The notes under the pieces: model-generated
Seen by the model: only the letters and a program-made list of their open reading frames with translations
Database searches by the model: none
Told to the model about the DNA's origin: nothing
Part shown: one piece after another, positions 1 through 55,122 of the stretch
How the letters are laid out: the number at the start of each line of letters is the position of its first letter
Numbering within the stretch: position 1 is the first letter of the stretch
Program-made: the position numbers and the translations under genes
DNA from: Candidatus Borkfalkia excrementavium
Lineage (GTDB): Bacteria; Bacillota; Clostridia; Christensenellales; Borkfalkiaceae
DNA: 55,122 nt
Direction: 5' to 3'
Assembly: GCA_019115945.1 (NCBI GenBank)
Contig: DXCO01000024.1
Span: 1-55,122 of the forward strand

Positions 1-112
1 ATGCCCGAACAGCTCTGTTATCTTCGGGCGTTTTTGGTCCACATCCTGCAAAAGAGGTAATTGCACCTGCAACAAGCACAAAGCTTATCAGTATACAAAA
101 TAATTTTTTCAT
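1..112 (-). CDS. Lipoprotein, N-terminal part only
   Basis: The minus strand reads from an ATG at 112 into the window edge, giving 37 codons with no stop. The N-terminus is a lysine pair, a hydrophobic stretch and a lipobox-like SFAGC near residue 29, typical of a lipoprotein exported by Sec and lipidated on the cysteine. A GGGAGGG ribosome-binding site lies just upstream. The body of the protein is outside the window, so function cannot be assigned. It may be a solute-binding protein, but nothing here proves that. The strong promoter and dyad upstream suggest controlled expression. Confidence 0.7.
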   Translation of the reverse strand, partial: MKKLFCILISFVLVAGAITSFAGCGPKTPEDNRAVRA

Positions 113-132
113 ATTTTCCCTCCCATTGAAAC

Positions 133-162
133 ATAGTTTTAAAAAAAATATAGTTTTAAAAA
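133..162 (-). repeat. Tandem direct repeat in leader of the lipoprotein gene
   Basis: ATAGTTTTAAAAA occurs at 133-145 and again at 150-162, 17 bp apart. The copies lie between the -10 box and the ATG of the minus-strand lipoprotein gene, so they are around and just after the predicted transcription start. They could be operator half-sites or simple AT-rich drift. Confidence 0.45.
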
Positions 163-190
163 TTATAACATTTATCTTTAAATTTGTCAA
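162..190 (-). promoter_or_regulatory. Consensus SigA promoter for the lipoprotein gene
   Basis: On the minus strand a perfect TTGACA (190-185) is separated by exactly 17 bp from a perfect TATAAT (167-162). The start would fall near 155, giving a leader of about 40 nt before the ATG at 112. Confidence 0.85.
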
Positions 191-193
191 GAT

Positions 194-223
194 GTGACTC
201 AAAATTAGCTCATTTTGTCTCAC
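194..223. promoter_or_regulatory. Imperfect 12-bp inverted repeat, likely operator
   Basis: The left arm GTGACTCAAAAT (194-205) and the right arm ATTTTGTCTCAC (212-223) match as reverse complements at 10 of 12 positions, with a 6-bp spacer. The dyad starts 4 bp upstream of the minus-strand -35 box, an ordinary place for an activator. No regulator is identified. Confidence 0.5.
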
Positions 224-398
224 GTGTGTCTGACATGATGATATTTTATCTTTCTAAAATATTTTCTATTACGGATTATGTTTAGTGCTCATATGTTTAT
301 ATTAATTCAAAAATAGTTTTGGAATTCATTTGGCACTGTGGCGTGTGCTTGGCATAGAAGATATAGCGAAAAGCTGATCAACTGAACTCAAACTTTTC

Positions 399-426
399 AA
401 AACCGCTTCGCAAGAGGCGGTTTTTT
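399..426. terminator. Intrinsic terminator with GNRA loop
   Basis: The stem CCGCTTC/GAGGCGG (one G-U pair) closes a GCAA tetraloop, with A residues before and six T residues after, so it could stop transcription in either direction. No gene clearly ends here. A short open stretch ends in a stop at about 376-378 but has no start or family match. Between 224 and 398 nothing else was recognised. Confidence 0.7.
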
Positions 427-529
427 CCATCCGCTTCGGTGCCGGCGTGCAGGCGGCTGTCAAGTGTTTGCGAGGCGCGCAGTGTAAATTTGGAAAAAAT
501 ATTTCTTCAAAATGCCTCTCAAACAGTTT

Positions 530-555
530 TTGAAAACGGAAGTTTGTGATATAAT
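530..555 (+). promoter_or_regulatory. Extended -10 promoter of the small RNA
   Basis: TATAAT at 550-555 is preceded by TGTGA, an extended -10 element. A TTGAAA at 530-535 is only 14 bp away, so the -35 contact is weak or shifted (TTTTTG at 527-532 gives 17 bp). Start predicted near 562. Confidence 0.6.
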
Positions 556-560
556 AAAGG

Positions 561-772
561 CGTCGCGGATGCGGATACGCCGCGGCGGTTGCCGATCGGC
601 AAAACGAGAGGTCCAAAGCGAATGAAAAATTTTTCGGGTGGTTATTTCATAAAAGGAAATATCGGCGGGACGGGGCGTTCCCGCTCAGACCGGATAGGGG
701 TCAATGCACCCAAAAAACAGTGTAAATGCAGGTTAACGGCAGGCTTTTGAGCGCGGTATAACCTGCTTTTTT
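561..772 (+). ncRNA. Stand-alone structured small RNA, possible 6S RNA
   Basis: This stretch has its own promoter and intrinsic terminator and no convincing reading frame, so it is probably an RNA gene of about 210 nt. Visible structure: a perfect 14-nt palindrome at 589-602; a long-range helix GGTC (610-613) with GACC (688-691) and AGCG (617-620) with CGCT (682-685); hairpins at 644-660, 665-684 and 688-702; the terminator stem at 728-766. It does not match the conserved cores of tmRNA, RNase P, SRP RNA, T-box, purine, ZTP or ykkC elements. Size, free-standing nature and position before purE would fit 6S RNA, but no diagnostic 6S fold was established. It cannot be a purE leader in cis because a minus-strand gene and a terminator intervene. 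Confidence 0.5.
728..772 (+). terminator. Terminator of the small RNA
   Basis: GCAGGTTA (728-735) pairs with TAACCTGC (759-766) around a 23-nt loop and is followed by six T residues. On the other strand no T tract follows, so it acts on the plus strand. Confidence 0.75.
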
Positions 773-776
773 ATTT

Positions 777-1079
777 TCAGAAAGTAATGGCCGGGATCCC
801 AAGCCGGAAAAGCGCGATAAAAAGATAAATATTCAGCACGATCAGCAGGGGCATAAAGATCATCAGGATCAGGTTATCCGTGCGGAATTTTAAAACGAAC
901 ATGGCGATATAGGCGCCCGCGGCTCCGCCGATGAGCCCGGCAAGAAAAAGTTTTCCGTCCCTGAATTTTTCCTGAACGCCCCGTTCCATAGAGCGGCGCT
1001 TCTGCGTTTTGATCAGCATAAAGGAATATAAATTGACGGAAACGATATACACGATCACGATGATATAAGGCAGCAGCAT
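777..1079 (-). CDS. DUF1294 family small membrane protein
   Basis: This 100-residue protein has about four hydrophobic segments (roughly 3-25, 44-64, 68-90 and the C-terminus) and the GLIGGAAGAYIAM motif characteristic of the DUF1294 family, which has no established function. The start at 1079 is chosen because AAAGGGG lies at the right distance; longer versions of the frame overlap purE and are shadows. The gene lies between the small RNA and purE, divergent from the pur operon, with only 72 bp between the two starts. It probably has no link to purine synthesis. Confidence 0.85.
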   Translation of the reverse strand: MLLPYIIVIVYIVSVNLYSFMLIKTQKRRSMERGVQEKFRDGKLFLAGLIGGAAGAYIAMFVLKFRTDNLILMIFMPLLIVLNIYLFIALFRLGIPAITF

Positions 1080-1090
1080 ACGATTCCCCT

Positions 1091-1121
1091 TTGACAAGTA
1101 TGCGCAAAAGGGCAGTAAAAA
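1091..1121 (+). promoter_or_regulatory. Candidate promoter of the pur operon
   Basis: A perfect TTGACA lies at 1091-1096. The best -10 candidates are AGTAAA at 17 bp or TAAAAA at 19 bp, so the assignment is weak. The 72-bp gap holds no purine riboswitch and no recognisable PurR box. Confidence 0.35.
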
Positions 1122-1151
1122 ATTTATCGTACCCCAAAAGGAGGCATAAAA

Positions 1152-1649
1152 ATGGCAAAAGCAGCAATTTTGATGGGCAGCAAATCTGACTTCGGCGTGG
1201 TAAAGCCCGCCGTCGAAACGCTCAAAAAATTCGGCGTTGAAACGGAAGTCCGGGTAATATCCGCGCACCGTACGCCGGACGAGGCGCATGCGTTCGCGTC
1301 GTCTGCAAAGGAAAACGGAACGGAAGTGATCATCTGTGCGGCAGGCAAGGCCGCGCATTTGGGGGGCGTCATCGCCGCATACACGACGCTGCCCGTGATT
1401 GGGCTCCCCGTCAAAACGGACATGATGGGGGGCTTGGACAGTCTTCTTTCCATCGTCCAGATGCCTTCGGGGATCCCCGTGGCAACGGTCGGGGTCAATG
1501 CGGGCGAAAACGCGGGCCTTCTCGCGGTGCAGATCCTCGCGCTTGCCCATCCGGAACTGGCGGAAAAACTTTTCCTCTATAAAAAACAGATGGCGGAAAA
1601 GATCGCGTCGGACGATGCGGCGCTGCAGGAAGAACTGAAAAATTTATAA
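1152..1649 (+). CDS. purE: N5-CAIR mutase, PurE class I
   Basis: PurE rearranges N5-carboxyaminoimidazole ribonucleotide to CAIR in de novo purine synthesis. The 165-residue protein has the family motifs GSKSD (9-13), SAHRTP (37-42), AAHL (67-70) and DSLLSIVQMP. The AAHL form points to class I, which normally needs PurK to make its substrate; no purK is present in this window. Class II enzymes use a different motif, so this is worth noting. AAGGAGG precedes the ATG. It is the first gene of purE-C-F-M-N, 27 bp before purC. Confidence 0.95.
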   Translation: MAKAAILMGSKSDFGVVKPAVETLKKFGVETEVRVISAHRTPDEAHAFASSAKENGTEVIICAAGKAAHLGGVIAAYTTLPVIGLPVKTDMMGGLDSLLSIVQMPSGIPVATVGVNAGENAGLLAVQILALAHPELAEKLFLYKKQMAEKIASDDAALQEELKNL

Positions 1650-1676
1650 TCGTAAAAAATTTCGGAGGATAGAATC

Positions 1677-2384
1677 ATGGAAAAGCGCAACCAACTTTAC
1701 GAAGGCAAGGCGAAAAAGGTATTTGCTACGGACGATCCCGACGTAGTGATCGTGGACTACAAAGACGATGCGACCGCATTCAACGGGCTGAAAAAGGGCA
1801 CGATCGCGGGCAAAGGCGTCATCAACAACAAGATGAGCAACATGATGTTCCGCATCATGGAGCAGCACGGCATTCCCACCCATTACGTTGAGGAACTTTC
1901 CGACCGCGAAACGGCGGTCAAAAAGGTGCAGATCGTGCCTTTGGAAGTCATCATCCGCAACACGGCGGCAGGCAGTTTTTCCAAGCGCTACGGCGTGCCC
2001 GAGGGCAAAAAACTTCCCGTCACCGTTTTGGAATTCAGTTATAAAAACGACGATCTGGGCGATCCGCTGATCAATGATTATCATGCGCTCGCCATGGAAC
2101 TCGCTACGCCCGAAGAGATCGAAACCATCAAAAACATGGCGTTCAAAGTCAACGAGATCATGAAAGAGTTTTTCAAAACGCTCAACATCGATCTGATCGA
2201 TTTCAAACTCGAATTCGGCAGATTCAAAGGGCAGATCATTCTCGCGGACGAAATTTCTCCGGATACCTGCCGCTTCTGGGATATGACGACGGGCGAAAAA
2301 CTCGATAAAGACAGATTCAGAAGGGACATGGGCGGAGTAGAAGACGCATATAAAGAAGTGTTTGCCCGTCTGACCGGCAAGTGA
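1677..2384 (+). CDS. purC: SAICAR synthetase
   Basis: PurC condenses CAIR with aspartate using ATP to give SAICAR. The protein is 235 residues, the usual bacterial length, with the N-terminal YEGKAKKV nucleotide-binding segment and the SPDTCRFWD motif near residue 192. The ribosome-binding site is CGGAGG. The stop lies 17 bp before the preferred start of purF, so the two are probably translated from one message. Confidence 0.97.
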
Positions 2385-2401
2385 ACCGGAGGCATTTGAG
2401 A

Positions 2402-3826
2402 ATGTATTTGAGAGACGGAAAACTTCCGTTCGACAGCATGAACGAAGAGTGCGGCGTATTCGGCGTATACAGCACCGAGACGCGCGACGTGGCGCATACG
2501 GTCTATTACGGGCTGTATGCCCTGCAGCACCGCGGGCAGGAAAGCGGCGGCATCGCCGTGGCCTACGCGAACAAGATCCAGTATTATAAGGGGATGGGGC
2601 TGATCCCCGAAGTTTTCGCAAACGGGCATCTCGACACCCTTCCCGAAGGGGACATCGCCATCGGGCACGTGCGCTATTCCACGACGGGCGCGAGCCTGCT
2701 CGTCAACGCGCAGCCCATCGTGTTTACGGGCAAATGCGGTAAAATGGCGCTTGCCCATAACGGAAACCTGACCAACACCAAGCAACTCCGCGAAGAACTC
2801 ATCCGCGACAACGCTGTGTTTCAGACGTCTATCGACTCTGAAGTGATGGCGCTCCTCATCAACAAATACAGCGACGGGGATATCGTAAAGGGAGTCATCG
2901 CGGCATGCAATCAGTTCAAGGGATCGTTTGCGCTCGTCGTCATGACTGCAGATAAACTGATCGCCGTGCGCGATCCTTACGGGATCCGCCCGTTGGTATT
3001 GGGAAAAAGCCTCGACGATACCATCATCGCCAGCGAAACGTGCGCCATCGACGCGGTCAGCGGCAATTACGTGCGCGACGTTCAGCCGGGCGAGGTCGTC
3101 GTCATCGACGGGGAAGGGGAACATTCTTATTTTCTCAACCGAGAAAACAAGACGGCCTCCTGTATCTTTGAATACGTGTACTTTGCCCGTCCGGACAGCG
3201 TGATCGACGGGTGCAGCGTATACGAAGCGAGAAAAGAAGCGGGCCGCATCCTCGCCAAGTATTATCCCGTAGACGCGGATATCGTCAGCGGCGTTCCCGA
3301 TTCGGGCGTCGTCGCGGCAAGGGGATATTCCGAGGTTTCGGGCATTCCTTACGTAGAGGCGCTCGCCAAGAACAGATACGTCGGCAGAACGTTTATTCAG
3401 CCCGAGCAGGGCATGCGCGAAAATTCCGTCAGCGTCAAGATGAATGCCCTGCGCGCGAACATCCGCGGAAAGCGGCTGATCATTATTGACGATTCCATCG
3501 TCCGCGGCACGACGAGCCGGAAAACGGTGAAGATGCTGCGCGACGCCGGCGCGAAGGAAGTACATATGATGGTCTGTTCGCCCATCGTCAAGCATCCCTG
3601 CCATTTGGGGATCGACATGCAGTCGTATTCCCAACTTGTCGGCGCAAACCGCACGCAAGAGGAGATCGGCAAATATATCGGCGTGGATTCTATCACATAC
3701 CTCACCGTCGATCAACTGATCGAAACGTGCAAAAACGCAAAATTGAATTTCTGCACGGGCTGTTTTGACGGCCGTTATCCCTATCCGATGAACGATTATC
3801 AGGCGGATAAACACAAATTTGAATGA
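2402..3826 (+). CDS. purF: Amidophosphoribosyltransferase
   Basis: PurF makes phosphoribosylamine from PRPP and glutamine, the first committed step. The N-terminal Ntn glutaminase begins at Cys17 in ECGVFG after a 16-residue propeptide that should be removed, as in the Bacillus enzyme. The PRPP loop IIIDDSIVRGTTSRK lies near residues 360-374. C-terminal cysteines in CSPIVKHPC and CTGCFDG fit the [4Fe-4S]-containing, oxygen-sensitive type. I chose ATG 2402 over the in-frame GTG at 2381 because CGGAGG lies between them. Length 474 residues. Confidence 0.95.
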   Translation: MYLRDGKLPFDSMNEECGVFGVYSTETRDVAHTVYYGLYALQHRGQESGGIAVAYANKIQYYKGMGLIPEVFANGHLDTLPEGDIAIGHVRYSTTGASLLVNAQPIVFTGKCGKMALAHNGNLTNTKQLREELIRDNAVFQTSIDSEVMALLINKYSDGDIVKGVIAACNQFKGSFALVVMTADKLIAVRDPYGIRPLVLGKSLDDTIIASETCAIDAVSGNYVRDVQPGEVVVIDGEGEHSYFLNRENKTASCIFEYVYFARPDSVIDGCSVYEARKEAGRILAKYYPVDADIVSGVPDSGVVAARGYSEVSGIPYVEALAKNRYVGRTFIQPEQGMRENSVSVKMNALRANIRGKRLIIIDDSIVRGTTSRKTVKMLRDAGAKEVHMMVCSPIVKHPCHLGIDMQSYSQLVGANRTQEEIGKYIGVDSITYLTVDQLIETCKNAKLNFCTGCFDGRYPYPMNDYQADKHKFE

Positions 3827-3848
3827 ACGAATAAGGAGAAAAAAGGTT

Positions 3849-4877
3849 ATGCCTGTTTCTTATAAAGACAGCGGCGTGGATGTAGAGCGCGGCTATAAAG
3901 CGGTCGAGTTGATGAAAAAACACGTAAAGACGACCTTCAACGAAAACGTGTTGGGCGATATCGGCTCGTTCGGCGGCTTTTATTCGATCGCCGGAGAAAA
4001 AATGGAAGAGCCCGTTTTGGTGGCGGGCACGGACGGCGTCGGCACCAAACTCAAATATGCATTTTTGGCAAACCGTCACGACACGATCGGCATCGACGCC
4101 GTCGCCATGTGCGTGAACGACATTGTCTGCCAGGGTGCGAAACCTCTTTTCTTTCTCGATTATTTTGCGACGGGCAAACTCTCTCCCGAAACGGTCGCGA
4201 CGGTCGTGTCGGGCGTCGCGGAGGGCTGCCGTCAGTCTGGCTGCGCCCTCATCGGCGGCGAGACGGCGGAGATGCCCGGATTTTATCCGGACGGCGAATA
4301 TGACATCGCGGGCTTTGCTGTGGGCATCGTCGATAAAAAAGACGTGATCAACGGCAAAACCATTGCCGAGGGAGACGCGCTCATCGGCATAGCGTCCAGC
4401 GGCATTCATTCCAACGGCTATTCGCTCGTGCGCAGGCTGTTCGGCGACAATCTGAATGCGCACGATTTGGACCGTTATGACGACCGTCTGAAAGACAATT
4501 TGATCAACGTGCTCCTTACGCCCACGAAAATTTACGTAAAGAGCGTTCTCAACCTCATTTCGAAGGTCAAAGTAAAGGGCATCGCGCATATCACGGGCGG
4601 CGGATTTATCGAAAATATTCCGAGGATCTTTCCGGAAGGGATCGGCTGCGAGATCGATACGAAATCTTATCCCGTGCCCGAAATTTTCAACATTATGCGC
4701 GAAAAGTCGCAGACGGAAGACGCGCAGTTGTACAATACCTTCAATATGGGCATCGGCATGGTCTTCTGCGTAGATCAGAAAGACGTCGAAAAGACGATGG
4801 AAACGCTCGCCTCCACGGGCGAAAAGGCGTACCTGATCGGCAAGACCGTCAAGGGCAAAGGAGTAGTCTTAAAGTGA
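3849..4877 (+). CDS. purM: AIR synthetase
   Basis: PurM closes the imidazole ring, converting FGAM to AIR with ATP. The 342-residue protein has the AIRS-family glycine-rich GTDGVGTK near residue 60 and CALIGGETAEMPG, both typical of PurM. The start at 3849 (MPVSYKDSG) has ATAAGGAG upstream; the longer frame from 3819 would overlap purF. Its stop overlaps the GTG start of purN by 4 nt, suggesting translational coupling. Confidence 0.96.
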   Translation: MPVSYKDSGVDVERGYKAVELMKKHVKTTFNENVLGDIGSFGGFYSIAGEKMEEPVLVAGTDGVGTKLKYAFLANRHDTIGIDAVAMCVNDIVCQGAKPLFFLDYFATGKLSPETVATVVSGVAEGCRQSGCALIGGETAEMPGFYPDGEYDIAGFAVGIVDKKDVINGKTIAEGDALIGIASSGIHSNGYSLVRRLFGDNLNAHDLDRYDDRLKDNLINVLLTPTKIYVKSVLNLISKVKVKGIAHITGGGFIENIPRIFPEGIGCEIDTKSYPVPEIFNIMREKSQTEDAQLYNTFNMGIGMVFCVDQKDVEKTMETLASTGEKAYLIGKTVKGKGVVLK

Positions 4878-5488
4878 AAAAGATCGCCGTTTTTGCGAGC
4901 GGATCGGGCAGCGATTTCCAGTCGGTCATCGATGCCAACGAAAGGGATCCGTTTTGCGAAATTTCCCTTCTCGTCGCGTCGAAAGAGGGGATCTACGCCC
5001 TCGAACGGGCGAAAAAGCACGGGATCGACACGCTCGTGCGCAGAAAAAAAGATTTTTCATCTCTCGAAGAGATGTACGAAGACACGGCAAAGATCCTGAA
5101 AGAGCGCGGCGTGGATTACATTGTGCTCGCCGGCTGGCTCTCCATGATTTCTGAAAATTTTGTACGGGCCTTTCCCGACAGGATCATCAATATTCATCCT
5201 TCGCTCATTCCGAGTTTTTGCGGAAAGGGCTTTTACGGGATCAACGTGCACAGGACGGCTCTCGAATACGGAGTCAAACTTTCCGGCCTGACGGTGCATT
5301 TTGTCGACGAACATTACGACAGCGGCGCGATCATTCTGCAGCGCGCGGTGGAAGTGAAAGAAGACGATACGCCCGAATCTCTGCAGTCGCGCATCCTTGA
5401 AGAGGAACACAAAGCCCTGCCCGAGGCGGTCAGGCTGCTTACGCAGGGCAGGATTATCAAAAACGGCAGAAAAGTCACCATCATTTAA
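4874..5488 (+). CDS. purN: GAR transformylase
   Basis: PurN formylates GAR using 10-formyltetrahydrofolate. The 204-residue protein has the N-terminal FASGSGSDFQ phosphate loop, the catalytic NIHPSLIPSF near residue 105 and the HFVDEHYDSG segment near 141-150. The start is GTG at 4874, overlapping the purM stop. A folate-independent PurT is not seen in this window. Confidence 0.96.
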   Translation: MKKIAVFASGSGSDFQSVIDANERDPFCEISLLVASKEGIYALERAKKHGIDTLVRRKKDFSSLEEMYEDTAKILKERGVDYIVLAGWLSMISENFVRAFPDRIINIHPSLIPSFCGKGFYGINVHRTALEYGVKLSGLTVHFVDEHYDSGAIILQRAVEVKEDDTPESLQSRILEEEHKALPEAVRLLTQGRIIKNGRKVTII

Positions 5489-5510
5489 GTCAATACAGAG
5501 GAGAAAGTTT

Positions 5511-6230
5511 ATGGACGTCTATCAGACGCACGGCATCGGCGATTTGGTCCGCGGCAACAGTTATGTGGGCAGGGGGATCGTCGTCGGTCTGAGCAAAAAC
5601 GCGAAAAAAGCGGTGTTTGCCTATTTCATCATGGGCAGAAGCGAAAACAGCCGCAACCGTATCTTTACCGAAAAGGGTGAGGAGGTTACCATTTATCCTT
5701 TCGACGAAAGCAAGGTGAAGGACCCGTCCCTCATCATCTATTCGCCCGTTCGGCGTGTAAAGGACAGCGTCATCGTCACGAACGGCGATCAGACGGATAC
5801 CGTGCGCGACGCATTGCTTGCGGGCGGCACTTTTGAATCCGCTCTCGAAACGCGCTGTTTCGAGCCGGACGCGCCCAATTTTACGCCGCGTATCAGCGCG
5901 ATCCTGCTTTTGGGCAAAGGCGGCTATACTTATCAGATGAGTATACTCAAAAGCGCCGACGCCGCGGGTTCTGCCTGCAACCGCTATACCTTCTCTTATG
6001 CTCCGCTTGCCGGTATCGGGCATTTTATCCACACGTATAATTGCGACGGAGATCCTATTCCTACCTTCACGGGCGAACCCGAACGGGTCGTCATTCCGGA
6101 CGATCTCCATGCCTTTGCGGACGATCTTTGGAGCAATCTTGACGAAAACAATAAAATTTCTCTCTATGCCCGTTCGATCGACCTTGCAACGGGCAAATGG
6201 GAAAGCGTACTGATCAATAAAAACAAATAA
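5511..6230 (+). CDS. purO: IMP cyclohydrolase, PurO type
   Basis: The 239-residue protein resembles the IMP cyclohydrolase family named after archaeal PurO (N-terminal GDLVRGNSYVGRGIVVG and FAYFIMGRS), which closes FAICAR to IMP. It replaces the N-terminal domain of bifunctional PurH; the gene directly downstream encodes the transformylase half. I chose ATG 5511 (MDVYQTHG) with AGAGGAGA upstream; the longer frame from 5397 overlaps purN. The family call rests on my recognition of the N-terminal motifs and on context, which is strong. Confidence 0.85.
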   Translation: MDVYQTHGIGDLVRGNSYVGRGIVVGLSKNAKKAVFAYFIMGRSENSRNRIFTEKGEEVTIYPFDESKVKDPSLIIYSPVRRVKDSVIVTNGDQTDTVRDALLAGGTFESALETRCFEPDAPNFTPRISAILLLGKGGYTYQMSILKSADAAGSACNRYTFSYAPLAGIGHFIHTYNCDGDPIPTFTGEPERVVIPDDLHAFADDLWSNLDENNKISLYARSIDLATGKWESVLINKNK

Positions 6231-6243
6231 GGAGAGGGCTGAA

Positions 6244-7428
6244 ATGAAAGAATTTGAACTCAAATACGGCTGCAACCCCAACCAGAAACCCGCAAAAATA
6301 TTCATGGAGAACGGAAAAGACCTTCCCATCGAAATTCTCAACGGCAAACCGGGGTATATCAACTTTCTCGATGCGTTCAACAGTTGGCAACTTGTCAAAG
6401 AGATCCGCGAAAACGTCAGTCAGGTCGCGGCGACCTCTTTCAAACACGTCAGTCCGACTTCCGCGGCGATCGGCAAAAAACTTTCCGACCGTCTGAAAAA
6501 ATCCTGCTTTGTGGACGATATCGAGGGGCTGGACGATTCACCGCTCGCCTGCGCATATGCCCGCGCAAGGGGAACGGACCGCATGTCGTCTTTCGGAGAC
6601 TGGATCGCTCTTTCCGACGAGTGCGACGAGGTGACCGCAAAGATCATTTCCCGCGAAGTCTCCGACGGGATCATCGCGCCCGGCTATTCGCCCAAAGCGC
6701 TCGAGATCCTCAAAGCAAAAAGAAAGGGCGGTTACAATATCGTCAAGATCGATAAGGATTACAGGCCCGACCCCGTCGAGCATAAGCAGGTATTCGGCAT
6801 CACGTTTGAACAGGGCAGGAACGAATTCAAAATCGACGCCGATCTTCTGAAAAATATCGTTACGAAAAACAAAAATCTGCCCGATTCGGCAAAAACCGAC
6901 CTCATCATTTCCCTCATTACGCTCAAATATACGCAGTCCAATTCCGTCTGTTTTGCGGCGGACGGGCAGGCGATCGGCGTAGGTGCGGGGCAGCAGTCCC
7001 GCATACACTGCACAAGGCTTGCGGGCAACAAAGCGGATCTTTGGCATCTGCGCCAGAGCGATAAAGTATTGAATCTGCAGTTTGCAGAGGGGATCGGTCG
7101 GCCTGATAAAAACAATATCATCGACATTTATCTTTCCGACGAGTGCGAAGATGTTCTGGGCGACGGCGTATGGAAACAGTATTTCGCCGTCCGTCCCGAA
7201 CCGTTTACGAAAGAAGAGCAGAAAGCGTATCTGTCCAAGATCACGGGCGTGTCTTTGGGTAGCGACGCATTTTTCCCTTTCTCCGACAATATCGAGCGCG
7301 CCAAAAAGAGCGGCGTTTCCTATGTAGCCCAGCCGGGCGGTTCCGTCCGCGACGATCTCGTGATCGAGGCGTGTGACAAATACGATATGGTCATGGCGTT
7401 CACGGGCATGCGCCTGTTCCATCATTAA
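6244..7428 (+). CDS. purH: AICAR transformylase, stand-alone PurH domain
   Basis: This 394-residue protein corresponds to the C-terminal transformylase part of PurH and lacks the MGS-like cyclohydrolase domain. It formylates AICAR using 10-formyltetrahydrofolate. The catalytic Lys-His pair is visible at K67-H68 in ATSFKHVSP, and the C-terminal SDAFFPFSDNIERA and QPGGSVRDD motifs are typical. It lies 13 bp after the PurO-type gene, so the two together do the job of bifunctional PurH. It ends the first pur transcription unit, followed by a long hairpin. Confidence 0.93.
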   Translation: MKEFELKYGCNPNQKPAKIFMENGKDLPIEILNGKPGYINFLDAFNSWQLVKEIRENVSQVAATSFKHVSPTSAAIGKKLSDRLKKSCFVDDIEGLDDSPLACAYARARGTDRMSSFGDWIALSDECDEVTAKIISREVSDGIIAPGYSPKALEILKAKRKGGYNIVKIDKDYRPDPVEHKQVFGITFEQGRNEFKIDADLLKNIVTKNKNLPDSAKTDLIISLITLKYTQSNSVCFAADGQAIGVGAGQQSRIHCTRLAGNKADLWHLRQSDKVLNLQFAEGIGRPDKNNIIDIYLSDECEDVLGDGVWKQYFAVRPEPFTKEEQKAYLSKITGVSLGSDAFFPFSDNIERAKKSGVSYVAQPGGSVRDDLVIEACDKYDMVMAFTGMRLFHH

Positions 7429-7432
7429 AATG

Positions 7433-7471
7433 TTCGGGTAAAAAGGGGAGATCATCCCGTTTTTATCCGAA
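7433..7471 (+). terminator. Long hairpin after the transformylase gene
   Basis: TTCGGGTAAAAA (7433-7444) pairs with TTTTTATCCGAA (7460-7471) with one G-U pair, and an inner GGGA/TCCC stem closes a GATCA loop. The inner stem followed by GTTTTTA looks like an intrinsic terminator; the A-rich arm makes a bidirectional action possible. Confidence 0.6.
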
Positions 7472-7483
7472 ATTTCATACCGT

Positions 7484-7522
7484 GCGCGATTGTGCCGTTA
7501 TATGAAACAGGCCGTATCGCGC
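7484..7522. promoter_or_regulatory. Hairpin in the purH-purD gap
   Basis: GCGCGAT (7484-7490) pairs with ATCGCGC (7516-7522), then a symmetric 3-nt internal loop, then GCC/GGC around a 13-nt loop. It lies upstream of both candidate purD promoters, so it may act as DNA or in a read-through transcript. Confidence 0.4.
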
Positions 7523-7543
7523 GCAATATTTTGGCAGTTATGA

Positions 7544-7573
7544 TTGCGTTTTGCACATCTTGCATGGTATTAT
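7544..7573 (+). promoter_or_regulatory. Candidate upstream purD promoter
   Basis: TTGCGT (7544-7549) and TATTAT (7568-7573) are separated by 18 bp. A transcript from here would contain the whole 56-nt hairpin at 7662-7717. Confidence 0.4.
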
Positions 7574-7631
7574 GTCACACATAATAGGCGCAAATTGCCG
7601 TAAAATGCTTGAATCTTCTTGTCAGTTATGC

Positions 7632-7661
7632 TTGCCTTGCGTTTTCGCGGCGGGTTATAAT
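7632..7661 (+). promoter_or_regulatory. Candidate proximal purD promoter
   Basis: TTGCCT (7632-7637) and a perfect TATAAT (7656-7661) are 18 bp apart. The start would fall near 7668, inside the left arm of the inverted repeat at 7662-7717. Confidence 0.55.
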
Positions 7662-7717
7662 CAATTTGCAGTGAAAGTGCGCGGGCGCGAAGCGCTGCGC
7701 GCTGTCTCTGCAAATTG
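7662..7717 (+). promoter_or_regulatory. 56-nt near-perfect hairpin in the purD leader
   Basis: The outer arms CAATTTGCAG (7662-7671) and CTGCAAATTG (7708-7717) are a perfect 10-bp inverted repeat. After a symmetric 4-nt internal loop (TGAA opposite GTCT) come AGTGCGCG/TGCGCGCT with two wobble pairs, a one-base bulge and GCGC-GAA-GCGC. It is followed by TGTGATAAAG and not a T tract, so it is not a classical terminator. It is probably an operator or an mRNA regulatory fold. No known riboswitch core is seen. Confidence 0.55.
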
Positions 7718-7759
7718 TGATAAAGTTGTTTTAAAAATTTATTTTCATATAGGGATTTT

Positions 7760-9040
7760 ATGAATATTTTAGTCATCGGCAACGGCGGCAGAGAGCACGC
7801 CATCGTTGCGGCACTTTCCAAAAGTCCGAAGGTGGATAAGATCTATTGCATGAAGGGCAACGCGGGCATCGCGGAACTTGCCGAACTTGTAAACGTAAAC
7901 TACTGCGATCTGAAAGCGGTCGGCGACTGGGTCGACGCGCATGAAGACGTAGAGTATACCGTGATCGCCCCCGACGATCCTCTCGCCCTGGGGCTTGCGG
8001 ACGAACTCGAAAGCCGCGGGCACCGCGTGTTCGGGCCGAACAAGCGCGCCGCTGCCATCGAATCGAGCAAGGCTTTTGCGAAAGAACTGATGAAAAAGTA
8101 CGGCATCCCCACGGCCGCTTACGAAACATTCGACGATTACGAGAAGGCTCTCGCCTACGTGCGCGGAGGAAAATTTCCCGTCGTTCTCAAGGCGGACGGG
8201 CTTGCCCTCGGAAAGGGCGTTTTGATCTGCGAAACCCTTGCCGAGGCGGAAAGCGGGCTGAAACAGATCATGCTTGATAAGGCTTTCGGCGACGCGGGCA
8301 ACAAAGTCGTCGTGGAAGAGTTTCTGACGGGCAAAGAGTTTACGCCCGGTGAGGAGGTTTCCGTGCTCGCTTTTACGGACGGAAAAACCATCGTGCCCAT
8401 GATTCCGAGTTGCGACCATAAACGCGCGTACGACGGGGACCGCGGGCTGAACACGGGCGGTATGGGTACGTTCACGCCCTGTCCTTTTTATACCGACGAG
8501 ATCGCGAACGAGGTCATGGAAAAAATCATGCTTCCCACCGTCGCCGCGATGAATGCGGAGGGGAGGCCTTTCAAAGGGGTCCTGTATTTCGGGCTGATGA
8601 GAACTCCTGACGGCATGAAAGTTGTCGAATACAATTCCCGTTTTGGCGATCCGGAAACGCAGGTCGTATTGCCCATGCTCAAGACCGATCTTTTGGAGAT
8701 TTTCGAGGCTGTGACCGACGAAAGACTTTCCGATGTCAAGATCGAATGGGAGGAAGGAGCCTGCGTCTGCGTGGTGCTTGCCAGCGGCGGATATCCCGTT
8801 CATTATGAAAAAGGGAAAGAGATTTCGATCGGGGATCTCGACGAAGGCGTGTTTTTGTATCATGCGGGCACGAAGCGCGAAAACGGCGTTCTGAAAACGG
8901 ACGGGGGCAGGGTGCTCGGCGTCTGTGCGAAGGGAAAAACGGTAGCCGAGGCACGCGAGAAGGCATATGCGAACGTGAAAAAGATCCATTTCGACGGCAT
9001 GCATTACAGAACGGACATCGGCATTAAATACGTCAAGTAA
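7760..9040 (+). CDS. purD: GAR synthetase
   Basis: PurD joins phosphoribosylamine and glycine with ATP to give GAR. The 426-residue ATP-grasp protein begins with the GNGGREHA motif (7-14) and carries the GGMGTFTPCPF and EYNSRFGDPETQ segments typical of the family. Unlike the genes upstream it is separated from the rest of the operon by 331 bp with hairpins and two candidate promoters, so it and purL probably form a second transcription unit. The start is ATG 7760, after a weak AGGGAT ribosome-binding site. purL begins 10 bp after its stop. Confidence 0.97.
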   Translation: MNILVIGNGGREHAIVAALSKSPKVDKIYCMKGNAGIAELAELVNVNYCDLKAVGDWVDAHEDVEYTVIAPDDPLALGLADELESRGHRVFGPNKRAAAIESSKAFAKELMKKYGIPTAAYETFDDYEKALAYVRGGKFPVVLKADGLALGKGVLICETLAEAESGLKQIMLDKAFGDAGNKVVVEEFLTGKEFTPGEEVSVLAFTDGKTIVPMIPSCDHKRAYDGDRGLNTGGMGTFTPCPFYTDEIANEVMEKIMLPTVAAMNAEGRPFKGVLYFGLMRTPDGMKVVEYNSRFGDPETQVVLPMLKTDLLEIFEAVTDERLSDVKIEWEEGACVCVVLASGGYPVHYEKGKEISIGDLDEGVFLYHAGTKRENGVLKTDGGRVLGVCAKGKTVAEAREKAYANVKKIHFDGMHYRTDIGIKYVK

Positions 9041-9050
9041 GGTAAGATTT

Positions 9051-12000
9051 ATGATTTACAGAGTATACGTTGAGAAAAAAGAAAATCTGCAGGCGAAAAA
9101 GACGCGGAACGACCTTGCGGCGCAACTGGGTATCCGCGTAAAAGACCTGCGCGAAATTATCCGTTACGACGCGGAGGGCATCAGCGAAGCGGAATTGGAA
9201 GGCGCGATCATAAATGTGTTTTCCGAACCGCCCGTGGACAACGTCTATCGCGAAACGCTTCCCGTCGGCGAGGGATATAAAGTATTTGCCGTCGCCTTTC
9301 TCGACGGGCAGTACGATCAGCGCGCGGACAGCGCGGCGCAGTGCATTCAGTTGCTCACGCAGAAAAACCGCCCTCTCATCAAATGCGCGAAAGTTTACGC
9401 GGTCAGCGGAGTTACGGACGAAGAACTTGTCCGCATCAAAAAACACCTGATCAATCCCGTTGAAAGTTCGGAAGTATCCCTCGAAAAGCCCGCAACGCTC
9501 GCGCGCGCAAAGATGCAGACGCAGGACGTTGCGGAGGTAGAGGGATTCATTTCCATGAGCGACGAGCAGATCGCCGCCTACCACCGCAAAAACGGCTTTG
9601 CGATGAGCGTTGCGGATCTCGCTTTCGTGCGCGATTACTTCCGCAAAGAGGGGAGAAACCCGACGGAGACGGAAGTAAAGGTCATCGATACATATTGGTC
9701 CGATCACTGCCGCCACACGACGTTTGCGACGGAGATCAAGGACGTGAAGATCCATTCGGATAACCCTCACGTCGCGGCGGCATATGACCTGTACGGTAAG
9801 TTGTTCGGGGAGATTAACGGCGGCCGAGCCGATAAATATCCCTGCCTTATGGATATCGCCACGATCGCGGCGAAAAAACTGAAGAAAGAAGGGAGGCTCG
9901 ACAATCTTGACGTTTCGGACGAGATCAACGCCTGCTCCATCTGCATTGATGCCGAGATCGACGGAAAAACTGAAAAATATCTCGTCATGTTCAAGAACGA
10001 AACGCACAACCATCCCACGGAGATAGAACCTTTCGGCGGTGCGGCAACCTGCCTCGGCGGCGCGATCCGCGATCCGTTGAGCGGCAGAACGTACGTGTAT
10101 CAGGCGATGCGCGTAACGGGCGCGGCGGATCCCCGCGAGAAGATCGAGGACACGCTTGCGGGAAAACTTCCGCAGCGCGTCATCACGAAGACGGCGGCCG
10201 CCGGATTTTCATCGTACGGAAACCAGATCGGCCTTGCTACGGGAATCGTGGACGAAGTGTACCACGAAGGATATAAAGCGAAGCGTTTGGAAACGGGGTT
10301 TGTCGTCGGGGGCGCGCGCCGCGATATGGTGTACCGCGAAAAGCCCGCTAAGGGAGACGTGATCGTCCTTTTGGGCGGAGAGACGGGGCGCGACGGCTGC
10401 GGGGGCGCAACGGGTTCGTCCAAGGCGCACGACGCGCATTCGGTGGAAACGTGCGGCGCGGAGGTGCAGAAGGGCAACCCCTTGACCGAAAGAAAAATCC
10501 AAAGATTGTTTTTGAATAAAGAAGTGACCCGCATGATCAAAAAATGCAACGACTTCGGCGCGGGCGGCGTTTCCGTTGCGATCGGGGAACTTTCCGACGG
10601 GCTGATCATCGATCTCGATAAAGTGCCTTTGAAATACGAGGGGCTTTCGGGTACGGAATTGGCCATTTCCGAATCGCAGGAGCGCATGGCCGTCGTGATC
10701 GCGGAAAAGGATGTGGATTCCTTCATCCGCCTGGCGGCGCAGGAGAACCTTGCGGCGACCCCCGTCGCCGTCGTGACGGACGACCGGCGCATGAAAATGC
10801 TGTTCAAGGGGCGCGCGATCGTGGATATTTCCCGCGATTTTCTCGATACGAACGGCGTAAAACAGGAGACGGACGCAGAGATCGACGAACATGTCGTTCG
10901 CTATTTTGATCGGAAGGAAAAAAGTTTCCGAAAAGATCTGCTTGCACATCTGTCCGATCTGAACGTCTGCTCGAAGAAGGGGCTTTCGGAAATGTTCGAC
11001 TCCACGATCGGTGCGCGCAGCGTATATATGCCTTTCGGCGGCAAGACGCAGCGTACGCCTGCGATCGCGATGGCGGCGAAGATCGTGGGGGGAGAGACGG
11101 ACGTTGCCACCGTTTCCGCGTACGGTTATTGCGCGAAACTGATGAGCGAAAGCCCGTTTACCGGCGCGATCTACAGCATCGTGGCCTCCGTGGCGAAACT
11201 GATCGCCAGCGGCTGCGATTATGACGAGATCCGCCTCACGTTCCAGGAATTTTTCATGCGGCTCAACCGCGATCCCAAACGCTGGGGCGTGCCGCTGTCC
11301 GCGCTTTTGGGCGCGTTGTATGCGCAGATCGGGCTGGGCCTCGGCGCGATCGGCGGCAAGGACAGCATGAGCGGCACTTTCGAACATATCGACGTTCCGC
11401 CTACGCTGATCTCCTTCGCGCTCGCACCCGCAAAAGCAAGCGGGCTGATCACCAACGTGCTGACCGAGCGCGGAACCAAACTGTACCGCGTGCCGGTGCC
11501 TAAGGACGAGAACGAAATTCCGGATTTTGAAAAACTTGCGGGGATTTACCGCGAAGTGTATAAAAACATACAGAGCGGAAACATCCGCTTTGCGACGGTT
11601 GCCGAGAACGGCGGCGTCGCGTCGGCGATCGTAAAATCCTGTCTCGGCAACGGGCTCGGATTCCGTTTCGAGGAAGAAGCGGAAGCGATCTTGGCGGAAA
11701 ATTACGGCGAGTTGATCGTTTCCCTCGAGGACGATAAGAAATTGAGCGGAGCGGAGATCGTCTTTTTGGGCGAGACGACGGAAAAAGATTTTGCGTGCGG
11801 GAAAGAGAGCGTTTCGCTCGCGGAGGCGTTGCATGCCTTCGGCGATACGCTGGAAGGGGTTTTCCCCGACAACGCACCTTCGCAGGGAGAGGCCGTCGAC
11901 TGCGATTACCGCTGTGAGCGGCGCTATGAGAATATTGCGACGAAATCGGCAAAACCGCGCGTGTTTATCCCCGTTTTCCCGGGGACGAATTGCGAACTGG

Positions 12001-12749
12001 ATACTGCGCGCAAATTCAATCTTGCGGGAGCGGAAAGCGAGATCGTGGTATTGAAAAACAGGTCTGCCGCCGATATCGAGGAGAGCGTGCAGGCGTTTGC
12101 GGCGGCGATCGCGCGCAGCAATATCATCGCATTCCCCGGAGGGTTTTCCGGCGGCGACGAGCCGGACGGAAGCGGAAAATTTATCGCTACGACCTTCCGC
12201 AACCCCCGCATTGCGGAGGAGATCGAGAAATTGCTGAATCAGCGCGACGGGCTGATCCTCGGGATCTGCAACGGCTTCCAGGCGCTGATCAAACTCGGGC
12301 TTGTGCCTTACGGGAAGATCCTTCCGCTGAAATCTGCCAGCCCTACGCTTACCTATAACAATATATCCCGCCACGTTTCCACGCTGGTAGATATACGCAT
12401 CGCATCCGATAAATCGCCCTGGCTTTCCGCCTGCAAGGTAGGAGACGTTTTCACCGTCCCCGTATCGCACGGAGAGGGCAGGATCGTTGCTCCCGAAGCG
12501 GAACTTGAAAAAATGCGCAAAAACGGACAGATCGCAACGCAGTATGCCGATCTTTCCGGCCGGCCGTCCATGCTGTATCCGTACAATCCGAACGGATCCG
12601 CCTGGGCGATCGAGGGGATCACTTCGCCGGACGGCAGAGTTTTCGGCAAGATGGGGCATACGGAGCGCACGGGAGAGAATCTTTATAAAAACTGCGGAGG
12701 CAATTTCGATATGAAGTTGTTCGAAAGCGGCGTAAAATATTTCAAATAA
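9051..12749 (+). CDS. purL: FGAM synthase, single-chain PurL
   Basis: This 1232-residue enzyme converts FGAR to FGAM using glutamine and ATP. It is the large one-chain form: an N-terminal PurS-like segment, two AIRS-type halves, and a C-terminal class I glutaminase from about residue 966 with the nucleophile Cys1073 in GICNGFQ and a downstream VSHGEGR histidine. Many Bacillota use separate PurS, PurQ and PurL; neither purS nor purQ is needed or seen here. It closes the purD-purL unit and is followed by a strong hairpin. Confidence 0.97.
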   Translation: MIYRVYVEKKENLQAKKTRNDLAAQLGIRVKDLREIIRYDAEGISEAELEGAIINVFSEPPVDNVYRETLPVGEGYKVFAVAFLDGQYDQRADSAAQCIQLLTQKNRPLIKCAKVYAVSGVTDEELVRIKKHLINPVESSEVSLEKPATLARAKMQTQDVAEVEGFISMSDEQIAAYHRKNGFAMSVADLAFVRDYFRKEGRNPTETEVKVIDTYWSDHCRHTTFATEIKDVKIHSDNPHVAAAYDLYGKLFGEINGGRADKYPCLMDIATIAAKKLKKEGRLDNLDVSDEINACSICIDAEIDGKTEKYLVMFKNETHNHPTEIEPFGGAATCLGGAIRDPLSGRTYVYQAMRVTGAADPREKIEDTLAGKLPQRVITKTAAAGFSSYGNQIGLATGIVDEVYHEGYKAKRLETGFVVGGARRDMVYREKPAKGDVIVLLGGETGRDGCGGATGSSKAHDAHSVETCGAEVQKGNPLTERKIQRLFLNKEVTRMIKKCNDFGAGGVSVAIGELSDGLIIDLDKVPLKYEGLSGTELAISESQERMAVVIAEKDVDSFIRLAAQENLAATPVAVVTDDRRMKMLFKGRAIVDISRDFLDTNGVKQETDAEIDEHVVRYFDRKEKSFRKDLLAHLSDLNVCSKKGLSEMFDSTIGARSVYMPFGGKTQRTPAIAMAAKIVGGETDVATVSAYGYCAKLMSESPFTGAIYSIVASVAKLIASGCDYDEIRLTFQEFFMRLNRDPKRWGVPLSALLGALYAQIGLGLGAIGGKDSMSGTFEHIDVPPTLISFALAPAKASGLITNVLTERGTKLYRVPVPKDENEIPDFEKLAGIYREVYKNIQSGNIRFATVAENGGVASAIVKSCLGNGLGFRFEEEAEAILAENYGELIVSLEDDKKLSGAEIVFLGETTEKDFACGKESVSLAEALHAFGDTLEGVFPDNAPSQGEAVDCDYRCERRYENIATKSAKPRVFIPVFPGTNCELDTARKFNLAGAESEIVVLKNRSAADIEESVQAFAAAIARSNIIAFPGGFSGGDEPDGSGKFIATTFRNPRIAEEIEKLLNQRDGLILGICNGFQALIKLGLVPYGKILPLKSASPTLTYNNISRHVSTLVDIRIASDKSPWLSACKVGDVFTVPVSHGEGRIVAPEAELEKMRKNGQIATQYADLSGRPSMLYPYNPNGSAWAIEGITSPDGRVFGKMGHTERTGENLYKNCGGNFDMKLFESGVKYFK

Positions 12750-12759
12750 CGGAATTTTC

Positions 12760-12797
12760 AACAGCGGGTTGCAGGGTTAGCAACCCGCTGTTGTTCA
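12760..12797 (+). terminator. Hairpin terminator after purL
   Basis: A perfect 13-bp stem, AACAGCGGGTTGC (12760-12772) with its complement (12780-12792), closes a 7-nt loop. The T tract after it is poor, so termination may be partial. Confidence 0.6.
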
Positions 12798-12929
12798 AAT
12801 CAACTTCCGGTATCTTGTTTTTTAGAAGAGTAAGTGGTATACTGAACTAAAAAGAAGCGTTTGAATTCATAAAAACAATGGGGCAGCGTATCGCTTTTTA
12901 TCGCAAACGAGGCAATTTTTTCCAAATGC

Positions 12930-12958
12930 TTTACAAATTCCTCATCTTGTGGTAAAAT
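12930..12958 (+). promoter_or_regulatory. nrdR promoter
   Basis: TTTACA (12930-12935) and TAAAAT (12953-12958) are separated by 17 bp. The start near 12965 leaves a leader of about 30 nt before the nrdR ATG. The rest of the gap from 12798 shows no other feature. Confidence 0.65.
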
Positions 12959-12996
12959 CTATATAATGCACAACGTGTAGTAGCGGAGGAGCCCAT

Positions 12997-13482
12997 ATGA
13001 AGTGTATGTACTGCGGCTGTATGGAAAGCAAGGTCATCGACAGCCGTTCCACCGACGAGGGAAGAACGATCAGAAGAAGGCGCGAATGCATCGAATGCGG
13101 AAGGCGCTTTACCACCTATGAGACGATTGAAACGACCCCCGTTCTCGTCGTCAAAAACGGAGGATCGAGACAGGCATTCGACCCGAATAAAATCAAAAAC
13201 GGCATTATCAAAGCGTGCGAAAAGCGGCCCGTTTCCATGTATAAGATCGATAAACTTGTAGACGATATCAAAAAACAGGTTTATAATTCTCTCGAACAGG
13301 AAATCACTTCCAAACAGATCGGCGAGATGGTCATGGACGGGCTGAAGGATATCGATGAGGTCGCATACGTGCGGTATGCCTCCGTATACCGCCAGTTTAC
13401 GGATATTTCTTCATTTATGAACGAACTTGAAACGCTGATGCAGGAAAATAAAATGAAGAGAGAGGAAGAAAAGCCCGAATGA
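12997..13482 (+). CDS. nrdR: Transcriptional repressor NrdR
   Basis: NrdR senses ATP/dATP and represses ribonucleotide reductase genes. The 161-residue protein has a zinc ribbon with Cys3, Cys6, Cys31 and Cys34 followed by an ATP-cone from about residue 46 to 136, the standard layout. CGGAGGAG precedes the ATG. No nrd gene lies in the window, so its targets are elsewhere. The stop codon lies within the loop region of the terminator that follows. Confidence 0.97.
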
Positions 13483-13495
13483 GCGGGCTTTTTTT
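13470..13495 (+). terminator. Terminator overlapping the nrdR stop
   Basis: AAGCCCG (13471-13477) pairs with CGGGCTT (13484-13490) around a 6-nt loop and is followed by a run of T residues. The hairpin includes the last codons of nrdR. Confidence 0.85.
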
Positions 13496-13515
13496 ATCCT
13501 GAGTAAGGAGACGGG

Positions 13516-14556
13516 GTGACAAAAAAAGTTGACGTCGGCGGCGCAGCCGTGGGCGGCGGGGAGCGAATCAAAATACAGTCGATGACGACGAGCGCGACTT
13601 CGGATACCGAGGCGACGCTCGCGCAGATCGCGCGTCTTGCGGGGGCTGGATGCGATATCGTGCGCGTTGCGGTGCGGGACGAGAAGGATGCGAAGGCGAT
13701 CCGCACGATTCGGGACAGGTCTTCGCTGCCCGTTGTCGCAGATATCCATTTTTCGGCGGATCTGGCGATTGCGGCCATCGAAAACGGCGCGGACAAAGTC
13801 CGCATCAATCCGGGAAATATCGGGGATGAAGATAAGATCGCGCGCGTCGCCGCCTGTATACGGGCGCACCGTATCCCCGTACGGGTAGGCTCGAACACGG
13901 GCAGTATCAAAAAGGAATTTCTCGAAAAATACGGGCGTAACGAATTCGCGCTCGTGGAAAGCGCCCTGGAAAATGCTCGTTTGCTGGAAAAATACGGGGT
14001 GGGCGACATCGTCGTTTCCGTAAAAGCGTCGGACGTGCCGCTTACCGTGCGGGCGTACCGCCTTTTGCACGGCCGCTGCGATTATCCGCTGCACCTTGGG
14101 GTAACGGAGGCCGGAACGAGAGAGAGCGGCATCGTCAAGAGCAGCATCGGCATAGGCGCTCTTTTATTGGACGGGATAGGGGATACGATCCGCGTGTCCC
14201 TTTCCGCAGACCCCGTCGAGGAGATATATGCGGCAAAACGCATTTTGCGCGCATGCGGAGCGGAAAAGGATTTTGCCGACGTCGTGGCATGCCCGACCTG
14301 CGGCAGGTGCGAATGGGACTGCATGGCGCTTGCGGAAGAGGTAGAAAAACGGGTATTCAAAGTTGCTAAAAAATGCAAGATCGCCGTTATGGGATGCGTG
14401 GTGAACGGCCCGGGCGAAGCGCGGGATGCGGATCTCGGCATTGCGGGCGGAAAGGAATATTGCGTCATTTTCCGTTTCGGCGTTCCCGTGCAGAGGGTTC
14501 CGGCGGAAAACGCGAGAGAGATATTTCTTGCTGAGTTGGACAGATTTTTAGGTTGA
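13516..14556 (+). CDS. ispG: HMBPP synthase of the MEP pathway
   Basis: IspG (GcpE) makes 4-hydroxy-3-methylbut-2-enyl diphosphate from methylerythritol cyclodiphosphate, a [4Fe-4S] enzyme of isoprenoid synthesis. The 346-residue protein has the TIM-barrel start IQSMTTSATSDTEAT and the cluster ligands Cys259 and Cys262 (CPTCGRC) and Cys294 (GCVVNGPGE). The start is GTG 13516 with AAGGAG upstream. The stop is 4 bp before the next gene. In many Bacillota ispG lies just before proS and polC, which fits the identity of the following gene. Confidence 0.95.
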   Translation: MTKKVDVGGAAVGGGERIKIQSMTTSATSDTEATLAQIARLAGAGCDIVRVAVRDEKDAKAIRTIRDRSSLPVVADIHFSADLAIAAIENGADKVRINPGNIGDEDKIARVAACIRAHRIPVRVGSNTGSIKKEFLEKYGRNEFALVESALENARLLEKYGVGDIVVSVKASDVPLTVRAYRLLHGRCDYPLHLGVTEAGTRESGIVKSSIGIGALLLDGIGDTIRVSLSADPVEEIYAAKRILRACGAEKDFADVVACPTCGRCEWDCMALAEEVEKRVFKVAKKCKIAVMGCVVNGPGEARDADLGIAGGKEYCVIFRFGVPVQRVPAENAREIFLAELDRFLG

Positions 14557-14560
14557 ATTT

Positions 14561-16102
14561 ATGAACGGAGAAGAGTTTATCGGCCGCGTGCGCGAACGGG
14601 AATGTTTCGCGCATGCGATATTACATAAGATCACGGTGTACAGATCGGAAAAACGATGCGAGTTTTCGTTGATCACGGACCGCGCGTATACTGAGGAGGA
14701 TGAAAAATATCTTTCCGAAGTCGTGTGCGAGGCGGCCCCGCAGCCGCTCGCCGCGTCCGTATCGATCGTAAAGCAGAACGCCGACCCGCAGATCGTGCGG
14801 AATAAGATCATCGAATATCTGAAAGCGTCGCACAATGCCGCCGCCGCGTTTGTTTCTGCGGAGGATATCGGCGTTTCGGATGAAGGGAACAAGATCCGTT
14901 TCTCTTTCGGGGTGGATGCGGCCGAACGCAGTTTTTTCGAGACGAGAAATATCGTCGCTTCGGTGGAAAATATGCTGCGGCATAATTTTTGCGGCGAATT
15001 TTTCGGCGAATTAATCTATAAAGAGAAGGCTCAGCCTGCGGAGGATGAGGACGCCGCCGCTTCGGACGAGGAAGAGGAGGTCGCCGATTACAGGCCGGCA
15101 AGGACTTTCAAAATACATGATTTTGAACCCATCGATTTTGCGGACGTGCCCAAAACCGCGACCTATATCCGCGACTGTAATTTCCGTTCCGATTCTCTTA
15201 CCATTTGCGGCGAGATAGAATTTATTCAGGAGCGCACCTCGCAGAAGGGAAAGCCTTACTTGCGGTTTACCGTTTCGGATACGACGTCGCGCATGACGTT
15301 TTCTTATTTTCTCAAAAAGAAGACGGAGGAGCGGATCCGTGCGCTGAAGGCGGGGGACAAAATCGTGTGCACGGGAGAAAACAGCATGTTCAACGACAGA
15401 CTGAGTTTTACCGCGCGCTACATCAATCTCGGCAGTCCGCCGCCCGATTTCCAGCCGGAAAAACTTCCGAGCAAGGCGGCTCCTGCAAGATACGTTACCG
15501 TCGCGCCCGAAAAATTTACCGATTACAATCAGATCAATATGTTCGACGCCAGCGAGATCCCCGAATGCCTGAAGGAAAAGACGTTCGTCGTGTTCGACCT
15601 GGAAACGACGGGGTTGGTGAATATCCCCACGAACGGCAAAATGGACGCGATCACGGAGATCGGCGCGGTCAAGATCATCGGGGGAGAGATCCGCGAGAAA
15701 TTTTCGACGCTGGTCAATCCCGAGCGGAAACTGGACGAGGAGATCGTGCGCCTTACGGGCATCACGGACGATATGGTGAAAGACGCGCCGAAAATTGCCG
15801 CCGTAATTCCCGATTTTTATAAATTCTGCGAAAACTGCATTCTGGTCGGGCACAACGTACAGTTCGATTTCCGCTTTATCCAGTATTACGGCGCGCAGGA
15901 GGAGTATACCTTCGATCAGAAAACGTACGATACTCTGTCCATCGCCCAGTCCTTTTTGTTCCTGAAAAATTATAAATTGGATACGCTTGCAGAGCATTAC
16001 GGGATCGTGTTCAACCATCACCGCGCATGGGACGACGCTTTGACGACCGCAAAAATATTTATTGAACTGATAAAAGCGAAAAAATGCTTGCCAAACGGCT
16101 GA
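14561..16102 (+). CDS. PolC-derived protein: N-terminal and OB domains plus DEDDh exonuclease, no polymerase
   Basis: The 513-residue protein matches the first part of Gram-positive PolC: an N-terminal domain (ILHKITVYRSEKRCEFSL near residue 20), an acidic linker (about 155-175), an OB-fold (about 190-285), and a 3'-5' exonuclease with all DEDDh residues: D345/E347 in FDLETTG, HNVQFD near 431-436, H487 and D492. LTGITDDMVKDAP is a close PolC signature. The PHP domain, palm, fingers and thumb are missing, and the frame ends normally before rimP. It stands in the usual polC place between ispG and rimP-nusA. It may be a proofreading or repair exonuclease, with replication done by another polymerase encoded elsewhere. 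Confidence 0.85.
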   Translation: MNGEEFIGRVRERECFAHAILHKITVYRSEKRCEFSLITDRAYTEEDEKYLSEVVCEAAPQPLAASVSIVKQNADPQIVRNKIIEYLKASHNAAAAFVSAEDIGVSDEGNKIRFSFGVDAAERSFFETRNIVASVENMLRHNFCGEFFGELIYKEKAQPAEDEDAAASDEEEEVADYRPARTFKIHDFEPIDFADVPKTATYIRDCNFRSDSLTICGEIEFIQERTSQKGKPYLRFTVSDTTSRMTFSYFLKKKTEERIRALKAGDKIVCTGENSMFNDRLSFTARYINLGSPPPDFQPEKLPSKAAPARYVTVAPEKFTDYNQINMFDASEIPECLKEKTFVVFDLETTGLVNIPTNGKMDAITEIGAVKIIGGEIREKFSTLVNPERKLDEEIVRLTGITDDMVKDAPKIAAVIPDFYKFCENCILVGHNVQFDFRFIQYYGAQEEYTFDQKTYDTLSIAQSFLFLKNYKLDTLAEHYGIVFNHHRAWDDALTTAKIFIELIKAKKCLPNG

Positions 16103-16116
16103 CAATGTGTTATAAT
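16088..16116 (+). promoter_or_regulatory. Promoter of the rimP-nusA-infB operon
   Basis: TTGCCA (16088-16093) and TATAAT (16111-16116) are 17 bp apart with TGTGT before the -10. The -35 lies in the last codons of the PolC-like gene. The region AATGTGTTATAATTG is shared with the promoter at 46466. Confidence 0.85.
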
Positions 16117-16143
16117 TGACATACTGAATATGGTAGTTTGGAA

Positions 16144-16194
16144 TTGAGAGTGGGTGACCGCTCTCAAATCTTTTTATGCGGGGCTTTCTCCGCA
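16144..16194 (+). promoter_or_regulatory. Structured rimP leader
   Basis: A perfect 8-bp hairpin GAGAGTGG/CCGCTCTC (one G-U) closes a GTGA tetraloop (16146-16165) and is followed by TCTTTTT, resembling an attenuator. A second hairpin TGCGG/CCGCA (16177-16194) ends right at the GGGAGGAG ribosome-binding site of rimP. A leader hairpin in front of rimP-nusA is common in Bacillota; NusA-dependent control is an inference. Confidence 0.55.
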
Positions 16195-16205
16195 GGGAGG
16201 AGACT

Positions 16206-16679
16206 ATGAAAGTGATGCCCGAAAGGGAGATAGAGCAGGCGCTTTTGCCCGTTGCGGAAGAGATCGGCGTCGAAATTTACGAGGTCGTTTTCAAACAGGG
16301 AAAGTTTCCGTCTCTGACCGTCTACATCGACACGGACAGAGAGGGCGGGATCGATCTGGATACCTGCGAAAAATTCCATAATGCGATCGACCCCGTTCTC
16401 GACGGGTTGGACCCCACATACGGCGCGGCTTACACGCTGAACGTGAGCAGCCCCGGGATCGACAGGCCCTTCAAGAAGGATAAAGATTTTTTCCGTCATA
16501 TCGGGAAAAAGGTCGAGATCAGGCTGTATGCGCCCGTTAAAGGCGAAAAATTTTTCGAAGCGGTTCTTTTGGAATATAATCCCGCGGCCGGAAATATTTC
16601 CGTCGACAAGGGCGGGGAAACGCTCAAACTGAATCTTTCGCAGATTTCAAAAATTTCGGAAGCAATCGAATTTGACTGA
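16206..16679 (+). CDS. rimP: Ribosome maturation factor RimP
   Basis: RimP assists 30S subunit maturation. The 157-residue protein has the two-domain layout with the LNVSSPGIDRPFKKDKDF signature near residue 80. I chose ATG 16206 because GGGAGGAG lies 5 bp upstream; a longer frame from 16176 would start within the leader hairpin. It opens the rimP-nusA-ylxR-ylxQ-infB-rbfA series, 48 bp before nusA. Confidence 0.95.
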   Translation: MKVMPEREIEQALLPVAEEIGVEIYEVVFKQGKFPSLTVYIDTDREGGIDLDTCEKFHNAIDPVLDGLDPTYGAAYTLNVSSPGIDRPFKKDKDFFRHIGKKVEIRLYAPVKGEKFFEAVLLEYNPAAGNISVDKGGETLKLNLSQISKISEAIEFD

Positions 16680-16727
16680 ATCGGTTAAGTACAAAGCAAA
16701 TATCAAACAAAAATCGAGGAGACGATA

Positions 16728-17822
16728 ATGGTTAACAAGGAGTTTTTTCTGGCGTTGGCGGACCTTGAGGCAGAAAAGGGGATCAGCAGCGAGATATTTA
16801 TCGATGCATTGCGTAATGCGCTTGTTTCGGCGTACAAAAAACAGTACGACGGCGGGGCAAGCAATGTCGAAGTGAGCCTGAACCCCGAAAAGAGTTCGAT
16901 CAAGTTTTACACCGTCAAGACGGCCGTCGAGGAGGTAACCGATCCCGAAAAGGAGATCTCTTTGGCGGCGGCGCAGCAGATCAAAAAGAGTTATAAACTC
17001 GGCGACGAAGTCCGTGAGGAGTTCGTGCCGAAGGATTTCGGAAGGATCGCCGCGCAGACGGCAAAACAGGTGATCCTGCAAAAACTCCATGAGACGGAAC
17101 GCGACAATACCCTGAGCGAGTTTTCAGACAAAAAGGACGAACTGATGAGTTGCGTCGTACGGAAAGTAGACGCGAAGAATGTTTACGTCGAACTCGGCAA
17201 GGGGCAGATCGAAGGCGTAATGCTGCCGCAGGATCAGACGCCCGGCGAACACTACAACGTGAACGACCGGCTCAAAGTCTACGTAAAAAACATCAAAAAC
17301 AACGGGCGCAATGCGCAGGTGCTCGTGTCGCGCACCTCTGCGGGGCTCGTAAAGAGGCTGTTCGAAGAGGAAGTTCCCGAGATCAAATCGGGTGCGGTTG
17401 TGATCAAATCGATTTCCCGCGAGGCCGGTCAGCGCACGAAGATGGCGATCGCCGCGGAGGATCCGCAGGTGGATGCCGTCGGCGCGTGCGTGGGCAACAA
17501 GGGTGCCCGAGTGAACGCCGTCGTTGCGGAACTCGGCGGGGAAAAGGTGGATATCATTTTGTGGAGCGAAAATCCGCTCGAATTTATCGCAAAAGCGCTT
17601 TCGCCCGCTAAGGTGATTTCCGTGACGCAGGTGGACGAAAAGTCGGCGATCGCCGTCGTGCCCGACGACAAACTTTCCCTTGCGATCGGAAGGGACGGAC
17701 AGAATGCCCGCCTTGCCGCGCGTTTGACCGGCTGGAAGATCGACGTGAAGAGCGAGAGCGCCGCCGCAAAACTCGAGGCGCTGCGCGCGGCCGAAGAGAA
17801 CAGCGAAACTGCGGAAGAATAA
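16728..17822 (+). CDS. nusA: Transcription elongation/termination factor NusA
   Basis: NusA binds RNA polymerase and nascent RNA to modulate pausing, termination and antitermination. The 364-residue protein has the N-terminal polymerase-binding domain (about 1-125), an S1 domain (about 135-200) and two KH domains to about 345, including VGACVGNKGARVNAV and AIGRDGQNARLAARLTGW. It lacks C-terminal acidic repeats, as usual in Bacillota. GAGGAG precedes the ATG. Confidence 0.96.
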   Translation: MVNKEFFLALADLEAEKGISSEIFIDALRNALVSAYKKQYDGGASNVEVSLNPEKSSIKFYTVKTAVEEVTDPEKEISLAAAQQIKKSYKLGDEVREEFVPKDFGRIAAQTAKQVILQKLHETERDNTLSEFSDKKDELMSCVVRKVDAKNVYVELGKGQIEGVMLPQDQTPGEHYNVNDRLKVYVKNIKNNGRNAQVLVSRTSAGLVKRLFEEEVPEIKSGAVVIKSISREAGQRTKMAIAAEDPQVDAVGACVGNKGARVNAVVAELGGEKVDIILWSENPLEFIAKALSPAKVISVTQVDEKSAIAVVPDDKLSLAIGRDGQNARLAARLTGWKIDVKSESAAAKLEALRAAEENSETAEE

Positions 17823-17838
17823 TTTGAGGTAATGCGGA

Positions 17839-18108
17839 TTGAAAACAAAAAAGATTCCGATGCGCATGTGCATCGCCTGTCATGAAATGAAGCCGAAAAA
17901 AGAGATGCTCCGCGTCGTAAAGCCCAAAGAGGGAGACGTATTCATCGATTATACGGGAAAGGCGGCCGGGCGCGGCGCGTATCTTTGCAACAATCCCGAA
18001 TGCGTGAAAAAGTTAAAAAAGGGTCGCCTTTTGAATAAAGTTTTTTCTTCACAGATCCCGCCCGAAGTTTACGAGAGGATCGAGGAGGATTTTTTTGCTG
18101 AAAAGTAA
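17839..18108 (+). CDS. rnpM: YlxR/RnpM RNA-binding protein
   Basis: The 89-residue protein has the family signature KIPMRMCIACHEMKPKKEMLRVV and the GRGAYLC segment. YlxR (DUF448) proteins bind RNA; the Bacillus member was reported to modulate RNase P and renamed RnpM. The likely start is TTG 17839 with GAGGT upstream; an internal ATG at 17860 would cut into the conserved motif. It overlaps ylxQ by 14 nt and sits in its standard place after nusA. Confidence 0.9.
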   Translation: MKTKKIPMRMCIACHEMKPKKEMLRVVKPKEGDVFIDYTGKAAGRGAYLCNNPECVKKLKKGRLLNKVFSSQIPPEVYERIEEDFFAEK

Positions 18109-18439
18109 GGCGGAAAGATACGTCGGACTGTGCATGAAAGCGGGAAAACTTACATGCGGTTTCAATGCGGTAGAGGCGGAGAAAAAGCGGATTTATCTGT
18201 TGATTCTGTGCTCTTCCGCTTCCGACAACGCGAAAAAGAGCGCGCAGAAACTGAAAAACAGATTCGGCTGCGAATTGATGGTGATTTACGGCACGCTGCT
18301 GGAAGAAGTTACGGGAAAACCGAACTGTAAACTTGCGGCGGTGAGAGATAAAAATTTGGCGGACGCGATCATGTCCGCCGCGGATGACAACATGAAAATT
18401 TATTCGGGAGGCATCGTTCAGAAAGATGGCAGAGACTAA
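18095..18439 (+). CDS. ylxQ: L7Ae-family ribosomal-like protein YlxQ
   Basis: This 114-residue protein resembles the L7Ae/YlxQ family of small K-turn-binding proteins encoded between ylxR and infB. Visible features are [13 protein letters not shown] near the N-terminus and [19 protein letters not shown] in the middle. It is predicted to start at TTG 18095, overlapping ylxR by 14 nt, and overlaps infB by 14 nt, so all three are probably translationally coupled. Its precise job in ribosome biology is not settled. Confidence 0.88.
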
Positions 18440-21155
18440 AAAATCAAATTACGCGAATATCGAAAATATCGGTACTCTTCTCGGATCCGAGGGCATCGGA
18501 GCGCTTGTCAAAGAAGTGCAGGGTACGGAAAAGAAGGTGAACGATATTTTGCGGAAACTTTCCGACCTTGAAGCCGTTGCCAAACAGCGCGCCCAGGAAG
18601 AGGCCGCGCAGGCGGAAGAGGCGCGTCTTGCAGAGGAACGCGCAGAGGCGGCTAAGGCACAGGCGGAAAAAGAAGCGGCTGCCCCCGAAGCAAAAGAGGA
18701 GCAAAAACCTGTGAAGGAAGAGCCTGCGGCACCCGCACGGCAAGAACCCGTTCCTCCTGCCGAAAAAGCATCTGTGCCCGAGCACAGTGCAGAGCCGAAA
18801 GAGCAAAAACAGGAGGAAAAGAAGGAAGTTGCGGAAGAAGTTTCCGAACCTCGTCCTTCCGCACCTGTGCGCGAACAGACGGCCGAAAAGAAAACGGCGC
18901 GCCCCGAACGCACTTTCGTCAATTCCTCCGGTGCGGCCGCATCCGACCGCCGCTTTAACGAGCGCCCCGCCTATGGTGCGGGAACGCGCCCGTCTCAGGG
19001 GGTACAGGGCAGCCGTCCGGTTTATTCGCAGGATCGCGGGCCCCGTCCGGACAGGCGGCCGCAGGGCGGCTTTGCCGGCAGTGCGCAGGGGGCGAGACCA
19101 TCCGCAAGGCCCGCGGGCCCCGGTGCGGCGGGCAGACCTATGGGGCGCCCTTCCGCAGGCGGCAGATTCGGCGGCGCAGCGCCGCAGGTAAACATTCCCG
19201 TTCAGCCGAGCAAAAATTTCGGGCAGAACAAGAAAAAATCATACGATAAGCCCTATGTCGAACAGAAAAAGACGGTATCCAAGCGCGCCCTTGTAAAACA
19301 GCAGGTCTCCGTTTCCGATTTCGACGAGGACAAGAGCGGATACAGAAAACTGCGCGTCAAAAAGCAGAAACAGCAGACGGTGCAGACGATCAAGATCGAA
19401 CATGCCGTCGTGACGACGGAAAACATCCCTCTGAAGGTGCTCAGCGAAAAACTTGGCATCACGGCCGTCGAGATCACAAAGCGGCTGTTCAAAGAGGGGA
19501 TCGCAAAGACGATTAACGATTCTCTCGATTACGATACCGCCGCCTATATCGCCTCCGATCTGGGGATCGAACTGGAGTATAAACCGGAAAAGACCGCCGA
19601 GGAAGCGCTCAGCGAAATTTATCAGGCAGAAACCGCAGGCGATGAAAATTATGTGACCCGTCCTCCGGTGGTTACGGTGATGGGGCACGTCGACCACGGC
19701 AAGACGTCGCTTCTCGACAAGATCAGGAGCACGAATGTCACCGAGGGCGAAGCGGGCGGCATTACGCAGCATATCGGCGCATATTCCGTCACGGTCGGAG
19801 GCAAGACGATTACCTTCCTCGATACGCCCGGACACGAAGCGTTTACCGCCATGCGCGCGCGCGGCGCGTCCGTTACGGATATCGTTGTGCTGGTCGTCGC
19901 TGCGGACGACGGCATCATGCCGCAGACAATCGAGGCGATTAACCATGCGAAGGCGGCCGACGTGCCGATTATCGTCGCCGTGAACAAGATGGATAAACCC
20001 GAGGCGAACCTTGACAGGGTCAAGCAGGGATTGACGAACAACGGCCTTGTTCCCGAAGAATGGGGCGGCGACACGATCGTGTGTCCCGTATCCGCAAAGA
20101 CGGGCGAAGGGATCGATAACCTTTTGGAGACGATCAATCTCGTCGCCGAGGTGCGCGAACTGAAAGCAAATCCCAACCAGATGGCCCGCGGCACGATCAT
20201 CGAGGCAAAACTGGACAAGGGCAAAGGCCCCGTCGCTTCCGTCCTCATTCAGAACGGTACGCTGCATACGGGAGACAATATTATTTCCGGTACGACGGCG
20301 GGCAGAGTGCGCGCCATGATCGACGACAAGGGAAGAACGGTCAAGGCGGCCGGTCCTTCGATGGCGGTGTCCATTCTGGGACTGGAAGACGTGCCAAATG
20401 CGGGCGACTCGATCATCGCCGTGGAACAGGATAAACTGCTGAAACAGGTGCTCGAAGAGCGCAAGAGAAAAGAGAGCGAATCCATGATCAAGGCGCATTC
20501 GCGCGTCACACTGGACGACGTGTTCAGCAAGATCGCGGAAGGCAAGGTCAAGGGGCTGAATATCATCGTCAAGGGCGACGTGCAGGGTTCTGCGGAGGCG
20601 GTCAAACAGTCGCTTCTGAAACTTTCCAACGACGAAGTGCGCGTCAACGTGCTGCACAGCGGCGCTGGAGCCATTACCGAATCGGACGTCATGTTGGCCG
20701 ATTCGTCGGGAGCGATCATTGTGGGATTCAATGTCCGCCCGGATACCAAAGCGAAGGCGCTTGCGGAAAAGAGCGGTGTTGACGTACGTTCGTACAGGAT
20801 CATCTATGAACTTTTGGACGATATACAGGCCGCGCTCAAGGGCATGCTCGCACCAAAATACAGGGAAATCATGACCGGCAAGTGCGACGTTTTGCAGACG
20901 TTCCGGATCACGGGCGTAGGCATGGTCGCCGGATGTTACGTGACGGAAGGCAAGATCGTGCGCAACGGCAAACTGCGCATTTACCGCGACGATATCATGA
21001 TCGTAGAGGGCGCCGTGCGTCAACTCAAACGCTTCAAGGACGACGTGAAAGAAGTTTCCGGCGGATTCGAATGCGGCGTGAGTATCGACGGATTTGACGG
21101 CATTCAGGTCGGGGATGTAATCGAATGTTACATTACCGAAGAGATCCCCGCGTAA
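18426..21155 (+). CDS. infB: Translation initiation factor IF-2
   Basis: IF-2 is the GTPase that brings fMet-tRNA to the 30S subunit. The 909-residue protein has a long low-complexity N-terminus: an Ala/Glu-rich helical stretch (about 60-150), then an Arg/Pro/Gly-rich region (about 165-260) that looks disordered. A single IF2_N domain lies near 320-390, followed by the G domain with [13 protein letters not shown] from about 414 and DTPGHE, then domains II-IV. The ATG at 18426 has GGGAGG a rather long 14 nt upstream, consistent with coupling to ylxQ. Confidence 0.97.
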
Positions 21156-21178
21156 ACGATTGAAATAAAAGTAAAGGA

Positions 21179-21238
21179 GCCGCGTCCGCGGCGTTTGCAG
21201 AAGAGAGCCCGCGCGGAAATGATCAGGTGCGGGCTTTT
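21179..21238 (+). terminator. Paired hairpins between infB and rbfA
   Basis: A compact hairpin GCCGC/GCGGC (21179-21192) is followed by AGCCCGC (21206-21212) pairing with GCGGGCT (21229-21235) and four T residues. The T tract is short, so this probably lets part of the transcripts through to rbfA. Confidence 0.5.
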
Positions 21239-21257
21239 GCCTGTCGGGAGGAGTTGA

Positions 21258-21635
21258 ATGAAATCTTTAAGAGGAGAAAGGCTGTCCGCTGAATATCAGA
21301 AAGCGGTCTACGAGGTCATTTCTACGAAACTCAAATACAAAACGGACAGGATCAGGGGGATCGTAAGCATTACGAAGGCGGACGTTTCGCCTGATCTGAA
21401 AAACGCAAAAATTTACGTGAGCGTCCTTGCCAAAAACGAGGAACAGGGGCGAGACGTATTCGAGGCGATCAGGGAAAACGCAGGGTTTATCCGGCATGAG
21501 TTGGCTCAGATGATGCGTATGCGCACTGTTCCGGAACTGCATTTTTTCTGGGACGATACCATGGAATACGGGGATAAGATCGATAAACTGATCAAAGAGT
21601 TGAAAGAAAAAGAGAGCGGAGAAAAGGACAGTTGA
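21258..21635 (+). CDS. rbfA: Ribosome-binding factor A
   Basis: RbfA is a KH-like 30S maturation and cold-adaptation factor. The 125-residue protein has the SAEYQKAVYEVI start and DVSPDLKNAKIYVSVL core typical of the family, and the C-terminal RTVPELHFFWDDTMEYGDKI. GGGAGGAG precedes the ATG. Its end overlaps nrnA by 4 nt. Confidence 0.96.
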   Translation: MKSLRGERLSAEYQKAVYEVISTKLKYKTDRIRGIVSITKADVSPDLKNAKIYVSVLAKNEEQGRDVFEAIRENAGFIRHELAQMMRMRTVPELHFFWDDTMEYGDKIDKLIKELKEKESGEKDS

Positions 21636-22588
21636 ATCTGAAAGAAATTGCGGAAAAATTGAAATCGGTCAAAAGCGCGACGATTTTCTGTCATATGCGG
21701 CCGGACGGGGATGCCCTTGGCGCCGCGATGGGACTGAAATGGCTGCTTGAAAGCGTAGGGATCTGCAGCCGCGCCGTCTGCGAAAGTCCTGTGCCGGGCA
21801 AGTTTTTGTTTTTGGAAGGAATGAACGAAGTCACGAGCGAAGCGGATCTTGCTTCGGAGGCGTTCATTGCGGTGGATTCAAGCGACGAAAATCGCCTGGG
21901 AAGGCTGGGAGAGGTTTTCCGTTCGGCAAAGAAACCGAAATTCAATATCGATCATCATATTTCCAATACGAGATTTGCCGATTACAATTTTGTAGAAGAA
22001 CGGGCGGCGACCTGCGAGATCATCGCGGAACTGGCAGAGTATTTCCCCGTAAAACTTTCTCCGCTTGCAGCCGATTATCTGATGATGGGGCTGAGTTCGG
22101 ATACGGGAAATTTTGCGCATAAAAACGTGACCGCATCGACTTTCCGCGCGGCGGCAAAATTGGCGGAGTGCGGCGCGGATATCAATCGGATCCAGTATAA
22201 CATGTTCAAAAAACAATCGCGCGAACGCGCGCGGCTGTTCGGGAACACGATGTCTAAAATCCGCTATTTTGCGGACGGCAGGATCGCCGTGATCACCGTT
22301 ACGGAAGGGGATCTTGCGGACTCGGGCGCAACGTCGGACATGACGGAGGGATTCATCGATTTTCCGCTGAATATCGAAGGCGTGGAGGTCGCGCTTTGCC
22401 TTTTGGAAACGGGGAAGGAGCGGTTCAAGGTCTCTTTGAGGTCGAAGGGAAAGGCGGACGTGAATCAGATCGCCTCGGTGTACGGCGGAGGCGGACATAT
22501 ATTGGCGAGCGGCTGCATGGTTTTCGGGCCGTTGGAGGAAGTCGTCGACAAACTTCGCTATACGGTCATGCAGCATCTGCCGGATTGA
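21632..22588 (+). CDS. nrnA: DHH phosphoesterase, NrnA type
   Basis: NrnA degrades very short RNA oligonucleotides and dephosphorylates pAp. The 318-residue protein has the DHH metal motifs: HMRPDGDALGAAMG near residue 21, DSSDENRLG and NIDHHISNT, and a DHHA1 C-terminus with YGGGGHILASG. The start is TTG 21632, overlapping the rbfA stop. The rbfA-nrnA-truB-ribF order is common in Bacillota. Related DHH proteins can act on cyclic di-AMP breakdown products. Confidence 0.93.
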   Translation: MNLKEIAEKLKSVKSATIFCHMRPDGDALGAAMGLKWLLESVGICSRAVCESPVPGKFLFLEGMNEVTSEADLASEAFIAVDSSDENRLGRLGEVFRSAKKPKFNIDHHISNTRFADYNFVEERAATCEIIAELAEYFPVKLSPLAADYLMMGLSSDTGNFAHKNVTASTFRAAAKLAECGADINRIQYNMFKKQSRERARLFGNTMSKIRYFADGRIAVITVTEGDLADSGATSDMTEGFIDFPLNIEGVEVALCLLETGKERFKVSLRSKGKADVNQIASVYGGGGHILASGCMVFGPLEEVVDKLRYTVMQHLPD

Positions 22589-22603
22589 TTTCGGAGAAAA
22601 TTT

Positions 22604-23458
22604 TTGGACAAGATCAGCGGTTTTATCAATCTTAATAAACCTTCGGGGATTTCGAGCGCGGCGGCTGTTTCCAAAATCAAGAAGTTGACGGGGGTTCCGT
22701 GCGGGCATATGGGTACGCTTGACCCTTTGGCGAGCGGTGTGCTGCCCGTCGCGGTCGGCAATGCGGCCCGTCTTTTTCAGTATCTTTTGGATAAGCAAAA
22801 GACGTATCGTGCCGTGTTTCGGTTCGGCATCGGAACGGACACTTTGGATTGCACGGGCGAGGTGTACTGCGAAAACATGCCCGTGCCCGATGAAGAAAGC
22901 ATCCGCGGCGTCCTCGCGCGTTTTACGGGGGAAATCATGCAGATGCCGCCCGCATTCAGTGCGAAGAGCATAGGGGGCGTGCGCGCTTACAAACTTGCCC
23001 GCGAGGGGAAAGAGGTGGCCCTGCAGCCAAAAGCAGTGCGGATCGACGGACTTGAACTGATCGGAAAGACCGGCGCCGATTCGTACGAATTTTTGATCCG
23101 CTGCGGAGGCGGAACTTACGTGCGCTCGATCGGGCGTGACGTTGCCGAATGTTTGGGCACGTGTGCGGTCATGACCTCGTTGGTGCGTGAAAAGAGCGGG
23201 TATTTTTCTTTGGAAAACAGCGTTTCGTTGGAAGATCTTGCGTGCAGGGGGTGGAAAGATTGCCTGATCGCTCCGGATACGGTATTCGAGATGCCTGCAC
23301 TCTGTTATTCGGGACATCTTGCAAAGCGCATCGGATACGGGCAGACGATCGCCGCCGACGAAGATGACGGACTGTATAAACTGTATCTGGACGGCAGTTT
23401 TTACGGCGTGGCTGCGGTGAACGGAGGGCTGTTGAAGGCGAAAACAAAAGTATGCTGA
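22604..23458 (+). CDS. truB: tRNA pseudouridine-55 synthase
   Basis: TruB makes pseudouridine 55 in the T loop of tRNAs. The 284-residue protein has the start INLNKPSGISS, the catalytic aspartate region GHMGTLDPLASGVLP near residues 35-50, and GTYVRSIGRD. It starts at TTG 22604 with GGAGAAA upstream. It overlaps ribF by 7 nt. Confidence 0.96.
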   Translation: MDKISGFINLNKPSGISSAAAVSKIKKLTGVPCGHMGTLDPLASGVLPVAVGNAARLFQYLLDKQKTYRAVFRFGIGTDTLDCTGEVYCENMPVPDEESIRGVLARFTGEIMQMPPAFSAKSIGGVRAYKLAREGKEVALQPKAVRIDGLELIGKTGADSYEFLIRCGGGTYVRSIGRDVAECLGTCAVMTSLVREKSGYFSLENSVSLEDLACRGWKDCLIAPDTVFEMPALCYSGHLAKRIGYGQTIAADEDDGLYKLYLDGSFYGVAAVNGGLLKAKTKVC

Positions 23459-24336
23459 AAATCATAGATTACGGATCGGGCAGCAATCCGGCGCCATGCG
23501 TGTTTCTTCTCGGCTATTTCGACGCCGTTCATCTCGGGCACAGAAAACTCATTTCCCGCGCCAAAGAGATCGCGGCGGAGAAGGGGCTGCAGATCGGCAT
23601 AATGACCTTTTACGATGCGAAACAGGGCGCGCAGGTATATGTTTTTGAGGAGCGCGTTCTCCTGTTCGAAAAACTCGGGATCGATTTTGTCTGCGCGGCG
23701 GATTTTAACGGCGCGTTCAAAGATACTCCGGGCGAAAAGTTTCTCGATGCGCTCGCGGGGCGTTTGAATGTAAAAGAGTTCGTTGCGGGAGAAGATTTCC
23801 GTTTCGGAAAGGACGCCGCCTGCGATGCGGAGGATCTGAAAAAATATTGTACGGAGCATGGGATCGGGCTGACCGTTCTGCCGCTGCTCTCCTTTGACGG
23901 AGAAAAGGCGGCGGCATCCCTTGCAAAGAAATATCTCGACGAAGGGGCGCCCGAAAAACTTGCCGAACTTCTGGGCGAGCCGTATTTTATTCGGGGGAAA
24001 GTGACCACGGAAGGACGGCATGTCGGGCGGAATCTCGGTTTTCCGACGGCGAATCTGCATCCGTTGCCCGAAAAATATCCCATTAAAGAGGGCGTATACG
24101 CCGTTACCGTTCAGTTGGACGGCAGAAAATACCGCGGGATCGCAAATTACGGGTCCCGCCCTACGTTCGGCGACGAACGGATCGTTCCCGAAATATATAT
24201 CGACGGGTTCAACGGGGATCTTTACGGGAAAGAGATCGTTGTATCCTTTGATTTCAGGATCCGCGACGTAAAAAAGTTTGCCTCTGCGGAGGAATTGAAA
24301 AAACAACTTGCAAAAGATCTGGAGAAAATACGATGA
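23452..24336 (+). CDS. ribF: Riboflavin kinase/FAD synthetase
   Basis: RibF phosphorylates riboflavin and adenylates FMN to FAD. The 294-residue protein has the nucleotidyltransferase motif LGYFDAVHLGHRKLI near residue 18 and the C-terminal flavokinase motif VGRNLGFPTANL near 190 followed by EGVYAV. The ATG lies inside the truB 3' end, and its own end overlaps the next gene by 4 nt. Confidence 0.96.
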   Translation: MLKIIDYGSGSNPAPCVFLLGYFDAVHLGHRKLISRAKEIAAEKGLQIGIMTFYDAKQGAQVYVFEERVLLFEKLGIDFVCAADFNGAFKDTPGEKFLDALAGRLNVKEFVAGEDFRFGKDAACDAEDLKKYCTEHGIGLTVLPLLSFDGEKAAASLAKKYLDEGAPEKLAELLGEPYFIRGKVTTEGRHVGRNLGFPTANLHPLPEKYPIKEGVYAVTVQLDGRKYRGIANYGSRPTFGDERIVPEIYIDGFNGDLYGKEIVVSFDFRIRDVKKFASAEELKKQLAKDLEKIR

Positions 24337-25178
24337 TTAAATTCGGCCCCAGCGGCAACAGCGAAAGTTTTTATGCGCAGGGTTATGCCCATACGGAACA
24401 GGCGGCAAAATACGTCAAGGAAATGGGATTGGATTGTTTTGAATATTCATTCGGGCGCGGCGTCCGAATGACGGAGGCGAAAGCGATCTCCATAGGGGAG
24501 GCCTTCCGCAACGAGGGGATCGAGATCAGCGTGCATGCACCCTATTATATCAATTTTGCGAATCCTTCCGACGAGAACGCCGCGAAATCTTACGGATACG
24601 TTTTGGACAGCGGGAAAGCGCTGAAACTGATGGGGGGAAGGCGGTGCGTGTTTCATGCGGCGACCCAGGGAAAAATGGAGCGCGCGGAGGCGGTCAGTCT
24701 GACGGAGGAAAGGCTGAAGATCCTGCGCGATTATATTTATCTGAACGGTTTGCAGGATCTTATGTTTTGTCCCGAAACGATGGGCAAACTCGCGCAGATC
24801 GGTACCCTGGAAGAAGTGGTCCGTTTTTGTAAGATCGATCAGATATTTGTGCCCGCCGTCGATTTCGGCCATCTGAATGCGCGCGAACAGGGCAGCCTGA
24901 AGACGGTTTCCGATTATAGATCGCGTCTGGAATATATGATTTCGGAATTGGGCTATGACAGAGTAAAGCATTTTCACGTCCATTTTTCAAAGATCGAATA
25001 TTCCGCGAAGGGAGAAGTGCGCCACCTCACTTTTGAGGATACGGTATACGGCCCCGAGTTCGGTCCTTTGGCGATCGCCCTGAAAGAGTTGAAACTGGAA
25101 CCGTTTATTGTGAGCGAATCGGCGGGAACGCAGGCCGAGGACGCCCTTGCAATGAAAAAAATCTATGAAGCGGTATGA
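24333..25178 (+). CDS. nfo: Endonuclease IV-like AP endonuclease
   Basis: The 281-residue TIM-barrel protein resembles endonuclease IV, which cuts DNA 5' of abasic sites using zinc. Visible family features are MIKFGPSGNSESF, SVHAPYYINFA (histidine ligand), the CPETMGK glutamate, VDFGHLNARE and HFHVHFSKIEYS. The zinc ligand set appears complete, though divergent from textbook Nfo (no DTCH motif), so it may belong to a Clostridia side branch. It overlaps ribF by 4 nt and ends the long operon. Confidence 0.8.
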   Translation: MIKFGPSGNSESFYAQGYAHTEQAAKYVKEMGLDCFEYSFGRGVRMTEAKAISIGEAFRNEGIEISVHAPYYINFANPSDENAAKSYGYVLDSGKALKLMGGRRCVFHAATQGKMERAEAVSLTEERLKILRDYIYLNGLQDLMFCPETMGKLAQIGTLEEVVRFCKIDQIFVPAVDFGHLNAREQGSLKTVSDYRSRLEYMISELGYDRVKHFHVHFSKIEYSAKGEVRHLTFEDTVYGPEFGPLAIALKELKLEPFIVSESAGTQAEDALAMKKIYEAV

Positions 25179-25214
25179 CGCGCCAAAAATAAGTACAAAA
25201 TATATCGGGATAAA

Positions 25215-25243
25215 TTGACTTAAAACGAAAAATTTGATAAAAT
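25215..25243 (+). promoter_or_regulatory. Promoter predicted to give a leaderless mRNA
   Basis: TTGACT (25215-25220) and TAAAAT (25238-25243) are 17 bp apart. The expected start, about 7 bp after the -10, falls on or next to the ATG at 25250. No ribosome-binding site lies between. Confidence 0.75.
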
Positions 25244-25249
25244 ATTTTT

Positions 25250-26302
25250 ATGGACAATACAAAGAAGGTTTTCCGCGAAATCAAGGCGGATGCTATGCTC
25301 ACGTCAAGTTCGGACCTGAGAAGATATTTAACGGGTTTTCCTTCTTCTTTCGGGTTTGTATATACAGATTTTCAGGAGAGCATTTTTTTCACCGATCCGC
25401 GGTATGCCGAGGGGGCCCGCAACGCGCTCAAAAACGAGTTTATCAGCGTTGAGATCGCCAAGAGCGAAGAGTCCGTACTTGAATATATCAAAAGCAAAAA
25501 GGTCAAACGGCTGGCCGTGCCGATGGAAAGGCTGACCGTGCCGGAAGCGCAGTTGCTGAAAAAATTCCGTTTCAAACTTGCGGACAGTATGCCCGCCTTT
25601 ACCGAGGCGATGGCTGTGAAGACGGAGGAAGAACTGGCTTTGATCCGCCGCGCCTGCGAAATTGCAGAGGCGGCATATGCGGATTTTCTCGGCTATCTCA
25701 AAGAGGGGATGACCGAGTCGGAGGCGGCAGGATACCTCGAGTTTGCGATGCGTAAAAAGGGTGCGGAGGATCGTTCTTTCGAAACGATCGTGGCATTCGG
25801 AAAAAATACTTCCGTGCCGCATCATTCGCCGGATGAAACAAAACTGAAAAAGGGAATGCCCGTTCTTGCGGATTTTGGTTGCAAATCCGGCGGATACTGT
25901 TCGGATATGACGCGGACCGTTCTTTTCGGCAAGAGCGAAGACGGAGAATTCGAAGAAGTTTACGGTGAAGTCCTCGCGGCGCATCGGAACGCTCTGGAAG
26001 GGATCAGAGAGGGAATGCACGGACGGGAGGCGGACGCTTTGGCGCGCGATCTGCTCAAAAAGAAGGGGCTTGACAAGTTTTTCACGCACTCTCTCGGGCA
26101 CGGGATCGGGATCAATATTCATGAATTTCCCAGGCTTTCCGCTTCCAGCGACGACATTTTGAAAAACGGTATGGTCTTTTCTGTAGAACCGGGCGTTTAT
26201 TTTGAAGGGAAGTTCGGCATCAGAATAGAAGATTCCGTATACCTGAAAGACGGGGTTGCCGCGTCGTTCATGAAAACGGATAAAAAACTGATTGTGATCT
26301 GA
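25250..26302 (+). CDS. Xaa-Pro aminopeptidase, M24B family
   Basis: The 350-residue protein cleaves N-terminal residues before proline. It has a creatinase-like N-terminal domain (SSDLRRYLTGF near residue 21) and a pita-bread catalytic domain with ligands in DFGCKSGGYCSDMT, HSLGHGIGINIHEFP, VEPGVYF and RIEDSV. The start at 25250 aligns with the family and lacks a ribosome-binding site; an alternative ATG at 25295 is preceded by AAGGCGG but would lose the start of the domain. It lies just before efp, a frequent pairing linked to proline handling. Confidence 0.93.
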   Translation: MDNTKKVFREIKADAMLTSSSDLRRYLTGFPSSFGFVYTDFQESIFFTDPRYAEGARNALKNEFISVEIAKSEESVLEYIKSKKVKRLAVPMERLTVPEAQLLKKFRFKLADSMPAFTEAMAVKTEEELALIRRACEIAEAAYADFLGYLKEGMTESEAAGYLEFAMRKKGAEDRSFETIVAFGKNTSVPHHSPDETKLKKGMPVLADFGCKSGGYCSDMTRTVLFGKSEDGEFEEVYGEVLAAHRNALEGIREGMHGREADALARDLLKKKGLDKFFTHSLGHGIGINIHEFPRLSASSDDILKNGMVFSVEPGVYFEGKFGIRIEDSVYLKDGVAASFMKTDKKLIVI

Positions 26303-26364
26303 GTTTTGAATCGGCAGGGGCTATGCTCCGATAGATAAAGAGATTTTATTAAGGAGAATATTTT

Positions 26365-26922
26365 ATGATTTCAGCAGGAGATTTCAGAAAAGGCGTTACG
26401 ATCGAGTACAACAACAACGTGTATGTTGTTGTAGAGTTTCAGCACGTCAAGCCGGGCAAGGGCGCCGCATTTGTGCGTACGAAACTGAAAAACGTCGTGA
26501 CGGGCGCGGTATTGGAGCAGACGTTCAACCCCTCCGAAAAAGTTGAAAACGCGCATATCGAAACGAAAAAGATGACGTATTCTTACACGGACGGAGAACT
26601 CTATTGGTTCATGGACGACGAATTCAATCTTACGCCGCTCAACCATGACCAGGTGGAAGACGCGCTTAAATATATCAAGGAAAACGACACGGTAACGGTG
26701 CGTTTTTATAAGGGTGCGGCGTTTTCTGTCGAGTGCGAAAACTTTGTGGAATTGAAAATCGTTGAGGCGGAGCCGGGCGTTAAAGGGAACACGGCTACGA
26801 ACGCGACCAAAATGGCTACACTTGAAACGGGCGCAAAGATCCAGGTCCCCATGTTCGTCAACGAGGGTGAAGTGATCCGTGTGGATACCCGTACCGGCGA
26901 ATACATGGAGCGCGTGAAATAA
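26365..26922 (+). CDS. efp: Elongation factor P
   Basis: EF-P rescues ribosomes stalled at polyproline. The 185-residue protein has the usual three beta-barrel domains, with the tip lysine K32 in PGKGAAF and the C-terminal signature near the end ([20 protein letters not shown]). AAGGAG precedes the ATG. The aminopeptidase upstream (63 bp) probably shares its message. Confidence 0.97.
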
Positions 26923-26946
26923 TTTCCCATTGGATCTGATCCTGTC

Positions 26947-26981
26947 GGGACCGTATTGTATGCGGTCCCTTATCTTTTTAT
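26947..26981 (+). terminator. Terminator after efp
   Basis: GGGACCG (26947-26953) pairs with CGGTCCC (26963-26969) and is followed by a T-rich tract. Confidence 0.75.
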
Positions 26982-26990
26982 TGGTGAAAA

Positions 26991-27428
26991 ATGAGAGCGG
27001 TTATACAGAGGACGAAAAAAACTTCATTGTCCGTCGACGGGGCGCTGATCTCGGAAATTGAAAGCGGGCTTGCCGTATATCTCGGGATCGGAACGGAGGA
27101 TACTCCGCTGCAGGCGGCAGACATGGCGAAAAAAATTGCGCATCTGCGCATTTTTGAAGATGAAAACGGAAAAATGAACCTCGACGTGCGGCAGGCGGGC
27201 GGAGAGATCCTGCTGATTTCTCAGTTTACGCTGTACGGCGATTGCAAGGGCGGCAACCGCCCGAGTTTTATCGGTGCGGCCCGTCCGGAAATTGCGGAAC
27301 CTCTGTATCTTTTGGTCGCAGACAAAATCAGGGAGTTCGGGATTTGCGTGAAAACGGGCGTATTCGGGGCGGATATGAAGATCGAGCAATATAACGACGG
27401 TCCCGTGACGATTTTGTACGAATGCTGA
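26991..27428 (+). CDS. dtd: D-aminoacyl-tRNA deacylase
   Basis: Dtd removes D-amino acids (and glycine) mischarged on tRNA. The 145-residue homodimeric enzyme begins MRAVIQR and has the active-site motif SQFTLYGD and the C-terminal NDGPVT (usually NxGPVT). The ATG lies 10 bp after the efp terminator with GGTGA as ribosome-binding site. It is followed after 10 bp by the PhnP-like gene. Confidence 0.95.
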   Translation: MRAVIQRTKKTSLSVDGALISEIESGLAVYLGIGTEDTPLQAADMAKKIAHLRIFEDENGKMNLDVRQAGGEILLISQFTLYGDCKGGNRPSFIGAARPEIAEPLYLLVADKIREFGICVKTGVFGADMKIEQYNDGPVTILYEC

Positions 27429-27438
27429 GGAAAAACAG

Positions 27439-28275
27439 ATGCGAATCCTATTTTTAGGCACGGCAGCCGCGGAGGGCTTTCCCGCAACATTTTGCAATTG
27501 CGAATATTGCCGCGCGGCAAAGGAGAATTTGAGCGAAGAATTGCGCACGCGCTCACAAATGCTCGTGGACGGCGATCTGTTGATCGATTTTCCTGCGGAT
27601 TCTTTTTTTCATATGGCGCGGAACCGTCTTGACTTTTCGGCCGTAAAATATCTGCTTGTAACGCATTCTCATTCCGATCATTTTTATGCGCAGGAACTGA
27701 TCAACAGGGGATACAAATTCGCCCGAGATATGCGATCGGAAATTTTGCATATATACGGCAATGCGGAAGTCGAGAAAGTCTTTTTAGAAGGAACGAGGCG
27801 TGAAATGCGTCCGGAAGTCGCCGAAAATGTATACTTTCATAAGATCAAAGCGGGCGAAGAATTTGCTGTGGGTGGGTATCGCGTTCTTTCCTTGCCTGCA
27901 AAGCATTGTGCGGAAGAAGATGCGCTTGTATATTGCGTTGAAAAGAAGGGGAAGACGTTGCTGTATCTGAACGATACGGCTTTACCGGAGGAGGATTTCT
28001 ATTTGTATCTTACAGGGCGGGGGATCAAAGCAGATGCGGTAAGTTTTGACTGTACGCTCGGGGATGAACAGGTATCTTCCTTGAGACATATGAACATGTA
28101 CGATAATTGCAGAATGCGCGAAAAATTGGAAAAATATGGCATAACGGGTGGATTTACAAAGTATTATGTCACGCATTTTTCGCATAATTGTGCGCCTTTT
28201 CGTAAAAGAATGGACAGCGTTGCTGCGGCATTCGGACTGATCGCCGCGCATGACGGATTGGAAATTGAGTTGTGA
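27439..28275 (+). CDS. PhnP-like metallo-beta-lactamase-fold hydrolase
   Basis: The 278-residue protein has the MBL-fold motif THSHSDH near residue 74 and an N-terminal CNCEYC cluster at about 20-25, like the structural zinc site of PhnP-type cyclic phosphodiesterases. PhnP opens phosphoribosyl cyclic phosphate, but no other phn gene is near, so the substrate is unknown. Start ATG 27439 has GAGG upstream. It probably shares a message with dtd. Confidence 0.8.
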   Translation: MRILFLGTAAAEGFPATFCNCEYCRAAKENLSEELRTRSQMLVDGDLLIDFPADSFFHMARNRLDFSAVKYLLVTHSHSDHFYAQELINRGYKFARDMRSEILHIYGNAEVEKVFLEGTRREMRPEVAENVYFHKIKAGEEFAVGGYRVLSLPAKHCAEEDALVYCVEKKGKTLLYLNDTALPEEDFYLYLTGRGIKADAVSFDCTLGDEQVSSLRHMNMYDNCRMREKLEKYGITGGFTKYYVTHFSHNCAPFRKRMDSVAAAFGLIAAHDGLEIEL

Positions 28276-28350
28276 CCGCTCGCCGTCATGGGCCTTGTTT
28301 TTTACGGAAGACGCTCGGTTGCGACGGTAGGCAATTTTATAATAAAAAGG

Positions 28351-28378
28351 GCCCCTCGGAATTTGTCAGAGGGGCTTT
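28351..28378. terminator. Bidirectional terminator between convergent genes
   Basis: GCCCCTC (28351-28357) pairs with GAGGGGC (28369-28375). Three T residues follow on the plus strand and a longer T-rich tract on the minus strand, so it best serves the minus-strand MarR gene. Confidence 0.75.
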
Positions 28379-28383
28379 GTGTT

Positions 28384-28815
28384 TCAGTAAAGTTTTGTCA
28401 ATAAATTTTTAAGATCTTTGAAAAGTGAGTTGTTTTCCAGCATGTCGAGCGTGTTTTTCAATGTGGCGACGAGCGCGTTTGCCTTTTCCTTCAGTGCGGC
28501 GCCTTTGCGGGTGAGCGTGATGTAGACGACCCGTTCGTCTTCTTCGCTACGCTCGCGGTTGATCAGCCCACGCTTTTCCATCTTTTTCAGCATGGGCGTG
28601 AGTGTGCCCGAATCGAGATACAGCCTTTTTCCCAAATCGGATACGCAAATTTTATCCTGCTCCCAAAGTACGAGCATTGCAAGATAAGAAGTGTAAGTCA
28701 GGCCCAGTTGTTCAAGTATGGGGTTGTACTTTTGAATCAGCCCTTTTGAACAGGCGTAGAGCGCAAATCCGACTTCGTTATCTAGTTTTAAAAGTTCGTC
28801 GTCCGCAATGTTCAT
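28384..28815 (-). CDS. OhrR-like MarR regulator without the usual sensing cysteine
   Basis: The 143-residue winged-helix protein is close to OhrR: LDNEV.FALYA near residue 11, LGLTYTSYLAMLVLWE, LYLDSGTLTPMLKKMEKRGL and RSEEDERVV. OhrR senses organic peroxides through a cysteine in QLCF; the matching position here is Gly16, while a cysteine sits six residues later (Cys22 in LYACSK). The start at 28815 is preferred over longer frames because of conservation and GAGGA upstream. It is divergent from an oxidoreductase gene that it probably controls. Confidence 0.88.
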   Translation of the reverse strand: MNIADDELLKLDNEVGFALYACSKGLIQKYNPILEQLGLTYTSYLAMLVLWEQDKICVSDLGKRLYLDSGTLTPMLKKMEKRGLINRERSEEDERVVYITLTRKGAALKEKANALVATLKNTLDMLENNSLFKDLKNLLTKLY

Positions 28816-28846
28816 TTTTTTTCCGATCCTCTTTGAATATGATCTT

Positions 28847-28875
28847 ATTTTATTCTTTTTTTTTGAAAAAGTCAA
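28847..28875 (-). promoter_or_regulatory. Promoter of the MarR gene
   Basis: On the minus strand TTGACT (28875-28870) and TAAAAT (28852-28847) are 17 bp apart. The -35 is part of the inverted repeat AAGTCAAGA/TCTTGACTT (28869-28892) that also holds the -35 of the divergent gene. Confidence 0.75.
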
Positions 28876-28885
28876 GATAAAAGTC

Positions 28886-28914
28886 TTGACTTCTCAAATT
28901 AAATTGTGTACAAT
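28886..28914 (+). promoter_or_regulatory. Promoter of the divergent oxidoreductase gene
   Basis: TTGACT (28886-28891) and TACAAT (28909-28914) are separated by 17 bp. The -10 lies inside the palindrome at 28909-28923. Confidence 0.8.
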
Positions 28915-28923
28915 ATAATTGTA
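28909..28923. promoter_or_regulatory. OhrR-type operator palindrome
   Basis: TACAATATAATTGTA is a perfect inverted repeat with a 3-bp centre, overlapping the -10 of the plus-strand promoter. It closely resembles the TACAATT/AAATTGTA operator half-sites of Bacillus OhrR. Binding by the adjacent MarR protein is inferred. Confidence 0.65.
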
Positions 28924-28946
28924 TATAAGAAAACGAGGTCATGCTT

Positions 28947-29597
28947 ATGAATATTGCCCTGTTCGGTGCGCAAGGGGAGTTGGGGGCTCTTCTTCTGAAG
29001 AAATTTTTACAAAACGGCGATTTTGTCTATGTTTATACGGATACGCCCGATGCTTTGAAAATTGACAGTACTGCAAATTATGAAATCCAGCGGGGTTCCG
29101 TATCCGACGAATCGGCGATGGAGCGGACGATCGCAAAGGGTGACGCGGTGGTTGTCTGTCCGGATTTTTTTGCTTACGGAAAGCGCAAAGATCGGTCGAC
29201 ACCTGTCGCGGACGGATTGGAACATATTCTGAACGTCATGAAAAAGACGGGAAAAAGCAGGATTTTTTTGACGTGTGCAGCTTGCGGGGGGCAGGTCGGA
29301 CAAAACGCAATGCTCCGTTTTTTTAATAAAATCGTAAAAGCATTTATGCCGCATTGTTACCGCGAGGCGGACAAGGTGCGCGAAGTGATTTCGTCGAGCG
29401 GGCTCGATTATACGATATTCGGGTTTATCAATCCTTATCTGAAAAAGTCGGACGGAGGATATTCCGTTTGTCTGGGTAAGGAAAAGGTGAAAGCGGGTGT
29501 GTCGGCCGAGAATCTTGCGCAATGTATATTTGACTCCGTACAAAAAAATGCATACTCGATGGAGGCGCCGATCGTATATAATAAAAAGCAAGAATGA
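28947..29597 (+). CDS. NAD(P)-binding atypical SDR family protein
   Basis: The 216-residue protein has an N-terminal Rossmann motif GAQGELG (7-13) and resembles NmrA/YwnB-like NAD(P)-binding proteins related to flavin reductases (FLTCAACGG, SGLDYTIFGFINPYL). There is no classical YxxxK catalytic pair. ATG 28947 is chosen over 28941 because GAGG lies 8 bp upstream. The operator over its -10 suggests repression by the neighbouring MarR protein, hence a possible role in redox or chemical stress. Confidence 0.75.
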   Translation: MNIALFGAQGELGALLLKKFLQNGDFVYVYTDTPDALKIDSTANYEIQRGSVSDESAMERTIAKGDAVVVCPDFFAYGKRKDRSTPVADGLEHILNVMKKTGKSRIFLTCAACGGQVGQNAMLRFFNKIVKAFMPHCYREADKVREVISSSGLDYTIFGFINPYLKKSDGGYSVCLGKEKVKAGVSAENLAQCIFDSVQKNAYSMEAPIVYNKKQE

Positions 29598-29635
29598 TTT
29601 CCTTTTGAATCCCTCCTTATGATAAAAGCGTCTCT

Positions 29636-29678
29636 GAAAAACAGCGTGTCCTGGATAGGGCGCGCTGTTTTTCATGGT
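29636..29678 (+). terminator. Terminator after the SDR gene
   Basis: GAAAAACAGCG (29636-29646) pairs perfectly with CGCTGTTTTTC (29663-29673) with an inner GTCC/GGGC stem. The A and T arms make it usable in both directions. Confidence 0.7.
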
Positions 29679-29784
29679 TGTATCGATGTGATGACAGAAA
29701 AAAATAATTTTCAATTGAGCGGCGCGGAAAAAAGCGGTGCCTTATCAATGAATAAGCGAGTATAGCGATTTTTATCGGGGGCTC

Positions 29785-30510
29785 CTATGAAAGATCGGGG
29801 CATACGTCTTCGAATATGATATTATCCGCATGTTTTTGCGCTTTTTGAAGCGTTTCGTGATCGCGTACCGTCCAGGCAAGGAGAAGCGTGTCTTTTCTTC
29901 GCGCTTTGGAAAAGGGAAGATTTTCGATATTGTAACTGATAAAATCGGGAGAGGTCAAAAAGTTCAGGGACATATTTTTTACGACGTAGTTTTGCGGCGA
30001 AAAATTGGGCATGAAGGTGCCGAGTTGGCCGCGCAAAATGTGCGGCGCAAGTCGTTTGATTTGGAGCAGGTAAAGCGGGTGAAAGGTTTGGAGCGCGAAT
30101 TCGCCGCGGTAGCCGGAAAGTGTGCGCAGGGTTTCCTGGACGATATCTTTGCGTTCGGGCTGGTTTTTGATCTCGATCAAAAGCGGGATTTTTCCGTCGA
30201 TCAGTTCGAGCAATTCAGAAAATAGCGGGATCTTTTCGCTTGTTCCGTCCAGTCGCAATTTGCACAGTTCGGCATAGGTGCGGTCGATCACTTTGGCGCG
30301 TTCGCCCGTCATCCGCTCCAGATCGTCGTCGTGAAAGGCGACGAGTTTTCCGTCCTTGGTAAAGCGGACGTCCGTCTCGGCGGCATAGCCGCAAAGCCGC
30401 GCGTTTTCGAATGCGGCGCATGAATTTTCCGGAATGCCTTTCTTTGCGTCGTGCAGCCCTCTGTGGGCGATGGGAAGTGTTTTCAAAAAACTGTCGTCGG
30501 GTATCCGCAT
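29785..30510 (-). CDS. Glycerophosphodiester phosphodiesterase
   Basis: The 241-residue GDPD-family TIM barrel hydrolyses glycerophosphodiesters to glycerol 3-phosphate and an alcohol. Catalytic motifs are visible: AHRGLHD (His15-Arg16), GIPENS, ETDVRFTKDG and FHDDDLERMTG. No signal peptide, so it is likely cytoplasmic (UgpQ type). GAAAGGAG precedes the ATG. It is transcribed away from lepA. Confidence 0.93.
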   Translation of the reverse strand: MRIPDDSFLKTLPIAHRGLHDAKKGIPENSCAAFENARLCGYAAETDVRFTKDGKLVAFHDDDLERMTGERAKVIDRTYAELCKLRLDGTSEKIPLFSELLELIDGKIPLLIEIKNQPERKDIVQETLRTLSGYRGEFALQTFHPLYLLQIKRLAPHILRGQLGTFMPNFSPQNYVVKNMSLNFLTSPDFISYNIENLPFSKARRKDTLLLAWTVRDHETLQKAQKHADNIIFEDVCPDLS

Positions 30511-30538
30511 GGCGTGCTCCTTTCAAAAGATCGAAAAT

Positions 30539-30567
30539 ATTATACCATCCGCAAGTATTTTCCGCAA
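30539..30567 (-). promoter_or_regulatory. Promoter of the glycerophosphodiesterase gene
   Basis: On the minus strand TTGCGG (30567-30562) and TATAAT (30544-30539) are 17 bp apart. Confidence 0.8.
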
Positions 30568-30572
30568 TTCAT

Positions 30573-30601
30573 TTGCTAAATTTTGCGAATTTTTATATAA
30601 T
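30573..30601 (+). promoter_or_regulatory. lepA promoter
   Basis: TTGCTA (30573-30578) and TATAAT (30596-30601) are 17 bp apart, back-to-back with the divergent promoter. The start near 30608 leaves a leader of about 57 nt. Confidence 0.8.
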
Positions 30602-30664
30602 AGAAAATAATGCGTCCGCGTGGATTTTTATGCGAATTTTGGTCGGCGCAGTTCGGAGTTGTAC

Positions 30665-32470
30665 ATGGCAAAACCCAATCGTTTGATTAGAAATTTTTGT
30701 ATTATCGCCCATATCGATCATGGCAAAAGTACGATCGCGGACAGGATCATGGAACTTACGGGACAGGTTTCCAAGAGGGATATGGAGGATCAGTTGCTCG
30801 ATTCGATGGATCTTGAACGGGAGCGGGGGATCACGATCAAACTGACTCCGGTCAGGATGTTTTACAATGCCGACGACGGGAACGAATATGAATTCAATCT
30901 GATCGATACGCCCGGTCATGTCGACTTTACTTACGAAGTTTCCCGTTCGCTCGCGGCGTGCGAGGGGGCGATTTTGGTCGTCGACGCGACCCAAGGGATA
31001 GAGGCGCAGACACTTGCGAACGTCTATCTTGCGCTGGAAAACGATCTTGAAATCATTCCCGTGATCAATAAGATCGATCTCGCATCCGCGGATATAGAGG
31101 GAACGAAAAAGGAAATTGAAGAAGTCATCGGATTGGACGCTTCCTACGCGCCTTGCGTGTCTGCCAAGGAAGGGACGAACATGAAGGACGTGCTCGAATG
31201 CGTATGCAAGTATATTCCGGCGCCGGACGGAGATACGGACGCGCCCTTGAAAGCGTTGATTTTTGACAGTTATTACGATAATTATAAGGGCGTCATTCTG
31301 TTCGTGCGCGTAAAGGACGGGAGCGTAAAGGTCGGTGACCTGATCAGAACATTCCGCTCGGACAAACAGTACGAGGTGACCGAAGTCGGTGCGTTCAGTC
31401 CCAAATTGCAGCCGAAAGATGTGCTCAATGCGGGGGAAGTCGGTTACGTCGCCGCGAGCATCAAAAGCATTCAGGACGTAGCCGTCGGCGATACGCTTAC
31501 AAGTGCTCTGCATCCCGTGGCGGAACCTTTGCCCGGGTATAAAAAGGTACAGCCGGTCGTTTTCTGCGGAATTTATCCTTTGGACGGCAGCAAATTCAAT
31601 GATCTGAAGGACGCTCTATTGAAACTTCAGTTGAACGATGCTGCTTTGATCTTCGAGCCGGATACTTCCGTTGCGCTGGGGTTTGGGTTCAGGTGCGGTT
31701 TTTTGGGGCTTCTCCATATGGAGATCATTCAGGAGCGCATCGAGCGCGAATTCAATCTGGACATCATTACGACTGCGCCGAGCGTATCGTACAAAGTGCA
31801 TAAAACGGACGGGGAAGAGTTTTTTGTGGATAACCCGTCGCATCTTCCCGATCCTGCCGACATTGAATATATGGAAGAACCCATCGTTAAAGCGGAAATT
31901 TATTCTCCGCCCGAATATATCGGCTCAATCATGGATCTGTGTCAGGAAAAACGCGGCGTGTTCAAGGATATGACTTATCTGGATGCAAAGCGGGTCAAAT
32001 TGCTGTATACGCTTCCATTGAACGAAATTATTTACGATTTTTTTGACGGGATCAAATCCCGTACGCGCGGATATGCAAGTTTCGATTATGAAATCATCGG
32101 TTACGAAAGGAGCGATCTTGTAAAGTTGGATATATTGCTCAACGGTGACGTTTGCGATGCGCTCTCGATGATCGTGCATAAAGACAGGGCGTATCCCCGA
32201 GGGCGTGAACTTGCGGAAAATCTGAAAGAGGCGATCCCGCGGCAGTTGTTTGAAATACCGATCCAGGCGGCTGTCGGCGGCAAGATCATCGCCCGAGAGA
32301 CTGTGAAGGCGGTGCGGAAAGACGTGCTTGCCAAATGTTACGGCGGGGATATCACCAGGAAAAAGAAACTGCTTGAAAAGCAAAAGGAGGGCAAGAAACG
32401 CATGCGCAGCATCGGTTCGGTCGAGGTTCCTTCCGAAGTGTTTATGTCTATCCTGAAGACGAATAAATAA
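30665..32470 (+). CDS. lepA: Elongation factor 4, LepA
   Basis: LepA is a ribosome-associated GTPase involved in initiation and ribosome biogenesis. The 601-residue protein has the G1 motif AHIDHGKST from about residue 15, [13 protein letters not shown], and the C-terminal LepA-specific region ending in [15 protein letters not shown]. The ATG at 30665 ([11 protein letters not shown]) has CGGAG 6 bp upstream; a frame from 30620 adds unconserved residues. Confidence 0.97.
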
Positions 32471-32476
32471 GCGAAT

Positions 32477-32821
32477 ATGAATACGAATGATCGAAATCTG
32501 GAAGGAAAAAATTTTTTTGATCGCGTTTACGACGCGGTGCGCAAGATCCCGAAAGGTTGTGTAGCCTGTTACGGCCAGATCGCGAGAATGTGCGGAAATC
32601 CGCGAGGCGCAAGGGCGGTGGGTTATGCGCTTCATGTCAATCCCTATTTCGGGGAAATCCCTTGCCATCGCGTTGTGAACAGAGAGGGAAGGCTTGCGCC
32701 CGCCTTTGCATTCGGAGGGTCTTCCGTGCAAAAAGAAATGCTGGAACGGGAAGGCGTGCGTGTTTATGAGAGGGATGGTTTTTACTTTGTCGATCTTGAA
32801 AAGGTATGTTGGAGACCTTAA
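32477..32821 (+). CDS. MGMT-fold DNA alkyltransferase-like protein
   Basis: The 114-residue protein contains only the DNA-binding MGMT domain. The acceptor cysteine is present (Cys63 in IPCHRVV) with the Arg-finger segment GNPRGARAVGYAL, so it could be an active O6-alkylguanine transferase; in Atl1-type proteins this cysteine is replaced by tryptophan. It lies 6 bp after lepA with no good ribosome-binding site, suggesting coupled translation. Confidence 0.85.
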   Translation: MNTNDRNLEGKNFFDRVYDAVRKIPKGCVACYGQIARMCGNPRGARAVGYALHVNPYFGEIPCHRVVNREGRLAPAFAFGGSSVQKEMLEREGVRVYERDGFYFVDLEKVCWRP

Positions 32822-32843
32822 ACATATAAAAATTGCGCATCCG

Positions 32844-32864
32844 AAGTACTATGTGTGATATAAA
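32844..32864 (+). repeat. 21-bp direct repeat, copy 1 (before hemW)
   Basis: AAGTACTATGTGTGATATAAA matches the copy at 34003-34023 at 19 of 21 positions; the first 14 bases are identical. It includes TGTGATATAAA, which could be an extended -10 for hemW. Confidence 0.6.
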
Positions 32865-32887
32865 ATACGTTAAAGAGGTGGGCTGAA

Positions 32888-34000
32888 GTGGCCGGCGTTT
32901 ATATTCATATTCCGTTTTGTACATCTAAGTGCAGGTATTGCGATTTTACCTCATACCCCGGGAAGATCGGGTTTGCCGAAGCATATATGGCCTGTGTTTA
33001 TAAGGAAATAAAACTTCGGGCGGGGCAGTTGAAAGATAAAGTTTTTGACACGGTTTATTTCGGCGGGGGGACTCCATCGGTGATCGATGAAAAATTGATA
33101 GCCGGATGCGTGAGGCAATTGAAAAAGTATCTGTTGATCGCAGAGGATGCGGAAATTACCATAGAGGTCAATCCGGGCACTCTGACAAAAGAGAAGGTTT
33201 CCGTTTATAGAGAAGCGGGGATCAATCGTTTTTCGATCGGGTTGCAGTCGGCCGAGAACAGATTGCTTGAAGATCTCGGGCGGATCCATACTGCCGAAGA
33301 TTTTGTATCGGCCTGCCGGATGATCGGCGGCTGCAATAAGAGTGCGGATATCATGATCGGCCTGAAAGATCAGTCGTGGGATGACGTCAAAAAAACGATC
33401 GATCTTGCGTGCGTTTCGTGCGGTGTAAAGCATATTTCCGTTTATGCGCTTACGCCCGAGGATGGCACGCCGGTTTATACGGATTATCTGAACGGTGAAT
33501 TGCCCGATTCCGACGAGGTTGCCGAAATGTATGATCGGGTACGAGAGTATCTTTCTTCTTTGGGTTACCAAAGATACGAAGTTTCTAATTTTGCCCTGGC
33601 GGGGTACGAGTCAAGGCATAATCTCAATTATTGGAGAAGGGGGGAATATATCGGGTTCGGCGTTGCGGCGTGTTCGTTCATGAACGGCCGCCGATTCGCA
33701 AATACGCGGGATCTTGACGAGTACATCAAATGCATACTTACCGATTATTTCCCCGTCGTCGACGACGAAGACGTTGCGGACGATGCTGCGTTTGAAAAAA
33801 TAATGCTTGCACTCCGGACGGAGGAGGGGCTTTCGCTCACGGATTTCAATCGCGAATTTTCAACGGATTTTGAAACGGAATTTGCGGATGCGCTCAAAAA
33901 GAACGCCCGCTTTCTGGAATTGAAAGACGGGCGTTTAAAAATAAAAGATAATTTTTTATATGTACAAAATACGATTATAATTGATTTTTTGCAGAAATAG
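32888..34000 (+). CDS. hemW: Radical SAM heme chaperone HemW
   Basis: The 370-residue protein has the radical SAM cluster motif Cys11, Cys15, Cys18 in IPFCTSKCRYCDF. The residue after the third cysteine pattern is DF, without the extra cysteine of HemN coproporphyrinogen dehydrogenase, so HemW (heme insertion chaperone) is the better name. The start is GTG 32888 with AGAGGTGG upstream. It is flanked by the two direct repeats. Confidence 0.9.
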   Translation: MAGVYIHIPFCTSKCRYCDFTSYPGKIGFAEAYMACVYKEIKLRAGQLKDKVFDTVYFGGGTPSVIDEKLIAGCVRQLKKYLLIAEDAEITIEVNPGTLTKEKVSVYREAGINRFSIGLQSAENRLLEDLGRIHTAEDFVSACRMIGGCNKSADIMIGLKDQSWDDVKKTIDLACVSCGVKHISVYALTPEDGTPVYTDYLNGELPDSDEVAEMYDRVREYLSSLGYQRYEVSNFALAGYESRHNLNYWRRGEYIGFGVAACSFMNGRRFANTRDLDEYIKCILTDYFPVVDDEDVADDAAFEKIMLALRTEEGLSLTDFNREFSTDFETEFADALKKNARFLELKDGRLKIKDNFLYVQNTIIIDFLQK

Positions 34001-34002
34001 CA

Positions 34003-34023
34003 AAGTACTATGTGTGGCATAAA
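34003..34023 (+). repeat. 21-bp direct repeat, copy 2 (after hemW)
   Basis: AAGTACTATGTGTGGCATAAA starts 3 bp after the hemW stop. See the copy at 32844-32864. No plus-strand gene follows closely, so a promoter role is unlikely for this copy. Confidence 0.6.
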
Positions 34024-34050
34024 TATCGTATTTTTAATTATTTTTGTTAT

Positions 34051-34080
34051 TAAGGGGAATTCAAATTTACGATTCCCTTT
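34051..34080. terminator. Weak hairpin between hemW and the lipoprotein gene
   Basis: AAGGGGAAT and ATTCCCTTT form a 9-bp stem with one G-U pair, overlapping the last codons of the minus-strand lipoprotein gene. The T tract is poor on both strands. Confidence 0.4.
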
Positions 34081-34738
34081 GTGCGAGTACTTCACCCGAT
34101 GCAGCGTCCGCTAAGAAAGACAGGTATCTGCCGTTTCTGTCGATCAATCCTACGTAAAAATAGCAGTTCTCTTTTTCAGAGATCAGCCGTACGTTGATCT
34201 CTCCGTTGAAAGGATCGCCGAAGTAATTTTTGATCGTCTCTTTCTGAGATTGCATGATTTTGTTCAAAAGGGAGGAAAGGGAGAGCATGCCCTCGATTTT
34301 CATATTTTTTGCGGCGATCGTCGTTGCGGTATCCGCGTTTTCTTCGCTGATTGAAAAAGTGATTTCCTCTTCGTCCGGTCGGGAGATGCTTTCCGAGTAG
34401 GTGTACTGCTGTCTGACGCTGTCGAAACTCATTTCTCCGCCGTATTTTTTGCTCCCGCATTCGAAGGAAATTAGATATGTTTTCGTATTGTCGGGCATGG
34501 TCGCGCGGATTTCAAAGATTTTCGTCTTATCGGACACGACTCCGTCCGCGGCATACGGATATTCCCTTTCGGAAAAACCTGCCCAGATCGTACAGCCGTC
34601 CTGTTCGGCATAGTAAATGTCGCTTCTGTATTCGGAAACAAGCGCGGTATAGTCCTCATTTTGTGCGCAGGCCCCGAGCAGGACAACGGTCAGGATTACG
34701 GATAAGATACTCACAAAGATCGCTGAAAATTTTTTCAT
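34067..34738 (-). CDS. Uncharacterised lipoprotein
   Basis: The 223-residue protein begins with a lysine pair, a hydrophobic signal of about 18 residues and the lipobox LLGAC, so it should be lipidated and anchored outside the membrane. The mature part is rich in acidic and polar residues, with no family I recognise. ATG 34738 is chosen since AGGTGG lies 6 bp upstream. It is divergent from the zinc-ribbon membrane protein gene; the pair may work together at the envelope, but that is only an inference. Confidence 0.75.
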   Translation of the reverse strand: MKKFSAIFVSILSVILTVVLLGACAQNEDYTALVSEYRSDIYYAEQDGCTIWAGFSEREYPYAADGVVSDKTKIFEIRATMPDNTKTYLISFECGSKKYGGEMSFDSVRQQYTYSESISRPDEEEITFSISEENADTATTIAAKNMKIEGMLSLSSLLNKIMQSQKETIKNYFGDPFNGEINVRLISEKENCYFYVGLIDRNGRYLSFLADAASGEVLAQRES

Positions 34739-34809
34739 GTCAACCACCTGATTGTTTTTTATTATTCTATTTTTTTCCTTTTGATAAAATGATTATTTTG
34801 CTCAATCAG

Positions 34810-34838
34810 TTGATTTTTTTTGCCGCATATGATAAAAT
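34810..34838 (+). promoter_or_regulatory. Promoter of the zinc-ribbon protein gene
   Basis: TTGATT (34810-34815) and TAAAAT (34833-34838) are separated by 17 bp. The start near 34845 leaves a leader of about 80 nt. Confidence 0.7.
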
Positions 34839-34923
34839 ATTTCAAATTAGAGTATAACAGATAATATATCGGGCGGGATCGGCGGACAGCGACGCAACAA
34901 TCAAGGAGAAGAAAGCAAACTAT

Positions 34924-35841
34924 ATGGCTTTAATTGAATATAAGTGTCCGAATTGCGGCGCAAATTTAAAATCTGAAGAGGGGAACAAAAAAGTTGTATG
35001 TCCGTATTGTTCTGCGCAGTTTACGATCGAAGATATCCGATCTCAAGCGGGATCTCTGAATGATTTTGTGCGTGAAAGTGAAAAAGATCCAAAGGACAGC
35101 ATAAAAAGAACTTCTGAAAGCAACAATGTGATGGCGCAAGAGCTGATAAAGGGGGAGGAAACGACTTCTTCCGGTCCTGTTTTGGGTAAACTGGTCGCAA
35201 AGACTGCTCTGTTTACGCTTGCCGGCATTCTCGCGCTCGTGCTGATATTGTTCGGGGTGTTCACCATTTTCTTTCCCTCGTTCATGGTGACTGTTTCGGA
35301 CAAACTCGGGATGGATAAGGTGTGTACGTATTATGCTGTTTCCGTTTACAATCGTTCGAATGACATTTCCGATCTGGCGGACGTGGTGGAACGTGGGTAT
35401 CAGTCGCACAGCTGGGGAACAGTTTCCAAATACGGCAAAAAATTGATCAACAGAAAGGATTTCGGTGAATTTTGCGATCTGAAAGATATAGAAGCGGAAA
35501 ACGGGGAGGAAGGTGCTTTGATCGCGGGCACCTATGACCAGTATATCGTCGGTCTGATCGCCGAAGCGATGTACAGACAGAATGACGAGGAAAACGCTCT
35601 GGATACTGCATTTTATTTGAACAGAGAGGTGTTTCCCGCAAACAATGCGGTGGTTTCGCTTTCTTTGATCGTCATGAATGAGGGGGATGTCGCGTTTGCG
35701 GAGCGCATCTATGAAGAACTGAATACTTTGTATGAAACGGTGAACTTCGACTCGGAAGAGGACGGGGAGAATCTGGAAATGCTGATCGGTATGATGCGCG
35801 ATTTTATTTCTTCGGAAGGCAGTGCTGCGGAGGCGGACTGA
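34924..35841 (+). CDS. Zinc-ribbon membrane protein, function unknown
   Basis: The 305-residue protein has an N-terminal zinc ribbon (CPNCGAN and CPYCSAQF, about 9-32), a polar linker, one transmembrane segment at about 98-120 and a C-terminal helical region with acidic residues that looks like TPR-type repeats. The likely layout is ribbon inside the cell and helical part outside, or the reverse. AAGGAG precedes the ATG. I do not recognise a named family. The next gene, guaB, follows after 51 bp with its own promoter. Confidence 0.75.
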   Translation: MALIEYKCPNCGANLKSEEGNKKVVCPYCSAQFTIEDIRSQAGSLNDFVRESEKDPKDSIKRTSESNNVMAQELIKGEETTSSGPVLGKLVAKTALFTLAGILALVLILFGVFTIFFPSFMVTVSDKLGMDKVCTYYAVSVYNRSNDISDLADVVERGYQSHSWGTVSKYGKKLINRKDFGEFCDLKDIEAENGEEGALIAGTYDQYIVGLIAEAMYRQNDEENALDTAFYLNREVFPANNAVVSLSLIVMNEGDVAFAERIYEELNTLYETVNFDSEEDGENLEMLIGMMRDFISSEGSAAEAD

Positions 35842-35847
35842 CTGTAT

Positions 35848-37347
<1,500 letters not shown>

Positions 37348-37365
37348 CAAAAAGGAAGAAACGTG

Positions 37366-37403
37366 ACGATGTACCGCGAAGGACGATGCGGTACATCGTT
37401 TTT
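37366..37403 (+). terminator. Terminator between guaB and guaA
   Basis: CGATGTACCGC (37367-37377) pairs with GCGGTACATCG (37388-37398), followed by five T residues. It separates guaB from guaA, though no strong guaA promoter is evident after it. Confidence 0.8.
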
Positions 37404-37438
37404 GTAGGGCATAGGTTGCCGGAAACAGAGGTTTAAGA

Positions 37439-38971
37439 ATGAAACATGAAAGAGTACTGGTCCTCGATTTCGGAGGGCAATACAATCAGCTGATCGCAAG
37501 GAGGGTCCGTGAGCAGAACGTATACTGCGACCTGATGCCTTCGGATATGGGGCTTGAAAAGATCAGGGAATACGCCCCTGCGGGGATCATTTTTACGGGC
37601 GGACCGAACAGCGTATACGAAGCGGGCGCGCCCGATATCGACGAAAAAATATTTGAACTGGGGATCCCGATTTTGGGTATCTGCTATGGGTGCCAACTGA
37701 TCGCGCATAAACTCGGAGGCCGCGTTTCGCATGCGGATACGCGCGAATACGGCAAAAGCGAGATCTCCTACGGGAAGAGCAAACTGTTTGACGGCGTCTC
37801 TTCCGAGAACGTGTGCTGGATGAGCCATACAGATTACGTGAGCGAGGTACCCGACGGCTTCCGCGTGAGCGCAAAGACAAAAACCTGTCCCGCGGCCGCC
37901 TTTGAGGACGAGGAGCGGAAAATTTACGGTATCCAGTTCCATACGGAAGTGCACCACACGTTGGAAGGGGATAAGATCCTGCACAACTTTTTGTATCGCG
38001 TCTGCAACGTGTCGGGCGACTGGACGATGTCGAATTTCGTGGAGGAACAGACGCGCCTGCTCAAAGAAAAACTTGCGGGAAAAAAAGTGCTCTGCGCGCT
38101 GAGCGGCGGCGTGGACAGCGCGGTCGCGGCCGCGCTCGTGTATCGTGCGGCGGGGGAAAACCTTACCTGCGTTTTTGTCGATCACGGGCTTTTGCGCAAG
38201 GGTGAGGCGGAAGAAGTCGTTTCCGTTTTCCGCGACGATATGGGCATGAACTTGATCAAATCGGACGCGAGGGAGCGCTTTTTGACGAAACTCAAGGGGG
38301 TGTCCGAACCGGAACAGAAACGCAAGATCATCGGAGAAGAGTTTATCAAAGTTTTCGAAACGGAAGCAAAAAAGATCGGTGCGGTCGATTTTCTCGTGCA
38401 AGGGACCATTTACCCCGACGTGATCGAAAGCGGCAAGGGCGCTTCTGCCGTGATCAAGAGCCATCACAACGTAGGAGGGCTTCCTTCCGTGGTGGACTTC
38501 AAAGAGATCGTGGAGCCTTTGCGCGACCTTTTCAAAGACGAGGTGCGTAAGGTCGGAAAAGAACTGGGGCTTCCCGATTCCGTCGTGCAGAGACAGCCCT
38601 TTCCCGGCCCCGGGCTTGCGATCCGGATCATGGGAGAGGTGACGGAGGAAAAACTGAAAACGCTGCGCGACGCGGATTTTATTATGCGCGAAGAAATTGC
38701 GCGCGCGGGACTGGACAGGGAGATCTGGCAGTATTTTGCGGTCATCACTTCCACTTCGACGGTGGGCGTGATGGGGGATGCGAGAACGTACGAACCCGTG
38801 ATTGCGCTTCGTGCCGTCACTTCCGTCGACGCGATGACTGCTGATTGGGCGCATATTCCCTATGAAGTCCTCGAAAAAATTTCCAACCGCATCATCAACG
38901 AAGTGGATCATGCCAACCGCATTGTGTACGATATTACCAGCAAACCGCCCGCGACCATCGAGTGGGAGTAA
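37439..38971 (+). CDS. guaA: GMP synthase (glutamine-hydrolysing)
   Basis: GuaA aminates XMP to GMP. The 510-residue protein has the full two-domain form: a class I glutaminase with the nucleophile in GICYGCQ, then an ATP-pyrophosphatase with SGGVDS and the C-terminal dimerisation domain ending TIEWE. AGAGG precedes the ATG. A shorter, glutaminase-less paralog lies 1.4 kb downstream. Confidence 0.97.
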
Positions 38972-38977
38972 TAAACC

Positions 38978-39397
38978 GTGGAATATAAAAAATTCGGCGG
39001 CTTTTATGCCGTCAGATTGGACAAGGGCGAGGAGATCCTCGCAAAACTCAAAGAGTTTGCGGTAAAGGAAAACGTCGTTTTCGCGCGGGTGAGCGCGATC
39101 GGTGCGGTCGGTTTGTTCACGGCGGGCGTTTTCGATACGGCTGCAAAGCAGTACCGCTCGAATGAGTTCAATGGAAATTTTGAGATCGTGTCTCTTTCGG
39201 GAACGATCGACAGGATGGACGGCAATTTTTATGCGCATTTGCATATGAGTGCGGGCAACGAAAGGGGCGAGGTGTTCGGAGGACATCTGAACCGCGCCGT
39301 CATAAGCGCGACTTGCGAGATGATCGTATCGCTTATAGACGGTGAAACGGACAGACAGTTTGACGAAGAAGTCGGACTGAATCTTTGGAGGTTCTGA
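38978..39397 (+). CDS. PPC-domain (DUF296) protein
   Basis: The 139-residue protein matches the PPC domain found alone in bacteria and archaea and in plant AT-hook proteins: RLDKGEEILAKLKEF, SAIGAVGLFTAGVF, and HLHMSAGNERGEVFGGHL. The fold forms trimers and can bind nucleic acid or metal; its bacterial role is unknown. It starts at GTG 38978, 7 bp after guaA. Confidence 0.85.
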   Translation: MEYKKFGGFYAVRLDKGEEILAKLKEFAVKENVVFARVSAIGAVGLFTAGVFDTAAKQYRSNEFNGNFEIVSLSGTIDRMDGNFYAHLHMSAGNERGEVFGGHLNRAVISATCEMIVSLIDGETDRQFDEEVGLNLWRF

Positions 39398-39404
39398 AAA
39401 AACA

Positions 39405-39440
39405 CCGCCGCCGCATGCGCCGTCTGCGATGCGGCGGGGC
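39405..39440. promoter_or_regulatory. GC-rich hairpin before the nitrilase gene
   Basis: CCGCCGCAT (39408-39416) pairs perfectly with ATGCGGCGG (39429-39437). No T tract follows, so it may act on RNA stability or partial termination. Confidence 0.4.
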
Positions 39441-39481
39441 GCGTGTAAAACTCGACAGGCGGGGGACCGGAAGAACAGGCA

Positions 39482-40351
39482 ATGAAGATCGCGCTTTTGC
39501 AGATACTGCCCTCAGGCGGGCAAGAGGAAAACCGAAAAAAGGGAGAGCAATGGTGCCGCCGCGCAAAAGCGGCCGGTGCGGATATTGCGCTGTTTCCCGA
39601 AATGTGGAATTGCGGCTATCGCATTCCCGAAGATACCGCCGAACGCGACAGGCTTGCCGTGCCCGCAGACGGCGAGTTTGTTTCTTCATTCGGGCGTTTG
39701 GCAAAAGAATTGGAGATGGCGATCGGCATCTCCTTCCTGGAAGAATACAGGCCTTCGCCGCGCAATTCTTTCCGCCTTTTCGACAGGTTCGGCAATTGCG
39801 CGCTGCACTATGCCAAAGTGCATACGTGCGATTTCGGGGAAGAAAAGGTGCTGACTGCGGGAAAGGATTTTTATGTTGCCGATCTGGATACCGCGGAAGG
39901 GATGGTAAAAGTCGGGGCGATGATCTGTTATGACAGAGAGTTTCCCGAGAGCGCGCGGATTTTGATGCTGAAAGGGGCGGAACTTGTTCTGGTTCCCAAT
40001 GCCTGCCCGATGGAGATCAACAGGCTGTCGCAGTTGCGCGCCCGCGCTTTTGAAAATATGATCGCGATTGCGACGGCGAATTATCCGGCAGGACAGCCGG
40101 ACTGCAACGGACATTCCACCCTTTTCGACGGGATCGCATATCGGCCGGTGGAACAGGAGGCCAGGGATACGCTCGTTTTAGAGGCGGACGAAGAAGAGGG
40201 CCTGTTTACGGCAGAGGTTTCCTTGGCGGAACTGAGGGAATATCGTCGGGTTGAAGTACACGGAGATGCGTACCGCCGCCCGAAGCGCTATAAAATACTG
40301 ACGAAAAACATAAAAAAGCCGCCCTTTGTTCGGGAAGATTACAGAAACTGA
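39482..40351 (+). CDS. Carbon-nitrogen hydrolase (nitrilase superfamily)
   Basis: The 289-residue protein has the nitrilase triad Glu40 (FPEMWNCGY), Lys112 (HYAKVHT) and Cys149 (MICYDREFPESAR), so it should hydrolyse an amide or related C-N bond. The substrate is not evident; family relatives include omega-amidases, carbamoylases and the glutaminase domain of NAD synthetase. It lies 44 bp before a glutaminase-less GMP synthase gene and could supply ammonia to it, an untested idea. Confidence 0.9.
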   Translation: MKIALLQILPSGGQEENRKKGEQWCRRAKAAGADIALFPEMWNCGYRIPEDTAERDRLAVPADGEFVSSFGRLAKELEMAIGISFLEEYRPSPRNSFRLFDRFGNCALHYAKVHTCDFGEEKVLTAGKDFYVADLDTAEGMVKVGAMICYDREFPESARILMLKGAELVLVPNACPMEINRLSQLRARAFENMIAIATANYPAGQPDCNGHSTLFDGIAYRPVEQEARDTLVLEADEEEGLFTAEVSLAELREYRRVEVHGDAYRRPKRYKILTKNIKKPPFVREDYRN

Positions 40352-40395
40352 CCGGCGATCGCGGCAAATGAAACATTTTTACGGAGGATGATAAC

Positions 40396-41376
40396 ATGGA
40401 AAACAACAGGCGGCCGGACAATATGGAACGCATTTCGGATGCGCGGCTTGCACAGGCGTTCATCGACGAGCAGATCGGAAAGATCAGGGAGCAGGTAGGA
40501 GATAAAAAAGTGCTCCTCGCACTGTCGGGAGGGGTGGATTCTTCCGTTGTTGCGGCGCTCCTCATCAAGGCGATCGGTAAAAATCTCGTCTGCGTGCACG
40601 TCAACCACGGCCTTCTGCGCAAGGGTGAGCCCGAACAGGTGGTCGAAGTGTTCAGAAATCAGATGAATGCGAATCTCGTCTACGTCGATGCGGTCGATCG
40701 CTTTCTCGATAAACTGGCCGGCGTGGCCGAACCCGAACAAAAGCGCAAGATCATAGGCGCCGAATTTATCCGCGTGTTTGAAGAAGAGGCGAGAAAACAG
40801 CAGGGGATCGAATTTCTCGCGCAGGGCACCATTTATCCGGATATTTTGGAGAGCGGCCCCGTCAAGGCGCATCATAACGTCGGCGGGCTGCCCGATGATC
40901 TGAAATTCGAACTCGTCGAGCCGCTCAAGTTTTTGTATAAAGACGAAGTGCGCGTCGTGGGCAAAGCGTTGGGGCTGCCCGATAACATGGTGTACCGTCA
41001 GCCTTTCCCCGGCCCCGGACTGGGCGTGCGCTGCCTCGGCGCGATCACGCGCGACAGGCTGGAAGCCGTGCGCGAATCGGACGCAATCCTCAGGGAAGAG
41101 TTTGCAAAGAACGGGCTGGAAGGCAAGGTGTGGCAGTATTTTACCGTTGTGCCCGATTTCAAATCCGTCGGCGTGAAAGACGGAAAACGTACTTTCGAAT
41201 ATCCCGTGATTCTGCGCGCGGTAAACACCAAAGACGCGATGACGGCGACGGTAGAAGACGTGCCTTTTGCGCTTCTTCAGCATATCACGGACCGGATCAC
41301 GAAAGAAGTGAAAGGCGTCAACCGCGTCCTGTACGATCTGACGCCGAAGCCTACGGGAACGATTGAGTGGGAGTAA
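40396..41376 (+). CDS. GMP synthase ATP-pyrophosphatase subunit without glutaminase
   Basis: The 326-residue protein has the ATP-pyrophosphatase with SGGVDS (44-49), the XMP/PRPP-like [10 protein letters not shown] segment and the dimerisation domain ending TGTIEWE, but no class I glutaminase. Archaea use a similar split form (GuaAb). GGAGG precedes the ATG. Compared with the full GuaA nearby, it is clearly diverged (for example [13 protein letters not shown]). It may use free ammonia or take it from the nitrilase just upstream, or from an amidotransferase elsewhere. Confidence 0.9.
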
Positions 41377-41379
41377 GTT

Positions 41380-42420
41380 ATGGCGGGAAACGGGCAGGCG
41401 GCCGAAAGAGATTATCAGTTTGACAACATCAGATTGTTGCTCATATTTTTTGTCGTTTTCGGACACCTGCTCGAAAGTTTTGCCATCGGAAGCCTTTTGT
41501 ACAGGTTTATTTACTCTTTTCATATGCCTGTATTTATTTTTATCAACGGATATTTTGCAAAATTTGATCCGAAAAAGACCCTTCTTTCCTTACTGCTTCC
41601 GTATTTGCTGTTTCAGGTCCTGTACTTCTTTTTTTATGCGGCGCTCTATCACAACGGAAACGGGTTTTCCGATCTGCAGTTTACGACGCCCTGCTGGCTG
41701 TTGTGGTATCTGGTCGCGCTGATCGCCTATCAACTGATCCTGCCGTTTATTTCAACGGAGAATAAAGCGGCGCAGGGAGCGATCTTATTGGCGAGCGTGG
41801 CTGTTTCGCTGCTTTCCGGATGCGGCCAGGGATTCGGATATTTTTTGTCGCTGTCGAGGATCTTCGCCTTTTTGCCCTTTTTCGTCGCGGGATTTTATCT
41901 TAGGAAAAATCAGAAATTGCTTTTTTCCATAAGGCAAGAAGGCGGGCTCTGCGTGAGCGCTGCCTCCTTTTTGATCCCCGTAGCGGTATTTCTTTTCTTG
42001 CATTTCGACGGGGCAGTGACGCGCAACGTGCTGTACGCCAGCAGTTCTTACGGAGGCGGGTATACGCTCAGAATGCGTGCGGGCTTGTCCGTGATCGCTT
42101 TTGCCTGGATTTTCTTTTTTCTGCGCGTGATGCCGAGAGGAAAGATTCCATTCTGTACGGTGTGCGGGGCGAATACCTTTTCCGTCTATTTGTTGCACGG
42201 ATTTTTGGTGCGCCTGATGGCAAAGGGAGGGATATTCACTTTTTCGCCGTGGCTGAACGTGCTGATTGCCGCTTTATTTGCGATCGCAATCGTTGCGGCT
42301 TTCGGAAACAAGTGGGTAGGCAGAGTTTTCGGTTTTGTATTTACTTTTCAGTGGGTGGAAAAAATATTCGCGCATATCAGTCGGGTGAAACGGGAAGCGT
42401 ATATAGATCGCGTTTCCTGA
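41380..42420 (+). CDS. Acyltransferase 3 family membrane protein
   Basis: The 346-residue protein has about ten hydrophobic segments and the family's FGHLLES histidine (about 29) and FSFHMPVFIF-like segment, as in the acetyltransferases that modify cell-surface sugars. It starts 3 bp after the GMP synthase paralog with GGGAG upstream. The substrate is unknown. Confidence 0.88.
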   Translation: MAGNGQAAERDYQFDNIRLLLIFFVVFGHLLESFAIGSLLYRFIYSFHMPVFIFINGYFAKFDPKKTLLSLLLPYLLFQVLYFFFYAALYHNGNGFSDLQFTTPCWLLWYLVALIAYQLILPFISTENKAAQGAILLASVAVSLLSGCGQGFGYFLSLSRIFAFLPFFVAGFYLRKNQKLLFSIRQEGGLCVSAASFLIPVAVFLFLHFDGAVTRNVLYASSSYGGGYTLRMRAGLSVIAFAWIFFFLRVMPRGKIPFCTVCGANTFSVYLLHGFLVRLMAKGGIFTFSPWLNVLIAALFAIAIVAAFGNKWVGRVFGFVFTFQWVEKIFAHISRVKREAYIDRVS

Positions 42421-42463
42421 GTTGTTTTTTTGGCGGGAGCGCGTTTAAAACGGAGGATATAAT

Positions 42464-43129
42464 ATGGGGGAAAAGAAATTTGCGAATGAGGAGGAAAAAA
42501 TCAGAGCGGGAATTTTATTTTGTCCTGCTGCCCCCGAATTAAAGGCGATCAAACTGAAAACGCATAACCTGAATGTGGATTACAATCATACGCATGAAGA
42601 CGAGTCGGAAAAACGCGCGGAGATTCTATCCGAGATGCTCGGTGCGTTGGGTGAGGGAAGTTTTATTCAGGGCCCCGTTGCCTTTCATTACGGGAAGCAC
42701 ACAAAGATCGGAAAAAATTTTTTCGGGAATTTTAATCTGACAATACAGGATGATGCGGAGGTTGTGATCGGAGATGACTGCGATTTCGGCCCGAACGTGA
42801 CGATCGTGACACCTCTTCATCCCATGCGGGCAAATGAACGAAAGTCAATGCGGACTGCAGACGGCCAGGAAAAACATCTTTGTTATGCAAAGCCCGTGCA
42901 TATCGGCAACGGCTGTTGGCTGGGCGCTTCGGTTACCGTTTGCCCGGGGGTTACGATCGGAGATCGCTGTGTGATCGGGGCGGGTAGCGTCGTAACGAGA
43001 AACATCCCTTCGGACAGTTTTGCCGCGGGCGTGCCGTGCAGAGTGATCAGGAAGATCACTTCGGCGGACAGTATGGCGAACAGGCCGGATATTTTAGCGG
43101 ATAACGCGGTTTTAAACTCGGATGGGTAA
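42464..43129 (+). CDS. Maltose/galactoside-type O-acetyltransferase
   Basis: The 221-residue protein is a hexapeptide-repeat left-handed beta-helix acetyltransferase, with an N-terminal helical segment, a catalytic histidine in TPLHPM, and GNGCWLGASVTVCPGVTIGDRCVIGAGSVVT repeats in the usual place (I cite the region near residues 148-180). Probably acetylates a sugar. GGAGG precedes the ATG. It and the preceding acyltransferase may be co-transcribed. Confidence 0.9.
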   Translation: MGEKKFANEEEKIRAGILFCPAAPELKAIKLKTHNLNVDYNHTHEDESEKRAEILSEMLGALGEGSFIQGPVAFHYGKHTKIGKNFFGNFNLTIQDDAEVVIGDDCDFGPNVTIVTPLHPMRANERKSMRTADGQEKHLCYAKPVHIGNGCWLGASVTVCPGVTIGDRCVIGAGSVVTRNIPSDSFAAGVPCRVIRKITSADSMANRPDILADNAVLNSDG

Positions 43130-43197
43130 CTGCCCGTAATATTTTGCGGATCATTATGGTTTTATAAACAAAACAAATAAAAACGTCTATTATTCCG

Positions 43198-43235
43198 ATA
43201 CCTTTGTGAAAATTTTCGCAAAGGTATTTCTTTTT
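43198..43235 (+). terminator. Terminator before helD
   Basis: ATACCTTTG (43198-43206) pairs with CAAAGGTAT (43219-43227) and an inner stem extends to GAAAA/TTTTC, followed by a T-rich tract. A GTG at 43206 lies within it, which argues against a longer helD. Confidence 0.8.
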
Positions 43236-43313
43236 GCCGGAGAATATGTTATACTAAATCAATGGCTTTTTGCCGTTGGGGGGATCTATCGTTTCGCCCC
43301 CGTGGGAGAACTT

Positions 43314-45710
43314 ATGTCGGAATTGACGCGCGAAGAGGTAAATGAACTGATCCGCCCTAAAAAGAATCCGGATAAACAGTTTTATCTGGATCTGCTGGAT
43401 GCCGGACTGCAGTGGGATTACGAGGAAAAACATCTGCGTGCGGTCATGTATCTGCTCAAAGTTTGCTATATCAATAAATTGAAAATCAAGATTGCGGCGA
43501 ACAAGGAAGAGATCGGGCAGATCAAGGCGGATGAAAATCTTTCGGCGGAAAATTACAGGCGCATCATTCAACTGAATGCGGAGATCAGGGGATGGCGGGA
43601 AGAAACGGAAAGTTATAAAAGTTTTTTTACGGAGCCGTACTTTGCACGCATGGACCTTGTGGATCCCATCGAAGGATATAACAGTTATTATATCGGCAAA
43701 AGAGGGGATATTAACCTCGAGATCGTGGATTGGCGCGCGCCGCTTGCCAGAAAATATTATCAGAAAAGCCAGATCAATTTTTCTATCAACGAATATGACT
43801 ACAGGCTAATCCTGCGAAGGGCGCTGCGCACGGCGAACGGGAAACTGATCGATTTCAAAAACGAATATCTCAGCCTGAGAGACTACCTTACAAAGGAAGA
43901 GATCGGCGGAAGAGACGAGGAGATCATCTTTGACCCTTATCTGAAAGAGATCCTCCGTTCGAAAAAGGAACAGTCGGAAATTTCTGACATTATCGAGACG
44001 ATACAGGAAAAGCAATACGAGATCATCACAAAACCCGAGAGGGAAAGTTTCGTCGTGCAAGGCTGTGCGGGCAGCGGAAAAACGATGATCTTGCTGCATC
44101 GGCTGAGTTTTCTTATGTACAACAACGAAAAACTGAAGCCGCGGGACGTTCTGGTGATCACGCCGAGCGATTCGTTCAATGCATTTATCGACGAGCTTTC
44201 CGCCGTGCTGGAGTTGGAAAAGGTCAAAACGAATACGATCGATTCATATTTCGTGCAACTTCTGAAAAACGAAGGCGTGGATATAGAAGATAAAATTTCC
44301 GATCTTCCCGTGCCCGAGGAATATCTGGAATATATCTATTCGGAAAAATTTCTGGCGGATACCGAGAAAAAACTGGGCAGGATATACGACGGGATCGCGG
44401 GGCTGTTTTTGAGCGAAGAATGCGCGGATATGATTTCGGGCGTGGCCGAAGATCTGAAATCTCAGATCGAGGAGTTCGGATATATCAAAAACGCCAGCGT
44501 GCGCGTGCGCCGCGCGGTTTTGGGCGAAATCAAGGAACGGCCGGAGGGCGGGCTCTTTTATACCAAACCATTCCGCGCTCTGATGAACGAAGTGACCGCG
44601 GCGGAGGAATTTTTGTCCGTTTCGCTCCGCAGCGAAAAGATAAAAAATTTCAATTATTTTTACGGCAGGATCCTCGCTTTTTACCGCGCAGGTACGGCGA
44701 TCTCAAAATCACTGGCCAAAATCGTCGGCGACGCGCTGCAGGATCTGAGCGCCTTGAAAGAGGCGATCGGGCACGAGATCGCGGATCTGAAAAGATATAA
44801 GATCCATAAAAACGGGATCGAAGTCGAGACTTATTCGGACAGGATCGAAAGGCGCAGGCAACTGTTGGATGAGATCGAAAATACGGGAAACAGGATCCGC
44901 AGGATCGGCGATCTGTCCGTTTCTTTCTGTGAGTTGTTTGATACGCTGAAAGGCAACGCTTACTTTACGAAAATAGGCAAATGCGAAACGCATCTGGAAC
45001 TTGCGCGCCTGTTCTATAAGGATATCGTGCGCAAGGTGAAGGACAAATACCATATTCCCAGAGGGATGGTCCGCAGCGACGCTTTTGTGCTGTGCCTGAT
45101 CCTGACTCTGCTCGGGAAAAGCCTTGAACCGCGTTTCGGCATGGTGTTTGTGGACGAGGGACAGGACATTTCCGTCAGCGAATACCGCCTTCTGAAAAGG
45201 ATTAATCCCGACGCGGCGTTCAATATCTACGGGGATCTGGCGCAGAACATTACAAAATTCCGCGGCGTGGACGATTGGAAAAAGATTTCCGCGGGAAATA
45301 TCTATACGCTCAACCAAAATTACAGGAATACGAACCAGATCGTGGAATTCGTTGCAAAAGCGATCGATATAGACATGCGCCCGATCGGCTTTGACGGGCC
45401 GGAGGTGATCGGGGTCGGCGTGCGCGGGATCAACGCATTTTTCAAAGATAAAAAGGGGCTGAAAGCGATCATCGTTTCAGATGGAGAATTGGAAAAGTAT
45501 CGCAGAAAAAGTTATAATCTTTTGCGGGATACGGGCAAAATTTCTAAAAAGAGAATCAATCTTATGACCGTATATGAATCGAAGGGACTGGAATTTACCT
45601 GTGTGGCGGTCGCCGATGCGCGCATGACGGCACATGAAAAATATATCGCCTATACGCGCGCGCTGAAAGAACTTGCGATCATTGACGGAGACGGAGGATA
45701 TGCGAAATAA
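43314..45710 (+). CDS. HelD-like RNA polymerase recycling helicase
   Basis: The 798-residue protein is a UvrD-type SF1 ATPase of the HelD family. A predicted coiled-coil arm lies near 40-90, then FFTEPYFARMDL; Walker A is GCAGSGKTMILLHR (about 250); motif II is FVDEGQDISV (about 612); motif V/VI lie near the end (KGLEFTCVAV, YTRALKEL). Bacillus HelD removes and recycles stalled RNA polymerase. I chose ATG 43314 with GGGAG upstream. It overlaps the next gene by 11 nt. Confidence 0.88.
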   Translation: MSELTREEVNELIRPKKNPDKQFYLDLLDAGLQWDYEEKHLRAVMYLLKVCYINKLKIKIAANKEEIGQIKADENLSAENYRRIIQLNAEIRGWREETESYKSFFTEPYFARMDLVDPIEGYNSYYIGKRGDINLEIVDWRAPLARKYYQKSQINFSINEYDYRLILRRALRTANGKLIDFKNEYLSLRDYLTKEEIGGRDEEIIFDPYLKEILRSKKEQSEISDIIETIQEKQYEIITKPERESFVVQGCAGSGKTMILLHRLSFLMYNNEKLKPRDVLVITPSDSFNAFIDELSAVLELEKVKTNTIDSYFVQLLKNEGVDIEDKISDLPVPEEYLEYIYSEKFLADTEKKLGRIYDGIAGLFLSEECADMISGVAEDLKSQIEEFGYIKNASVRVRRAVLGEIKERPEGGLFYTKPFRALMNEVTAAEEFLSVSLRSEKIKNFNYFYGRILAFYRAGTAISKSLAKIVGDALQDLSALKEAIGHEIADLKRYKIHKNGIEVETYSDRIERRRQLLDEIENTGNRIRRIGDLSVSFCELFDTLKGNAYFTKIGKCETHLELARLFYKDIVRKVKDKYHIPRGMVRSDAFVLCLILTLLGKSLEPRFGMVFVDEGQDISVSEYRLLKRINPDAAFNIYGDLAQNITKFRGVDDWKKISAGNIYTLNQNYRNTNQIVEFVAKAIDIDMRPIGFDGPEVIGVGVRGINAFFKDKKGLKAIIVSDGELEKYRRKSYNLLRDTGKISKKRINLMTVYESKGLEFTCVAVADARMTAHEKYIAYTRALKELAIIDGDGGYAK

Positions 45711-46395
45711 TTATTTGCTGGACGCGGACGAGACGATCCTCGATTTTGTACGCGCCTCAAAAGAGAGCCTTGCCGAGGCGATGCGGGAATTGAACATCCC
45801 TTACAGGGATAGCGATTACGCAGTATACAAGCGGTTCAACGACGCCGTATGGCGCGAGTACGAACGGGGGACTCTTTCGAAGAAAGCGCTCATGACGGAA
45901 CGGTTCGTCCGGTTTTTCGATTATCTGAAGGTCGTGGCTGACGTCGGAAGGGCAAACGAAATATATTTCGGCAGAATTTGCCGTTCGGGCTATCTGCTGG
46001 ACGGTGCGATGGAATTTTTGCTCGAGCTGAAAAAGAGGGGTAAAATTTTTCTGATCACCAACGGCACGCCTGCCGCGCAGTACGGAAGATTGGATTCGCT
46101 GGGTTTGAGAGATTTTTTCGACGGGATCTACGTTTCCGACGAAATCGGGTTTGCAAAGCCGGACAGGCGGTTTTTTGAATACGTGCTCGGGGACGCAGGA
46201 TTGAAGAGGGAGGAATGCCTAGTGATCGGCGATTCCGTTTCTTCGGATATCGCGGGCGCGAACAATGCGAATATTCTGTGTATCCGCTATAATCCGAAAA
46301 AACTGCCTGCGGAAGGGGCGAAGGCGGACTTTGAGGCGGATTCATATGAAAAAATACTTGCAATTGCAGACAGATTGAATTCGGAGGCGGTATAG
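45700..46395 (+). CDS. HAD phosphatase, YjjG-like
   Basis: The 231-residue protein has the HAD motifs LLDADETILDF (DxD near residue 8), LITNG, KPDRRFF and VIGDSVSSDIAGANNA. Its cap and sequence resemble YjjG/YfnB pyrimidine 5'-nucleotidases, but the exact substrate is not certain. ATG 45700 is chosen over an upstream frame because GGAGG lies just before it; it overlaps helD by 11 nt. Confidence 0.85.
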   Translation: MRNNYLLDADETILDFVRASKESLAEAMRELNIPYRDSDYAVYKRFNDAVWREYERGTLSKKALMTERFVRFFDYLKVVADVGRANEIYFGRICRSGYLLDGAMEFLLELKKRGKIFLITNGTPAAQYGRLDSLGLRDFFDGIYVSDEIGFAKPDRRFFEYVLGDAGLKREECLVIGDSVSSDIAGANNANILCIRYNPKKLPAEGAKADFEADSYEKILAIADRLNSEAV

Positions 46396-46403
46396 AAGAG
46401 AGC

Positions 46404-46430
46404 GCGGAGGGGAATAATCCCTCCGTTTTT
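46404..46430 (+). terminator. Terminator after the HAD gene
   Basis: CGGAGGG (46405-46411) pairs with CCCTCCG (46419-46425), followed by five T residues. Confidence 0.85.
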
Positions 46431-46465
46431 GTTTTCCGGCGGCTGTCTGTTTTTGCCGCCGTTAC

Positions 46466-46494
46466 TTGCCAATTTTGGGATAATGTGTTATAAT
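46466..46494 (+). promoter_or_regulatory. Promoter of the large helicase gene
   Basis: TTGCCA (46466-46471) and TATAAT (46489-46494) are 17 bp apart with TGTGT before the -10, nearly identical to the rimP promoter. The start is near 46501. Confidence 0.85.
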
Positions 46495-46500
46495 TGTAAA

Positions 46501-46528
46501 CGAATCGAAACAATGATTCGAAAGAATC
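46501..46528. promoter_or_regulatory. Overlapping palindromes at the helicase start site
   Basis: CGAATC (46501-46506) pairs with GATTCG (46515-46520); GATTC (46515-46519) also pairs with GAATC (46524-46528) around GAAA. The two folds share an arm and are mutually exclusive in RNA. In DNA they could be an operator at +1. Confidence 0.45.
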
Positions 46529-46544
46529 AAAGGGAGTATCGGAC

Positions 46545-49500
46545 ATGGCAGGAAAAAGATCGGGAAAAAGCGCGGTCAAGGAGAGTTTGGCTCTGAAATA
46601 TAAGGTCCAGCAATACATGGGGTATGCCGAATATTTCAGCCGCGTTCCGCTGTTTCTCACGCTGCAGATCGTCAATTCGGGTTCGGAAGCGATTGAAAAC
46701 ATAGACGTTGTCATCGAGAGCGCGGACGGGCTGATCCTGCCCTTTTCAAAACATCTTGATGAGATCCCGTTCGAAAGCGCGGTCGAAATCAATGCCAAAA
46801 ACGTGATCTCGCCGCTGTATCTTACGGAAATTTCGGAAAAGACGGTTTCCTCCATCTCGCTGAAGGTTTTTCACGGAAAAGATCTCGTTATGGAAGAGCG
46901 CGCACAGGTGACGGTGCTTCCTTTCGATTATTGGTGCGGAAGGGAGGGGAACCCCGAGTTGTTGTCCTGTTTTTGCAGGCCGAAGATCGCCGATTGCCTG
47001 AAAGTCCTTTCCGATGCGCAGGAACAACTGAAAAAATGGGGCGTGGTGTGCGAATGGCGCGGTTATCAGGAGGGGGACAAAAACAAGATCCGCCAGATCG
47101 CCGCGGCGATCTACGCGGTCATTAAAAAGCAGGCGATCGAAAAATCTGCCGCGGAATACAATTACGACGATCCCGTGCCCGTCGGAGATATCACGAAAAT
47201 CATAAAAAACAAGGTCGGATCTTCCTTCGAAATGGCGCTTTTTGTCGCTTCCTGTTTCGAGTGCGCAGATCTGCATCCCGTTATCACGGTTGGGGAAAAG
47301 AGCGTTTCCTGCGGCGTGTGGCTGTACGATAACTGTTTTTCCGACAGCGTTGGCGACGATACCGTGCTTTTGCAGAAATATATTTCGGGCGGGATCAACA
47401 ATATCAGCATGTTCGATACGGAAGACGTTTTTGCCGGACATAACGTCAATTATACCGTATCCGAAAAGCACTTTGCGGAAAAGTTGGACAGCGGATATTA
47501 CGACACCGTGATCGACGTAAAGAGATGCCGCCTGGCACGTATTTATTCTCTGCCGCTCAAAGTGATGGGGATTAAGGGCTACGAGTTGCTCGGCGAAGAG
47601 GACATCAGCGTCGACGCGGCGCCCAAAAATATTTTCGGTTTCAAAAAACTCAGTTTTGACGGGAAGGCCACGAAGAACAAGCAGTGGGAGCGCAGGCTTC
47701 TGGACCTATCTTTAAAAAATTCTCTTCTGAATTTCAAACCCGAAAAAAACACTCTGCATATTATCTCTTCCGACCCGAATGCTACGTATGATGCGCTCAG
47801 CCAGGGGATTCCCTTCTATCTTTTGGAAAAGACTGCGGACGTGAGGGGGATTGTGGCGGACGACGATTATTTTTCCGGTTCTTCCAAACTCAGCGTATTG
47901 TCCGAACTGATCGGCGTAGAACTGAAAAACAAGCGCCTTCGCACTTATTCGGAGCGGGAGGAAATGGGGGATACCCTGCGTTTTCTCATCAAAAAAGCGA
48001 AGACGGCCGAAGAGGAAGCGGGCGCAAACGTGCTGTTTCTGGCGTTCGGCTTTCTCAAATGGTATGCCTCCGGCGACGGAGAGGCAAAGTACGCCCCCTT
48101 GGTCCTGTGTCCCGTAAAAATTATCCGGAGCAAAGGGGGGAAGGGATATTCCGTTGCCGTTTCGGAAGAGGGACTGCAGTTTAACAGTACTTTGCTCGAA
48201 TTCCTTTTGCGCGAATTCAAAATCGATATAAGGGGACTGGAAAATATTTCTTCGGGTATCAAGATCTCTGAGATCCTTGCAATGGTCAGAATGGAGATCC
48301 TGAACATGAAAAATTGGGACGTGCTCGAAGAAGTTTATCTTGCAAACTTTTCCTTTGCGCGCTACGCGATGTGGAACGATGTCCGGAAGAATATCGATAA
48401 ATTCCGCAAGAATGCGCTCGTGCGCTCTCTGCTCAACAACCGGCTGGAAATCGAAGGGAACGTATTCGAGGACAAGGCGGAGGACGATTATCCGCTGTCG
48501 GAGATTTTACTGCCGCTTATGGCGGACAGTTCGCAGTTTTCCGCGATCGCAGAGGCGGCAGAGGGTAAAACTTTCGTTTTGCACGGGCCGCCCGGAACGG
48601 GAAAAAGCCAGACGATCACGAATATCATCGCCAACTGCCTGAATAAAAACAAGCGCGTCCTTTTCGTTGCGGAAAAACAGGCGGCTTTGTCTGTCGTAAA
48701 AAAGAGGTTGGATTCCATCGGGTTGGGAGATTTCTGCCTCGAAGTGCATTCCAATAAATTGGACAAAGCGGAACTCCTGAAAAAATTGGACACGACGCTC
48801 TCGCTGCTTCCCGAAAGCGATGAGGCGGGGTTTGCCGCAAAGGGAGAACAGTTGGAAGAACTTCGGACGGCTTTGAACGAACCCGTCGCCGCGCTGCACA
48901 AAAAGCGCAGGCTGGGCGTTTCCGTCTACGAAGCCATCCTGATTTACGAAAAAAATAAGAACGCGCCCGACGTTTTGGATATCGAGAGCACTTTTTACGA
49001 CAGCCTGACGAAGGAGAAACTGGAAAATTACGAGCAGATGCTGCTGGACGTAGCGGCGGCTGCGAAGAGTTGCGGCGGGGCTTACCGTTCTCCCTTCGAC
49101 AACGTGAATTTATACGAATACGATGCGGGCGTGCGCAACAACGTGTACTATTCCGCGGAAGTTCTGCTCGCGGAAATCAAGCATCTGAAAAGTTATCTGA
49201 GCCTTATGCTCGACTTTTACAGACAGCGCATCAGCACCTTTACGCTGAAAAAACTGTCCACCCTCGTGCAGTTGATCGAAGTGCTGCGAGGCGATGAGAT
49301 CAAAAAATATTTCGACTGCGACGAGAGCGAGTTTTTTGTCTTTTTCAATGCAAACAGGCGGCTGGACAGACTGCTCGGGAATTATTTCAAAAATTTCAAA
49401 AACCTGATCGACATCGACTGCGACCCCGCGGTCGTTGAACAGGAACTTGACAACTGGGGCGAAAATTACAAGAGTTCCAAGGTGCTCGGGGGGCTTGCGA

Positions 49501-52217
49501 AACGTCTGCGCCGCAGCGCTTTCGGAAAACTGACGGAAACGGAAGAACTCAAATACATCGGGATCGTCGCCCAAATTTACGAAGATCTGCAACTGGTAAA
49601 GAGCAATACGGGGCTTGCGGCGAATTTTACCGACCGCGGCGGAAAGATCAATTTCAGAAAGAGGGAAGAGTTCCTTGAAGCACTCATGCAGATGCACGCG
49701 CTTTGCGAGGGTATTTTTATGGATTACAATGCGGATAGTTTTAACAGCGTCTGCGTGAAATCCGTAAGCGCCGGATACGCACAGCCCGTATTGAGCGGCC
49801 TGAAACAGGCGATCGCCGGCTTTGAAAACGGCATGCACAGTTTTTGCAATGTCGTAGGGGCCGAGTCGGACAAATACGACGACGAGGACGTGCTCGACTA
49901 TTTCGGGATCAAGGCGGGCGCTCTGATCGATAATATCGATATGCTTGCATCCTGGTGCCAGTATAAAAAAATATCGAGAGATCTGGATGCGGAAGGGCTT
50001 TCGTTTATCACCGATTCTTTGGAGAAGGGGGCAATTTCTTCGGACAATATCCTCGACAGTTTCCGCAAGAACGTATACCGCAACTTTTTGGAAACGAATA
50101 TCGGCGCGGACCCCGTGCTTTCCAAATTTTCCGCCTCTGTGCTCGAAGAGAAGATCGAGCAGTTCAAGAGCCTCGACGAACAGTATACGCGACTTGCGAA
50201 GGAGCATATCCGGAATCTGCTCGTTTCCAACCTTCCCACTACTTCTACGGAGGGGAGCCTGAGCCTGGAAGTGCTCGCTTTCCAGCGGATCGTGAAGAGC
50301 AATATGCGCGGAATGACGCTCAAACAGTTTTTTGCGGAAATACCGGAACTTTTGAGAAAACTTGCCCCGTGCATGCTCATGAGCCCGATCACCGTTTCGC
50401 AGTACCTTGCGGCGGAACCGGACCTTTTTGATCTCGTGATCTTCGACGAGGCGTCGCAACTGCCCACGAGCGAGGCGATCGGCGCGATCGCGCGCGCAAA
50501 GAGTGCGGTCATCGTGGGCGATCCCAAACAACTTCCGCCTACTTCTTTCTTCAGTTCCGGTTATGTGGATGAGGAAAACCTCGATGCGGAAGATCTGGAG
50601 AGCATCCTCGACGATTGCCTGGCTTTAAGCATTCCGGAAAAGCATCTCAACTGGCACTATCGGAGCAAACACGAGAGCCTGATCGCCTTTTCCAATATCA
50701 TGTATTACGGGAACAAACTCTGTACCTTCCCTTCGCCCGATGCGTTGGAGAGCAAGGTCCGCCTTGCGCTCGTGGAGGACGGGGTTTACGACAGGGGCTT
50801 TACAAAGCGCAACAAGGCGGAAGCGGAGGCGCTCGTCGCGGAAGTGATCAGGCGGCTGAAGGATCCGAAACTTTCGCATTCCAGCATCGGGATCGTCACG
50901 TTCAGCACGGCACAGCAGGATTATATCGAGCGCAGGCTGACGGACGCGCTCGTCAAAAACAAACTGGAAGATGCCGCGTACGAACGCGAAGAACCGCTGT
51001 TTGTCAAAAATCTTGAAAACGTACAGGGCGACGAACGCGATGTGATCCTGTTTTCCGTATGCTACGGCCCGGACAGGGCGGGCAGAGTTTCCCTCAATTT
51101 CGGACCGCTCAATCAGATCGGCGGATGGCGGCGTCTGAACGTCGCGGTCTCCCGCGCAAGGGAAGAGATGATCGTATTTTCGTCCATGACTTCGGCGATG
51201 ATCAATCTTGCCAAGACGAACAGCAAGGGCGTCGCGGGACTGAAAGCCTTCCTTGAATTTGCAGAGAAGGGCAAAACGACGCTTGCGATCAATGCGGAAG
51301 AACTCAAGGCGGGACGGAGCGGAATCGGAAAATATATCGCGAAAGAATTGCGCAATTACGGTTACGAATGCCGGTACGACGTGGGCGTATCCGATTTCAA
51401 GATCGACTGCGCGGTCGTGGATCCCAAAAACAAAAAGCGCTTTATTCTCGCCATCGTATGCGACGGCGCTACGGCTTTCAGGTCGAGCGCGAAAGACCGC
51501 AATATTTTGCAGATACAGACTTTGAAACTGAACAACTGGAACGTCGTGCGTCTGTTTACGATCAGTTTTATCAACAATCCGAAACGTGAGATCAAGAGGA
51601 TCAAAGATATTTTGGATCGTCTGACGGGGACGGATAAGACGGTCAAAGATCATCTTGCAAAATACAGAAAAAATTACCGCTATGCGAAACTCGAACCGCA
51701 AAACTATATGTCCGCGTTCGTTACGGGCGGAGAAAACGACGGGGAGATCCTTTCAAGGCTCAAGTCTATCGCGGCTGCGGAAGAGCCCATCAGCGACAGG
51801 TTTTTGATGAAACGCTGCCTTGCATCTCTCGGGATCCTGAAATACGGAGGGAAAGTAGAAGAACGCATGCGCGGACTGATCGGATTGTGCGATCTGAAAC
51901 GGGACGAACTGTGCGGAAGAACGTATCTGCGCAAAACGGATAAGTGTCTCGCCTGCGATTTTTACCGCGTGGAGAGCGAGCCGCTGCGCAAATCGGAAGA
52001 AGATTTTACGCCTTATGAAATGATCGCATTGATCAGAGGACTGCTTGAAAACAGGGTGAGTTTATATATCGACGAACTGCTGCCCCTCGTATTTGCGGAA
52101 CTGAAGATCGCCCGCCCCAGCGATAAACTGACTGAGTTTGTGCAGGAGTGTATACAGTTGGGCGTGGAGAGAAATTTATTTATCAGATCGATCAGCGACA
52201 GGATCAGTTTGTGCTGA
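46545..52217 (+). CDS. Giant SF1 helicase-nuclease (DUF4011/DUF3320 type)
   Basis: The 1890-residue protein has an N-terminal beta-rich region, a DUF4011-like segment near 390 (RRLLDLSLKNSLLNF), a split SF1 helicase with Walker A HGPPGTGKSQTITN (about 680), a long helical insertion (about 760-1250), motif II FDEASQLPTSEA (about 1299), and motif VI NVAVSRAREEM (about 1530). A Vsr/MTES_1575-like nuclease fold follows (about 1590-1690), then a DUF3320-like C-terminus (EEPISDRFLMKRCLASLG). Such proteins act on nucleic acid and some relatives are linked to phage defence. The nuclease motif is IVCDG where IECDG is usual, so cleavage may be lost. GGGAG precedes the ATG. No other defence gene lies nearby. 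Confidence 0.85.
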   Translation: MAGKRSGKSAVKESLALKYKVQQYMGYAEYFSRVPLFLTLQIVNSGSEAIENIDVVIESADGLILPFSKHLDEIPFESAVEINAKNVISPLYLTEISEKTVSSISLKVFHGKDLVMEERAQVTVLPFDYWCGREGNPELLSCFCRPKIADCLKVLSDAQEQLKKWGVVCEWRGYQEGDKNKIRQIAAAIYAVIKKQAIEKSAAEYNYDDPVPVGDITKIIKNKVGSSFEMALFVASCFECADLHPVITVGEKSVSCGVWLYDNCFSDSVGDDTVLLQKYISGGINNISMFDTEDVFAGHNVNYTVSEKHFAEKLDSGYYDTVIDVKRCRLARIYSLPLKVMGIKGYELLGEEDISVDAAPKNIFGFKKLSFDGKATKNKQWERRLLDLSLKNSLLNFKPEKNTLHIISSDPNATYDALSQGIPFYLLEKTADVRGIVADDDYFSGSSKLSVLSELIGVELKNKRLRTYSEREEMGDTLRFLIKKAKTAEEEAGANVLFLAFGFLKWYASGDGEAKYAPLVLCPVKIIRSKGGKGYSVAVSEEGLQFNSTLLEFLLREFKIDIRGLENISSGIKISEILAMVRMEILNMKNWDVLEEVYLANFSFARYAMWNDVRKNIDKFRKNALVRSLLNNRLEIEGNVFEDKAEDDYPLSEILLPLMADSSQFSAIAEAAEGKTFVLHGPPGTGKSQTITNIIANCLNKNKRVLFVAEKQAALSVVKKRLDSIGLGDFCLEVHSNKLDKAELLKKLDTTLSLLPESDEAGFAAKGEQLEELRTALNEPVAALHKKRRLGVSVYEAILIYEKNKNAPDVLDIESTFYDSLTKEKLENYEQMLLDVAAAAKSCGGAYRSPFDNVNLYEYDAGVRNNVYYSAEVLLAEIKHLKSYLSLMLDFYRQRISTFTLKKLSTLVQLIEVLRGDEIKKYFDCDESEFFVFFNANRRLDRLLGNYFKNFKNLIDIDCDPAVVEQELDNWGENYKSSKVLGGLAKRLRRSAFGKLTETEELKYIGIVAQIYEDLQLVKSNTGLAANFTDRGGKINFRKREEFLEALMQMHALCEGIFMDYNADSFNSVCVKSVSAGYAQPVLSGLKQAIAGFENGMHSFCNVVGAESDKYDDEDVLDYFGIKAGALIDNIDMLASWCQYKKISRDLDAEGLSFITDSLEKGAISSDNILDSFRKNVYRNFLETNIGADPVLSKFSASVLEEKIEQFKSLDEQYTRLAKEHIRNLLVSNLPTTSTEGSLSLEVLAFQRIVKSNMRGMTLKQFFAEIPELLRKLAPCMLMSPITVSQYLAAEPDLFDLVIFDEASQLPTSEAIGAIARAKSAVIVGDPKQLPPTSFFSSGYVDEENLDAEDLESILDDCLALSIPEKHLNWHYRSKHESLIAFSNIMYYGNKLCTFPSPDALESKVRLALVEDGVYDRGFTKRNKAEAEALVAEVIRRLKDPKLSHSSIGIVTFSTAQQDYIERRLTDALVKNKLEDAAYEREEPLFVKNLENVQGDERDVILFSVCYGPDRAGRVSLNFGPLNQIGGWRRLNVAVSRAREEMIVFSSMTSAMINLAKTNSKGVAGLKAFLEFAEKGKTTLAINAEELKAGRSGIGKYIAKELRNYGYECRYDVGVSDFKIDCAVVDPKNKKRFILAIVCDGATAFRSSAKDRNILQIQTLKLNNWNVVRLFTISFINNPKREIKRIKDILDRLTGTDKTVKDHLAKYRKNYRYAKLEPQNYMSAFVTGGENDGEILSRLKSIAAAEEPISDRFLMKRCLASLGILKYGGKVEERMRGLIGLCDLKRDELCGRTYLRKTDKCLACDFYRVESEPLRKSEEDFTPYEMIALIRGLLENRVSLYIDELLPLVFAELKIARPSDKLTEFVQECIQLGVERNLFIRSISDRISLC

Positions 52218-52222
52218 GATCG

Positions 52223-52265
52223 GCGGCAGACCGTGCGGGAATCCGTATCGGGCTGCCGCTTTTTT
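52223..52265 (+). terminator. Terminator after the helicase gene
   Basis: GCGGCAG (52223-52229) pairs with CTGCCGC (52253-52259) around a 23-nt loop and is followed by six T residues. Confidence 0.8.
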
Positions 52266-52277
52266 ACGGAAGAGAAA

Positions 52278-54479
52278 ATGACGGATTTTTGCGAGCGGAA
52301 AAACGATCATAAATTGTATAAAGGGGACAGGATCATTAACTTTCGGCCGCTGTTCTTTTTTGCGTTGGCGCTCGCCTGCGGGATCGCCCTCTCTTTTTAT
52401 TTCAGCCTGTACGCTTTGATCGCAGGCGGGGCGGTCCTTGCTGCGGGAGGGGCGATCCTTTTCTTCTTCCGCAGGAAACTGCCTTTGAAAAGAACTGCTT
52501 TCCTGATCTTGGCCCTCGTTTTGGCGATCTGTACAGGTGCGCTGACTTTACACGGCGTCCGCCGGAATTACGAAAATGCCGCACCCGTGCAAGAGCGTTG
52601 CTTTATTACGGGCAGGGTGTGCGAGACTTCAGTCGGGGACTATGGCTGGAGACTCACGCTCGAAGACGTGAATTTTTTGACCGCAGAACGGTCTTTCGAT
52701 ACGGATTTCTGCCTTTCCGTCTATGTCTACGGGGAAGAGAGATACCGTACGGGAATGCGCGTCGCTTTTGCGGCCGACGTTACTACGGAAGATTTTATTT
52801 CTTACGGAAGGATCAATGTGAATGCGGTGATCGGCGGCGTAAAATACAGGGCCGCCGTGTCATCGGAAAACGTGGAAATCCTAGAAGAAAAAACGGAAGT
52901 GTTCGGCGCCGTGCGCGACCGGCTTTACGACGTCTTGTTTTCTTCTATGGAAAAATCGGAAGCGTCCGTCGCCTACGCGATGCTCACAGGAGACAGCGGA
53001 TTTATCGACGAAGGAGATCTGCAGAATTTCCGCTACGGCGGCGTAGCGCATATTTTTGCTGTTTCGGGCCTGCATATCGGTATTATTTACGGATTGCTGC
53101 GCTTGCTTTTCAAAAAAGTACGACTGCATCCAATCGTCAGCCTTGTTCTTACGGCGGGTATCCTCGTTTTTTATGCGGGCGTCTGCGGATTTTCGCCCTC
53201 ATCCGTGCGCGCGCTGACCATGTGCCTTATTTTATACGCCTCGGAACTGGCAGGCGTCGCGTATGATAAACTGAATTCCGTTTCCGCCGCCGCCATCGTA
53301 GTGTTGCTGATCAATCCCGTCTATCTCTTTTCGGTCGGCTTTCAACTTTCCGTTGCCGCGGCTGCCGGGATCATCGTGGTGGGAGGCTGCCTTTTCCGTG
53401 CGCTTTCCCGCGTACGTTTTCTGCCGAAAAAGTTTTCTTCGGCCGTTTCCGTCGCGCTGTCCGCGCAAATCGCAACTTTTCCGATCTTGCTCGACTCGTT
53501 CGGCTATGTTTCGGCGGTCAGCCTGGTTTTGAATCTTGTGTTCATCCCTCTGATCAGTTTCGTTTATTCCGTTCTCTTTGTCTGTTCGTTTTTGGCTTGC
53601 GTATTGCCCTTTGCGGCGGACGTGATTCTGTTTCTGCCGAAAATTCTGCTCGCCCTCGCCGTGACGCCCATCGTGGCGCTTGACTGGAAGATCCTTTTGA
53701 TCAGCGGCTTTTCCTTCGGTACGGCGATGCTTTTCTGGTATTTGTTTTTCTTTTTTCTGTCGGATAAAATCAATCTGAAGCCGGTACCCAAATGTATCGG
53801 CGCTTCGGCGATTGCGATCGCGTTTGCCGTCTGTATCGCTGCGGAAAACATATTTCCCGGATTTCCAGGTTATATTCAGGTCTCTTCCGTATACGGAACG
53901 GATATCGTGCTTTTGCGCGCATCCGGGAAAAATTATTGCGTCGTTACGGGAGAATTATCTTTGCCCTATACGGAAAGAATATTGATGAAGGAGGGGATCG
54001 ATTCGCTCGACGGCGTCCTGTTGGCGTGCGATGCGAAGACTGCAAACATTGTGCTTCCCGTACTGTTGAAAGCGGCGGATTGCGAACGGGCTTATATTTC
54101 CTCGGAAGCGGGCCTTGCGGATTCCTTTCATTCCGTCGAAACGACAGAGGTTTCCCGTTCCGTTTTCCTGAATCCGTTTGCCGCCGCGTTCGTCGGAACG
54201 GCGGGCGTTCTTATCAGCGGGTGGGGAGCGGATATTCTGATCTGCGCAGAAGGATACGGCGAAATGGCGGAAGAAGATTTGCCCGCCTGCGATATCCTGA
54301 TCGCAGATGCGTTCAATGCAGAAATATGCGAACGCGTCAGCCCGTCTGTCGAGATCTATTTTGACAAAACGAAAGATAAAATCAATGTTACCGAACGGGG
54401 AGACTTGCAAATCGGCGTAAAAAATGATATAATTGCCGTAAAAGGAAACAGGTTTTTTCATGAAGTTCGTATTGTTTAA
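52278..54479 (+). CDS. comEC: ComEC/Rec2 DNA-uptake channel protein with degenerate hydrolase domain
   Basis: ComEC carries single-stranded DNA across the membrane during transformation. The 733-residue protein has N-terminal membrane segments, a soluble OB-like region, the Competence domain with AHIFAVSGLHIGIIYG (about 255) and many transmembrane helices. The C-terminal metallo-beta-lactamase-like region (about 530-733) lacks the HxHxDH metal motif. I chose ATG 52278 because a frame from 52233 would lie in the terminator. No other com gene is in the window; the same protein neighbours holA in many Bacillota. Confidence 0.9.
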   Translation: MTDFCERKNDHKLYKGDRIINFRPLFFFALALACGIALSFYFSLYALIAGGAVLAAGGAILFFFRRKLPLKRTAFLILALVLAICTGALTLHGVRRNYENAAPVQERCFITGRVCETSVGDYGWRLTLEDVNFLTAERSFDTDFCLSVYVYGEERYRTGMRVAFAADVTTEDFISYGRINVNAVIGGVKYRAAVSSENVEILEEKTEVFGAVRDRLYDVLFSSMEKSEASVAYAMLTGDSGFIDEGDLQNFRYGGVAHIFAVSGLHIGIIYGLLRLLFKKVRLHPIVSLVLTAGILVFYAGVCGFSPSSVRALTMCLILYASELAGVAYDKLNSVSAAAIVVLLINPVYLFSVGFQLSVAAAAGIIVVGGCLFRALSRVRFLPKKFSSAVSVALSAQIATFPILLDSFGYVSAVSLVLNLVFIPLISFVYSVLFVCSFLACVLPFAADVILFLPKILLALAVTPIVALDWKILLISGFSFGTAMLFWYLFFFFLSDKINLKPVPKCIGASAIAIAFAVCIAAENIFPGFPGYIQVSSVYGTDIVLLRASGKNYCVVTGELSLPYTERILMKEGIDSLDGVLLACDAKTANIVLPVLLKAADCERAYISSEAGLADSFHSVETTEVSRSVFLNPFAAAFVGTAGVLISGWGADILICAEGYGEMAEEDLPACDILIADAFNAEICERVSPSVEIYFDKTKDKINVTERGDLQIGVKNDIIAVKGNRFFHEVRIV
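54405..54433 (+). promoter_or_regulatory. holA promoter inside comEC
   Basis: TTGCAA (54405-54410) and TATAAT (54428-54433) are 17 bp apart, with TGA before the -10. The start near 54440 is 20 nt before the holA ATG. Confidence 0.75.
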
Positions 54480-55122
54480 AAAAAGCCTTGAATCGGGCGC
54501 GGCTCCCATCTATCTTTTCGAAGGGGAGGAGGAATATTTCAAAGAGAGGGGCGAAGAAATGCTGAAGGAAAAGTTTCTTTCTGAGCCTTCACTGAATTTT
54601 TCTTCTTTCCGCGGCGAAGGGCTGAAGGGGGCGGAACTTGCGGGGCTGGTTTCCGCGGCGGAAAGTTTTCCGTTTCTCAGCGAAAAGCGCCTCGTCAAGG
54701 TGACGGACTTTCATCCTTCCGAAAAGGATTACGAGACCTATCTGAAAAGATACTTTGAAAATCCGCAGCCGAGCACGATCCTGTTTATCGTAAATTCTTC
54801 CGCCCCGAAAGGGAAGGGGACGGATCTGAAAAAACTGCCGAACGTGACCTTTGTGGATTGTTCGCGCGCGGACGAAGAGACGGTGATGAGATGGATTTTT
54901 ACACAGTTCAAGCGGGCGGGGATCCGTGCGGATACGGAGTGCTGTGAACGGATCATGCGGTATTGCCTTGCAGACATGTCGCGCATAGCGGGAGAGACGG
55001 AAAAACTCATCGCCTATGCGGGCGAGGGAGGGGCGATCAGCGCGCGGGACGTGGACGAAGTGGTTTACCGCGATACCGATTACAGGATCTATGAAATGAC
55101 GAACGCGCTTTCCGCCAAAAAC
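54460..55122 (+). CDS. holA: DNA polymerase III delta subunit, 5' part
   Basis: HolA is the clamp-loader subunit that opens the sliding clamp. The frame from ATG 54460 runs 221 codons to the window edge with no stop. The start MKFVLFKKSLES, the IYLFEGEEEYF segment, and the AAA+-like ADMSRIAGETEKLIAYAG and VDEVVYRDTDYRIYE segments match the HolA family. It overlaps the end of comEC by 20 nt but has its own promoter. AAAGGAAA lies upstream. Confidence 0.88.
   Translation, partial: MKFVLFKKSLESGAAPIYLFEGEEEYFKERGEEMLKEKFLSEPSLNFSSFRGEGLKGAELAGLVSAAESFPFLSEKRLVKVTDFHPSEKDYETYLKRYFENPQPSTILFIVNSSAPKGKGTDLKKLPNVTFVDCSRADEETVMRWIFTQFKRAGIRADTECCERIMRYCLADMSRIAGETEKLIAYAGEGGAISARDVDEVVYRDTDYRIYEMTNALSAKN

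Follow-up and report, generated by a model that had tools for sequence, protein, structure and literature searches.

A stand-alone protein derived from the front half of PolC at the polC locus of Candidatus Borkfalkia excrementavium and its relatives

The window, the whole 55,122-nucleotide stretch of DNA analysed here, comes from the draft genome of Candidatus Borkfalkia excrementavium (1.55 Mb, 42 contigs, 89.8% complete). On its plus strand, positions 14,561–16,102 hold a gene for a 513-amino acid protein derived from PolC, defined by its open reading frame, Pfam and NCBIfam matches, and profile alignment. Its upstream neighbor is ispG (gcpE; 13,516–14,556, plus strand; Pfam GcpE, E = 9.7e-138), which ends 5 bases from the start of the frame. 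Downstream are rimP (16,176–16,679, plus strand; RimP_N, 2.7e-18) and nusA (16,728–17,822, plus strand; TIGR01953, 5.4e-119). The initial annotation of this DNA had placed the gene between ispG and rimP–nusA, the usual site of polC, and had described a frame that ends cleanly. The coordinates and the Pfam and NCBIfam assignments of the neighbors agree with the placement, and the frame runs from ATG to TGA and stops 73 bases short of rimP. Just upstream of rimP, positions 16,146–16,175 contain a short inverted repeat (gagag...ctctc) and, after it, a T run; an Rfam scan of this segment gave no family at the gathering threshold.

The protein is composed of three domains and a linker. A PolC-type N-terminal domain spans residues ~1–155 (14,561–15,025, plus strand), as seen in hhalign comparison with PolC and in an AlphaFold2 model, and is followed by an OB-fold domain at residues ~195–300 (15,143–15,460, plus strand), supported by hhalign and by a Pfam tRNA_anti-codon match at 214–288 (1.8e-5) that falls slightly short of its cut-off. 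The linker upstream of the exonuclease contains a clamp-binding-type motif, Q324-I-N-M-F328 (15,530–15,544, plus strand), recognized by its conservation in homologues. The DEDDh 3′–5′ exonuclease domain occupies residues 343–500 (15,587–16,060, plus strand), where Pfam RNase_T matches with E = 1.0e-37 to 1.4e-36, and carries the catalytic residues D346, E348, D436, H487, and D492. All five had been recognized beforehand, with the first two numbered one too low, as D345 and E347. The LTGITDDM motif reported earlier is present in the translated frame, and the by-eye alignment of the three domains with those of PolC is supported by profile alignment. The PHP and polymerase parts described as missing have no Pfam match in the protein at E 0.001. 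In NCBIfam, the model for PolC-type Pol III matches best, scoring 175 bits where its cut-off is 873, with the strongest stretch over the exonuclease. The AlphaFold2 model has a mean pLDDT of 82 and a pTM of 0.45, with pLDDT below 50 at linker residues 322–327. Among solved structures, the best match by sequence is the Thermotoga maritima PolC exonuclease (2p1j, 1.2e-35) and the best by fold is Enterococcus faecium PolC (9qpc).

Judged from its sequence, the gene is the orthologous remnant of polC, and we regard PolC descent, which the initial annotation had proposed, as established by profile alignment, tree, and synteny together. Against a profile of 30 full PolCs (L159, L160, and L050 left out; the stand-alone profile in the same alignment omits L136), hhalign gives the full protein a probability of 100 and E = 4.8e-86, colinear from the N-terminal domain to the exonuclease. 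The N-terminal domain and OB-fold alone reach 99.7 and 1.1e-25. The first PHP piece is skipped in the alignment and, as Pfam also indicates, the exonuclease is not inserted in a PHP domain, unlike the PolC arrangement. A tree built from 133 exonuclease domains (duplicates L152–L157 removed) sets PolC and stand-alone rows apart from 13 of the 16 other DEDDh rows with an SH-aLRT of 97, while the other three (L146, L144, and L020, the last with a branch length of 7.9) stray among them. The stand-alone rows do not form one clean clade (4 changes), nor do they nest with the PolCs of their own order. The tree lacks resolution within the PolC and stand-alone group, and it is the locus rather than the tree that argues against transfer from elsewhere. 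An ordinary DnaQ or DinG exonuclease was considered and rejected on the exonuclease tree and the profile match of the N-terminal domain and OB-fold; PolC exonucleases are nearer (1.2e-35) than E. coli epsilon (1.4e-14).

The stand-alone protein occupies the usual PolC site. Among 56 further stand-alone loci fetched from other genomes, 49 have ispG, 42 have rimP or nusA, 35 are flanked on both sides, and all 56 on at least one side; some of these regions are cut off by the end of a contig, and rimP is 1.3–2 kb distant in a few (L109 and L129, for instance). Nine regions with full PolC behave alike, with ispG in seven (~3 kb away in L153), both sides in five, and neither in two. Three proteins deserve separate mention. 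L136 (G030, family f30) is a diverged protein of 443 amino acids with intact catalytic residues and no linker motif that is placed among PolC exonucleases, and is perhaps an independent truncation. L160 (G131, f11) and L159 (G012, f13) are full-length PolCs whose exonucleases score low against the profile, at 37 and 103 bits; perhaps the exonuclease has degenerated there while the polymerase stayed intact, the opposite of the case in the window.

Sixteen families of the window's order have stand-alone homologues of about 440–550 amino acids at the polC locus. Members of the order include Candidatus Borkfalkia, placed by NCBI in Christensenellales; sister families keep a full PolC at the same locus. 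The first relatives gave 10 loci with best-segment identities of 26–72%, the closest from Candidatus Borkfalkia stercoripullorum, and nine hold a full protein, while L018 starts at a contig end. Of 60 regions then chosen from other genomes, 56 hold the stand-alone protein and four hold other exonucleases (L084, L138, L139, and L140; frames of 190–450 amino acids). An assembly error or local truncation is rejected on this count, since the combination of a stand-alone protein with no PolC polymerase is seen again in genomes given as 95–100% complete. The survey of related polC loci proposed with the initial annotation therefore extends the case by 56 loci. Sampling the order at 151 genomes gave 54 whose PolC exceeds the family cut-off and four that contain large pieces of PolC (G027, G048, G062, and G108). 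The stand-alone protein was read in 71 of the remaining 93 (the window's genome, the 56 fetched, and 14 of 16 from a set of weak matches), and the 22 outside this reading include incomplete genomes from PolC-bearing families.

Of 396 genomes in the order, 388 have matches to a profile of 45 members, full PolCs included, and those listed cover nearly the whole model in frames of 506–759 amino acids. Beyond the order, the class (277 genomes) and the phylum (298 genomes, nine of which belong to the class) give no full-length match among the matches listed; the strongest of these cover only the exonuclease in PolC-sized frames, and weaker ones are other DEDDh proteins. Some Clostridia of other orders, 97–100% complete, have no match to the exonuclease profile, for example G151 (f34), G163 (f46), and G193 and G220 (f38), and are possible further losses of PolC that left no remnant.

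The sole polymerase-core match in the window's genome is one DnaE, a 1207-amino acid frame that passes the PRK06826 and PRK05673 alpha-subunit cut-offs. The PolC profile otherwise finds only the 513-amino acid protein and, weakly, a 330-amino acid exonuclease on contig C11, so that the genome-wide search suggested at the outset yields one DnaE and no full-length PolC. A split PolC with its polymerase encoded elsewhere is rejected for this genome, as just DnaE pieces match. The C11 protein (L020:3795–4784) is a distant DEDDh protein with a weak PRK06195 match and is the only other DEDDh protein in an RNase_T search of the genome. Across the sample of the order, PF07733 matches mostly once in genomes that lack PolC and mostly three times in those that have it. 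Eight PolC-lacking genomes have two matches (G064, G084, G085, G096, G105, G128, G137, and G146), and five of the 151 have none, two of them (G041 and G130) at 93–96% completeness.

We call the DnaE of the window's genome DnaE1 because it carries QMSLF and the signature of an active PHP, and because Clostridia are reported, in the accessible portions of two surveys, to have DnaE1 (PMC3919608, PMC12926913). All 21 DnaEs read from the PolC-lacking branch keep the PHP signature HHDHEHCDH, so that DnaE1 may proofread by itself, and 20 of them, all except L207, have the internal clamp motif. In a DnaE tree computed without one variable loop and without an outgroup, the 21 from PolC-lacking genomes fall on one side with an SH-aLRT of 100. 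The other side consists of 20 DnaEs labelled PolC-positive by family, among which G039, G065, and G104 have no PolC over the cut-off in their own genomes (G065 and G104 being 81–88% complete). A single loss of PolC at the base of the branch would be the simplest reading of this topology. A loop in the polymerase core of DnaE, compared across L019:4791–8411 and L193–L232, measures 55–81 residues in the 21 PolC-lacking cases and 49–52 in the 20 others.

The linker between OB-fold and exonuclease is 34–53 residues long (84 rows). A pattern Q..[LIMF][FL] lies 21–26 residues upstream of the first catalytic Asp in 61 of 66 homologues, compared with 17 matches in 32,032 amino acids elsewhere in the same proteins and a frequency of 4% in shuffled linkers; the narrower Q..[LIM]F is found in 45 of the 66. 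Near-copies are included in this set (L012–L015, L112/L113, L106/L110, and L017/L122, for example), which means that the sequences counted do not each represent a separate event. In the window's protein the motif reads QINMF. The available text of PMC12309361 gives the clamp-binding consensus as QL[S/D]LF or QxxLF, with QADMF used by E. coli alpha. The third residue of QINMF is Asn as opposed to the Ser or Asp of the consensus, and the case for clamp binding is that of a five-residue pattern. In full PolCs of the order, the segment between OB-fold and exonuclease is 89–99 residues long and contains the pattern in none of 30, whereas a C-terminal clamp motif is present in all 33 (including L050, which ends in QISLF) and in none of 84 stand-alone proteins. 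From these opposite distributions, the clamp motif seems to have been relocated to the linker upon loss of the polymerase. The window's genome encodes a sliding clamp in one 376-amino acid frame on contig C2, and the linker motif presumably binds it.

In the first sample, the catalytic DEDDh residues are intact in all 66 homologues. Members with a dead exonuclease were sought later in 24 genomes picked mostly for weak matches, from which 16 full-length frames were read. In fifteen of them no more than one of the five catalytic residues is left (L236–L246, L248, L249, L253, and L261; alignment detail is uncertain in such diverged domains), making them pseudo-exonucleases, while L235 keeps DEDDh. 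Seven of the dead members are from f19, three from genus g84 of f32, and five from f16; the catalytic site is intact in L265 and L266, also of f19. All 15 adjoin ispG, and 12 also adjoin rimP and nusA, the loci being short. As to whether a small DnaQ-like exonuclease may have replaced the dead domain, a further match in the exonuclease region is found in 12 of their 15 genomes, with none in G047, G088, and G135. On a tree of the N-terminal domain and OB-fold (without L136 and L017, a duplicate of L122), in which several branches are long, the dead state needs three changes, at least two of them forced by strong branches. The whole protein thus appears to have been kept with a lost active site in at least two and probably three lineages.

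The linker motif follows the active site. Its strict form is present in 63 of 69 active members (61 by script; L265 and L266 by eye), the exceptions being L092, L096, L112, L113, L136, and L235, and in none of the 15 dead members, several of which show weaker remnants such as QMNFV and QSSLY. Six dead pairs show a lower pN than pS in each of the three domains, with dS near saturation. In four active pairs the exonuclease has the lowest omega of the domains, 0.018–0.092. The motif therefore accompanies catalysis, the remainder of the protein seems to have some other use, and exonuclease activity is unlikely to be the sole role of a protein that some lineages retain with a dead exonuclease.

We consider it probable that the protein is tethered to the clamp and proofreads in trans for DnaE1, having been formed from the front half of PolC after the polymerase was lost in the ancestor of the branch. 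DnaE1 would have become the sole C-family replicative polymerase in the ancestor of this large branch. PolC would have lost its PHP, polymerase, and C-terminal parts, with the N-terminal domain, OB-fold, and DEDDh exonuclease staying as a replisome subunit. The first PHP piece would have given way to a flexible linker, whose newly gained clamp-binding motif would substitute for the lost C-terminal one. Tethered by this motif to the sliding clamp beside DnaE1, the exonuclease could remove mispaired 3′ ends in trans. Given the PHP signature in every branch DnaE and the internal clamp motif in nearly all, two proofreaders are proposed: the PHP of DnaE1 in cis and the PolC-derived protein in trans from the clamp. 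In Bacillus subtilis, as the accessible text of PMC5627055 describes, the PolC exonuclease corrects DnaE errors in trans within a stable template–DnaE–PolC complex; such a service would vanish with PolC unless its front half stayed. Together with the clamp-type motif in the linker, this precedent strengthens the earlier suggestion of a subunit acting in trans with another polymerase. Exonuclease activity, clamp binding, and proofreading for DnaE1 are what we infer for the protein in the window.

Other functions could be served by the same parts. A clamp-type motif and an intact DEDDh site suit any clamp-directed nuclease, and an intact DnaE1 PHP could proofread alone, so that the protein might instead be the 3′–5′ exonuclease that performs excision in mismatch repair, or in a different post-replicative pathway, with a repair complex as its client. 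Retention of the PolC N-terminal domain and OB-fold speaks against this repair role, as does the service that the B. subtilis PolC exonuclease already gives DnaE in trans (PMC5627055, as far as its available text goes), and we hold it to be quite unlikely. A decaying PolC relic without present function could account for active sites lost in some lineages. It is contradicted by a frame that stays open and full-length at the same locus in 16 families, by the unbroken DEDDh set of the first sample, and by purifying selection and a new conserved motif, which leave it very improbable.

The dead members bear most directly on a structural adaptor, in which the N-terminal domain and OB-fold would be the essential parts, holding single-stranded DNA or a partner within the replisome, and the exonuclease a dispensable addition. 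Fifteen full-length proteins in three families, all beside ispG and with low pN relative to pS in every domain, are what such an adaptor predicts, whereas complete catalytic residues throughout the first sample and the lowest omega in the exonuclease of all four active pairs are not; as a full explanation it is unlikely. An older structural role besides proofreading is nevertheless part of the best reading. More specifically, and tentatively, it is possible, if short of probable, that the replisome consists of a single DnaE1 and the PolC-front-half subunit, whose core task is structural, its N-terminal domain and OB-fold organizing the clamp, DnaE1, or single-stranded DNA, with clamp-tethered proofreading added, so that death of the exonuclease let the motif erode while the scaffold was kept. 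The initial proposal that the polymerase was reduced to a stand-alone protein accordingly stands, as a change that is old and branch-wide, while the exonuclease as its only role does not, given the 15 dead members retained.

Proofreading subunits that act in trans are a known kind; the descent and build of the one proposed here would be new. The protein shares with PolC-type Pol III the order of N-terminal domain, OB-fold, and DEDDh exonuclease and the ispG–rimP–nusA locus, and differs in lacking the PHP, the polymerase core, and the C-terminal clamp motif, with a linker motif instead. In the proposed model it would resemble E. coli DnaQ/epsilon as a separate DEDDh exonuclease with an adjacent clamp-binding-type motif that serves DnaE. 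It differs from epsilon in its N-terminal domain and OB-fold, in a sequence nearer to PolC, and in a motif upstream of the exonuclease; that of epsilon lies after it. The trans proofreading of B. subtilis involves a complete PolC and DnaE3 as partner, according to the accessible account (PMC5627055), whereas here the front half alone survives. A non-canonical DnaQ of mycobacteria likewise acts as a further proofreader beside an active PHP in a DnaE1-only system, and is set apart by description only, in that the available account in PMC12926913 gives it neither PolC descent nor the N-terminal half. The same article contains no word beginning 'Christensenell'. Published surveys recognize, in their accessible text, DnaE1-only, PolC + DnaE1, and PolC + DnaE3 combinations (PMC3919608, PMC12926913), and PMC3919608, to the same extent, reports clostridial PolCs without an exonuclease, the reverse of the present case, and Clostridia with a single DnaE1. 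Among the best-ranked matches in the openly accessible literature, no title or opening of an abstract describes a stand-alone PolC remnant.

If the proposed reading is true, a large branch of gut bacteria would plainly have rebuilt its replisome, with a replicative polymerase that lost its polymerase part surviving as an accessory subunit, which suggests a new way to build one in bacteria, outside the three published combinations. With intact and dead exonucleases side by side and the PHP intact, this branch offers a natural experiment on the proofreading of DnaE1. Ibezapolstat is a PolC inhibitor, as the available parts of PMC11963600 and PMC12592400 state, and genomes of this branch can appear polC-positive though the polymerase targeted by such inhibitors seems to be absent.
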